Source: Brachyspira innocens ATCC 29796
GTDB taxonomy: Bacteria; Spirochaetota; Brachyspiria; Brachyspirales; Brachyspiraceae
Assembly (NCBI RefSeq): GCF_000384655.1
Contig: NZ_ARQI01000107.1
Location: 1 to 44,322 of the forward strand
Reading direction: 5' to 3'
Length of the DNA: 44,322 bases
Numbering within the stretch: position 1 is the stretch's first letter; each line of letters starts with the position of its first letter. The position numbers and the translations under genes were made by a program. Below, one piece after another: positions 1 through 44,322 of the stretch. Below the pieces are notes generated by a model. That model saw only the letters and a program-made list of their open reading frames with translations, did not search any database and was not told the origin of the DNA.

Positions 1-1
1 T

Positions 2-65
2 AAAAAACTTGCTCGCATATAATCTCCTACCATTCTTACGAATGGTAGGCACTCACAAGTTTTTT
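2..65 (-). terminator. Nested inverted repeat at the 3' end of the Rpn locus
   Basis: A perfect 10-bp stem (26-35 with 40-49, loop TTAC) is nested within an outer 10-bp inverted repeat (2-11 with 56-65). The outer arms carry A6/T6 runs, so a minus-strand transcript leaving the Rpn C-terminal ORF would form a hairpin ending in U residues. It overlaps the last codons and stop of that ORF. It could be an intrinsic terminator or the end of a small mobile repeat; the window edge prevents a decision. Confidence 0.45.
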
Positions 66-361
66 ATTTCTTCTATACTTAAACCTGTTATTTTGCTTAT
101 ATCTTCAATACTTATATTAATATTTTTAAGATTTAAAGCTATAGTTTTTGCTTTATTTATTTCTCCCTGTTCTATACCTTGTTCTATACCTTTCTCTATA
201 CCTTTCTGAAATCCTATTTCTATACCTTCTTTTTTTCCTTCTGCCCTCTCATATTGAAGCATAGCAGCTTGACCATAAAGAAAAGTGTCTCTTTCATTAT
301 ACGCTGACATTTCTTTTTCATCAGCTACAAATCTTTTATATTTATCTATTACCTTACTCAT
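53..361 (-). CDS. C-terminal part of Rpn-family protein; possible intragenic antitoxin
   Basis: This 102-residue ORF matches the C-terminal third of Rpn (PD-(D/E)XK nuclease family transposase) proteins: a helical segment, then a short-period repeat of the KGIEKGIEQGIEQG type, then a small helical tail ending in a TGLSIEEI motif. It lies in a different frame from the nuclease ORF at 400-981. Adding one base to the T run on the coding strand (A6 at 416-421 on plus) would join them into one protein of about 300 residues. Its ATG is preceded by AGGAGGA nine bases upstream, far better than the long form's start. In E. coli, Rpn genes are known to make a short C-terminal product from an internal start that blocks the long toxic nuclease. 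That this ORF is such a product is inference; it could simply be the tail of a frameshifted pseudogene. Confidence 0.6.
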   Translation of the reverse strand: MSKVIDKYKRFVADEKEMSAYNERDTFLYGQAAMLQYERAEGKKEGIEIGFQKGIEKGIEQGIEQGEINKAKTIALNLKNINISIEDISKITGLSIEEIKNL

Positions 362-370
362 AATTGTATT

Positions 371-377
371 TCCTCCT
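371..377 (-). promoter_or_regulatory. Strong internal ribosome binding site
   Basis: AGGAGGA on the minus strand, nine bases before the ATG at 361. It lies inside what would be the continuous Rpn reading frame and is one of the best Shine-Dalgarno matches in the window, which supports independent initiation of the C-terminal ORF. Confidence 0.6.
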
Positions 378-399
378 ATGAGTTTATTAATATCTTTCT

Positions 400-981
400 C
401 TAAATCTTTAGTAGTAAAAAATCAATCCAAGATAAAAGTTTATTTTTATTATAGTTGTCTATGCTAGTATTTTTTAGTATTTCTGCAAATCTTTTAATCT
501 CTATAAAATGTATCTGAAAATCATCAAGTCTAAGACTAGGATTATGAATATCAGAAAATGTTAAACATTTATGCTCTCTTCTTATATCAGTTTCAGTTCC
601 TATATCCAAATTGAAATTGATAAAGCTAATACTAATCATCTGACTTATGTTAATATATAAATCGCTTTCTTTTAGTTCAGAAGCTATATTTTTGGCTATG
701 TAATATAATATTCTTTTTATAAAATTGTTGTTTCCTACTAATTGTATTTCAACAAGTACTTTTTTACCATCTTTAGTTTTTGCTTTAACATCAAGGATAG
801 ACTCTTTTAAATTCTCATTTTCTGCTAAATTGTAAGGATTAATTATTTCAAGATTACTCACAGATTCAAAACCTACATCATTTAAAACGGCATTAACGAT
901 ATTTTCTAATATATCCTCATCGCCTTCAGTACCAATTAGATATCGTACAAATAAATCATTAAGTCTATTAATCTCTTTCAT
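400..981 (-). CDS. Rpn-family nuclease, N-terminal catalytic domain, frame-truncated
   Basis: These 193 residues form the catalytic half of an Rpn/PD-(D/E)XK nuclease. The active-site set is visible as D64 in SILDVKAK and E78-x-Q80 in VLVEIQLV, followed by the helix NNNFIKRILYYIAKNIA. The core motifs look intact. The frame closes after SWIDFLLLKI because of a one-base deficit in a T run; the other frame reads DFFTTKDLEKDINKLIGGN and continues into the ORF at 53-361. A TTGACA/TATAAT promoter places the likely +1 at or next to the ATG, and no Shine-Dalgarno is visible, so the long form may be translated from a leaderless mRNA. Rpn proteins are DNA endonucleases linked to recombination and phage defence. 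The shift may be a pseudogene mutation, a phase-variable tract or a sequencing error. Confidence 0.7.
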   Translation of the reverse strand: MKEINRLNDLFVRYLIGTEGDEDILENIVNAVLNDVGFESVSNLEIINPYNLAENENLKESILDVKAKTKDGKKVLVEIQLVGNNNFIKRILYYIAKNIASELKESDLYINISQMISISFINFNLDIGTETDIRREHKCLTFSDIHNPSLRLDDFQIHFIEIKRFAEILKNTSIDNYNKNKLLSWIDFLLLKI

Positions 982-987
982 AATTTT

Positions 988-1015
988 ATTATACTAAAAA
1001 CTAATAAATTGTCAA
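988..1015 (-). promoter_or_regulatory. Promoter for Rpn nuclease gene
   Basis: Minus strand TTGACA (1010-1015), 16-bp spacer, TATAAT (988-993): a perfect consensus. Only six bases separate the -10 box from the ATG at 981, so the transcript would start at or almost at the start codon. Confidence 0.65.
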
Positions 1016-1045
1016 AGTTTATATAAAAATACTATCAACTATAAT

Positions 1046-1073
1046 TTGCAAAAAATATAAATTGTTTTATTAT
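1046..1073 (+). promoter_or_regulatory. Probable mscL promoter
   Basis: TTGCAA (1046-1051), 16-bp spacer, TATTAT (1068-1073), upstream of mscL, whose Shine-Dalgarno TTAGGA lies about nine bases before the ATG. Confidence 0.45.
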
Positions 1074-1105
1074 TTAACAATAACATTTTCATTAGGATTT
1101 TTATT

Positions 1106-1570
1106 ATGATAGAAGAGTTTAAAAAGTTTATTATGCGTGGCAATATATTGGACATGGCAATAGGTATAGTTATTGGGGCTTCATTTACAAAAATAGTTAA
1201 TTCTTTTGTTGAAGATATATTAATGCCGCCTATAGGACTAATATTAAGCGGGATAGACTTTTCTAATATATTTATAGTAATTAAAAAAGGTATTTCTGAT
1301 GCTGGTCCTTATACTTCAATAGAAGCAGCAAAACAAGCTGGTGCTGTTGTTATAGGTTTTGGTGTTTTTATTAATACTATAATAAGTTTTTTTATAACTG
1401 CTTTGGCAATATTTATGATAATAAAGATATTTAATAAAATGAGAGAAAAAATGGTAAAAAAAGAAAAAGAAGAGAAAGAATCAGAAGAGAAAATATGCCC
1501 TTACTGCTGTTCTTCTGTCAATATAAAAGCAGTAAAATGCCCTCATTGCACTTCAGATTTAAATAAATAA
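1106..1570 (+). CDS. mscL: Large-conductance mechanosensitive channel with C-terminal zinc ribbon
   Basis: MscL is an inner-membrane pore that opens under membrane tension to release solutes during hypo-osmotic shock. The N-terminus is diagnostic: [20 protein letters not shown], with the amphipathic helix followed by TM1 at about residues 15-45. A periplasmic loop follows and TM2 spans about 83-108. After a charged K/E-rich linker (111-129) the protein ends in a rubredoxin-like ribbon, with CPYC at 131-134 and CPHC at 145-148. The length of 154 residues exceeds the usual 130-140 because of this tail. The gene stands alone, with convergent neighbours on both sides. The cytoplasmic helix bundle that normally ends MscL is at least partly replaced by the ribbon. 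Confidence 0.93.
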
Positions 1571-1593
1571 ATTATATATGCATTACAAAATTA

Positions 1594-2379
1594 TTATGAC
1601 CACCTTAAAAAAGAATTATGCATATACTCAAAAACATCTATATCGTATATATAGTTTAATAATGAAACATCAAAATTATTAATACTTCCGAAATATTTAG
1701 ATCCGCCGTCTTTTAAAACTAATAATTTATCTGCGAAATTTAATGCAGCATTTATATCATGAAGCACAGCAATAATACATCTATCTCCATTTTTCACCCA
1801 TTCTTTTAAGTTATAAATTAATTCTATCTGACTATTTAAATCCAAATGATTTGTAGGCTCGTCCATCAATATAATACTAGGATTCTGTACTAAAGTTCTC
1901 GCTAAAAAAACTCTTTGAAGCTCTCCCCCAGAAAGTTCGGTTATCAATTTATCTTTTAAATGCATTATCTTTAATTTTTCCATATAATGAATAACAAAAT
2001 CCTTATCTTCTTTACTTGGCATAGATAATAATTTATCTTTATAATTAGAATATCTTCCCATCATTATTGTATCATAAGAAGTATATCCAAAATAAATAGA
2101 AGACATTTGACTCATAATTGCTATAGTTTTATAAGCATCTATTTTTCTTATATCTTTATTATTAATAAATATTTTACCCTCAAAATCTATTATTCTGCAA
2201 AGTGATTTTAACAAAGTACTCTTTCCGCATCCATTAGGTCCTATAATACATAAACTTTCATTCTGAGATACCTCAAATGATATATCTTTTAATACTTCTT
2301 TTTTATTTATATTATTTTTATAATACAAAGATACATTTTCCGCTTTTACCATAACAGTTTTATTCATATTACATTCCAT
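1594..2379 (-). CDS. ABC transporter ATP-binding protein (FecE/BtuD type)
   Basis: Cytoplasmic ATPase of an iron-siderophore, haem or cobalamin uptake transporter. Walker A GPNGCGKST is at 47-55, the Q-loop near 91, signature LSGGE at 149-153, Walker B ILMDEP at 170-175 and the H-loop in VLHDINAA near 206. It is third in a binding protein-permease-ATPase operon, and its first ATG lies inside the permease 3' end (11-nt overlap). A second ATG four codons in (2367) has a GGA seven bases upstream and may be the true start. The family imports Fe(III)-siderophore, haem or vitamin B12; the sequence does not decide between them. Confidence 0.9.
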   Translation of the reverse strand: MECNMNKTVMVKAENVSLYYKNNINKKEVLKDISFEVSQNESLCIIGPNGCGKSTLLKSLCRIIDFEGKIFINNKDIRKIDAYKTIAIMSQMSSIYFGYTSYDTIMMGRYSNYKDKLLSMPSKEDKDFVIHYMEKLKIMHLKDKLITELSGGELQRVFLARTLVQNPSIILMDEPTNHLDLNSQIELIYNLKEWVKNGDRCIIAVLHDINAALNFADKLLVLKDGGSKYFGSINNFDVSLLNYIYDIDVFEYMHNSFLRWS

Positions 2380-3373
2380 TATTTTTATTTGATATAAATA
2401 TATACAAAAAGAAAGGAGCTCCTATAACAGCAGTAACTATCCCTATAGGTATATTAGAACCCTGAACTATAATCCTAGAAAATATATCAGAAACATTAAG
2501 AAGAAGCCCTCCAATTAAAGCAGATGCAGGAAAAACGATAATATGCTTAGCCCCGAATATTTTTCTTGCTATATGAGGAGATACCAAATCAACAAAACCT
2601 ATTACTCCAGTAAAAGCAACTAATACCGCTGTTATAAATGAAGATATTAATATAAAAAATATCCTCATTTTTTTTACATCTACACCAAGCGATAAGCTAG
2701 TTTCATCTCCAAAAGTCATTATATCAAGCACACTGGAATATTTCATAAGTATTAATAAAAATACTAATGTCATTACAATAATAATAAAGATATCTATTTT
2801 ATTTCTTACAAATAAACTTCCAAGCTGCCAAAGTATTATTTTGTTTGAGTATTTAGGAAACATATATGATAAAAAACTCATAACCGAACTTAAAAATAAT
2901 GATATCACTATTCCTGCAAGTATTATAGAATTGCTGCTCATATATTTATCTATTTTTTTTGATATAAATAGTATAAATAATATAGTAATAAAAGCAAATA
3001 TCATTGAAACACCTATAAAAAAATATTGATTAAATGATATATTCATTACTATGAGCAAAGCAGCCCCAAGTCCAGCACCAGATGATATGCCAAGATTATA
3101 TGCAGAAGCAAGAGTGTTTCTTAATATAGACTGTATCACAACTCCTGTCATAGATAATGAAGCCCCTACAAATAATGATAATATAGAATGCTGAAGCCTG
3201 ATATTTATAATGTCAGAGTTTATTTTGTTTATATTAATAAGTTCTATGCTAGAGACTTTATATATAAGTATGCATATTATTTCTTTGGGAGATATAAAAA
3301 CACTTCCAATGCATACAGACAATATTGATGAGATAAAAACTAATATTAAAATTATTATAATTTTTTTTATCAT
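2369..3373 (-). CDS. FecCD-family ABC permease
   Basis: This 334-residue protein has about ten hydrophobic helices, the usual size for FecCD/BtuC permeases. Family landmarks are the ASLSMTGVVIQSILRNTLAS stretch after TM2, the LGISSGAGLGA segment, the coupling region FTGVIGFVDLVSPHIAR, and the C-terminal GGLLLNVSDIFSR...PIGIVTAVIGAPFF. It starts eight bases after the binding-protein stop, with its AGGA inside the end of that gene, and overlaps the ATPase gene. It forms the inner-membrane pore of the uptake system. Confidence 0.92.
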   Translation of the reverse strand: MIKKIIIILILVFISSILSVCIGSVFISPKEIICILIYKVSSIELININKINSDIINIRLQHSILSLFVGASLSMTGVVIQSILRNTLASAYNLGISSGAGLGAALLIVMNISFNQYFFIGVSMIFAFITILFILFISKKIDKYMSSNSIILAGIVISLFLSSVMSFLSYMFPKYSNKIILWQLGSLFVRNKIDIFIIIVMTLVFLLILMKYSSVLDIMTFGDETSLSLGVDVKKMRIFFILISSFITAVLVAFTGVIGFVDLVSPHIARKIFGAKHIIVFPASALIGGLLLNVSDIFSRIIVQGSNIPIGIVTAVIGAPFFLYIFISNKNNGM

Positions 3374-3381
3374 TTTTATTA

Positions 3382-4326
3382 TTAATTCCTAATTATTTGA
3401 ACATCTTTATATTCATTAGGATAAATATATTTAGCCATATCTAATAGTGCATATATAATATTATGAGTAGGAAGAGAAGATGAAGATATATAATAAACAT
3501 CTTTATTTTTTAAAGCATTTATATTCTGCCAAGACTGACGTCTCAATATTTCTTCTTCAGGATTATCTACATAATCTACACTAGTGAATATTATATCTGG
3601 ATTAGAAAAAAGTACATTTTCTTCAGATACTGCTATCCAAGAATTTCTATCTTTAAATATATTCTTAGCACCTATAATATTAATCATATCATCTAGATAA
3701 ACATTAGTACCAAATGAATAAAGATTAGGCAAAGCAGCTATTTCAAAATACACTTTTTTGCTATTTGTTATAGTATTTCCTATAGATTTTATTTTTTCTA
3801 TATTTAAATCCATAATGTTTACAATATTTGAAGCTTCAGTATTTTTATTTAAAACATGCCCTATAAAATATATATCATCTTCTATTGATTTTATAGTATC
3901 ACTATTAGGTATAACTGCTGTACATATTCCAGAAGCATTTATAGAATCAAGAGAGTTTTTACCAGAAAACACACTGAAAGTATTAACAAATAAAATATCT
4001 GGTTTAATTGCTGTCATCTTTTCAGAATCTGGATTTAGCATATCAAAAACTAATATATTAGATATATCTATATTATTAGTTTGTAAAATTTCTTTTGAAG
4101 TAGCATCTGCCGCTATTATTTTATCCGAAAGCCCTAAAGCTATTATAATGTCTGTAACAGCAGGAGATAAAGAAGCCAGCCTATCTATATTATCTGGAAG
4201 AATTATACTATTTCCCGCTCTGTCTTTAAGTGTATTGTCAGAAGTATTTGGAGCGTTACATGAAAATAAAAATATATTAAAAATGATTAACAGTATTATT
4301 TTAATTTTTTTCATAAATATAAACAT
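3382..4326 (-). CDS. Periplasmic binding lipoprotein of FecB/BtuF family
   Basis: A substrate-binding protein with an N-terminal lipoprotein signal: MKKIKIILLIIFNIFLFSC, with Cys19 if translation starts at the second ATG (4314), or Cys23 from the first. The mature protein begins with the typical DRAGNSIILPDNIDRLASLSPAVTD pattern and continues with LGLSDKIIAADATS, as in BtuF/FecB type III binding proteins. It is the first gene of the three-gene uptake operon and has its own consensus promoter. It would catch an iron chelate, haem or corrinoid at the outer face of the inner membrane. The start is ambiguous; the shorter form has the more standard signal peptide. Confidence 0.88.
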   Translation of the reverse strand: MFIFMKKIKIILLIIFNIFLFSCNAPNTSDNTLKDRAGNSIILPDNIDRLASLSPAVTDIIIALGLSDKIIAADATSKEILQTNNIDISNILVFDMLNPDSEKMTAIKPDILFVNTFSVFSGKNSLDSINASGICTAVIPNSDTIKSIEDDIYFIGHVLNKNTEASNIVNIMDLNIEKIKSIGNTITNSKKVYFEIAALPNLYSFGTNVYLDDMINIIGAKNIFKDRNSWIAVSEENVLFSNPDIIFTSVDYVDNPEEEILRRQSWQNINALKNKDVYYISSSSLPTHNIIYALLDMAKYIYPNEYKDVQIIRN

Positions 4327-4372
4327 TTCTTTTTTATATTAAAAACTTTTATATAAATATTTATTTTTTATG

Positions 4373-4400
4373 ATTATAAACTCAAATATATAATTGTCAA
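4373..4400 (-). promoter_or_regulatory. Promoter of the ABC uptake operon
   Basis: Minus strand TTGACA (4395-4400), 16-bp spacer, TATAAT (4373-4378), about 45 bp upstream of the binding-protein start. It separates the ABC operon from exbB. No convincing Fur box was seen. Confidence 0.65.
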
Positions 4401-4460
4401 TAAAACTATATCATTAAAGAATTTTTATTATTTATATATACAAACTTTATAAAATAATAA

Positions 4461-5090
4461 CTATTTATTAATGTCATTATTCTGATTTATTATATAATCT
4501 GATATTTCATTAGATAAGTTTTCCATAAAAAGTATTCTTGCATTAATCGTATTTACAAAATAATTATAAAATATAACTGCAGGTATAGCAATAATAAGTC
4601 CAGCAGCAGTTGTAAGTAAAGCATTAGCTATACCAGAAGCCAAAGCAGTAGGTTTTCCGCTTCCCACAACTGAAATCACAGCAAATGACTGTATCATACC
4701 TAGTATAGTACCCAAAAGACCTAAAAGCGGTGCTATTGTAGATATAGTAGAAAGTGCAGAAATAAATCTTTCAAGTCTTGGAAGTTCTTTATTCGAAGCA
4801 CTTTGCATAAACTCTTTCGGAGCATTAATATTTTTAAGACCAGACATTATAATATTTGATAAAGGCGATTTTGAAGTCTCGCATAATGCAATAGCTGCTT
4901 TTATCTCTCTATCTTTAACTAAAGAAACTAATTTTGGAGCTAATGAACTATCTTCTGATTTTATTCTAGTAAAATATATAAATCTGTCTACTATTATAGT
5001 TAAAGCTAATACAGAAGATATAAGAAGCCCTATCCAGCAAACCGTCATAGCTGAGTTTAAAAGACTTTCAGAACCGAATATATTATCCAT
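4461..5090 (-). CDS. exbB: MotA/TolQ/ExbB proton-channel family protein
   Basis: 209 residues with three membrane helices: TM1 about 13-36, TM2 about 113-140 and TM3 about 150-180. The TM2-TM3 core SALSTISTIAPLLGLLGTILGM and the conserved ALLTTAAGLIIAIPAVI segment identify the ExbB/TolQ/MotA stator family. ExbB normally works with ExbD and TonB to energise outer-membrane transport using the proton gradient. No ExbD or TonB partner is beside it. It lies 134 bp upstream of the uptake operon on the same strand, which suggests a role in powering outer-membrane uptake of the same substrate. Its own promoter is visible at 5132-5160. Confidence 0.85.
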   Translation of the reverse strand: MDNIFGSESLLNSAMTVCWIGLLISSVLALTIIVDRFIYFTRIKSEDSSLAPKLVSLVKDREIKAAIALCETSKSPLSNIIMSGLKNINAPKEFMQSASNKELPRLERFISALSTISTIAPLLGLLGTILGMIQSFAVISVVGSGKPTALASGIANALLTTAAGLIIAIPAVIFYNYFVNTINARILFMENLSNEISDYIINQNNDINK

Positions 5091-5131
5091 ATATAAAAAT
5101 GCCTCATATAAATATTGTTATTGGTTAAAAC

Positions 5132-5160
5132 ATTATAATTGTAAGAATATAAAAAATCAA
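5132..5160 (-). promoter_or_regulatory. Promoter of exbB
   Basis: Minus strand TTGATT (5155-5160), 17-bp spacer, TATAAT (5132-5137). A GAGG Shine-Dalgarno lies 11 bases before the exbB ATG. Confidence 0.5.
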
Positions 5161-5203
5161 TAATTAAAAATATATTTTATTTTAAAAATAAATATAAAAA
5201 TCC

Positions 5204-5232
5204 TTGACATTTTTTATTATTTATAATAGTAT
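5204..5232 (+). promoter_or_regulatory. Promoter of the arginine operon
   Basis: TTGACA (5204-5209), 17-bp spacer, TAGTAT (5227-5232). Transcription would start near 5239, giving argC a leader of about 185 nt that contains the short ORF at 5268-5318. The rest of the 333-bp gap before argC is AT-rich, with no other recognisable element. Confidence 0.6.
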
Positions 5233-5267
5233 CTTTGCAGACAGTAAAATGTTTTAGGAAAAATAAA

Positions 5268-5318
5268 ATGTATAATATAAATTATAATTTGTTTTTAAAC
5301 CATCTTTCAAGGCGTTAA
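5268..5318 (+). CDS. Putative arginine leader peptide upstream of argC
   Basis: A 16-residue ORF, MYNINYNLFLNHLSRR, has a good Shine-Dalgarno (AGGA at 5256-5259, eight-base spacing) and ends in two adjacent Arg codons, AGG and CGT, just before TAA. It lies between the arg promoter and argC. The stop codon falls in the loop of a small stem (AGGC/GCCT, 5310-5322). The placement is what a transcription- or translation-attenuation leader, or a ribosome-arrest peptide, would show for an arginine operon. No clear intrinsic terminator follows, so any control would have to be Rho-dependent or translational. A chance short ORF remains possible. Confidence 0.45.
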   Translation: MYNINYNLFLNHLSRR

Positions 5319-5423
5319 GCCTCCAAATTTCTTTTCATAAAAATAATATCTAAAAATAATTTTAAACAAAAATTTTTAATAAAAATGTATTCTTACTAAA
5401 AAATATCAGAGGAGTATTGTATT

Positions 5424-6482
5424 ATGATAAAAGTATCTGTTATAGGTGCAACAGGTTATGCTGGAATAGAATTAATAAGACTATTATTATCGCATAGTAA
5501 AGTAGAATTAAAAAATCTTTCTTCAAAAAGTTTTGTAGGTAAAAGCATTGTTGAAATATACGCCAATCTAAACAAGAATTGTGATAAAATATTAGTAGAT
5601 GAAAATGAAATATTTGAAGATACTGATGTAGTATTTGCTTCGCTTCCTGCAGGATTAAGCGATGACATTGCAAATAAATGCTTTGAAAAAAATATTTTGT
5701 TTATAGATTTGGGTGCTGATTTCAGACTTGATAATGAAGAAGATTATAAAAAATGGTACGGCAAAGAATATAAATACAAAAATATACATAAAGAAGCAAT
5801 ATATTCAATACCAGAAATAATTAAATATGATAGTGTATATAATAAAAAAGATTTAAACAAAGCAAAAATTATAGGAAATCCAGGTTGCTACCCTACTTCT
5901 ATAGGTTTGGCATTAGCTCCAGCATTGGTAAAAAAAATAATATTAAAAGATGATATTATAATAGATTCAAAATCAGGAGCTACAGGTGCAGGACGTGAAT
6001 TGAAATTAAATACTCATTTTACAGAATGTAATGAGGCTTTCTCTCCATATAAAGTTGCAGAACATAGACATACACCAGAAATAGAACAAACATTATCAAA
6101 TATATATGGAGAAGATATAAAAGTAACTTTTGTTCCGCACTTGCTTCCATTAAATAGAGGTATAATTTCAACAATATATGCTAAATTAGAAAATAAAAAT
6201 GATACATTGGAAAATATACATAGTATTTATAAAGAGTTTTATAAAGACTCAAAGTTTGTAAGAGTGCTTAATATAGGAGATACTGCCAATTTAAAATATG
6301 TTAAATACTCAAACTACTGTGATATATCTTTGCATATGGACAGCAGAACAAATAAATTAATAATAGTATCCGCAATAGATAATATGGTAAAAGGAGCGGC
6401 AGGACAGGCAATACAAAACATGAATATAGCATTAGGCTTTAAAGAAGATGAGGGATTGAATATAATTCCTCCAGCTTTCTAA
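5424..6482 (+). CDS. argC: N-acetyl-gamma-glutamyl-phosphate reductase
   Basis: Third step of arginine synthesis: NADPH-dependent reduction of N-acetylglutamyl phosphate to the semialdehyde. The NADP-binding loop is VIGATGYAG (7-15), and the catalytic Cys155 is in GNPGCYPT. HRHTPEIEQ is the conserved substrate-binding segment after the nucleophile, and the C-terminal VKGAAGQAIQNMN is typical. The 352-residue length is normal for the long type. The start is supported by GAGGAG about ten bases upstream. It is first in the argC-argJ-argB-argD operon. Confidence 0.97.
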   Translation: MIKVSVIGATGYAGIELIRLLLSHSKVELKNLSSKSFVGKSIVEIYANLNKNCDKILVDENEIFEDTDVVFASLPAGLSDDIANKCFEKNILFIDLGADFRLDNEEDYKKWYGKEYKYKNIHKEAIYSIPEIIKYDSVYNKKDLNKAKIIGNPGCYPTSIGLALAPALVKKIILKDDIIIDSKSGATGAGRELKLNTHFTECNEAFSPYKVAEHRHTPEIEQTLSNIYGEDIKVTFVPHLLPLNRGIISTIYAKLENKNDTLENIHSIYKEFYKDSKFVRVLNIGDTANLKYVKYSNYCDISLHMDSRTNKLIIVSAIDNMVKGAAGQAIQNMNIALGFKEDEGLNIIPPAF

Positions 6483-6492
6483 AACATAATAA

Positions 6493-6598
6493 GTTTATAG
6501 CTAGTAACAATAAAAAAATAATTTTAAAGCTATAAACGAGCAGCTGATAACTGGAAGTTGTCAGCTAATTTAAAGCGAGTTTATAGCTAGCAACAATA
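6493..6598 (+). repeat. Repeat cluster with mutually exclusive hairpins between argC and argJ
   Basis: Two 20-bp direct copies of GTTTATAGCTAGYAACAATA (6493-6512 and 6579-6598, one mismatch) flank an inverted copy, AGCTATAAAC (6528-6537). Between the inverted copy and the second direct copy is an 11-bp hairpin with one G-U pair (6542-6552 with 6556-6566). The inverted copy can pair with either direct copy. Pairing with the second would place a closed stem just before the argJ Shine-Dalgarno (AGGAGA). Confidence 0.6.
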
Positions 6599-6609
6599 GG
6601 AGATTATAA

Positions 6610-7842
6610 ATGGATAGTTTTAAACAAATTGAAGGCGGTGTATGTGCTGCTAAAGGTTTCAAAGCAAATGGAGTACATGCTGGTATAAAGAAAAACAGTG
6701 AAAAAAAAGATTTAGCAATAATTTACAGTGAAAGTTTATGTTCAGTAGGAGCTGTATATACACAGAATAAAGCCTGCGGAGCGAATATCACTGTAAGTAA
6801 AGAACATTTAAAAGACGGCAAAGCAAAAGCTGTTATATGCAATTCTGGAAATGCTAATACCTGCAATAGAGACGGAGTTGAAAAAGCAAAAGAAATGTGT
6901 AAACTAGCAGCAGACGTTTTGGGCATTGATGAAAAAGATGTTGCCGTTGCTTCTACAGGCGTTATAGGGGTACCTCTCAATATAGAGCCTATACAAAAAA
7001 ATATAAAAACATTAATAGACAATTTAGGTCATTCTAAAGAACATGCCCAAAATGCCGCAGCAGCTATAATGACAACTGATACATTTATGAAAGAGATTGC
7101 TTATGAATTTGAAATTGACGGAAAAATAGTTCATATAGGCGGAATGTCAAAAGGAAGCGGCATGATTCATCCTAATATGGCAACTATGCTTGCTTTTGTA
7201 ACTACTGACTGCAATATCACAAGCGAGATGCTGCAAAAGGCTTTAAGCGAGGATGTAAAATCTACTTATAATATGGTTAGTGTTGATGGAGATACTTCTA
7301 CTAATGATATGTGTGTAGTTCTTGCTAATGGAGAAGCTCAAAATAATATAATAGATAAAGAAGATGATAATTATAAAATATTTTGCAAAGCATTAAATAT
7401 GGTTAACACATATTTATCAAAACAAATGGCAAAAGACGGAGAAGGCGCTACCAAATTAATAGAATGCGAAGTTATAAATGCCAGCGATATAAAATTGGCT
7501 AGAAAAATAGCAAAATCTGTAATCACTTCAAATTTGGTAAAAGCTGCTATGTTCGGATGCGATATGAACTGGGGACGTATTTCATGTGCTATAGGATATA
7601 CTGAAGATGCTGATTTTGATATAAATAAAGTATCTATAAATGTAGGTTCTAAATATGGGGAGATGAATGTTTATAAAGACGGATATGGTGTAGAGTTCAG
7701 CGAAGAAGAGGCTTTAAAAATATTAAAAGAAGATGAAATAAAAATTACAATAGATATGAACTGTGGTACAAGTAAAGCTGTTGCTTGGGGCTGTGATTTA
7801 ACTTATGACTATGTAAAAATTAACGGCTCTTACAGAAGTTAA
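6610..7842 (+). CDS. argJ: Glutamate N-acetyltransferase / amino-acid acetyltransferase
   Basis: ArgJ recycles the acetyl group from N-acetylornithine to glutamate, and in bifunctional forms also uses acetyl-CoA. The proenzyme cleaves itself before a Thr nucleophile: here HPNMATMLAFVTTD puts the A191-T192 bond at the expected place, giving alpha and beta chains. GGMSKGSGMIHP and the C-terminal CGTSKAVAWGCDLTYDYVKIN are family signatures, the latter ending with the active-site region. 410 residues is full length. AGGAGA lies just upstream of the ATG. No separate argA is seen here, so this enzyme may feed the pathway alone. Confidence 0.96.
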   Translation: MDSFKQIEGGVCAAKGFKANGVHAGIKKNSEKKDLAIIYSESLCSVGAVYTQNKACGANITVSKEHLKDGKAKAVICNSGNANTCNRDGVEKAKEMCKLAADVLGIDEKDVAVASTGVIGVPLNIEPIQKNIKTLIDNLGHSKEHAQNAAAAIMTTDTFMKEIAYEFEIDGKIVHIGGMSKGSGMIHPNMATMLAFVTTDCNITSEMLQKALSEDVKSTYNMVSVDGDTSTNDMCVVLANGEAQNNIIDKEDDNYKIFCKALNMVNTYLSKQMAKDGEGATKLIECEVINASDIKLARKIAKSVITSNLVKAAMFGCDMNWGRISCAIGYTEDADFDINKVSINVGSKYGEMNVYKDGYGVEFSEEEALKILKEDEIKITIDMNCGTSKAVAWGCDLTYDYVKINGSYRS

Positions 7843-7870
7843 AATAATAATAAAAAATAGGAAATAAAAA

Positions 7871-8737
7871 ATGGAAAATATTTCAAACAGAGATAAAGCA
7901 TTTATATTAAATCAGGCACTTCCATATATGCAAAGATACACTGGAAAAACAGTCGTTATAAAATACGGCGGAAGTGCTATGGAAAATCCAGAATTGAAAA
8001 AGAAAGTTATGAGCGATGTTGCTCTCATTTCCACTTTGGGAATAAGAGTTATAGTAGTTCATGGAGGCGGTAAAGATATTACTGCTATGCTTAATAAAAT
8101 AGGAAAAGAGTCAAAGTTTATAAACGGACTTAGATATACTGATAAAGAAACTGCTGAAGTAGTAAAAATGGTACTTGCTGGAAAGGTTAATAAAGAATTA
8201 GTAGCGTCACTTGAAAACTGTGGAGGAAAATGTTTGGGTATATGCGGTATTGACGGAAGTATGTTTAAAGTAAGCAAATATAAAGGTGATACTGATTTGG
8301 GATTTGTAGGCGATGTTGATAGTGTGGATACTGATTTATTAAACACAATTATAACAAATAAATACATTCCAATAGTTGCAACTGTCGGATGCGATAATGA
8401 AGGAAATGTATACAATATCAATGCCGATACTGCAGCTGCTAAAATAGCAGAAAGTCTTAAAGCAGAAACCTTAATATACATGACTGATACACCCGGACTT
8501 CTAAAAGATAAAGATGATGAAAGCTCTTTAATAAGCCAGATAAATATTAAAGATATAGATAATTTAATAAAAGACGGCACTATATCAGGTGGTATGATAC
8601 CTAAAGTTAAACATTGTATAGATGCCGTTGAAAATGGAGTGTCAAGAGTGTTTATAATAGATGGAAGATTATGCCATTCATTATTAATAGAAATGTTTAC
8701 CGATGAAGGTATAGGAACTATGTTTTATAAAGACTAA
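7871..8737 (+). CDS. argB: Acetylglutamate kinase
   Basis: Phosphorylates N-acetylglutamate with ATP, the second step of the pathway. Amino-acid kinase fold: VVIKYGGSAM (28-37) is the phosphate-binding Lys-Gly-Gly loop, VVHGGGKDI follows, and the NAG-binding segment is NGLRYTDKETAEVV. NADTAAAKIAESLKAE and YMTDTPGLL come late, as expected. 288 residues, normal length. It lies 28 bp after argJ in the operon; the upstream ribosome site is weak (AGGAAA). Confidence 0.96.
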   Translation: MENISNRDKAFILNQALPYMQRYTGKTVVIKYGGSAMENPELKKKVMSDVALISTLGIRVIVVHGGGKDITAMLNKIGKESKFINGLRYTDKETAEVVKMVLAGKVNKELVASLENCGGKCLGICGIDGSMFKVSKYKGDTDLGFVGDVDSVDTDLLNTIITNKYIPIVATVGCDNEGNVYNINADTAAAKIAESLKAETLIYMTDTPGLLKDKDDESSLISQINIKDIDNLIKDGTISGGMIPKVKHCIDAVENGVSRVFIIDGRLCHSLLIEMFTDEGIGTMFYKD

Positions 8738-8778
8738 AAATAATAATGAATAAATAAAATATAAATGAGGGTAAAAAT

Positions 8779-10017
8779 ATGCCAAGCAAAAAAACAAATA
8801 AACAAAATACTGAAGATAGTGATAAGTCAAAATTAAAAAAAGAATATATAAACAATAGTAAAAAATATGTTGCTAATACTTATGCTAGATTTGATTTAGT
8901 TTTAGAATCTGGAAATGGTACAAAATTAAAAGACATAGAAGGAAAAGAATATATTGATTTAGGAAGCGGAATAGGAGTTAATAGCATAGGATATGGTAAT
9001 AAAAGCTGGATTAATGCTATAAATAGTCAGGCAAAAACTCTTCAGCATACTTCAAATTTGTACTACAATAAACCTTATATAGATTTAGCTAAAAAATTAT
9101 GCTCTATAACAAAATATGATAAAGTATTTTTCTGTAATTCAGGTGCTGAGGCTAATGAAGCTGCTATAAAATGTGCAAGAAAATACTCTTTTGATAAATA
9201 TGCTAATAATGATAAAGAATATAAAAGAAATAAAATAGTAACATTAAAAAACTCATTCCATGGCAGAACTATGGCTACCCTATCAGCTACAGGTCAGGAA
9301 GTTTTTCATAATTACTTTTTTCCATTTTTGGAAGGCTTTTCATTTGCAGAGGCTAACAATTATGAAGATACTGTTTCAAAATTAAAAGATAATGCTTGTG
9401 CTATAATGATGGAACTCATACAAGGTGAAGGCGGAGTTATACCTCTTGACAAAGAATATGTACAAAAGATAAAAAAATACTGCGAAGAAAATGATATACT
9501 TTTTATAGTTGATGAAGTACAAACTGGAGTGGGAAGAACAGGCAAATTCTTATGCTCTGAACATTTCGGCATAAAACCAGATATAACTACATTAGCTAAA
9601 GGATTGGGCGGTGGGCTTCCTATAGGTGCTATGCTTATGAGTAAAACTTGTTCTAATGTATTTAATAATGGAGATCATGGCTCTACATTCGGTGCTAATC
9701 CTATAGTGGCAAGCGGTGCTTTGGAAGTATTAAATATTATAGACAAAGACTTATTAAAAGAAGTAAGTAAAAAATCAAAATATATAAAAGATAAATTAAT
9801 GAAACTTGATAATGTAGAAAGTGTTGATGGTATAGGTTTAATGCTTGGTATAAAACTTAAAGAAGGCTTAAATGCGAAAGAAATAGTAGAAAAATGTATA
9901 AGCAAAGGTGCTGTTCCATTAACAGCTAAAACAAAAATAAGACTTCTTCCTCCTCTTACAATAACAGATAAAGAGCTTGAAAAGGCTATCTCTATACTCT
10001 GTGAATGCATAGGCTAA
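8779..10017 (+). CDS. argD: Acetylornithine aminotransferase
   Basis: PLP-dependent class III aminotransferase converting N-acetylglutamate semialdehyde to N-acetylornithine. The PLP lysine is K274 in ITTLAKGLGGG, D245 in IVDEVQTGVGRTG binds the pyridine nitrogen, and NSGAEANEAA binds the phosphate. The first 22 residues are a Lys-rich hydrophilic extension not usual in ArgD; Met1 is nevertheless supported by GAGGGT at a normal distance. It closes the operon and is followed by a strong terminator. It may also serve in lysine synthesis as succinyl-diaminopimelate aminotransferase, as known for some ArgD enzymes. Confidence 0.95.
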   Translation: MPSKKTNKQNTEDSDKSKLKKEYINNSKKYVANTYARFDLVLESGNGTKLKDIEGKEYIDLGSGIGVNSIGYGNKSWINAINSQAKTLQHTSNLYYNKPYIDLAKKLCSITKYDKVFFCNSGAEANEAAIKCARKYSFDKYANNDKEYKRNKIVTLKNSFHGRTMATLSATGQEVFHNYFFPFLEGFSFAEANNYEDTVSKLKDNACAIMMELIQGEGGVIPLDKEYVQKIKKYCEENDILFIVDEVQTGVGRTGKFLCSEHFGIKPDITTLAKGLGGGLPIGAMLMSKTCSNVFNNGDHGSTFGANPIVASGALEVLNIIDKDLLKEVSKKSKYIKDKLMKLDNVESVDGIGLMLGIKLKEGLNAKEIVEKCISKGAVPLTAKTKIRLLPPLTITDKELEKAISILCECIG

Positions 10018-10038
10018 TTTGATTAATTATAAAAAATG

Positions 10039-10079
10039 AAAAATAAAAGCTTTACTTTTTTGTAAGGCTTTTATTTTTT
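10039..10079 (+). terminator. Terminator of the arg operon
   Basis: A 17-bp stem (10039-10055 with 10062-10078, one G-U pair) around a six-T loop, with T-rich downstream flank. The A/T-rich outer arms make it potentially bidirectional. Confidence 0.75.
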
Positions 10080-10103
10080 ATATACAAAAATAAAAAATTA
10101 TAA

Positions 10104-10131
10104 TTGACTTTTTATTTTATATTTATACAAT
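10104..10131 (+). promoter_or_regulatory. Promoter of the HAD phosphatase gene
   Basis: TTGACT (10104-10109), 16-bp spacer, TACAAT (10126-10131), about 98 bp before the chosen start. Confidence 0.45.
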
Positions 10132-10228
10132 TCATCTGTTAAAGATTATTAAAAAATTAAAAAAGAATAAAAATTGTCAGTATTTAAATATTAATATGAC
10201 AATAAAAATAAACAAGAGAGAGGAATCT

Positions 10229-10999
10229 ATGATTAGTATAATATCAGATATGGACGGAGTTATATACAGAGGAAATAATTTAATAGAAGGTGCAGAAGAT
10301 TTCATAAGAATGCTATTATATAAAAATGTGCCTTTTTTATTTTTAACAAATAATGCAGAACAAACTCCAAGAGATTTAAAAAGAAAATTAGAATCATTAG
10401 GCGTAAACGGACTTGAAGAAAAACATTTCTTTACAGCAGCACAGGCAACAGCAATATTTTTACAAAGACAGCTTGCAAACGGCACTGCATATGTTATAGG
10501 TACAGGCGGACTTGTGAGCGAACTTTATAATGTGGGATATAGTATCAATGATGTTAATCCAGACTATGTAGTTGTAGGTAAAACAAATGCTTTTAATTTT
10601 GATATGCTTCAAAAGGCTGTTCATCTTATAAATAAAGGGGCAAGATTTATAGGATGCAATCCAGATATAGTAGATCCCGCACCAAACGGGGAATTAATAC
10701 CTGCCGTAGGACCTATACTTGCTGCTATAGAAACTGCTACTGGAAAAAAACCTTATATTGTAGGAAAGCCTAATCCTATTATGATGTCTATTGCTAAAAA
10801 CCAGATTAATGCTCATAGCGAAAATACACTTATGGTCGGCGACAGAATGGATACTGATATACTAGGAGGACTTGGGGCTGGAATGAAAACCGCTCTTGTA
10901 CTTTCTGGAGTTACCAACAGAGAAATGATAGAAGGATTTCCTTACAGACCAAATTACATATTTAATTCTGTAGCCGACATAAATATAGATAATTTTTAA
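10229..10999 (+). CDS. HAD superfamily class IIA phosphatase (NagD/Pho13-like)
   Basis: The motifs are clear: nucleophile DMDGVIYRG at the extreme N-terminus (Asp7 and Asp9), motif II FLTNNAEQTPR, and motif III/IV VGDRMDTDILGGLGAGM. The cap domain between motifs II and III is the class IIA type. Members dephosphorylate small phosphometabolites such as phosphoglycolate, UMP or 4-nitrophenylphosphate; the substrate cannot be read here. The start is set at the ATG preceded by AGAGAGGA rather than an in-frame ATG 33 bases upstream, because this puts the nucleophile in its usual position. Monocistronic, with terminators on both sides. Confidence 0.92.
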   Translation: MISIISDMDGVIYRGNNLIEGAEDFIRMLLYKNVPFLFLTNNAEQTPRDLKRKLESLGVNGLEEKHFFTAAQATAIFLQRQLANGTAYVIGTGGLVSELYNVGYSINDVNPDYVVVGKTNAFNFDMLQKAVHLINKGARFIGCNPDIVDPAPNGELIPAVGPILAAIETATGKKPYIVGKPNPIMMSIAKNQINAHSENTLMVGDRMDTDILGGLGAGMKTALVLSGVTNREMIEGFPYRPNYIFNSVADINIDNF

Positions 11000-11038
11000 T
11001 TTACAAATAATATTTTAGATATATAATAATAATTAGTT

Positions 11039-11071
11039 AAAGCTGTTTAATTTTATTAGGCAGCTTTTTTT
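11039..11071 (+). terminator. Terminator of the HAD phosphatase gene
   Basis: A 12-bp stem (11039-11050 with 11056-11067, two G-U pairs), loop TTTTA, then a T run. Confidence 0.75.
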
Positions 11072-11118
11072 AATTAAAAACTTCTTATTAAATTAAAATA
11101 ACAATCAGGAATTTTTAT

Positions 11119-12246
11119 ATGTCTAATTTATTATTTATTATAATGACTCTTTTATGGCTGTCATTATATGTTTATATACCATATCAAGTTACATATTTAT
11201 CTTCTATTAATGTAAATACATCTATGATAGGCGTTATTATAGGAGTTTACGGTGCAGCTCAGATGTTTTTAAAATTTCCTTTCGGGCTTCTTAATGATTA
11301 TATAGGAAAATGCCGTTCACTCATAATATTAGCAGGACTTTTAACTTCATTTGGAGGACTAATAAGGTTATTAAATACAAATCAGTACGGATTTTTGATA
11401 GGAGGAACATTATGCGGAATATCGGCATCTATTTGGACTGTATTTATGGTTTTGTATGCATCTTATTTTGATAAAAATGAAGAATATAAAGCTACGAGCA
11501 AGGCATTAGTTGCAAGCGTTCTTGGTATGTTTATTGCTTTTTTAATAGCGGCTATTTCTTATAATAAACTTGGAATGAAATTTCTTCTTCTTGTAAGTAA
11601 TGTATCTGGAGCATTGGTATCATTATTAGCATTATATTTAAAAGACAGCGAACATAGTAAAAAAATGTCTTTTAATGATTTATTTTCTGTGATAAAAAAT
11701 AAAAGATTAATACTATTTTCTCTTCTTGCCGTAGTAATGCAAGGCGTACAAATGTCTGCTGTAATTTCTTTTACTTTAAATAGAATAAAAGAATTAGGAG
11801 GAAGTGATAGTAATGTTGGAATGGCTTCTATAATAAGCATGTTTTTTGCTATAGTGGGGGCATTTGTCCCAAGCAAAATAAAAAATGAAAATAATATAAA
11901 AAAATATATACCTATATCATTTATAATTATGGCTTTGTACTGTATTATAGTTATATCAGTAAATAATGTATTCATTGTAATGGCTTCTCAAGTTTTAGGC
12001 GGTTTTTCTTCTGGTATACTCGCATCACTTCTTACAAGTGAATCCATAAAAGAAATAGATATAGATAAAAAATCATCTGCTATGGGATTTTTTCAATCAA
12101 CATATTCATTAGGAATTTTTATATTTCCTATAATAACTGGTAAATTAATAGATTTATATTCTATAAACTTAGCATATATTGTACTTGCGGTAATTGCTTT
12201 TTTATCATCTGTAATATCAATATCTTATTATATTACAAATAAATGA
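11119..12246 (+). CDS. Major facilitator superfamily transporter
   Basis: 375 residues with about 12 hydrophobic helices. The MFS motif A region after TM2 is recognisable as FPFGLLNDYIGKCRSL (charged loop following GAAQMFLK). The second half repeats the fold, with KIKNENNIKKYIP in the equivalent loop. It starts with AGGAA ten bases before the ATG. The substrate cannot be inferred; small MFS proteins of this type are often sugar, drug or metabolite exporters. The neighbouring EamA gene is also a predicted small-molecule transporter. Confidence 0.85.
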   Translation: MSNLLFIIMTLLWLSLYVYIPYQVTYLSSINVNTSMIGVIIGVYGAAQMFLKFPFGLLNDYIGKCRSLIILAGLLTSFGGLIRLLNTNQYGFLIGGTLCGISASIWTVFMVLYASYFDKNEEYKATSKALVASVLGMFIAFLIAAISYNKLGMKFLLLVSNVSGALVSLLALYLKDSEHSKKMSFNDLFSVIKNKRLILFSLLAVVMQGVQMSAVISFTLNRIKELGGSDSNVGMASIISMFFAIVGAFVPSKIKNENNIKKYIPISFIIMALYCIIVISVNNVFIVMASQVLGGFSSGILASLLTSESIKEIDIDKKSSAMGFFQSTYSLGIFIFPIITGKLIDLYSINLAYIVLAVIAFLSSVISISYYITNK

Positions 12247-12255
12247 CAAAAAACA

Positions 12256-12283
12256 TTGCAAAAAAATAGTTTTATGATAATAT
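12256..12283 (+). promoter_or_regulatory. Promoter of the EamA transporter gene
   Basis: TTGCAA (12256-12261), 16-bp spacer, TAATAT (12278-12283). TTTAGGAAA precedes the ATG at 12356. Confidence 0.4.
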
Positions 12284-12355
12284 ATTACGCTTATTAATAT
12301 ATTTTTAGTTATATATTATTTCATAAATACGCAAAATAAAATTTAGGAAAAAATT

Positions 12356-13270
12356 ATGTCAGAAAATAAAATATCAAATAATAATAATTCTGGATATATA
12401 CTTGCAATACTCGCAGTTATAATATGGAGCGGAAACTTTGTAGCAGCTAGATTTCTTGTAGATTTTACCCCAATAGAGATTTCTTTTTACAGATGGCTAG
12501 TAACTTTTATAGTGCTCACTCCATTTTGTATAAAGAAATTGATAAAAAATATAAAATATTTAAAAGGAAGATGGATTAAAGTTATAATAATATCTATACT
12601 TGGTGTAACAGTATTTAATACATTTGTATATTTAGCAGCACATACAAGTAATGCCACTAATATGTCTTTACTTGCTACATTATCGCCTATTGTAATGGCA
12701 ATAATAAGCAGGATAGTATGGAAAACTAAATTAACTATTCATCAGAAATTAGGACTTCTTATAGTTATAGTAGGTGTTGTTATACTAATAACTAAAGGAA
12801 GTATAGATGTGCTTATGAGTTTAAAATTTGCTATAGGTGATTTATACATGCTGTTTGCTGTTATATTATTTGCTATTTACACTTTGACCATTAAAATAAG
12901 ACCTAAAGAAATTTCACAGTCAGCATTTTTTTATCTTATGGTTATAATAGGACTTATACCTTTGTTAGCAGCAATGATTTTTACCTACGCTTCAAACAAT
13001 GCTCATGCTTTGGATACAAAATCAGCATTAATATTAATATATGTAGGAGTATTTCCTTCTGCTTTGGGTTTTATACTATGGAACATGGCTATTGCAAAAA
13101 TTGGTGCTATAAAAGGGGGTATAATATATGATTCTATACCGTTCTTTTCATCTTTGGAAGCTGTTATACTTTTGCATGAAAATCTATTAATATCTCAGGT
13201 TGTAGGAGGTTTATTAATACTTGCAGGAATAATATACAGTACAGTAGGAGATAAAATAAAAAATAAATAG
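12356..13270 (+). CDS. EamA/DMT-family transporter
   Basis: 304 residues, ten predicted helices in two repeated halves of five, as in drug/metabolite transporters. The start ILAVIIWSGNFVAARFLVDFTPIEISFYRW has the WSGNF and R-W landmarks of the EamA fold. The second half holds GVFPSALGFILWNMAIAKIGA, also typical. These proteins usually export amino acids, metabolites or drugs; the substrate is unknown. It follows the MFS gene by 109 bp but has its own promoter-like boxes. Confidence 0.9.
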   Translation: MSENKISNNNNSGYILAILAVIIWSGNFVAARFLVDFTPIEISFYRWLVTFIVLTPFCIKKLIKNIKYLKGRWIKVIIISILGVTVFNTFVYLAAHTSNATNMSLLATLSPIVMAIISRIVWKTKLTIHQKLGLLIVIVGVVILITKGSIDVLMSLKFAIGDLYMLFAVILFAIYTLTIKIRPKEISQSAFFYLMVIIGLIPLLAAMIFTYASNNAHALDTKSALILIYVGVFPSALGFILWNMAIAKIGAIKGGIIYDSIPFFSSLEAVILLHENLLISQVVGGLLILAGIIYSTVGDKIKNK

Positions 13271-13318
13271 ACTCAATTAAGTATATCTATATTATAAAAA
13301 ATATTAAAGTTGTTTTAA

Positions 13319-13500
13319 TATTTTAAATTTACTGCAATGCTTCACACAAAGTGCCGCTTTGAGTATTTCGCATTAGTTATTTGTAAACATAGGAATCCTG
13401 AATATTGATAACCTTATATCCTTGATAAACTTATATATATTATGCCAAATACTGCATTTTACGAAGCCTCGTCAAAAAAGCTGATAATACATTTACAAAA
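13319..13500. repeat. Intergenic repeat element, copy 1
   Basis: Most of the gap between the EamA and GTPase genes. It begins with TTTAAATTTA, then TGCAATGCTTCACA and a small GC-rich palindrome (CAAAG-TGCCG-CTTTG), and ends in a 27-bp motif (13474-13500) containing GATAATACATTTA. The second copy at 18257-18496 has the same order of landmarks, and 25 of 27 bases of the end motif match. A short open stretch on the minus strand (around 13380-13435) looks mildly protein-like and may be a decayed remnant. It carries no recognisable gene. Confidence 0.45.
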
Positions 13501-13519
13501 TATATAAATTGACAAAACA

Positions 13520-13556
13520 AAAAGGATATACATAAAAAATAATGCATATCCCTTTT
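13520..13556 (-). terminator. Terminator of the HTH-GTPase gene
   Basis: Arms 13520-13533 and 13542-13556 pair over 13 bp, with one bulged C and one mismatch. The outer A4/T4 arms give the minus-strand transcript a CCTTTTTG tail. Confidence 0.6.
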
Positions 13557-13582
13557 ATTATTATAAATTAAATAAATATTTT

Positions 13583-15160
13583 CTACTTGGTATTTTCTAC
13601 ATATTCAGCAAAATTAGATAATGCTGTTTTTATATTTTTATAAAGTTTAGGGTCGTCCTGATACTTTAACATTTCTATTCTTCTGCTGTCTATTTCTTTA
13701 ATATTTGCTAAATAATTGGCAAAATACTCATCTATTACCTTGTTGTATTTTGAAGTAACATTTTCTTCTTCATATGCTTTTATAACTTTTTTAGCAAGAG
13801 TTTTTTTCCAGTTTCCAGAGAATGACATAAAACCAGATAATATAAATACAACACTAGGAAGGAATGATATAGATATACCCATTATATTAAGAAAGTTTAA
13901 ACTGCTTGTATTTAATAGTTTGAAAGTAGGAACTATATTTATACTGCATGATGTTATATTTGATGATATTTTAGATGTTTTATTATTATCTTTACTATTA
14001 AAATCTTCCTCTGTTATAGTCATCATATTGTATAACTGAGTATCCAATTCTAAATTAATACTATTACATAAAACTTTTATATCATCTTTTTTTCTATATA
14101 CATTGTTATCATCTATAGCTTTAATTATATTATCTATATTCAAAGTGTTTTTATATATTTCGCTGAAAGCTTCTTTTGCTGATGTTCTTATTTTAGATAA
14201 ATTAGGTTCTAACTTATCACTTTCTTGGAATTCATTTTTATTGTCTATTATTTCAATATCAAAATTTACACATTCCAATATTTTTTTATAGTATGCCAAC
14301 TTAATACTTTGAGCAAAATTATTTTTTATTTCTTTAACAAGATTTGTATTATTTATTGAGAAAGGGAAAAATCTTTCTCTCAATAAAGTATAATCTATTT
14401 TCTTTATATTATTGCTTTTGGATATAAAGTTCTTTAAAGTATCAAATTTCTTATCTATGACACTGCCAAGCTCATCTTCATCAAAAATATTTGCTTTGGA
14501 AAATATTACAAATATATTATTAAAACTATTTGTAAAATTAGCAAGAGCATTTATATTAGTAATATCTTCCTGAGAAAATGCATTTATATCACATAGATAA
14601 ATAAACATATTATTTCTGCTGTATTTTCTAGTGTCAAGCACATTTTCCTTATATTCTATAATTCTAAATAGTTTAGAATCATCTTGAAGATAATATTCAT
14701 CATTATTTGTATCTTCAGAATATGGATTAGTGTCTATATTCTTATCAAAAATGGCATTGATGAATGATGTTTTTCCAGAACTGTATCTTCCGTATACCAC
14801 AATATCAAATGTCTCATTTATCTGATTATAAACATTTGATAAAAGTTCCGTTATTTTATCATTATTCTTTTTGTCTGCAGAACTTATTTCTTCGCTTAGT
14901 TTGTCAGCTATATTTTGTATATTGAGAAGCTCATTATATAAATCGAAATCTTCAAAAGAATTCTTTTTATACTTTGTAAGCTCATCAATACTAAGTCCTG
15001 TATTTTCAGCCAACTTATCCAACAAGTCAAGGGTTATATTATTAGCATTTCTTTCTAATCTTGAAATATAATCCTGACGTACACCTAACATTTTCGCAAA
15101 CTGACTTTGCGTTAGCTTTAAAATTTTTTCTCTAATGTCTTTTAAATTAAAATCAATCAT
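13583..15160 (-). CDS. XRE-type HTH fused to a dynamin-like GTPase with a membrane segment
   Basis: 525 residues in three visible parts. Residues 6-62 are an XRE/Cro helix-turn-helix (LTQSQFAKMLGVRQDYISRL, then LLDKLAENTGLSIDEL). After a helical linker, residues 118-285 form a dynamin/GTPase-like domain: P-loop GRYSSGKTS (124-132), a strand and helix resembling a dynamin switch region, and a weak G4-like FSKAN (220-224). No canonical DxxG is obvious. Residues 422-445 are strongly hydrophobic and flanked by helical, charged stretches, as in bacterial dynamin-like proteins that bind or cross membranes. It is a single-gene unit with its own promoter. The likely role is a DNA-binding regulator coupled to a membrane-associated GTPase, or a stress/defence protein; no function is established from sequence. 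Confidence 0.75.
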   Translation of the reverse strand: MIDFNLKDIREKILKLTQSQFAKMLGVRQDYISRLERNANNITLDLLDKLAENTGLSIDELTKYKKNSFEDFDLYNELLNIQNIADKLSEEISSADKKNNDKITELLSNVYNQINETFDIVVYGRYSSGKTSFINAIFDKNIDTNPYSEDTNNDEYYLQDDSKLFRIIEYKENVLDTRKYSRNNMFIYLCDINAFSQEDITNINALANFTNSFNNIFVIFSKANIFDEDELGSVIDKKFDTLKNFISKSNNIKKIDYTLLRERFFPFSINNTNLVKEIKNNFAQSIKLAYYKKILECVNFDIEIIDNKNEFQESDKLEPNLSKIRTSAKEAFSEIYKNTLNIDNIIKAIDDNNVYRKKDDIKVLCNSINLELDTQLYNMMTITEEDFNSKDNNKTSKISSNITSCSINIVPTFKLLNTSSLNFLNIMGISISFLPSVVFILSGFMSFSGNWKKTLAKKVIKAYEEENVTSKYNKVIDEYFANYLANIKEIDSRRIEMLKYQDDPKLYKNIKTALSNFAEYVENTK

Positions 15161-15196
15161 ATTTTCTTCTGTTTTATAATAAATTTATTTTCTATT

Positions 15197-15224
15197 ATTA
15201 TAAACAAAATATAAAGAATTTCAA
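15197..15224 (-). promoter_or_regulatory. Promoter of the HTH-GTPase gene
   Basis: Minus strand TTGAAA (15219-15224), 16-bp spacer, TATAAT (15197-15202). Just upstream, tandem AATGTAT-like heptamers (about 15232-15247) could be an operator for the encoded HTH; this is speculative. Confidence 0.45.
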
Positions 15225-15879
15225 GGGTTTTAATGTATTAAATGTATAAAAATAACCTTATTGTTATATTTTAAAATTAATATAGCATTTTTAATTGAAT
15301 TTTTGATAATGAAAAATATTAAAATATAGAATTTTTTAAATCTTTTTTCTTGAGTTATATACCTAATTTTTAATTATTTAACTATTTATCAATATTTATC
15401 TATATTCCTATAGGGTATTTGTGATACTGCAAATATGAAAATATGCGTTTTTATAAAAAAGAAATATTGAAATCATACGAATTATACAAGCAATACAAAT
15501 TACATTATTAAAAATAAATATAAATTTGTAAATTATGATATGCCGAATTATGATTATTTGTTAGCACTATTTTTAATATCAAATAACATAGAATATTATT
15601 ATATTATATTTAATATTTATCATAAAACTGTATATCCAAAATATAAAAATAATATATAAAAAAATATAATGTAAAAAATATTTATAAACTATTGTAATTT
15701 TTGTTTTTTATAATATAATATTTTTCACAGAAATGAAATCTTGTTTAAGGATAATATTTTCAGTATACATTCTATTTATACAAATATTTCAATAGTTTCC
15801 AGCTATAATACTTATCAGATACTTTCTATTTGTTTTTCTAATCTAGTAAATAATTTTTTATTTTAAGGATAAATTAAAA
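15225..15879. other. Long AT-rich intergenic region
   Basis: About 650 bp with no convincing gene. One plus-strand frame stays open from about 15474 to 15659; its ATG at 15540 would give 39 residues beginning MPNYDYLLALFLI, with no Shine-Dalgarno. A 22-residue ORF (15443-15511, beginning MRFYKKEILKSYELYKQYK) sits just before it in another frame. Together they could be a decayed small gene, but open frames of this size arise by chance at this base composition. A 20-codon ORF at 15732 starting MKSCLRIIFSVYIL resembles a signal peptide that ends early. No terminator or promoter stands out. Confidence 0.3.
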
Positions 15880-17163
15880 ATGGATATAATAATAATAGTG
15901 TTAATACTTTTAAACGGCATATTTGCAATGTCGGAAATAGCTGTAATTTCAGCTAGAAAATCTTCTTTAATGAAAGACAGTAAAGAAGGAGATAAAGGAG
16001 CAAAGGCTGCATTGTCTTTAGCTGATAATCCAGATAAGTTTCTATCAACCATACAAATAGGAATAACATTAATAGGTATATTAACAGGTATTTACTCTGG
16101 AGATACTGTTGCAAAAGAATTAGCAAATGTATTAAGTAAATTTAATATACCATCAGCATATGCTTCTGCATCTGCACAGATAATAGTTGTAGCTTTGGTT
16201 ACATATTTAACACTTATATTCGGAGAGCTTGTACCAAAGAGAATAGGTATGGTTATGCCAGAAAAAATAGCTAAAGTTGCAGCATCTCCTATGACATTAT
16301 TATCAAAAATAGGTGCTCCTTTTGTGTGGATTTTATCTAAAAGTGCACTATTAGTTTCTAGGGTACTTGGAATAAAAGATGATAAAAGCCCTGTAACTGA
16401 AGAAGAAATTAAATCTATGATAGAAGAAGGAAGACAGGGAGGAGAAGTAAAAGAAATTGAGCAGGATATTATAGAGCGTGCTTTCTTTTTGGGGGACAGA
16501 AAAATAGAGTCTATAATGACGCATAGAAACGACATAGTATTTTTGGATATTAATATGACAAATGAAAATATAAGAAAAATAGTGTCAAAACATTCTTTTT
16601 CTGCTTATCCTGTTGTTGATAATAATCTTGATAATATTATAGGAGTAGTTAGAGTAACTGATATATTTGATAAATTAAATACTTCAAAATCAAAGATAGA
16701 GAAATTCGTAAAGAAGGCACATTATTTTCACAACAATATGGAAGTATATTTAGTGCTTGAGGAAATGAAAAAAAATAATATAAAAATAGGGCTTGTATCT
16801 GATGAGTTCGGTAATATAGACGGAATGGTTACTCAAAGTGATATATTCGGGGCATTGGTTGGTTATGCATCTGAAGGTAAAAAAAATAATGATATAAGAA
16901 AGAGAAAGAACGGAGGCTGGTTTGTAGACGGTCAATGTCCTATTTATGATTTTTTAGATTATTTTGAAATAGAAGATGAAAATGCTTCAAGTAATTATAA
17001 TACTATAAGCGGACTTATATTAGAATTATTACAGCATGTACCTTCGGAAGGCGAGGCTTTAGAATGGAAAGGGTTTAATTTAGAGATAGTTGATATGGAC
17101 GGAGCGAGAATAGATAAACTTATAGTTAATAAAATTGAAAATAAAGAAGAAATAAATAACTAA
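15880..17163 (+). CDS. CNNM/CorC-type transporter-like protein (DUF21 plus CBS pair plus CorC domain)
   Basis: 427 residues in the order of the hemolysin/UPF0053 family. A DUF21 membrane domain covers about 1-180, with four hydrophobic segments and the FAMSEIAVISARKS and FGELVPKRIGM motifs. A CBS pair covers about 205-335 (SIMTHRNDIVFLD and YLVLEEMKKNNIKIGLVSDEFGNIDGMVTQSDI). A C-terminal CorC/HlyC domain covers about 345-425. Relatives act in Mg2+ or Co2+ extrusion. Annotation as haemolysin rests on the unrelated-in-assay TlyC name and should be treated with care. AAGGA lies 11 bases before the ATG. Confidence 0.9.
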   Translation: MDIIIIVLILLNGIFAMSEIAVISARKSSLMKDSKEGDKGAKAALSLADNPDKFLSTIQIGITLIGILTGIYSGDTVAKELANVLSKFNIPSAYASASAQIIVVALVTYLTLIFGELVPKRIGMVMPEKIAKVAASPMTLLSKIGAPFVWILSKSALLVSRVLGIKDDKSPVTEEEIKSMIEEGRQGGEVKEIEQDIIERAFFLGDRKIESIMTHRNDIVFLDINMTNENIRKIVSKHSFSAYPVVDNNLDNIIGVVRVTDIFDKLNTSKSKIEKFVKKAHYFHNNMEVYLVLEEMKKNNIKIGLVSDEFGNIDGMVTQSDIFGALVGYASEGKKNNDIRKRKNGGWFVDGQCPIYDFLDYFEIEDENASSNYNTISGLILELLQHVPSEGEALEWKGFNLEIVDMDGARIDKLIVNKIENKEEINN

Positions 17164-17166
17164 AAT

Positions 17167-17248
17167 TGCTCGAGACTGGACTTGAACCAGCACGGTGTTA
17201 CCCGACAGCACCTCAAGCTGTTGTGTCTACCTATTCCACCACCCGAGC
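17167..17248 (-). tRNA. tRNA-Leu(GAG)
   Basis: 82 nt on the minus strand. The acceptor stem GCTCGGG/CTCGAGC has one G-U pair. The anticodon stem ACAGC/GCTGT has loop TTGAGGT, so the anticodon is GAG. A long class II variable arm (CGGGTAACACCG) and TTCAAGT in the T loop are present. The discriminator is A and CCA is not encoded. It starts four bases past the stop of the facing CorC-like gene. Confidence 0.93.
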
Positions 17249-17402
17249 TTAAATAATAATTTAGGGTATTATATATTAAATAATTATTTTGTCAAATGAT
17301 TATTATCTTATTTACTTTAATTATATTTTTGTTATTATATTTTTAATTATTTTTTATTTTTATAAAGAAGTTTATTAATATTTTATTTAAAAAGGTTTTA
17401 TT

Positions 17403-18227
17403 ATGAAATACATATCTAATTTGCACACTCATACCATTTACTGTGACGGAAAAAATACTGTAGAAGAAAATATAGAAACTGCTATAAATAAAGGACTAAT
17501 AAGCATAGGTTTTTCTGGGCATTCTCATTTTGAAAAAGATGATACTTCTATGAGCAGAGAAAATACTATTAAATATTTAGAAAATATCAAAAAAGCTAAA
17601 GATATTTATAAAGATAAAATACAGGTTTATCTTGGCATAGAAGGTGATTATTATTCTAATTTAAATAAAGACACTGATAAAGAAATGGGGCTTGATTATA
17701 GAATAGGCTCTGTACATTATATCGATGACGGAAAGGGTAATTATTTTCCTATAGATATGTCAAAAGAAAGTTTTAATGATACTATTAATTATTTTGGTAG
17801 TATTAAAGAAGTTATTTACAGATACTATGATAATGTTATTAAAATGATAGAAAAACAAAATCCAGATATTATAGGGCATTTAGACCTTGTAAGAAAGTAT
17901 AATTTAAATAAAGAATATTTTACTGAAGAAGAAGATTGGTATTTAAAAAAGATAGATGAAGTAATTGAGGTTATAAAAAAAAGCGGAAGTATAGCTGAAA
18001 TAAATACAAAGATTATGAACAAAAATAATTTAAATGCTCATTATCCGAATAAAAATACAATAAAAAAATTATTAGAAAAAAACATACCCATTATGATTAA
18101 TTCAGATGCTCATAATGCCAATAATATAGATCATTGTTATAAAGAAGTTATTGAAGAATTAAAAAAACTAGGTGTTTCTAATATAAAAGTTTTGTATGAT
18201 AATAATTTTAATGATGTGAGTATATAA
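17403..18227 (+). CDS. PHP-domain histidinol-phosphatase family protein
   Basis: 274 residues. PHP metal-binding motifs are in order: NLHTHTIYCDGKNT at the N-terminus (HxH plus D), GFSGHSHF, EGDYY near residue 80, GSVHYID, DIIGHLDLVRKYN, and INSDAHNANNI near the C-terminus. This is the arrangement of HisJ/HisK-type histidinol phosphatases, which release histidinol in histidine synthesis. No other his genes are nearby, so the substrate could be another phosphomonoester. AAAAGG lies before the ATG. Confidence 0.85.
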   Translation: MKYISNLHTHTIYCDGKNTVEENIETAINKGLISIGFSGHSHFEKDDTSMSRENTIKYLENIKKAKDIYKDKIQVYLGIEGDYYSNLNKDTDKEMGLDYRIGSVHYIDDGKGNYFPIDMSKESFNDTINYFGSIKEVIYRYYDNVIKMIEKQNPDIIGHLDLVRKYNLNKEYFTEEEDWYLKKIDEVIEVIKKSGSIAEINTKIMNKNNLNAHYPNKNTIKKLLEKNIPIMINSDAHNANNIDHCYKEVIEELKKLGVSNIKVLYDNNFNDVSI

Positions 18228-18256
18228 ACAAATATAGAGCTTATCAAAAAATTAGT

Positions 18257-18496
18257 TTTTAAATTTAAATATTTGCACGGCTTCGCAGTCCACCCCCCTA
18301 TTTCTTTTGCCGCCTACTATACAAAGTACGCCTGTGGTAAGTCGCAAGGAACTATATGTTTATATACTAAAATAATAGTTTATACAACATATAAAACATT
18401 GTCTTATAATCTATTAATTATCAAAATTTTATATACAATATTGTAAACTAATTTTTAAACAAGTATATTAAAAAAGTTGATAATACATTTATAAAA
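18257..18496. repeat. Intergenic repeat element, copy 2
   Basis: Fills the gap between the PHP gene and the STAS gene. Landmarks in the same order as copy 1: TTTAAATTTA, then TGCACGGCTTCGCA (11 of 14 match), a GC-rich patch with a C6 run and GCCGCC at about 18293-18315, AT-rich sequence, and the 27-bp end motif at 18470-18496. A weak TTATCAA/TTGATAA inverted pair lies near the ends. No coding sequence recognised. Confidence 0.45.
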
Positions 18497-18511
18497 ATAA
18501 AGTTTTATATG

Positions 18512-18835
18512 TTATACTGTAAAATCTTTAGGATTTTCAAAGTATTTGATTAAACTAAATATCATTAGGCTCTTAAGAGTTGGTGATATAGATTCATCTA
18601 CATTGGTCATAAATAGCTTAACTTTTAAAGACTGAAGACTTTTGTATAATTTAAGCATTTTAGCTATTCCAGCACTGTTTATTTCTTTAACATTTTTCAT
18701 ATCAAGCACAACTAAAGGCATTCTGATATTGCAGGCTTCTTCTGAGTCTTCTATGAATTGTTTAATTTCTTCAGGAGCAGAAAGATTAGCTTCCATAACT
18801 ATAGATATATATTCGTTATTAAATTCTATAGCCAA
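18512..18835 (-). CDS. STAS-domain anti-sigma factor antagonist-like protein
   Basis: 107 residues forming a single STAS domain. The central pattern LVVLDMKNVKEINSAGIAKML matches the conserved loop that carries the phosphorylatable serine in SpoIIAA/RsbV proteins (S at the NSAG position). Such proteins bind and release a partner-switching kinase or anti-sigma factor. No kinase or phosphatase partner lies nearby. The start codon is TTG, supported by AAAGAGG eight bases upstream; no in-frame ATG gives a full domain. In spirochaetes STAS proteins may act in general stress or chemotaxis circuits. Confidence 0.82.
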   Translation of the reverse strand: MAIEFNNEYISIVMEANLSAPEEIKQFIEDSEEACNIRMPLVVLDMKNVKEINSAGIAKMLKLYKSLQSLKVKLFMTNVDESISPTLKSLMIFSLIKYFENPKDFTV

Positions 18836-18880
18836 AATTAAAACCTCTTTAATTTAAGAAAAGTATTCGTAAAAAGAATG

Positions 18881-18963
18881 TGGGCAGGGAGGGATTCGCA
18901 CCCCCGTAGACTCACGTCGGCAGATTTACAGTCTGCTGCCATTGACTGCTCGGCCACCTACCC
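18881..18963 (-). tRNA. tRNA-Tyr(GTA)
   Basis: 83 nt on the minus strand. Acceptor stem GGGTAGG/CCTGCCC, anticodon stem GCAGA/TCTGC with loop CTGTAAA (anticodon GTA), a long variable arm, and a T arm with GTGCGAATCC. Discriminator A; CCA not encoded. Confidence 0.93.
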
Positions 18964-19121
18964 ATATTAATTTGAAAACGTAAAAGAATAATAGCATGCA
19001 TACAAAAAAATGTCAATAGCAAATATTATTTTTTTAATATCTTTTTATTTATATTTGTATCTTTTTATTAGATAATGATGTATAATGATTTTATAGTTCA
19101 TTAATAATGAGGTATGAGATA

Positions 19122-20708
19122 ATGAGAAACGCTACTGCTGTTATGATATTATTATTTATTCTTTTTTCGTGCAATGCTCAGAAATATAAACTTGAAAAAA
19201 AATCTTATAATAATAAATCTTTTGACAGTGCTCAAAAAATTAATAAAGACGGCATTATAGGGCAGTTTGAAGGAATTAATACTGATTATTATTATTTTAC
19301 TATTGACGGCAATACAAAAACAGCTAATTTTTATATATCTAATTCTACATACTCTCCAGTTATTATGACTTTGTATGATTATAATACCAATATTATAAAA
19401 GTAATAAATGAACCAGAGATTAATTATCTTAATGAAGATGGTACTATTGAAGATAGTAATACAAATGCTTCTTCTAATAATAATACAAATGAAAATATTT
19501 ATTCTTATCAGGTTATGAGGGATATATATCTGCCTTACTCTCAAAATAATGAAGAAAATAAATATTATATATCTTTATCTCCTAAAGAAACAGTAAAAGA
19601 AAATATTGATTATACTTTGATAGTAGAAAAAAGAGATTATAAAGAAACTGATGAAAAAGAGCCTAATGATAAAATTTCAGCAGCACAGATTATAGATGTT
19701 AATAGCGACAACAGACTTTATACTATAGACGGATATTACAGCCAAACTTTTAACCCTACTCTAAAAACAGGCGATTTAAAAAATATGGAGATAGATGCTT
19801 ATAAGATAACAAATAGTTCATTTAATACATATTCTATTTCTATAGAGCTTTCAGGTGTTCCAGCCATTGATGCTAGTATAAGGCTTTATGATCAAAAAGG
19901 AAACTGGATAACAATGAAAGATATTAATAATACTGGAGACGGTGAAACTGTTGATAAATTAATACTATATCCTTATATGTCATATTATTTTATATTGGCA
20001 ACTACAAATGCCGTTATAAATATACCTTACAGAGTAAGCATTATAGCAAAACCATTCGATAAATATACAGAGCATGAACCTAATAATAAACCATCAGAAG
20101 CACAGACTATAGAGTTTAATCAAACTTATAAAGGGGCAATTGACTATTCATATGACAGAGATTATTATAATTTCAGCGTACCTATAAAATCAAGTGTAAA
20201 ACTTTCATATTTCCTTATAGATTCTCAGGCTATCAATATAAGTATTTCAAATGATACTTTTGGTAAAATAGCTTCTATGCCTCAAACAGATGATGAACAG
20301 ATTATAAGTCTGCCTCAGGGAAGGTATTATCTTATATTTGAAAGAGATTTAACTAAAGAAAAATGGATTAAAGGCTCTTCAAAAGCTAGAAATTATGAGT
20401 TTAGTATGAGCATTTCTAATGAGATAAGCGGTGATTATAATTACGGATATTATGATGACTTATATAATAATACAAATGCTTATGAAACTGATTATTATAA
20501 TTACAGCAATAATTATTATGAAAATAATATTCCAGAAGAACAGTTTGAAGAGAATCTTGAAAGTAATTTTAATAATACTAATAATGTTATAATAATAAGA
20601 CCTGAAGATTATAATTCTGATTATTACTATTACAGCAGTGAAGAAGAAACTAACAGTTATATTGAGCATAATGATTACAATAATGGTGATTATTATTATG
20701 AAAATTAA
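19122..20708 (+). CDS. Lipoprotein with PPC-like repeats and an Asn/Tyr-rich tail
   Basis: 528 residues from the ATG at 19122, chosen because GAGG lies nine bases upstream and the signal peptide then starts MRNATAVMILLFILFSC, a lipobox with Cys17. An ATG five codons earlier is in frame. Three related beta-rich segments follow; two open with EPND or EPNN, a linker and a DAYKI or DRDYYNF pattern, as in bacterial pre-peptidase C-terminal (PPC) domains. The last 90 residues or so are low complexity, dominated by Asn, Tyr, Asp and Glu. The protein is probably anchored in the outer or inner membrane facing the periplasm. It sits directly upstream of the AsmA-like gene and may share its transcript. 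Function unknown. Confidence 0.75.
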   Translation: MRNATAVMILLFILFSCNAQKYKLEKKSYNNKSFDSAQKINKDGIIGQFEGINTDYYYFTIDGNTKTANFYISNSTYSPVIMTLYDYNTNIIKVINEPEINYLNEDGTIEDSNTNASSNNNTNENIYSYQVMRDIYLPYSQNNEENKYYISLSPKETVKENIDYTLIVEKRDYKETDEKEPNDKISAAQIIDVNSDNRLYTIDGYYSQTFNPTLKTGDLKNMEIDAYKITNSSFNTYSISIELSGVPAIDASIRLYDQKGNWITMKDINNTGDGETVDKLILYPYMSYYFILATTNAVINIPYRVSIIAKPFDKYTEHEPNNKPSEAQTIEFNQTYKGAIDYSYDRDYYNFSVPIKSSVKLSYFLIDSQAINISISNDTFGKIASMPQTDDEQIISLPQGRYYLIFERDLTKEKWIKGSSKARNYEFSMSISNEISGDYNYGYYDDLYNNTNAYETDYYNYSNNYYENNIPEEQFEENLESNFNNTNNVIIIRPEDYNSDYYYYSSEEETNSYIEHNDYNNGDYYYEN

Positions 20709-20807
20709 TTTAGGTATTGATAAAGAATATATTATATAATATACTACTTTATAAGTGTAAATTTGTTTTATATACATGTAAAATTTTATTTAAAAGATGG
20801 TTTTTAT

Positions 20808-23800
20808 ATGATAAAAAAATTTTTTAAGAAGAAAGAAAAATCTCAGTCTTTGCCTGAAAATGATTCTGATAATAAGAAGAAAAAAAGGAAGTTCAAAAAG
20901 AGATATATACCTTTAATAATCCTTATTATACTTATTGTTGGTGTTATAGGGGCTAGAATATATTTTAATAATGAGAGAGTAAAGAATCTCATTCAGGATA
21001 TAGTTTATTCTTCTACTGACAGAAAATTAGAAATAGGCGATTTTAGTTATGCTCTTCTTTTTCCTAAAATAGAGCTTAGCGATGTTATACTTTATAATTC
21101 ATCTAATTTTAATAATGAAGAAAATATAAAAATAGATAATTTGAGATTAAAATTCTCATTATTTTCTTTGTTCTTATTAAAACTTCATATAAAAGAGTTT
21201 AGTATTGATAATTTGTATGTATATATGTTTACAGATGAAAGCGGTAATTGGAATCTTCCAGATATGCCGCCTTCAGAACCAAAGAAAGAAGAAGATACCA
21301 ATAAAGAACCTTTTGATATAAGCAAATTAGATTTTCTCAAATTAAAAGCTAATATAGAAAATATCAGAATAAATAACCTTGCTTTTAAAGCCGACAGCAA
21401 ATCATTTTTAACCAACAAACCTAATAACGGATTAATAGCAAGTTTAAGTAATTATAATCTTCATTTGGATTTACACAGCAAAAGATTTTCATTGTCTCAG
21501 GTTATGGGAGTTAATGCCCCAGAAGTTTTGAAAGATATTTATTTAAAAAGTTTTATAAGCAATAGCTTGGCATATAACGACAGCAGTATTTTCTTTAATG
21601 ATAATCCTTTATTTAATTTAGATGTATCATACCCTAAAAAAGAAGAAGGCTTTAGTGAAGATGAAATAATAATAAGATTTGATTTTGAAATAGACGAGCC
21701 TAATTTTACTTATAACGGAAAAAAAAGAGATGATATTCAGGCATCTGCTCATTTATTTGCAAGATATAATGTAAAAACACAGAGCGTATATTTAGAAAAT
21801 CTTTCATCAGAACTTTTAAATGATGAGATATTAAAAGTTATAGCATCAGCCAATCAAATATTTTCAAGCAATATAGGTGTTAATTTGGACACATTATATG
21901 CTAGGATAAATTTAGATAAAGTTAATACTTTAGTTCCTATGATTGTTCCTAATTTGGGTATAAATGTAGGTGGAATGGTTAATGTTGATGCTGATAAAAC
22001 TATAGGTACTATCAATGATTTAACTAACACTATAAATATATCTTTGGATAAAATAAAATTATCTATGGGAGATACTATTTCTGTAGATAATCTTAATTCA
22101 AAAACAAAATTGGGTTTTAGATTTAATCCAGATAATATAACAAGAGAAGACATAAAGCTTGAGCATAATACAACTATAGAGAAAGTAACAGCATTAAAAA
22201 AATACAGGGTAAATAATACAGATATCTCGTTTAGAGTTTTATCATCTTTAGACGGTGCTTTAGGAGTTGCTTCTGCTATAAGCGATCCTAATAAAAAAAG
22301 TGATACTGTGCTTTATATAGATAATATATCAACTAAATATATTAATTCGGACATTATAGTAAACGGAGCTGTAAAATTTGATGATCCTACCGATGTTAAC
22401 ATAATAGTAAAATCTCTTCCTATAGCTAATTTTTCTGGAGGACTTGCAAGAGGTTCTTTAAATTTGGATGTTAATGTCTTTGGAAAGATGATAAATGATA
22501 TAAATGCTTCAGTTAATGGAATTATAAATAACTTTTCTTATAATTTAGCTGGAGAAGTATCATCTACTGCTACAGCCAAAGTTAATGTACTTGCGAATGC
22601 TGATTTACTTACACAGAAAATAAATGTTTCTGCTCTTAATTTAGATTTGGATAATTTTCTTAATTTCAGGTCTAATCTTGATTTAAAAGGTATGGGATTA
22701 GAGGGAGGTTTTGTTAATATATCTACATTTAGAATAGCCCCTTATGCTATGAAAAACTGGCTTTCTACAAAATTTGCAGAAGCATTGGATAGTCTTCCTT
22801 TTGAAGATGATTTGAAAATGACTAGTGCTTTGGGTTATGATTTATCATTAGAGGATACTTTTGTTACAGTTACAAATTTCAGCACATTTTATGCCACAGA
22901 AAAACAGTATAAACTTCAGGACGTTACTATGAAAATAGATGCTGATGTCAATTTCGGTGAGAATTTGTATGTTGATATAAGAGAGTTTAATTTACAAAGT
23001 CCTACTAACAAATTAAAAGTGTATGCAGACGGATATTTTACACCAGTAATAAAAAATTCTGATTTGAATTATGAAGTAGGACTAGATACAGACAGTTTAT
23101 ATCTTCCTTTCGGTATAGAAATAGGAGGATTATTCAATGTAAAAGGTAATTTAAAAAGAAATATTGCTGACGGTATTTTTAAAACTGATAAATTCTTTGC
23201 AAATATGGATTCTCCAGATAAGATGTCTGTAGTATTAAAAGGCTTAACTTCTAATATAGACTATCATTTTGATTTGACTCCTACAGAAAATGAGCCTGAA
23301 GCAACAGCAGCAAGATATACCCCTCTTATTACTCAGGTACCAAATTTATTTTTTGAGCAGTTAAGAGTATATTTAAAAATTCCTCCTTTTGTAGATGACA
23401 GTATAAGAATAAGAGATTTTTCTTCATTTGTTAAAATACAAGGTCATGGACTTACCATTCAGGATTTAAAATCTTCTCTTTATATAGGCGGAGAAAAATT
23501 TGATGATAATTTATTTTTGGCTTCTATATCTAATAATACAGCCCCTAGAAGAGGTGCTATACATTTGCCTTGGCTTAATGTAGATTTGGGAAGTTTTAAT
23601 ACAAGCAGTATTAAATATGATATGCGTGTTTTGGCAAGCGATATAAATTTCAAATATTTGCTTGCTCCTGAAAACAGAGAAAAAATTAATGATGAAAAAT
23701 TACTTGTTAATCTTACAGCCGATATTGCAGGTGTGGGAGTAAGTCCTTTAAATAATATAAGACCTACTACATTTTTTGTGGGTATAAGCAAGATGTCTAC

Positions 23801-24068
23801 AGAGTTTTCTAAATTTTTAATAGAGATGATACGTCCTATGAACCCTGGTATATCTACTGTAGAAAATATAGTACAGTTTGGATATGATCCTAATTCGGTA
23901 GAGTTTAGTATATCTGCCAACAAGGTATTTACTACATTCTATTTCAGAGATCAAAATTTAGATAAAGAAAGTCAGCAGAAGCAGCAGTTAATAGCATTTG
24001 AAGGTGATAAATTCGGTCTTGAGCCTATGCCGTTTTCTGATGTAATATCATATTTAGAAGGTAATTAA
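20808..24068 (+). CDS. AsmA-like/YhdP-TamB superfamily envelope protein
   Basis: 1086 residues from the ATG at 20808 (an upstream in-frame TTG at 20763 is less likely). A Lys-rich cytoplasmic start is followed by one membrane helix, YIPLIILIILIVGVIGARIYF, and then about 1000 residues of repetitive beta-strand sequence with the AsmA-type opening (DRKLEIGDFSYALLFPKIELSDV). This architecture matches AsmA, YdbH and YhdP proteins, which form long hydrophobic grooves that carry phospholipids between the inner and outer membranes. The closely following DUF1318-like lipoprotein gene (20 bp gap) resembles the ydbH-ynbE-ydbL arrangement. The family assignment rests on architecture rather than on a single motif. 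Confidence 0.75.
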   Translation: MIKKFFKKKEKSQSLPENDSDNKKKKRKFKKRYIPLIILIILIVGVIGARIYFNNERVKNLIQDIVYSSTDRKLEIGDFSYALLFPKIELSDVILYNSSNFNNEENIKIDNLRLKFSLFSLFLLKLHIKEFSIDNLYVYMFTDESGNWNLPDMPPSEPKKEEDTNKEPFDISKLDFLKLKANIENIRINNLAFKADSKSFLTNKPNNGLIASLSNYNLHLDLHSKRFSLSQVMGVNAPEVLKDIYLKSFISNSLAYNDSSIFFNDNPLFNLDVSYPKKEEGFSEDEIIIRFDFEIDEPNFTYNGKKRDDIQASAHLFARYNVKTQSVYLENLSSELLNDEILKVIASANQIFSSNIGVNLDTLYARINLDKVNTLVPMIVPNLGINVGGMVNVDADKTIGTINDLTNTINISLDKIKLSMGDTISVDNLNSKTKLGFRFNPDNITREDIKLEHNTTIEKVTALKKYRVNNTDISFRVLSSLDGALGVASAISDPNKKSDTVLYIDNISTKYINSDIIVNGAVKFDDPTDVNIIVKSLPIANFSGGLARGSLNLDVNVFGKMINDINASVNGIINNFSYNLAGEVSSTATAKVNVLANADLLTQKINVSALNLDLDNFLNFRSNLDLKGMGLEGGFVNISTFRIAPYAMKNWLSTKFAEALDSLPFEDDLKMTSALGYDLSLEDTFVTVTNFSTFYATEKQYKLQDVTMKIDADVNFGENLYVDIREFNLQSPTNKLKVYADGYFTPVIKNSDLNYEVGLDTDSLYLPFGIEIGGLFNVKGNLKRNIADGIFKTDKFFANMDSPDKMSVVLKGLTSNIDYHFDLTPTENEPEATAARYTPLITQVPNLFFEQLRVYLKIPPFVDDSIRIRDFSSFVKIQGHGLTIQDLKSSLYIGGEKFDDNLFLASISNNTAPRRGAIHLPWLNVDLGSFNTSSIKYDMRVLASDINFKYLLAPENREKINDEKLLVNLTADIAGVGVSPLNNIRPTTFFVGISKMSTEFSKFLIEMIRPMNPGISTVENIVQFGYDPNSVEFSISANKVFTTFYFRDQNLDKESQQKQQLIAFEGDKFGLEPMPFSDVISYLEGN

Positions 24069-24087
24069 TTTATAGGGAGTAGAGAAG

Positions 24088-24702
24088 ATGAAAGTTTATA
24101 GTATAATATTTATTTCTTTTGTTGTGATGGTTTTTACAAGCTGTTCTAAACTTATATTAGTTCAGGAGCCTGAGATGCGTGTACTTGGAGGTAAAACTTT
24201 GATAGAGGCTCAGGTTTTGGGAAGATACAGACAGATAGATGAGAGTGCTTATCAAATATCTACTCTCTCAAGCGATGAGGATTTGAATCTTATTATGGTA
24301 AGTACAAATGTTTCTGATGAACTTGCCATTGAATATAAAGAAGCTCTTATAAGAAGTATGTTTAATCAAGATGAAATAAATCTCTATAAAACCAATTATT
24401 ATATAGGAGAAAATAACGGCGGATATTTGTCTTATATAGCATTTGATGTTTCAAAACCGAAAACTGTATACAGTGAAGAGAGAGTAAAATATATAAAAGA
24501 GATAATGGAAAAAGAAAATACAGACAGAAGAACCATAGCTGAATATTTAATACTTTCAGACCCAAAACTTACTATGGCAAATATAAAAGAAGTAGAAACT
24601 GCTCTATACAGAAGAAATGTACAAAAACTTATAGAAAATAGTTATTATCAGCTTCCAGATAATACTTGGAGCATTTATACTAATGAAGACAGTACAACAT
24701 AA
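24088..24702 (+). CDS. DUF1318-like lipoprotein
   Basis: 204 residues with a lipoprotein signal, MKVYSIIFISFVVMVFTSCSK (Cys19). The segment GGKTLIEAQVLGRYRQIDES and the later run of a basic helix (NTDRRTIAEYLI), a proline step and a closing YYQLPDNTWSIY are reminiscent of DUF1318/YdbL proteins, where a periplasmic helical domain ends in a Trp-containing strand. This match is by eye and moderate. GGGAGTAGAG precedes the ATG. Together with the AsmA-like neighbour it may form an envelope-spanning lipid transport unit. Confidence 0.6.
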   Translation: MKVYSIIFISFVVMVFTSCSKLILVQEPEMRVLGGKTLIEAQVLGRYRQIDESAYQISTLSSDEDLNLIMVSTNVSDELAIEYKEALIRSMFNQDEINLYKTNYYIGENNGGYLSYIAFDVSKPKTVYSEERVKYIKEIMEKENTDRRTIAEYLILSDPKLTMANIKEVETALYRRNVQKLIENSYYQLPDNTWSIYTNEDSTT

Positions 24703-24946
24703 GACTAAAAAATAAAGAAGAATTAAAAAAAATTAACAGATGATGATAATATATTTTTAAATATTTTTTTAATATTTACATAGCCTTTTCAACAATTCTG
24801 TGTATTTCGTAAGAGCAAAGATGCAGCTATAATTTAAAAATACTAAATTAAAAACTTATAAATTTTAATAAATCTATTGTGTTAAAATGAAATTAATTAT
24901 AATATTGTCACGTCAAAAATAAAAATAAAGTTGGTTATAATAATAT

Positions 24947-26359
24947 ATGAATAATATTACAACATACGATAAGCCTAGAGAAGAATGCGGAGTTTTTGGT
25001 ATTTATTCCAAAGATATTAAGAAAGATATATTAAAAACTCTAAATTATGCCCTCTATTCATTACAGCATAGAGGACAGGAAAGTGCGGGTATTACAATAT
25101 CGAATTATAAGCATTTATTTACATATAAGGCTATGGGTCTTGTGTCTGATTTGTTTACAAGTAATATTCCTAAAGATACAGAAGGGAATATTGCAATAGG
25201 TCATGTGAGATATTCTACCACTGGTGCAAGCAAAATAGAAAATGCTCAGCCTATTGAAAATCTTTTTAGACTCGGACAAATAGCTATAGCTCATAATGGT
25301 AATTTAACTAATGCTGAAGAATTGAGATATGAACTTGAAGAAGGCGGAGCTACATTTAATGCCACTTCCGATACAGAAGTGATTATCAAACTTATAGCGA
25401 GAAAAACAGTTAGTAATTTTATAGAAGGCATAAAAGAAAGTGTTAATATTATAAAAGGTGCTTTTGCTCTTGTTATAGTTGTAGACGGCAAACTTATAGG
25501 GGTAAGAGATCCTTATGGTATAAGACCTTTATGTTTGGGTACAAATTCAAACGGCGATTATTTTTTAGCTTCAGAATCTTGTGCTTTAGATGCTGTGGGT
25601 TCTAAGTTTGTAAGAGATATTGAAGCAGGAGAGATGGTAATAATAGATGATGAAGGCGTAAAATCTTTTAAATATGCTAAAGAAGATGTAAAACATTGTC
25701 CTTGTGCTTTTGAACATATATATTTTGCACGTCCTGAAAGCAATATAGACGGTATTAATGTATATAATGTGAGATTTCAGACAGGTGTGCTTCTTGCAAG
25801 ACAAAATAAAGTTGATGCTGATATAGTTATAGGAGTTCAGGACTCTGGTACTATAGCGGCTTTGGGATTTTCTCAGGAAAGCGGAATACCTTACAGTATA
25901 GGTTTGGTAAAAAACAGATACATTGGAAGAACATTTATTATGCCAGAGCAATCCACAAGAGAAGAAACTGTTAAACTAAAATTTAATCCTTTAAAGCATT
26001 TGATAGACGGAAAAAGAGTTATACTTATAGATGATTCATTGGTAAGAGGTACTACAAGCAGAATATTAATAGATATTGTAAGGCGTGCTGGTGCTAAGGA
26101 AGTGCATTTTAGGTCAGCTTCTCCTGTTATAAAAAGTCCATGCTACTATGGAGTTGATATATCTTCAAAAAAAGAACTTATAGGAGCAAAACTTTCTGTA
26201 GAAGAGATTAGAAAGGAGATTAATGCTGATACTTTAGAATATCTTACAATAGAAGATATGCTTGAGGCTTTAGGAAACAAAAATTACTGCATAGGCTGTT
26301 TTAATGGAAGTTATCCTACAGAGATACCTAAAAAAGTACCTATTGATAAGACTTGTTAA
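24947..26359 (+). CDS. purF: Amidophosphoribosyltransferase
   Basis: Catalyses the first committed step of purine synthesis: PRPP plus glutamine to phosphoribosylamine. A 13-residue propeptide ends before Cys14 in REECGVFGIY, which becomes the N-terminal nucleophile of the glutaminase domain. LQHRGQESAG, GHVRYSTTG and AHNGNLTNAEELR follow. The C-terminal phosphoribosyltransferase half holds the PRPP loop VILIDDSLVRGTTS, and CYYGVDISSKKEL and YCIGCFNGSYP support an Fe-S type enzyme. 470 residues, full length. No good Shine-Dalgarno is visible in the AT-rich leader. The 244-bp upstream gap shows no purine riboswitch. Confidence 0.96.
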   Translation: MNNITTYDKPREECGVFGIYSKDIKKDILKTLNYALYSLQHRGQESAGITISNYKHLFTYKAMGLVSDLFTSNIPKDTEGNIAIGHVRYSTTGASKIENAQPIENLFRLGQIAIAHNGNLTNAEELRYELEEGGATFNATSDTEVIIKLIARKTVSNFIEGIKESVNIIKGAFALVIVVDGKLIGVRDPYGIRPLCLGTNSNGDYFLASESCALDAVGSKFVRDIEAGEMVIIDDEGVKSFKYAKEDVKHCPCAFEHIYFARPESNIDGINVYNVRFQTGVLLARQNKVDADIVIGVQDSGTIAALGFSQESGIPYSIGLVKNRYIGRTFIMPEQSTREETVKLKFNPLKHLIDGKRVILIDDSLVRGTTSRILIDIVRRAGAKEVHFRSASPVIKSPCYYGVDISSKKELIGAKLSVEEIRKEINADTLEYLTIEDMLEALGNKNYCIGCFNGSYPTEIPKKVPIDKTC

Positions 26360-26371
26360 TTTTATATAATT

Positions 26372-26400
26372 AGGGCTTCATTTTTATGAAGTCCTTTTTT
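26372..26400 (+). terminator. Terminator of purF
   Basis: A 10-bp stem (26372-26381 with 26386-26395, one G-U pair), four-T loop, followed by a T run. Confidence 0.8.
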
Positions 26401-26422
26401 ATAAAAATTATTAATACAATAA

Positions 26423-26451
26423 TTGACTTTTATCCGTAATAAATTTATCAT
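26423..26451 (+). promoter_or_regulatory. Promoter of the small membrane-protein gene
   Basis: TTGACT (26423-26428), 17-bp spacer, TATCAT (26446-26451), with the start about 27-33 bases later. Confidence 0.55.
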
Positions 26452-26477
26452 ATAAAAAATAATAAATGGGGTAAATA

Positions 26478-26978
26478 GTGATTATGAAAGAAGTTCATTA
26501 TAAAATATGCATGAATGAAGAAGAATTAGTTGATGCTTTGATGAATGATGATGATGTTATTTATGCAGAGTATAAACTAGGCAAAAAAATATCAAATATA
26601 AAAAATACTGGAAAAATTGCTTGGGGTGTACTTATAGGAGGAGTATTAGTCGCCGCTACTGCTGTAATATCATCAAAGAAATTAGGAAAAGACAAGGCAT
26701 TAATCGCTTCTTCTATAGCAACTATTCCATCTGCTGCTGCTGCCATTATTTATATAGGGCTTCCTTCTACTATATCATTAATACAAATTCTTATAAGTGC
26801 CTATAAAAAAAATGACGGTATAAACGGAGCAAAAGATATAGTATTAAAATTAAGAAATAACTACTATATAGCTGAAAAAGACAGAGAAAAACTCACACTA
26901 AAGAAAACAGCAGGCGAAAAAGTAAAAGAAGTAAAAATTACAGAAATTACAGAACCTGAAGATAAAAAAGGTAAATAA
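26478..26978 (+). CDS. Hypothetical membrane protein
   Basis: 166 residues, not recognised. An acidic N-terminal third (MNEEELVDALMNDDD) is followed by two hydrophobic stretches (about 47-65, WGVLIGGVLVAATAVISS, and 76-105), and then a Lys/Glu-rich cytoplasmic-type tail. Two starts are possible: GTG at 26478, six bases after GGGG, or ATG at 26484. It has its own promoter and ends 15 bp before the convergent BspA-repeat gene. Confidence 0.65.
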   Translation: MIMKEVHYKICMNEEELVDALMNDDDVIYAEYKLGKKISNIKNTGKIAWGVLIGGVLVAATAVISSKKLGKDKALIASSIATIPSAAAAIIYIGLPSTISLIQILISAYKKNDGINGAKDIVLKLRNNYYIAEKDREKLTLKKTAGEKVKEVKITEITEPEDKKGK

Positions 26979-26993
26979 TATTTTTTTTATTAT

Positions 26994-29312
26994 TTAAAAT
27001 AAATTAGTTAAACGAAAATCCCATATCATAAATACAAGAATTGTATAAATAAATCTTTTTGATACTTCTTTGTTTTCATCGTTTTTAAACTCAATATTTA
27101 TTTTTACTTTGTCCTTATAATCAGCTTCTCCATAAATTTGAGCCTTTATTATAAAAGTATCTCTATTATCAAGACTTAAATTATATTCTTTGATTGTTCT
27201 GTATTCTGTATATGAAGACATCATTCCATATCTCATTCCAAATGCTTTAAAAGTACCATATGCTATTTCTATATTTTGTAGTTTGTTTATTTCATTTTCC
27301 AAATTATTTTTATCAAGTTTTATTATGCTTAATTGATTTATAGGCTGCGATAATTCATAATCTTCTAATTGCTTTTTCCATTTTGTAATGGTTTCTTCTT
27401 TCATTTCAATAGGGCTTGCTAAACTTATAAAGGTATTATCATCAATTTTTATTTCTTCATCATCTGAGTTGGTATAACTTCCATCTCCTGAATATCTGAA
27501 TGTTGTTATAAAATTATTATTTATATCGTATAAATTCCATATAAGTGATAAGTCAAATTTATTCATTATTGGATTATCTATAAAAACTTCTTTGAAAAAA
27601 TTATAATCATATTTATCACCTGCAATAAGTAATTTATTTAATATATACGAGAATTTTTTTATCATATTAGAAACTTCTTCTCTTATATGTTTTATTTCTT
27701 CTTTTTTATTATTATCTAAATTTCTTGGAATTGATTTTAATATTTTATTCATCTTTATATCAAATATACTTACAGAATAATCATTGTTTAATATTAATTT
27801 ATAATTTTCATCAATAATTTTTTCGCTGTTTTTGTCAAAGCCAATATTTGAATTATATTTCAATTCTAAATTGTAAAAAGGAATTTTTTTATCTTTAGCA
27901 ATTTCTATTAAAATATCTAAAGCATTATTTTTTGTTGCCATTTTTTTGGCATTATTATATATATTAAATAGTATTTTAATTGTGTATTCATTTTCTTTAT
28001 TTAAAGATAGTATCTTAAAAAATAATTTTGATTCTCCGTCTTTTTTGTATATTTCTTCTAATGATCCTCCATATAATCCGTAAATTAATTGTGCTGTTTC
28101 TTTATTTGTTTCTTTATAAATATTATAAGCAAAGTTCAAAAAACTTTCTTTATCAAGCAAATCTATAATAGAATCAATTTCAATAATACGATAAATATAT
28201 TTCTTTAATTCTAGATATTTTAAGTATATGTATTTTATTACTTTTATATTAACTTCTCTTGATTTATCCTTTATTAATACATTAGCTTTTTTTATAAAGT
28301 CAACTTTCTTTTCATCTTTTTTATTTAGATTATTTTCAGCATAATTTTCTGCTTCTTCTATACTTTTGAAAGTTACACATTCTGCTAAATCTTTTAATTC
28401 ATCATAATAAATATTTTCTAATCTTTTCTTGAAGGCTATTATTTTTTTATTTTTGCTTTCAGATGATATTTTATAAATTTCTTTTAAATTATCTCTTATA
28501 ATATCATTACCATAATAATAATTATCTAATACATGTAAATATAAAGTCCATTTCAAATTTTTAAAATTTTTAAAGTTATTACAGAATTGAAAAATATTCT
28601 CCATAGAATTAACTTGACTAATATCCCAATTTTCTAAAGAATCATACTGATTAAAATTATAAGTTCCGCCAAACATATAACTCATATTTTTTACTTTATT
28701 AACATTCCATTTATCAAGAGGCTGATTAAACTTTGAAGCAAGATAAAACATATATGATGTATCTTTCACATTTGATATATCCCAATCATTTAAAGGCTGA
28801 TTAAACTCTAAAGCTTGTACAAACATACAATACATATTTTCAACATTAGATACATTCCAACTATTAAGCGGCTGATTAAATTTGCTGCATCCTCTAAACA
28901 TATAACTCATATCTTTAACACTCTCAACATTCCAAGATGAAATATCCTGATTAAAGCTAAAAGCATCATTAAACATATAATTCATAATTTTAACTTTATG
29001 AACATTCCAATTATTAAGAGGCTGATTGAATTTAGCTGCATCTCTAAACATATAGCCCATATTTTCAACATTAGATACATTCCAATTATTTATATTATGA
29101 TTAAAATTTGATGCAAAAGAAAACATTGAATTCATGTTTACAACATTAGAAGTATTCCAAGTTTCTATTCCAGAAAAATCCTTTCTTTTACTTCCAGAAA
29201 ATAATCCGCTCATATCTGTAATAAGGCTTGTATCTATATCGCCTAAATAAATATTTTCATCTTCCGTTAGTTTATATAATTCTTTTAAAGTTTGCGGCTT
29301 GTATTTTGGCAT
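26994..29312 (-). CDS. BspA-type (DUF285) repeat protein fused to a DUF4132-like domain
   Basis: 772 residues. Residues 33-250 hold about eight 25-residue repeats of the pattern FNQPLNNWNVSNVENMxYMFxxA, the DUF285 or BspA leucine-rich type usually seen on surface proteins. There is no signal peptide (MPKYKPQTLKELYKLTED), so this copy is predicted cytoplasmic. Residues 280-560 are helical. From about 588 the sequence follows the DUF4132 pattern: IWNLYD, TTFRYSGDGSY, LASPIEM, then W645KKQLEDYELSQPINQL. DUF4132 occurs in MolR/YehI-like and WGR-associated proteins of unknown biochemical role. AGGA lies seven bases before the ATG. The last 20 residues do not fit the family and might reflect a late frame change. 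Confidence 0.75.
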   Translation of the reverse strand: MPKYKPQTLKELYKLTEDENIYLGDIDTSLITDMSGLFSGSKRKDFSGIETWNTSNVVNMNSMFSFASNFNHNINNWNVSNVENMGYMFRDAAKFNQPLNNWNVHKVKIMNYMFNDAFSFNQDISSWNVESVKDMSYMFRGCSKFNQPLNSWNVSNVENMYCMFVQALEFNQPLNDWDISNVKDTSYMFYLASKFNQPLDKWNVNKVKNMSYMFGGTYNFNQYDSLENWDISQVNSMENIFQFCNNFKNFKNLKWTLYLHVLDNYYYGNDIIRDNLKEIYKISSESKNKKIIAFKKRLENIYYDELKDLAECVTFKSIEEAENYAENNLNKKDEKKVDFIKKANVLIKDKSREVNIKVIKYIYLKYLELKKYIYRIIEIDSIIDLLDKESFLNFAYNIYKETNKETAQLIYGLYGGSLEEIYKKDGESKLFFKILSLNKENEYTIKILFNIYNNAKKMATKNNALDILIEIAKDKKIPFYNLELKYNSNIGFDKNSEKIIDENYKLILNNDYSVSIFDIKMNKILKSIPRNLDNNKKEEIKHIREEVSNMIKKFSYILNKLLIAGDKYDYNFFKEVFIDNPIMNKFDLSLIWNLYDINNNFITTFRYSGDGSYTNSDDEEIKIDDNTFISLASPIEMKEETITKWKKQLEDYELSQPINQLSIIKLDKNNLENEINKLQNIEIAYGTFKAFGMRYGMMSSYTEYRTIKEYNLSLDNRDTFIIKAQIYGEADYKDKVKINIEFKNDENKEVSKRFIYTILVFMIWDFRLTNLF

Positions 29313-29438
29313 GCTATTATCCTTTTATATTTAAAACATTTAAACTAGTAAATCATAAAATTGATTTTTTCTTAAAGTAATATTGTATAAAAAGTACTAT
29401 TACAGACTTTAAAATAATAGTAAAAATGAATATAAAAT

Positions 29439-29467
29439 TTGATTTTTGATATTTTTTTTACTATACT
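29439..29467 (+). promoter_or_regulatory. Promoter of the EF-G paralogue
   Basis: TTGATT (29439-29444), 17-bp spacer, TATACT (29462-29467). It implies a leader of about 125 nt, in which a small AAGCTT-type stem lies near 29505-29520. Confidence 0.5.
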
Positions 29468-29597
29468 TGAATTATCATGCATTGCTTAGTTTTCTATGAA
29501 TCAGCTTATTCTTTAAGCTTCTTTAGAAATCACCAAAATAATATAATAAATAATCTATTATATCAAAATATTACCTGTTATCAAAGGAGGAATGTCT

Positions 29598-31688
29598 ATG
29601 GGAAAAATCTATAACCCAGAAAGTATTCGTAATGTAGCCCTTTTGGGACATGTAGGAAGCGGCAAAACATCTTTAAATGAAGCCTTATTATTCAGAGCAA
29701 AATCTATAGATAAGAAAGGCGAAATAGAAAGAGGTACTACAGTCAGTGATTATACAGACGAAGAAATAAAACAAAAAATGTCAATACGTACTTCTTTAAG
29801 TTTTATAGAATGGAAAGATCATAAAATTAATTTGCTGGACATTCCGGGGTCGGGTGATTTTAGCGGCGAGATTAACCCAGCCTTAAGAGTAGCAGAATCC
29901 TGTATAGTAGTAATAGATGCCGAGTTTGGTATACAGATAGAAACAGAAAAACATTGGCAGATGGCTAATAGTTTTAAAAGACCTAGAATAATATTTATCA
30001 ATAAAATAGATAAGGAGATGGTTGATCATAAAACTTTATTAGAAAAAATAGAACATAACTTTAAAGAGCCTCCTGTAGTTCCTATACAAATACCTATGGG
30101 TAATGGTAAAGATTTTAAAGGTATAATAGATGTTATTTATCATAAGGCTTTCTTTAGAGATGAACATGGAAAAATTGTAGAAGCAGAAATACCAGAAGAG
30201 TATTATGATGAGTACAGAGCTACACGCGACAGACTTAAAGAACTTGTATGCGAAGTAGATGACAGCCTTACAGAAAGATTTTTAGAAGGCGGAAAGTTTA
30301 CTGATGAAGAATATATAGAAGCTCTAACAAAATCTATACTTCAGTATAAAGTAGTTCCAATTTTATTTGGTACTTCTATAAGAGATATAGGTATGGGAGC
30401 GGTACTTGATACTATAATAAGATATATGCCTTCTCCTTCATATGTTCCTGTTACAGATGGTACAGACCTTTTAACAAATGAACCTGCTACAAGGTCTATA
30501 TTAGGAGAGAATAATCCTTTTGCTGCCTTTGTATTTAAAACCACTATAGATCAATATGCTGGAAGAATATCTTTCTTTAAAGTTCGTTCTGGAAGTATAA
30601 AAAGCGGCGATGAAATATACAATTCAAGAACTGGTAAAAAAGAAAAAGTATCACATATATATACAGCAAGAGGTAAAAAACAATTTGAAACAGACACTAT
30701 TACAGCAGGCGATATAGGAGTATTAGCTAAACTTTCAGACTGCAGAACAGCAGATACTATCAGTACCCCAAGTTCTCCATTCCAATTCCTTCCTCTAAAA
30801 ATACCTCAGCCTATTTATTTTACAGCTATTAAAATATTAAAAAATGATATAAAAGCACTTGAAGTTCTTGATACAATCGATCAGGAAGATTTGACTTTCC
30901 ATGTAGAGTTTGACAGCGAAACAAAAGAAACTATAATAAAAGCTATGGGTGCTTTGCAGGTAAAATTGGCACTTGAAAGAGTAGTATCTTTAACTAAAGC
31001 CGAAATAGAACAGAGTGTTCCTAGAGTGGCCTACAGAGAAACTATAAGGAAGAAAGCTCAGGCACAATATAGGCATAAAAAACAGTCTGGAGGAAGCGGT
31101 CAGTTTGGAGAAGTTCATTTAGAAGTAGAGCCTCTTCCAAGAGACGGCGGATATGAATTTGTTAATGATATATTCGGCGGTGCTATCCCAAAACAGTATA
31201 TACCGGGAGTAGAAAAAGGTATACAAGATGCTATGGCACAGGGACCTTTGGGTAAATATCCTATGGTAGATATAAAAGTAAGACTATATGATGGTAAGTA
31301 CCATGATGTAGATTCTAATGAATTATCATTTAGAATAGCAGGTTCTATGGCAGCTAAAGAAGCATTCAAAAATGCAAGCCCTGTATTATTAGAGCCTATT
31401 ATGAAAGTTACAGTTTATGTACCTGAAGAGTTTACAGGTGCTATAATGAATGAGCTTACAGGCAAAAGAGGAAAAATCTTGGGTATGGAAGCAGCTTCAA
31501 ATACTGTACAGATGATTAAAGCTGAAGTTCCATTATCTGAAATGCTTACTTATTCTATAGAGATGAAAGCATCTACTTCAGGCAGAGGTACTTTTGAAAT
31601 GGAGCATTCTCATTATCAGGAATTAACAGGTCCTTTGGCTGATAAAGTTATAGAAGAAAGAAAGGCTTTGCTTGGAAGCGGAGAGTAA
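29598..31688 (+). CDS. Elongation factor G-like translational GTPase
   Basis: 696 residues from the ATG at 29598, which sits seven bases after AAAGGAGG; an ATG six bases earlier would be only one base from it. G1 is GHVGSGKTS (17-25), G3 DIPGSGDF in place of the DTPGH of canonical EF-G, and G4 NKID. Domains II-V follow, with the EF-G landmarks PRVAYRETI, GSGQFGEVHLEVEPL and the closing EMLTYSIEMKASTSGRGTFEMEHSHY. The divergent G3 region places it with EF-G-like paralogues rather than the housekeeping FusA. Its role in translation or ribosome recycling is not settled. It is monocistronic. Confidence 0.88.
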   Translation: MGKIYNPESIRNVALLGHVGSGKTSLNEALLFRAKSIDKKGEIERGTTVSDYTDEEIKQKMSIRTSLSFIEWKDHKINLLDIPGSGDFSGEINPALRVAESCIVVIDAEFGIQIETEKHWQMANSFKRPRIIFINKIDKEMVDHKTLLEKIEHNFKEPPVVPIQIPMGNGKDFKGIIDVIYHKAFFRDEHGKIVEAEIPEEYYDEYRATRDRLKELVCEVDDSLTERFLEGGKFTDEEYIEALTKSILQYKVVPILFGTSIRDIGMGAVLDTIIRYMPSPSYVPVTDGTDLLTNEPATRSILGENNPFAAFVFKTTIDQYAGRISFFKVRSGSIKSGDEIYNSRTGKKEKVSHIYTARGKKQFETDTITAGDIGVLAKLSDCRTADTISTPSSPFQFLPLKIPQPIYFTAIKILKNDIKALEVLDTIDQEDLTFHVEFDSETKETIIKAMGALQVKLALERVVSLTKAEIEQSVPRVAYRETIRKKAQAQYRHKKQSGGSGQFGEVHLEVEPLPRDGGYEFVNDIFGGAIPKQYIPGVEKGIQDAMAQGPLGKYPMVDIKVRLYDGKYHDVDSNELSFRIAGSMAAKEAFKNASPVLLEPIMKVTVYVPEEFTGAIMNELTGKRGKILGMEAASNTVQMIKAEVPLSEMLTYSIEMKASTSGRGTFEMEHSHYQELTGPLADKVIEERKALLGSGE

Positions 31689-31715
31689 AATTAAATGCTG
31701 TATATAAAAATAAAG

Positions 31716-31744
31716 TTGATATTTTTTATATACTATAATATAAT
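31716..31744 (+). promoter_or_regulatory. Promoter of the PtsN-like fusion gene
   Basis: TTGATA (31716-31721), 17-bp spacer, TATAAT (31739-31744). The Shine-Dalgarno AGGAG lies six bases before the ATG. Confidence 0.55.
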
Positions 31745-31774
31745 AATTTAATACGTATAACACTAGGAGATTGT

Positions 31775-32593
31775 ATGCTCAAAATAATTGACAAAATTAC
31801 AAAAGAACATGTATTTGAAGATTTGGAATCAAAAGACAAAGAATCACTTTTTAGAGCTTTAAGTGAAAAAATCGCACCAGTAGCTTCTGCTTCTGCAGAT
31901 GCTGTATTTGATGCATTCAAAAAGCGTGAAGATGAATACACAACTAATATAGGTAACGGCGTTGCTGTTCCGCATGGCAGAATTCAAGGCTATGGAAAAA
32001 CTGATATATTTGTAGGTTTCTTGAAAGATGAAATCAACTACGATTCAGATTCTGATGAAAAAAGCCCTGTAAAACTTGTATTTGCTATACTTTCTGACCT
32101 TGATAACCCACAGGATTACCTATTAAATCTTTCTCAAATTTTCTTCTTGGTAAACCAAAAAGAAATACTTGACAAGATTATGGCTACTAAAGGTTATGAT
32201 GAACTTTATAGTGTTTTAGAATCTTTCAAAAAATTAGATGAAAAATTTGAAGCTGAAAAACAAATTAAATTCTTAATCGAACTTGAAAGAGCTGAAATAC
32301 AAATTAAAGCATATGAACTTTATAGTTCTACTCACTCTCAGCAAAAATCTGATGTAGTTTTAGAAGAGTACAAAAAATATAAAGACACTATATTAAGTAA
32401 AATTGATGTTGCTGTATTAGAAAATTATAAAAGAATTAAAGAAAATAAAGGTGAAGCTCTAGCTAAAATAGAAAATTATAAATGCAGTGCTTGTAATGTA
32501 GCTATACCTAAAATGACTGTTAATGAAGTTAGAAGACAAAATCAAATTATAATGTGTTTCCATTGCGGAAGAATATTGTTTACTACTGATTAA
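31775..32593 (+). CDS. PTS EIIA (PtsN-type) domain fused to a C4 zinc ribbon
   Basis: 272 residues. The N-terminal 150 residues form a nitrogen-PTS EIIA domain: the phosphorylatable His67 is in GVAVPHGR, followed by DIFVGFLKDEI and VKLVFAILSDLDNPQDYL. A charged helical linker, probably coiled coil (155-230), leads to a C-terminal zinc ribbon with CSAC at 237-240 and CFHCGRIL at 261-268, the zf-RING_7 pattern usually found after coiled coils in DUF164/CdsZ-type proteins. The fusion suggests phosphorylation-controlled binding of a nucleic acid or protein. No PTS EI or HPr gene is nearby. It is followed 11 bp later by a lipoprotein gene. Confidence 0.85.
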   Translation: MLKIIDKITKEHVFEDLESKDKESLFRALSEKIAPVASASADAVFDAFKKREDEYTTNIGNGVAVPHGRIQGYGKTDIFVGFLKDEINYDSDSDEKSPVKLVFAILSDLDNPQDYLLNLSQIFFLVNQKEILDKIMATKGYDELYSVLESFKKLDEKFEAEKQIKFLIELERAEIQIKAYELYSSTHSQQKSDVVLEEYKKYKDTILSKIDVAVLENYKRIKENKGEALAKIENYKCSACNVAIPKMTVNEVRRQNQIIMCFHCGRILFTTD

Positions 32594-32604
32594 TATTTAA
32601 GTTG

Positions 32605-33012
32605 ATGATAAATAGTTTCTTAGATAAAAGGAAAGCTAAAATATTATTGTTAATTCTTTTAGCTTTCCTTTATATTTCATGCTCGCCGAATAAACCTAGC
32701 TCTCTTCTTTCAGAGTTTTATAATTATCCTAATCCTTTTAACCCTTCTAATGGTGAAAATACTACATATAAAGTATCTATTAAAAGCGGTGAAATTATAA
32801 GTGCCAAACTTGATATATATTCTCAAAATGGAGATTTGATAGATTCAAAGGATATGATTATTGAAAACAGTAAAAAAACTGCCACATGTATATGGTCTGG
32901 TTTGGATAAAAACGGAAAATATCTGCCTTCTGCTGTTTATGATGCCAAAGTAACAGTAAAATATAATCAGGATTCTACATTTGTTTCTGAATTTAAGACT
33001 TCAATAAGATAA
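32605..33012 (+). CDS. Lipoprotein with a FlgD-type Ig-like domain
   Basis: 135 residues from the ATG at 32605 (an adjacent in-frame TTG is less likely). The signal peptide includes KILLLILLAFLYISC, with the lipobox Cys near residue 26. The mature part opens with FYNYPNPFNPSNGENTTYKV and ends with TATCIWSGLDKNGKYLPSAVYDAKV, the pattern of the FlgD Ig-like/secretion C-terminal domain family. It likely faces the periplasm or cell surface and may share a transcript with the PtsN fusion. Exact role unknown. Confidence 0.75.
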   Translation: MINSFLDKRKAKILLLILLAFLYISCSPNKPSSLLSEFYNYPNPFNPSNGENTTYKVSIKSGEIISAKLDIYSQNGDLIDSKDMIIENSKKTATCIWSGLDKNGKYLPSAVYDAKVTVKYNQDSTFVSEFKTSIR

Positions 33013-33045
33013 AATATAATATTTTTTAATAATTATAAAAATAAT

Positions 33046-33076
33046 GACAAAAATTGTCGTTTGTATACACTATAAT
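33046..33076 (+). promoter_or_regulatory. Palindrome overlapping a promoter
   Basis: GACAA-AAA-TTGTC (33046-33058), followed by a perfect TATAAT at 33071-33076. No -35 box lies at normal spacing, so the palindrome occupies the -35 region, where an activator or repressor could bind. It precedes the small zinc-ribbon gene. Confidence 0.35.
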
Positions 33077-33111
33077 TACATTAAATTAAAAATTATTATA
33101 GGAGTTTTATT

Positions 33112-33285
33112 ATGCTGCCTTTTAATCCCCCATTTATGTATAAATGCAATTCCTGCGGCAAAATTTTCACTAAATCTAAAAAGCCTATTTTGGGTGGCAC
33201 TATATTTTCAATCTTAAGCAGACCTAAATGTCCAAAATGCGGAAGCAAGGATACTAAATCTATAGATCATATTATAAAAAAGTAA
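33112..33285 (+). CDS. Small zinc-ribbon protein
   Basis: 57 residues: starts MLPFNPPFMYKCNSCGKIF and ends in KCPKCGSKDTKSIDHIIKK. CNSC (12-15) and CPKC (41-44) are spaced for one zinc ribbon. AGGAG lies seven bases before the ATG, which makes translation likely. It resembles small metal-binding proteins of unknown role found in many bacteria. It is independent of the upstream lipoprotein gene (99-bp gap with a TATAAT box). Confidence 0.7.
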   Translation: MLPFNPPFMYKCNSCGKIFTKSKKPILGGTIFSILSRPKCPKCGSKDTKSIDHIIKK

Positions 33286-33358
33286 CTCCATTAATATTTG
33301 CACTATAATATATTTTTGTTTATAATATAGCATAAATTTATTATTAGGAGAAAATAAT

Positions 33359-33847
33359 ATGAAAGCTGCTATAATATTTGGAAGCAGATCTGATACTGAT
33401 AAAATGAAAGGTGCTGCTGCTTGCTTAAAAGAATTTGGAGTTGAATATAAAGCCTTTGTTCTGTCTGCTCACAGAGTTCCAGAACATCTTGAAAAAACTA
33501 TTAAAGAAATAGAAGAAGAAAATTTTGAAGTAATTATTGCAGGAGCAGGTCTTGCCGCACATTTACCCGGTGTTATAGCTTCAAAAACAATACTTCCAGT
33601 GATAGGCGTTCCTATTAGTGCAAGTAATCTTGACGGAATGGACGCTCTTTTGTCTATAGTTCAAATGCCTAAACCTATAACTGTTGCAACTGTTGGTATC
33701 AATAATTCTTATAATGCTGGTATGCTTGCTATTGAAATACTTGCTTTAAAATATGATACTATAAAAAATAAATTAATAGAATACAGAAAAAAAATGAAAG
33801 AAGATTTTATAGCTGATAATAATAAAGCTATAGAGTTTGATATATAA
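33359..33847 (+). CDS. purE: N5-CAIR mutase or AIR carboxylase
   Basis: Purine pathway enzyme. GSRSDTDKMKGAAACLKEFG (8-27) is the nucleotide-binding start, FVLSAHRVPEHL follows, then IIAGAGLAAHLPGVIASKT and DALLSIVQMPK. The 162-residue length is normal. No purK is beside it. In Treponema denticola PurE is a class II enzyme that uses CO2 directly; whether this one does cannot be read by eye. AGGAG lies before the ATG, and purC follows after 92 bp. Confidence 0.94.
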   Translation: MKAAIIFGSRSDTDKMKGAAACLKEFGVEYKAFVLSAHRVPEHLEKTIKEIEEENFEVIIAGAGLAAHLPGVIASKTILPVIGVPISASNLDGMDALLSIVQMPKPITVATVGINNSYNAGMLAIEILALKYDTIKNKLIEYRKKMKEDFIADNNKAIEFDI

Positions 33848-33939
33848 TTATTTTTATATTTTATAACATTACTATATGGAAAAATTATCAAAAAAGTATA
33901 TAATAGTATAAAAAGTTTTGACATAACAGGAGTTTATAT

Positions 33940-34656
33940 ATGTCTAAAGAAAAAAAAGAAATGATATATGAAGGTAAAGCTAAAAAAGTTTATGCTACTG
34001 ATGATCCTGAACAGATTATAGTGTATTATAAAGATGATGCTACTGCTTTCAATGGTGAAAAAAAAGGTTCTATTAAAGATAAAGGCGTTATGAATAATGA
34101 AATTACTTCATTGCTTTTTAAAATGCTTGAAAAAAATGGAATAAAAACTCACTTTATAGAAAAATTAAATGACAGAGAACAGCTTTGTCAGAGAGTAAAA
34201 ATATTTCCATTGGAAGTAATAGTTAGAAATTTAATTGCAGGTTCTATGGCTAAAAGACTTGGTATAGAAGAAGGTACAGTTCCTCCTAATACTATATTTG
34301 AAATATGCTACAAAAATGATGAATATGGGGATCCTTTGATTAATGATCATCATGCTGTTGCTTTGAAATTGGCTACTTATGATGAATTAAAGTACATATA
34401 TGAAGTAACTTCAAAAGTTAATAACTTATTAAAAGAGGCACTAGATAAAATAGGAATTACTTTAGTTGATTTTAAAGTAGAATTTGGTAAAAACTCAAAA
34501 GGCGAGATATTATTAGCTGATGAGATTACACCAGATACTTGCAGATTCTGGGATAAAGAAACTGGAAAAAAATTGGATAAAGATAGATTTAGAAGAGATT
34601 TAGGCTCTATTGAAGAGGCTTATATAGAAGTTTTGAATAGACTTAATAATTTATAA
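33940..34656 (+). CDS. purC: Phosphoribosylaminoimidazole-succinocarboxamide synthase
   Basis: SAICAR synthase, joining CAIR with aspartate using [23 protein letters not shown] at the N-terminus binds ATP. Also seen are [31 protein letters not shown] and [12 protein letters not shown]. 238 residues, normal length. AGGAG lies eight bases before the ATG. It is close after purE on the same strand and is followed by a strong terminator. Confidence 0.96.
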
Positions 34657-34680
34657 TCATTAAATTTTTATCAAAATATA

Positions 34681-34719
34681 AGGCTTTGCTGAACTTAAAA
34701 AGTTTGGTAAAGCTTTTTC
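34681..34719 (+). terminator. Terminator of purE-purC
   Basis: A 16-bp uninterrupted stem (34681-34696 with 34700-34715, several G-U pairs), three-base loop, followed by T-rich sequence. Confidence 0.8.
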
Positions 34720-35053
34720 TTTATTTTTGTATATACTAAATAATTGTAATTTTACAATCGCTATATATCCATTCGTTCGCTGCCCTTTCCAATATAGTTA
34801 TTAGTCAATGATACATTACCTATTATTATACTAAATAGTAACTTGTTGTACATTAAAAAAATAATTATTAAATTATATATCATTTATCAAAAAATAGTTT
34901 TTTTAGTTATTTTGCTAAGATTAGAATTTTATTATATATAGAGTTTATTAAAGATTATACATTTTCTATATTATATAACTTTTATATAACTTTCATTTTA
35001 CTATAATTATAGTATAATATCTTCAATTATTATTAATTTTTTGGAAAACTTAT
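34720..35053. other. AT-rich intergenic region with a small GC-richer patch
   Basis: No gene recognised. A GC-richer patch lies at about 34757-34795 (CATTCGTTCGCTGCCC). A stretch TTATCAAAAAATAGTTTTT at about 34878 resembles the sequence at 18243 flanking intergenic repeat copy 2, so this may be a more decayed relative. A TATAAT-like box near 35010 could serve the downstream permease. Confidence 0.3.
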
Positions 35054-35860
35054 ATGGAAATATTTCAGTATGATTTTATGCGTAAGGCTTTTATAGTAGG
35101 TATTATGATTGCAGTAATTATACCCTGTATAGGTGTTGTAGTTGTATTAAAAAGGCTTTCTATGATAGGAGATGCCATATCTCATACATCTCTTGCTGGG
35201 GTTGCTTTCGGACTCGTATTTAATATTAATCCTATAGCCGCTTCAATTGTATTTTGTGTATTGGCGGCTTTATCCATTGAGTTTATAAGAAAAAAAATAT
35301 CGAAATACGGAGAGATGTCCATATCAATTATAATGTCTTTATCAATAGGAATTGCAGGAATACTCTCTGGATTTGTTTCAAACAATGCTAATTTTAATAG
35401 TTTTTTATTCGGAAGTATAGTTGCTATAAGTGATTTTGAATTAAAATTAATAATATTAATAAGTTTAATATCTATACTAATTTTCATATTTTTATACAAA
35501 GAGATTTTCTATATAACATTTAATGAAAGATTAGCTAAATTATCAGGTGTTCCAGTCAATAGAATAAACTTTATATTTACAATACTTACAGCTGCCGCCG
35601 TATCAATATCCGCAAGAACTATAGGCTCTTTAATAGTATCCTCAATGATGGTAGTTCCTGCAGCATGCTCTATGCAGATTGCAAACAGCTATAAAAGAAC
35701 TATTATTTATGCTGTGCTTTTTAATTTATTTTTTACAATACTTGGAATATTTATTTCATACTATAAAGGTCTAAAACCCGGTGCTACTATAGTTTTGATA
35801 AGCATAATAACTTTTATAGCTATACTTTTAATAAAATCATCAAAAACTTTTAAGAAATAA
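35054..35860 (+). CDS. ABC-3 family metal permease (ZnuB-like)
   Basis: 268 residues with about eight helices. The landmarks are those of Zn/Mn ABC permeases: FMRKAFIVGIMIAVIIPCIGVVVVLKR at the start, MIGDAISHTSLAGVAFG with the conserved D and H, and RTIGSLIVSSMMVVPAACSMQIA in the second half. Such a subunit needs an ATPase and a binding protein, and neither is adjacent, so partners must be encoded elsewhere or the gene is an orphan. GGAAAA precedes the ATG. Confidence 0.88.
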   Translation: MEIFQYDFMRKAFIVGIMIAVIIPCIGVVVVLKRLSMIGDAISHTSLAGVAFGLVFNINPIAASIVFCVLAALSIEFIRKKISKYGEMSISIIMSLSIGIAGILSGFVSNNANFNSFLFGSIVAISDFELKLIILISLISILIFIFLYKEIFYITFNERLAKLSGVPVNRINFIFTILTAAAVSISARTIGSLIVSSMMVVPAACSMQIANSYKRTIIYAVLFNLFFTILGIFISYYKGLKPGATIVLISIITFIAILLIKSSKTFKK

Positions 35861-35880
35861 TATAAGTTTATAATACATAA

Positions 35881-35909
35881 TTGACAATAAAACGATTTTA
35901 ATATATTAT
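35881..35909 (+). promoter_or_regulatory. Promoter of the yedF cluster
   Basis: TTGACA (35881-35886), 17-bp spacer, TATTAT (35904-35909), about 33 bp before the yedF ATG. AAGGAAG is the Shine-Dalgarno. Confidence 0.6.
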
Positions 35910-35941
35910 TATAGTACAATATTATTTAAGGAAGTAAGACT

Positions 35942-36511
35942 ATGAAAACTATAGACGCTAGAGGCGTACCTTGCCCAAAACCATTAATTCTAACTAAAAC
36001 AGCACTAACTAATGCAGCATTAAATGAAGAAATAGAAGTACTTATAGATGATGATGTGGCTTTCCACAATATTACAGACTTCTTAAAAAATAACGGCATA
36101 ACATACACTAATGAAGGAAAAAACTTTAAAATTGTAAAAAATAAAGAATTGTCATTAAATAACAGCAAAGAAAAATCATCTGGACCTGTAATAGCAGTAG
36201 TTGATAAAAAACTTATGGGTCAGGGAAATGATGAACTTGGAGAATTATTATTAAAATCATTTTTGGGAGCATTAAAGGACGCTAATCCAAAACCTGAGGC
36301 TTTATACTGTTATAACGGCGGAGTTTATTTAGGTATTGATGAACCTTATAAAACTTTACTTCAGGAATTAAGAGATGCAGGAATAAAAATATTTTTCTGC
36401 GGTACTTGTGTTAAATTTTATGAATTAGAAGGAATTAAAGTAGAAGAACAAACTAATATGCTTGGAATTATAGAGGCTATGGCTAATGCTTCTGCTGTAA
36501 TAAGAGCATAA
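35942..36511 (+). CDS. yedF: YedF-type TusA/DsrE fusion, sulfur or selenium handling
   Basis: 189 residues. The first 75 residues are a TusA (SirA) domain with the persulfide-carrier motif GVPCPKPLILTK (Cys11). After a short linker, residues 82-189 form a DsrE-like domain (VIAVVDKKLMGQGNDELGELL, YNGGVYL, FFCGTC). This is the domain order of the YedF proteins often found with selenium metabolism genes. It is first in a three-gene cluster with a class V aminotransferase and a DUF3343 protein. A selenium link is inferred from that context. Confidence 0.88.
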   Translation: MKTIDARGVPCPKPLILTKTALTNAALNEEIEVLIDDDVAFHNITDFLKNNGITYTNEGKNFKIVKNKELSLNNSKEKSSGPVIAVVDKKLMGQGNDELGELLLKSFLGALKDANPKPEALYCYNGGVYLGIDEPYKTLLQELRDAGIKIFFCGTCVKFYELEGIKVEEQTNMLGIIEAMANASAVIRA

Positions 36512-36525
36512 GACTTATTTTAATT

Positions 36526-37644
36526 ATGAAAAATTATTATTTTGATAACTCTACAACTAGTTTTCCTAAACCAAAAGAAGTTGCTGAAGAGATGTACAAT
36601 TTCTTAATGAATGTAGGCGGTACTTATGGAAGAGTTAATACAAAAAGAGGTAAAGAAACCACTCAAAAAATAGAGGAATGCCGAGAAATATTAGCTAAAA
36701 AATTCATAGGTACTAAAAATGATGCTAATATAATATTCACTTCTGGGGCAACTAGGTCTGTAAATGATATACTTATAGGTTTGGATTTGCATGACTGTAA
36801 AATATTAATATCGACTTTGGAACATAATGCTACATTAAGACCAGTATATAAGTTAAATAAAAATAAAAATGTTGAATATGAAATAATTCCGTCATTAGAA
36901 GGCGGTATAATAGATACGGATGCTCTCAAAAACATAATAAAAAAAGATAAAATATCATTAGTTATAGTTAATATGGAGAGTAATATCAGCGGAGCAATAC
37001 AGCCTATAGCTAAAATTAAAGAAACTATAGGTGATATACCGCTGCTTGTTGACGCTACTCAAGCTGTTGGAGTGCATGAAGTAAAAGCTGATGAATGGAA
37101 TGTTGATTTTATAGCATTTACTGGACATAAGGGACTTTTAGGACCTACTGGAACTGGTGGCTTTTATGTAAAAAATCCAGAAAAACTAAATCCTGCATAT
37201 TTCGGAGGCGGTTTTGGGGACGGATATGAAACTCCTTTTAGTGTACCAGAGATATATGAAGCAGGTACTCCAAATACTGTAGGAATTATAGGGCTATTGG
37301 CAGCACTAAAAAACCGACCTATTTGGAATATTACAATAGAAGATTTAGTAAGTACAATAAACAAAATAGAAAATCTTAATAAATATAAAACTGTATGGTC
37401 TAAAAATAAAGATACACAGGGTTTTGTATTTTCTATAACTACTGATTCTATAAGCATGTCGGATTTAGCTCATAAACTATATGAAGACTATAATATAGAA
37501 TGCCGATATGGTTTTCATTGTGCTTTTTTGGCACATAATTTCTATAAAAATGATAATGGTGCTATAAGATTTTCTTTCTCCCCATATACTACAAAAGAAG
37601 ATTTAAAATATTTAATTAATACATTAGGAAATGAATTATGGTAA
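36526..37644 (+). CDS. Class V aminotransferase, cysteine-desulfurase-like
   Basis: 372 residues. The PLP lysine is in FTGHKGLLGPTGTGG, with EHNATLRP and VDATQAVG before it; SGATRSVN binds the cofactor phosphate. A Cys in CRYGFHCAF near the C-terminus is where cysteine desulfurases or selenocysteine lyases carry the persulfide Cys. It likely takes S or Se from (seleno)cysteine for YedF or the DUF3343 protein. It starts 14 bases after yedF and overlaps the next start codon (ATGGTAA). Confidence 0.85.
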   Translation: MKNYYFDNSTTSFPKPKEVAEEMYNFLMNVGGTYGRVNTKRGKETTQKIEECREILAKKFIGTKNDANIIFTSGATRSVNDILIGLDLHDCKILISTLEHNATLRPVYKLNKNKNVEYEIIPSLEGGIIDTDALKNIIKKDKISLVIVNMESNISGAIQPIAKIKETIGDIPLLVDATQAVGVHEVKADEWNVDFIAFTGHKGLLGPTGTGGFYVKNPEKLNPAYFGGGFGDGYETPFSVPEIYEAGTPNTVGIIGLLAALKNRPIWNITIEDLVSTINKIENLNKYKTVWSKNKDTQGFVFSITTDSISMSDLAHKLYEDYNIECRYGFHCAFLAHNFYKNDNGAIRFSFSPYTTKEDLKYLINTLGNELW

Positions 37645-37859
37645 AGAGTTTTTGTTATTTACAAACGCCTAGAGATTTAATCAAGGCAGAGAAAATTTTA
37701 CTCGATGCGGGAATAGAAGTGGTTGTAAGACCAGCACCTGAACCTGTATTTGGTGTATGCAATATGGCTATAGATATAGAAGATAATGACAAAGTGTATA
37801 TTGTGTCATTGCTTGAGGCTGCTGGTTTGGTTGTAAAAATAAAAGATACTGAAAATTAA
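37638..37859 (+). CDS. DUF3343 protein, putative S/Se carrier
   Basis: 73 residues: YLQTPRDLIKAEKILLDAGIEVVVRPAPEP followed by GVCNMAIDI, the short DUF3343 fold with one conserved Cys. Its ATG overlaps the stop of the aminotransferase gene (ATGGTAA), so translation is probably coupled. DUF3343 proteins recur beside YedF and cysteine-desulfurase-like enzymes, which suggests a sulfur or selenium relay. The function is unproven. Confidence 0.8.
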   Translation: MVKSFCYLQTPRDLIKAEKILLDAGIEVVVRPAPEPVFGVCNMAIDIEDNDKVYIVSLLEAAGLVVKIKDTEN

Positions 37860-37868
37860 GGAAATATC

Positions 37869-37906
37869 TACATGCTTATTTTTTATTCCTAAAAGATAAG
37901 CATGTA
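37869..37906. terminator. Bidirectional terminator between convergent genes
   Basis: A perfect 11-bp stem TACATGCTTAT/ATAAGCATGTA (37869-37879 with 37896-37906). It ends the plus-strand DUF3343 unit and lies four bases past the stop of the minus-strand CvpA-like gene. Confidence 0.75.
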
Positions 37907-37909
37907 ATT

Positions 37910-38380
37910 TTATAATATATCCGTATTATTAATAAAATCGGATATATAATTATTTTTAAATAATACAAATATTAAATTAATTACTTTTGATTTTTCTATA
38001 TAATTAAAATATTCTGGAAAATAATATATAGTTATCGAAGATAAAAAATAAATAATAATGCATGCTGCAAATAAAACTATAGCAGCACCAATAATCCTAT
38101 CAGCCCAAGATAAATATATTATTTTCAAAATATCTTTTACACTTTTTTCTACCTTTGAAAGTATTATCCTTATAACAGAGTAAGTAACTATTAAAGATAT
38201 AATCTTCAAAATAATAGAATGATCAAAATACTTTGACATATGATTATATATAAGAGGTGCTATTATAAAAGAAACTATTACAGCCGCAATAGGTATAATA
38301 ATAGATATGAGCCCCTTTGCAAAACCATATATAAATAATACAGCCAATATTATAATCAATAATGTATCAATATTAATCAT
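37910..38380 (-). CDS. CvpA-family membrane protein
   Basis: 156 residues with four hydrophobic segments. The opening FIYGFAKGLISIIIPIAAVIVSFIIAPLIY and the later ADRIIGAAIVLFA match the CvpA (colicin V production) fold. CvpA is linked to envelope stress tolerance and colicin V production in enterobacteria; the mechanism is unclear. Its ATG overlaps the stop of the MCP-like gene (TAATG), so it is the last gene of a three-gene operon. Confidence 0.75.
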   Translation of the reverse strand: MINIDTLLIIILAVLFIYGFAKGLISIIIPIAAVIVSFIIAPLIYNHMSKYFDHSIILKIISLIVTYSVIRIILSKVEKSVKDILKIIYLSWADRIIGAAIVLFAACIIIYFLSSITIYYFPEYFNYIEKSKVINLIFVLFKNNYISDFINNTDIL

Positions 38381-40332
38381 TATGATTTCTTTAATAATGC
38401 TATAATAGGAGCAAATGTAAAGCTGCTCTTCTTTCTATGAGTATTTATAATATTTGATAATGCCTCTATATCAGTATGAGAGAACGAAGAATAACTTCCT
38501 ATTTTCTTAGTTATATCATTAAGCTCATCTTTAGTTTTTATTATACTGTTAAAATTATTAAATATTTTATAAACGTCTTGGTTCTGATATTCTATTTTTG
38601 CATTTAAATTATTCTGAACATCAAGCATAGCAGAAATATTTTCTTTTATAGATAAAACTATTAGGTTTTGATTTAGCAAAATATTAGCCATAACCTCATT
38701 ATACTGCTCTAAAGATTTAAAATTACTTAATTTTTTAGAATCGCTACTGATATCATTTTCTATTTCATTAATAAGATTATCAATATTTGCTGTGATACTG
38801 CTAACCTCTTCTGAAATAATTTTGCAGTGATCATGTATATAAAATGAAGAGTTTTCTATTACTACTAATCCTGCAAATATATCCGTAAGCATTTTTTCTA
38901 TTGCTTCTGTACCTTTAGATATTTCAAAAGATAAAGCCCCTATCTCTTTTGCCACTACAGAGAAACTCTTTCCATAAAAACCTGCTTTAGATGCTTGTAT
39001 CCCAGCATTAATAGATAAAAGATTTGTTTTATTTGTTATAGCCTTTATATATTCTATTGTGCTGTATATTGCTTCTGTTATTGTACTTACATCTTTAAAT
39101 TGATCTGCTGATTCTAATATAATAGTTAAAAATCTATTAGATGTTTCAATTAAACTTTCTTTTATAAGTCTTAATTCATTTTTTAAAGTCATTATTTGTT
39201 CATTAGAAAAATCGGATTCTTTCAAATTTGATATTGTCTGATTTAATACTCTAAAATGTTCCTGCATTTGAGATTTGTATTTATCAAAAAAGGTAAATAT
39301 AGTATTTGTATATTTTAATCCGTCTTTAATAAGATTTTTCTTACTATTTTTGGCTTCTATTAACTTATCATTAGCATCCAATATGGCATCTATCTTAGAA
39401 CTAATAATATTATATGCATCTTTTGTTTCTTTATCTATTTCAAATACAAACATAGATGTATCCATCAAATTTTTATCTATATTATTTAATTCCTCTGATA
39501 TTCTGTCTATATTATTTAAAGTTTTTAAATTAAGATGAAGTTTATTATTTAATATGCTTTCTTTCTTTATGGAATCAAGTGCATTTTTGGCAAATGAAGA
39601 GAATATTGATATAGATCTGAAAGAAGATGATATTATTATAGCAAGCCCTATTCTATCAAAATCAAGTCCATTTAAAGTTTTATCTACATATAAATATCTT
39701 ACTATTAAGATTAATGATATTGAATTGGCTATAATCATAGGAACATTTACTTTATAATTATAATTCATTATCATATCTGATAAAGCAGATATAAACATTA
39801 CAAAAAATATGAATAAAATAACATAAGCTCTTAATAAGAAAAATAATCCTCTGGGTCTTAAGAAATATGATATACTTGAAGAATCATAATAATTAATAGT
39901 AACTGACAAAAATCTGCTTGGATATATTATACTAAAAACTATCAATACAACAGATAAAACTATACCTATTACAAATACCCCATTATTTAAGCTTGATAAA
40001 GTTTTGTTTCCAGATATAAAACTCTTTGTATTTATAGGCATAAGCATTACAGCAATCAGTATTAATATATTATTGATAGTATACATATTCAAAGCAGCTG
40101 TTTTATTAATACCATACAATTCAAAAAATATTATAATCAGAGATATAATATTATAAATAAGTATAAATGTAAGTGTAACAGAAATAGTAATATATATGGC
40201 CTTTTTTGTTTTGATAGAAAGCAGAAGATATAACATAATAAATACTGACATTAAAGAAATACCGATAATAGGCACTAACAATTTGAATATTGTTATATTA
40301 TATCCTAATATTAAATTTGATAGTATATTCAT
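38380..40332 (-). CDS. 7TM MCP-like receptor with divergent signalling tip (paralogue A)
   Basis: 650 residues. Residues 1-245 hold about seven hydrophobic helices, a membrane sensor rather than the usual two-TM periplasmic MCP type. Residues 260-640 are a long coiled coil. At 434-468 is the equivalent of the MCP tip, NKTNLLSINAGIQASKAG followed by FSVVAKEIGALS, aligned with the canonical QTNLLALNAAIEAARAGE...GRGFAVVADEVRKLA. Conserved E and R positions are replaced (IEAA to IQAS, R to K), so CheA/CheW contacts may be altered. It lies 12 bp after a paralogue of the same architecture. It is probably a cytoplasmic signalling or chemotaxis-like receptor. Confidence 0.75.
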   Translation of the reverse strand: MNILSNLILGYNITIFKLLVPIIGISLMSVFIMLYLLLSIKTKKAIYITISVTLTFILIYNIISLIIIFFELYGINKTAALNMYTINNILILIAVMLMPINTKSFISGNKTLSSLNNGVFVIGIVLSVVLIVFSIIYPSRFLSVTINYYDSSSISYFLRPRGLFFLLRAYVILFIFFVMFISALSDMIMNYNYKVNVPMIIANSISLILIVRYLYVDKTLNGLDFDRIGLAIIISSSFRSISIFSSFAKNALDSIKKESILNNKLHLNLKTLNNIDRISEELNNIDKNLMDTSMFVFEIDKETKDAYNIISSKIDAILDANDKLIEAKNSKKNLIKDGLKYTNTIFTFFDKYKSQMQEHFRVLNQTISNLKESDFSNEQIMTLKNELRLIKESLIETSNRFLTIILESADQFKDVSTITEAIYSTIEYIKAITNKTNLLSINAGIQASKAGFYGKSFSVVAKEIGALSFEISKGTEAIEKMLTDIFAGLVVIENSSFYIHDHCKIISEEVSSITANIDNLINEIENDISSDSKKLSNFKSLEQYNEVMANILLNQNLIVLSIKENISAMLDVQNNLNAKIEYQNQDVYKIFNNFNSIIKTKDELNDITKKIGSYSSFSHTDIEALSNIINTHRKKSSFTFAPIIALLKKS

Positions 40333-40343
40333 ATCTATTCCTT

Positions 40344-42278
40344 TTACATTACTTTAGAATACTCATCAACTTTATCTTCTAAGTCATTAGTATATTCTAA
40401 GAATCTTTTCATCTCTTCATTAAGTTTGCTAGTAACAGATTCCAAATCATTAGAAGTAGCAAGTAATTTATTCATATCCCTCATAAGGTTTTTTACTTCA
40501 TTATTTTCTATATACGCTTTTTCAGATATATCCATTATATAGGCATTAATCTCTTCTATTTTGCTTTTTATATTAAGAAAATCATTCTCTTCATTAACTA
40601 TAATATTAGTCATATTCGATATAGAGCTGTACATCTTATCTGTATTTTTTATTATATTCATATTATAATCATTTTGTTTTTCCATATTCTTATTAAACTT
40701 ATTAAGTCTGTCATAATGATTTTTCATTTCTTCTATAAGCAAAGATACATTATTAGTAATATTATTGCTTGAATAATTAAACTTTTTAAATATATCCTCT
40801 ATTTGAAATAATAGTTTTTGCATATTATTTGTGGCATCAGAAGTTTCAGATACCAATTCTGTTACCTCTTTAGATACAACAGAAAAGTTATTATACCATT
40901 CTCCTGCTTTTGAAGCCTGTATACTTGAGTTTATAGCAAGAGTTTTGGTCTTATCAGACATATTAGTCATAAAAGAAATAATTCTATTAATTTGGAAACT
41001 TAATTGATTAAAAGATTCTGATTTACTGAACTCTTTGATAAAATTATTTTTTTCTTCATCAAGTTTTTTTTGAAAATCTTCAAATAAACTTACCGTATCT
41101 CTGCTTTCTGCCTGAAGTTTATATATTTTTTCTACTGATTCCTGAAGTTTTAAATTTGATTCTTCAAGTGCCTTTTTCTGTAATTCTACAGACATCTGCA
41201 GATTAGGATAAGTTTCTACTAACTCATTAATTTTATCTACATTTATTTTTCCGTCATTAATTTGGAAATTTTCTATAGTTATAAACTCATTAGTATATTC
41301 TATTACTTTATTAATATCATTTTTTAAATTATTTATTGTTGAATATGTATTTTCTACCCTGCTTACCAAATTATTTACAGAATCTGAAAAATTATCCTTT
41401 AATTCTGACAATTTTTCAGAAGTATTTATTGCTGTATTAATAATAATAGAATCCTGAGCCTTTATACTTTCTAAATCGTAAGACTGAGTAGTTTTTTTAT
41501 GTATTGCTGAAATAAATCTGCTTACAGAGAAATATATCATTATAATATTAAATATAGCATATACTAGTGTAATTCTTGAAAAAGTTAAGCTTGGAAAAAG
41601 TAAGAAATTACTTGAATGTTCTCTATATATTGAAACTCCATTAAAGTCATCAAAAAATGCTAAAGATATTAATGATATTAATACGAGTAAATGTATATTT
41701 TTCCTAACTTTTTTGTTTACTGTCATTTCATATATAAAAGCACATATAATAACAAAACAATATACTGTAAATACAAAATCCCTAAAAACATACACAGGAC
41801 CTAATTCGCCTCTGCTTTTTACACTGTGTCTCATAGTTTCATTTAAAGTACTTATAGGCTCACTAGAAGATATAAAAGCCTGAGGATATAACAAAGCTAT
41901 AGCTGATAATAATATAAATATAAACACTATTACAATATAAAGTTTATCCAATACAAAATGGAATTTCTCACTTAATTCAAGCTGCGTTCTTATATATGCA
42001 AGCCAAGGAATAATGGTAAGAGATAAGGCCAATTGCTCAAATTTATACAAATTTAATGATAATGGGTGATTAGGACTATATAATGATATTATTATATTTA
42101 ATGCCTCCAAAGCAGAAAATATAAAACATAAAAAACCCAAAGCCAATATAATAGCCTGTGTTTCTTCATATAATTGAAAATATATATAAGCATACAATAT
42201 TATACCTACAATAGATATAATAGTTGCTATAACTGGAATACCTAATTCTAATGTTATAAGAGAAAAATTGTAATTCAT
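40344..42278 (-). CDS. 7TM MCP-like receptor with divergent signalling tip (paralogue B)
   Basis: 644 residues. About seven hydrophobic helices cover 1-255, followed by a long coiled coil and a degenerate MCP tip at 443-478: KTKTLAINSSIQASKAGEWYNNFSVVSKEVTELVSETS. The IEAARAGE core has become IQASKAGE, and the G-R-G before FAVVA is WYNN. It is the first gene of the receptor-receptor-CvpA operon, with AGAGGA before the ATG. Like its neighbour, it keeps the heptad pattern and Ala-rich tip but has lost residues used for CheA/CheW binding. Confidence 0.75.
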   Translation of the reverse strand: MNYNFSLITLELGIPVIATIISIVGIILYAYIYFQLYEETQAIILALGFLCFIFSALEALNIIISLYSPNHPLSLNLYKFEQLALSLTIIPWLAYIRTQLELSEKFHFVLDKLYIVIVFIFILLSAIALLYPQAFISSSEPISTLNETMRHSVKSRGELGPVYVFRDFVFTVYCFVIICAFIYEMTVNKKVRKNIHLLVLISLISLAFFDDFNGVSIYREHSSNFLLFPSLTFSRITLVYAIFNIIMIYFSVSRFISAIHKKTTQSYDLESIKAQDSIIINTAINTSEKLSELKDNFSDSVNNLVSRVENTYSTINNLKNDINKVIEYTNEFITIENFQINDGKINVDKINELVETYPNLQMSVELQKKALEESNLKLQESVEKIYKLQAESRDTVSLFEDFQKKLDEEKNNFIKEFSKSESFNQLSFQINRIISFMTNMSDKTKTLAINSSIQASKAGEWYNNFSVVSKEVTELVSETSDATNNMQKLLFQIEDIFKKFNYSSNNITNNVSLLIEEMKNHYDRLNKFNKNMEKQNDYNMNIIKNTDKMYSSISNMTNIIVNEENDFLNIKSKIEEINAYIMDISEKAYIENNEVKNLMRDMNKLLATSNDLESVTSKLNEEMKRFLEYTNDLEDKVDEYSKVM

Positions 42279-42400
42279 AAATCCTCTACAATTAAATCAA
42301 TTTACAATATATTATAAGTTAATTTTAAGATATTAAAAGTATGAAAAAAATAAAATTAACTAAAAAATAAAATATCGTTTATATAATCGGAATTAGTTTA

Positions 42401-42497
42401 TTAAGTATTTACTTTGTCTGCATCAATTTTTAATGTTACATACTGTATATTTTTATCATTATTTTTGAATACCAGTAAAAATTTTCTATTCAGTGAG
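42401..42497 (-). pseudogene. Possible C-terminal gene remnant after the MATE gene
   Basis: In a frame different from the MATE gene and overlapping its last codons, the minus strand reads SLNRKFLLVFKNNDKNIQYV followed by TLKIDADKVNT and a stop at 42401-42403. The composition looks protein-like, with balanced charged and hydrophobic residues, unlike other intergenic sequence. No start or Shine-Dalgarno is visible, so it would be the decayed tail of a lost gene. Chance is possible for about 30 codons. Confidence 0.3.
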
Positions 42498-43871
42498 TTT
42501 TCTAACCCATCTTTCTTTTTTAAGCATTATTACACCTATTGTAATTTTGGCAAAGTCCGTTAATTTTGCTATTCCAAACATAGCAACAGGGCCTACAGAA
42601 GTAAATTTAGCAAGTATCAAAGCCAAAGGAGCAAACATAAACAAAGATACAGGCACATCCACTGCAAAACCAAATATAGTGTCCCCTCCAGCCCTAGAAA
42701 CTGCAAACTGAGAATTGATATAAGTCCATACTGGCATATAACATGCTATTAATATTACTAAATTTCTAGTAATTGCTTGGGCATCAGCAGTGAGTTTTGA
42801 GAATATTACAGGTATAAGTAAAGTTGATGACATCTGCACAAGTCCTACAATCAAGCCTGCTATAATAGCACCATTCATAATCCACCTTGCCTTATCTTTA
42901 GCCTCTTCAAGCTCCCCTCTTCCAAGTGTGCCGCCTACTATAACCATAGTAGAAACAAATACACCTTGAAACACAAGATAAAATATATTAGCTATTGTAA
43001 AACCAGAAGCCATTCCAGCTACAGTTTCAGCCCCTCCCCTACTATTATAAAGTGCTGTCATAAACATCTCGCTTAATCCCCAGCTTATCTCGCTTAAAAA
43101 TATCAAACTAGATTTTTTAAGCATAGCATAAAATACATTTAATTTTACTTTTAAAATTTCTCTAGTTCTCACATAAAACTTCTCTTTATGGAGTTTTATA
43201 TAAGCTATGAATAATATCATCTCTATTATTCTTGCTATAAGTGTGGCTATAGTAGCCCCTCTCTCTTCAAGTCTGGGAGCACCAAAATTACCGTATATTA
43301 ATATATAATTTCCAAGAGTATTGCATAATGTAGCTATAACAGATATTATAAGCGGTATATGCGGCTTTCCTATTTCTCTATATGAAGAACCTATAGCTCC
43401 TGATATAGATATTGGTATAAATGTAAAAGCTATTATACTCATATATTTTGTACTTGATACAAGTATAGCTTCCTGAGAAGTGTTTCCTCTGGTCATCAAA
43501 CGCATAAATATCTCTGGATTAATAAGCATTAATACCATATATATAATAGAAATAACAAGCGGAAGTATAACTTTAAATCTGAAAGCCTGCTGCATACCTT
43601 CTTTATTATCAGCCCCATTATTCTGAGCCATATATATTCCGCCAGCCCCATAACAGGTATTGAGTATAACAAGATATATAAAGTTTAATTGATTAGATAC
43701 ATTTACAGCAGCCATTTTTATATCGCCTAGTTCTGCCACCATAAAATTATCTATTAATGATACCATACCCATTATAAGCTGCTGAAGCATTACTGGTACT
43801 GCAATAGATATACATAATTTATAAAAGTCAAAATTCCCAAAAAGCGTTTTCTTTTTATTAATAGAATTCAT
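42486..43871 (-). CDS. MATE-family efflux transporter
   Basis: 461 residues with 12 predicted helices, normal for MATE exporters. It opens with SIAVPVMLQQLIMGMVSLIDNFMVAELGDIKMAAVNVSNQ, the MATE signature with the D/N in TM1. The second half repeats it (AETVAGMASGFTIANIFYLVFQGVFVSTMVIVGGTLG). Probably a Na+- or H+-driven exporter of drugs or metabolites. AGAG precedes the ATG; a near-consensus promoter lies at 43920-43947. Confidence 0.92.
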   Translation of the reverse strand: MNSINKKKTLFGNFDFYKLCISIAVPVMLQQLIMGMVSLIDNFMVAELGDIKMAAVNVSNQLNFIYLVILNTCYGAGGIYMAQNNGADNKEGMQQAFRFKVILPLVISIIYMVLMLINPEIFMRLMTRGNTSQEAILVSSTKYMSIIAFTFIPISISGAIGSSYREIGKPHIPLIISVIATLCNTLGNYILIYGNFGAPRLEERGATIATLIARIIEMILFIAYIKLHKEKFYVRTREILKVKLNVFYAMLKKSSLIFLSEISWGLSEMFMTALYNSRGGAETVAGMASGFTIANIFYLVFQGVFVSTMVIVGGTLGRGELEEAKDKARWIMNGAIIAGLIVGLVQMSSTLLIPVIFSKLTADAQAITRNLVILIACYMPVWTYINSQFAVSRAGGDTIFGFAVDVPVSLFMFAPLALILAKFTSVGPVAMFGIAKLTDFAKITIGVIMLKKERWVRKLTE

Positions 43872-43919
43872 AATATAATCTCTAAAAAAACATTAATATA
43901 GTAAATAAAAACGTGAAGT

Positions 43920-43947
43920 AATATATAACTAATTATATATTTGTCAA
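43920..43947 (-). promoter_or_regulatory. Promoter of the MATE gene
   Basis: Minus strand TTGACA (43942-43947), 16-bp spacer, TATATT (43920-43925). It is back to back with the promoter at 44010-44037. Confidence 0.6.
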
Positions 43948-44009
43948 TATACTTTAATAATTTTTTATATAAAAGTAAAGTAAATAAAATATTAAAATAA
44001 TTTATTTTA

Positions 44010-44037
44010 TTGACAAATTCTAAAATTAATGTATATT
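44010..44037 (+). promoter_or_regulatory. Promoter upstream of the pentanucleotide tract
   Basis: TTGACA (44010-44015), 16-bp spacer, TATATT (44032-44037). The transcript would start near 44044 and carry the Shine-Dalgarno AGGA (44067-44070) and the ATG that leads into the repeat. Confidence 0.6.
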
Positions 44038-44077
44038 TTAATTAATTTTTATAAACAACTATAGATAGGATTTTTAT

Positions 44078-44164
44078 ATGTTCATCGCATCGCATCGCAT
44101 CGCATCGCATCGCATCGCATCGCATCGCATCGCATCGCATCGCATCGCATCACATTTAAATTAA
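44078..44164 (+). CDS. Upstream ORF through the CATCG tract
   Basis: ATG at 44078 is seven bases after AGGA. With 13 repeat units it encodes 28 residues (MF, then IASHR pentapeptides, then LN) and stops at 44162-44164. Five-base steps change the frame. With 12 or 15 units the same ATG would enter a frame that is open from 44149 to a stop at 44296-44298, overlapping the ATG of the next gene at 44282 out of frame. With 14 units the stop falls at TAA 44157-44159 (present numbering). Whether the uORF is translated is not known. Confidence 0.5.
   Translation: MFIASHRIASHRIASHRIASHRIASHLN
44083..44151. repeat. Pentanucleotide tandem repeat (CATCG)13
   Basis: Thirteen perfect CATCG units (44083-44147) plus CATC. 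The repeat is 60% G+C against an AT-rich background and starts three bases after an ATG. Tracts of this kind change length by slipped-strand mispairing and often control phase variation. Confidence 0.95.
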
Positions 44165-44281
44165 TTTTTTATATTATTGACTGTCATATCATACAATACC
44201 TAATTGTAAAATATTTCACTAATCTGGAAAATTATATCAAATATTTTTTTAGCAGTTTTATTAATTTAATAAGGAACAATA

Positions 44282-44322
44282 ATGCCTATATTCAATAAAT
44301 TATTGCATTCTAGTATAAGAAA
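44282..44322 (+). CDS. Start of an unidentified gene, cut by the window end
   Basis: ATG at 44282 with AAGGA seven bases upstream; the visible codons read MPIFNKLLHSSIR. The frame is open to the end of the window. Too little is seen for identification; the opening would not be out of place for a SecA-type N-terminus, but that is a guess. It lies about 235 bp downstream of the promoter at 44010, behind the repeat-containing uORF. Confidence 0.55.
   Translation, partial: MPIFNKLLHSSIR

Follow-up and report, generated by a model that had tools for sequence, protein, structure and literature searches.

A CATCG tract inside an upstream open reading frame: a candidate phase-variable leader of a GT61 glycosyltransferase gene and its relatives across Brachyspira

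The window, the whole 44,322-nucleotide stretch of Brachyspira innocens ATCC 29796 DNA under analysis, constitutes one contig end in a genome of 3.28 Mb; its last few hundred bases carry a promoter, a short upstream ORF (uORF) that enters a CATCG repeat, and the beginning of a GT61 glycosyltransferase gene that runs off the window end (Table 1). The remainder of the gene is carried by a second contig (C111), which shares 461 identical bases with the window's end; through this overlap the gene at 44282 is a complete and intact ORF with a GT61 domain (PF04577, E 1.8e-27). The promoter, AGGA, ATG and CATCG repeat named in the original prediction match the DNA base for base, and this anatomy can be read directly from the letters. 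The GT61 gene has a Shine-Dalgarno and an ATG separate from those of the uORF, and its frame contains a stop just 5' of the start (TAA GGA ACA ATA ATG), so the tract is not intragenic to it. The tract begins 46 nt past the -10 hexamer and therefore lies neither between nor beside the promoter elements. Elsewhere in the window, 75/150-bp tandem repeats occupy 28670-29160 inside a 772-aa ORF on the minus strand (26994-29312).

Table 1. Features of the GT61 leader, in window coordinates
Feature	Position	Strand	Details
Promoter TTGACA-N16-TATATT	44010-44037	+	TTGACA 44010-44015; TATATT 44032-44037
AGGA, ribosome-binding site of the uORF	44067-44070	+	Equal position in GT61 orthologue leaders L222 and L236
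uORF, present closed phase	44078-44164	+	ATG 44078-44080; 28 codons; stop TAA 44162-44164
(CATCG)13.8 tract	44083-44151	+	69 nt
Tail after the tract	44152-44298	+	Frame 0 open for 48 codons; stop 44296-44298
GT61 glycosyltransferase gene, start	44282-44322	+	AAGGA-N7-ATG; rest at L009:421-1503; 360 aa

The leader is assembled in its closed phase, in which the predicted uORF peptide consists of MF followed by IASHR repeats. The tract contains no stop in any of the three frames and no ATG, GTG or TTG on the coding strand; in the tail, the two frames other than the open one close 5 and 10 nt past the tract. With 12.8 or 15.8 units the frame of the uORF ATG is read through to the tail's final stop, overlapping the GT61 ATG out of frame, and with 11.8 or 14.8 units it stops at 44157-44159; recomputation confirmed the earlier claim that loss of one unit or gain of two opens the frame across the downstream start. 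The caution made at the same time, that the open frame may be chance, is right for the lone locus: against dinucleotide shuffles, openness as far as the start has p=0.24, or p=0.06 when closure of the other two frames is included. Comparison across the genus shows the pattern not to be chance.

This comparison drew on 37 CATCG tracts with their flanks, from 19 of 26 Brachyspira genomes, and the recurrence of the leader is directly apparent in them. The CATCGx3 pattern is present in 19/26 Brachyspira genomes, with the reversed control pattern in none, and a sample of 172 genomes from elsewhere in the phylum has CATCGx4 in just one. The unit is on the coding strand in every tract, and nearly all tracts are preceded by TTGAC[AT]-N16/17-TATNNT and, at a short distance, by an ORF start; this start lies 26-44 nt past the -10 with a Shine-Dalgarno, or just 6-9 nt past the -10, as in leaderless mRNA. 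Wherever a start lies near the tract (36 loci), a candidate start is found in exactly one frame. In the 35 leaders scored for promoters, the best match upstream averages 10.9, versus 9.3 for shuffled sequence and 9.1 downstream of the tract; the upstream score is the higher in 33, and the downstream side shows no promoter signal above that of shuffled sequence. The CATCG loci hold 4-35 units, as expected of the perfect short repeats of simple-sequence-repeat phase variation. CATCG arrays also occur in other taxa, noted as arrays only and not as leader architecture. Tracts of about four CAACG or CACAG units in the same leader design (L274, L276, L317) are perhaps young or decaying switches.

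The genes behind the leaders encode GT61 and GT11 proteins, a weak sugar-transferase match, an MBOAT acyltransferase and many lipoproteins, including a BspA-LRR one; further targets are a methyl-accepting chemotaxis protein, TM2 and DUF1232 proteins, creatininase and glycine reductase. The genome of the window holds two more tracts (CATCG at L246, CACCG at L316), each 5' of a lipoprotein gene and each in open phase.

The repeat unit itself is exchangeable. CAACG, CACCG or CAAAG replaces CATCG in the same leaders before orthologous GT61 and TM2 genes: (CAACG)n occupies the equivalent place in the GT61 homologues of two genomes (G001, G003), TM2-protein leaders carry CATCG, CACCG or CAAAG, and MBOAT leaders from ten species carry CACCG, CACAG or CATCG. 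A CAVNGx4 pattern matches 23/26 Brachyspira genomes, and the exchanged units are all pentamers that are stop-free in every frame. Period and frame logic are conserved and the unit sequence is not.

At a typical locus, one post-tract frame runs on to the downstream start without a stop, and both others shut within ~15 nt. For statistical purposes the leaders were grouped into 17 independent families, with expectations taken from dinucleotide shuffles; a frame was considered to reach the start if open to within 40 nt of it, and the other two to close early if they stop within 20 nt. The open frame reaches the start in 15 of the 17 families (expected 3.3, p ~3e-14), early closure is seen in 15 (expected 8.1, p 5e-4), and both occur together in 13 (expected 1.0, p 4e-17). 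Ordinary Brachyspira intergenic regions form a harsher control, in which 46% reach the start and 14% show both features, versus 88% and 76% of leaders; the contrast is weaker than that against shuffles, and among these regions are small genes that escaped recognition and starts that were wrongly placed. Tail length is 130, 147 and 195 nt in the three CATCG leaders that precede GT61 orthologues, and each open frame ends 11-14 nt inside the gene; two of them (L222 and L236, 147 and 195 nt) are open to 11 nt past the corresponding ATG despite differing in length. Two leaders (L218, L229) depart from the pattern. Taken over the genus, the frame pattern is not chance, although the window locus alone could be. 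The predicted design of a repeat-controlled uORF that reaches the next start in one phase thereby gains strong support, from the 37 CATCG tracts and from those with other units.

Selection on openness is directly visible in the distribution of stops, profiled over 55 leaders in 25 families against shuffled tails. In the open frame, stops arise at 0.2% per codon beyond 80 nt upstream of the downstream start, 0.4% from -80 to -40, 3.1% from -40 to -8 and 9.1% from -8 to +20 nt, versus 3.9, 5.4, 7.3 and 8.7% in the same bins of shuffled tails. On this profile, openness is required until ~40 nt remain to the start; near the Shine-Dalgarno the requirement is partly lifted, and beyond that there is none. 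In some leaders the open frame continues into that of the downstream gene, in most cases a lipoprotein gene. Sequestration of the downstream Shine-Dalgarno shows no excess (0.425 vs 0.422 in control genes); since it is no more hidden than in controls, coupling by unmasking is unsupported. A general intrinsic terminator or anti-Shine-Dalgarno hairpin was rejected as well, hairpins being confined to families H, L224, M and L242 and the start region not being sequestered. A hairpin AAUGCC..GGCAUU followed by GCAA is found in the tails of L217, L220, L224, L228, L231, L235, L240 and L242; the L242 version, AUACC..GGUAU, is a compensating change.

Length differences between close relatives are likewise seen directly. 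L243 and L244 have 16 and 4 units with flanks identical at 204 of 205 positions, L210 and L239 have 22.6 and 11.2 units with identical upstream sequence, and two copies within one genome have 16 and 13 units; tract copy number thus changes faster than the flanks, as seen between species-level genomes rather than within one clone. Among the assembled loci 6/36 are open and 30/36 closed. Some leaders are repeat-free or fixed in one phase: a repeat-free GT61 homologue (L256) has an uninterrupted uORF ending TAATAAATG; L365 retains about one repeat unit and is fixed closed, with the DUF1232-type gene behind it broken by a stop after 18 codons; and L360, L363 and L371 are fixed closed before genes that look intact. 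Leaders whose tract is lost or very short were also used to seek the sign of the switch, but they gave a mixed outcome and the approach was set aside.

It is considered somewhat more probable than not that the leader ORF is phase-variable and that its open phase is ON, through ribosome delivery or leader protection. Transcription would begin just 5' of a short ORF that enters the pentanucleotide tract within its first codons, and replication slippage would alter the tract by 5 nt and so shift the frame. One of the three phases would let ribosomes cross the leader (50-250 nt) and come within ~40 nt of the downstream start or pass it; the others would halt them directly behind the tract and leave the leader bare. 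Ribosomes arriving in the open phase may re-initiate at the next Shine-Dalgarno; alternatively, their passage may shield the leader against Rho-dependent termination or against decay (a rho gene is encoded in the genome of the window). Downstream expression would then fall in the closed phases. On this sign the observations divide: an ON state for the open phase is suggested by the stop profile, early closure, the open uORF of L256 and the broken gene of L365, whereas the intact-looking genes behind L360, L363 and L371 are unexpected if closed is off and point to an open phase that is OFF. The predominance of closed loci among those assembled, and the two leaders that depart from the pattern, also count against the favoured reading.

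That opposite sign follows if initiation is hindered by ribosomes that translate across the Shine-Dalgarno and ATG of the downstream gene, so that the open phase is OFF and the closed phase ON. Many open frames do overlap the downstream start, by 1-34 nt, the downstream genes own strong Shine-Dalgarnos, and several fixed-closed leaders have intact genes; however, the open frames of at least nine leader families end 13-41 nt short of the start and are unable to cover it, stops are tolerated from -40 on, and on this reading the other frames would gain nothing by closing early. Because stops are barred to about -40 nt and tolerated past the start, delivery or protection is favoured over such a block, which is considered unlikely. 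Overrun of the start as the point of the design, proposed with the original prediction, is accordingly poorly supported, given the families that end short, the in-frame fusions and the fading of stop selection from about -40.

It is very unlikely that the long-phase peptide is the actual product of the locus, a small hydrophobic protein subject to phase variation, to which the downstream gene is incidental. Tail peptides are recognisably conserved in families H and J, but tail dN/dS is mostly 0.2-1.6, tails of different families are unrelated, and, for tails of any length, the end of the open frame falls at or close to the next start; the L210 and L239 tails are separated by frame-shifting indels, yet both stay open. 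A conserved tail peptide was rejected as the product, the constraint being weak. Slightly less probable still is a transcriptional effect, in which tract length alters promoter spacing or factor binding and frame is irrelevant: (CAAGG)n tracts of up to 26 units without an open frame afterwards (L341, L346, L354) may act so, but a good promoter lies 5' of the tract in nearly every case and the frame pattern would be left unexplained. Hitch-hiking of repeats with leader cassettes, without effect on expression, would fit the placement of leader type H before several unrelated genes, but is equally improbable in view of selection on openness, early closure and the different units at the same position.

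The leader design resembles several known systems. Intragenic repeats mediate translational phase variation in, for example, Neisseria opa (CTCTT) and Haemophilus lic (CAAT); these share with Brachyspira a short tandem repeat near a 5' ORF start, dependence on frame, and surface-protein and glycosyltransferase targets, but the Brachyspira tract lies in a separate upstream ORF and most targets keep their own Shine-Dalgarno and start, usually in another frame. Leader-peptide attenuation and translational coupling (trp, erm) set downstream expression by the position of the ribosome in a leader ORF, as is proposed here; unlike in those leaders, the input in Brachyspira would be a heritable change of DNA length and not a metabolite or drug. 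The genus Brachyspira comprises gut spirochaetes, including animal and human gut pathogens. In the flagellar switch of C. difficile, Rho terminates transcription in a 5' leader and DNA inversion by RecV sets the phase (PMC7446863). It is alike in that phase varies after transcription start, via the mRNA leader (PMC7446863); Brachyspira differs in having a pentanucleotide tract in place of the inversion, and a part for Rho is only presumed.

At slightly better than even likelihood, these leaders form a genus-wide class of mobile or duplicated cassettes, in which a stop-free pentanucleotide tract within a uORF serves as a heritable three-position ribosome-delivery switch, with the unit exchanged between lineages and with period, position and frame logic conserved. 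The class is a variation on known repeat-driven phase variation, and its novelty is provisional: no earlier report of a repeat-switched leader in Brachyspira was found in the open-licence literature, and phase variation was reviewed in 2025 with no mention of Brachyspira, spirochaetes or leaders. If the reading is true, a separate upstream ORF joins the known sites at which repeat tracts act, and the set of switchable surface genes becomes predictable from any Brachyspira genome sequence; expression is predicted to track repeat count modulo 3 and tail frame, not the peptide or the repeat unit.

Other placements of such tracts were also seen. At L339, L340, L342, L347, L313, L326 and L329, long upstream ORFs carry (CAGAG)n at their 3' end, where it changes the C-terminus and the position of the stop. 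At L312, L319 and L324 the tract directly follows the ATG of a long ORF, the classic intragenic type; L312 is in frame with 14 CACAG units, and L324 is out of frame with 7.
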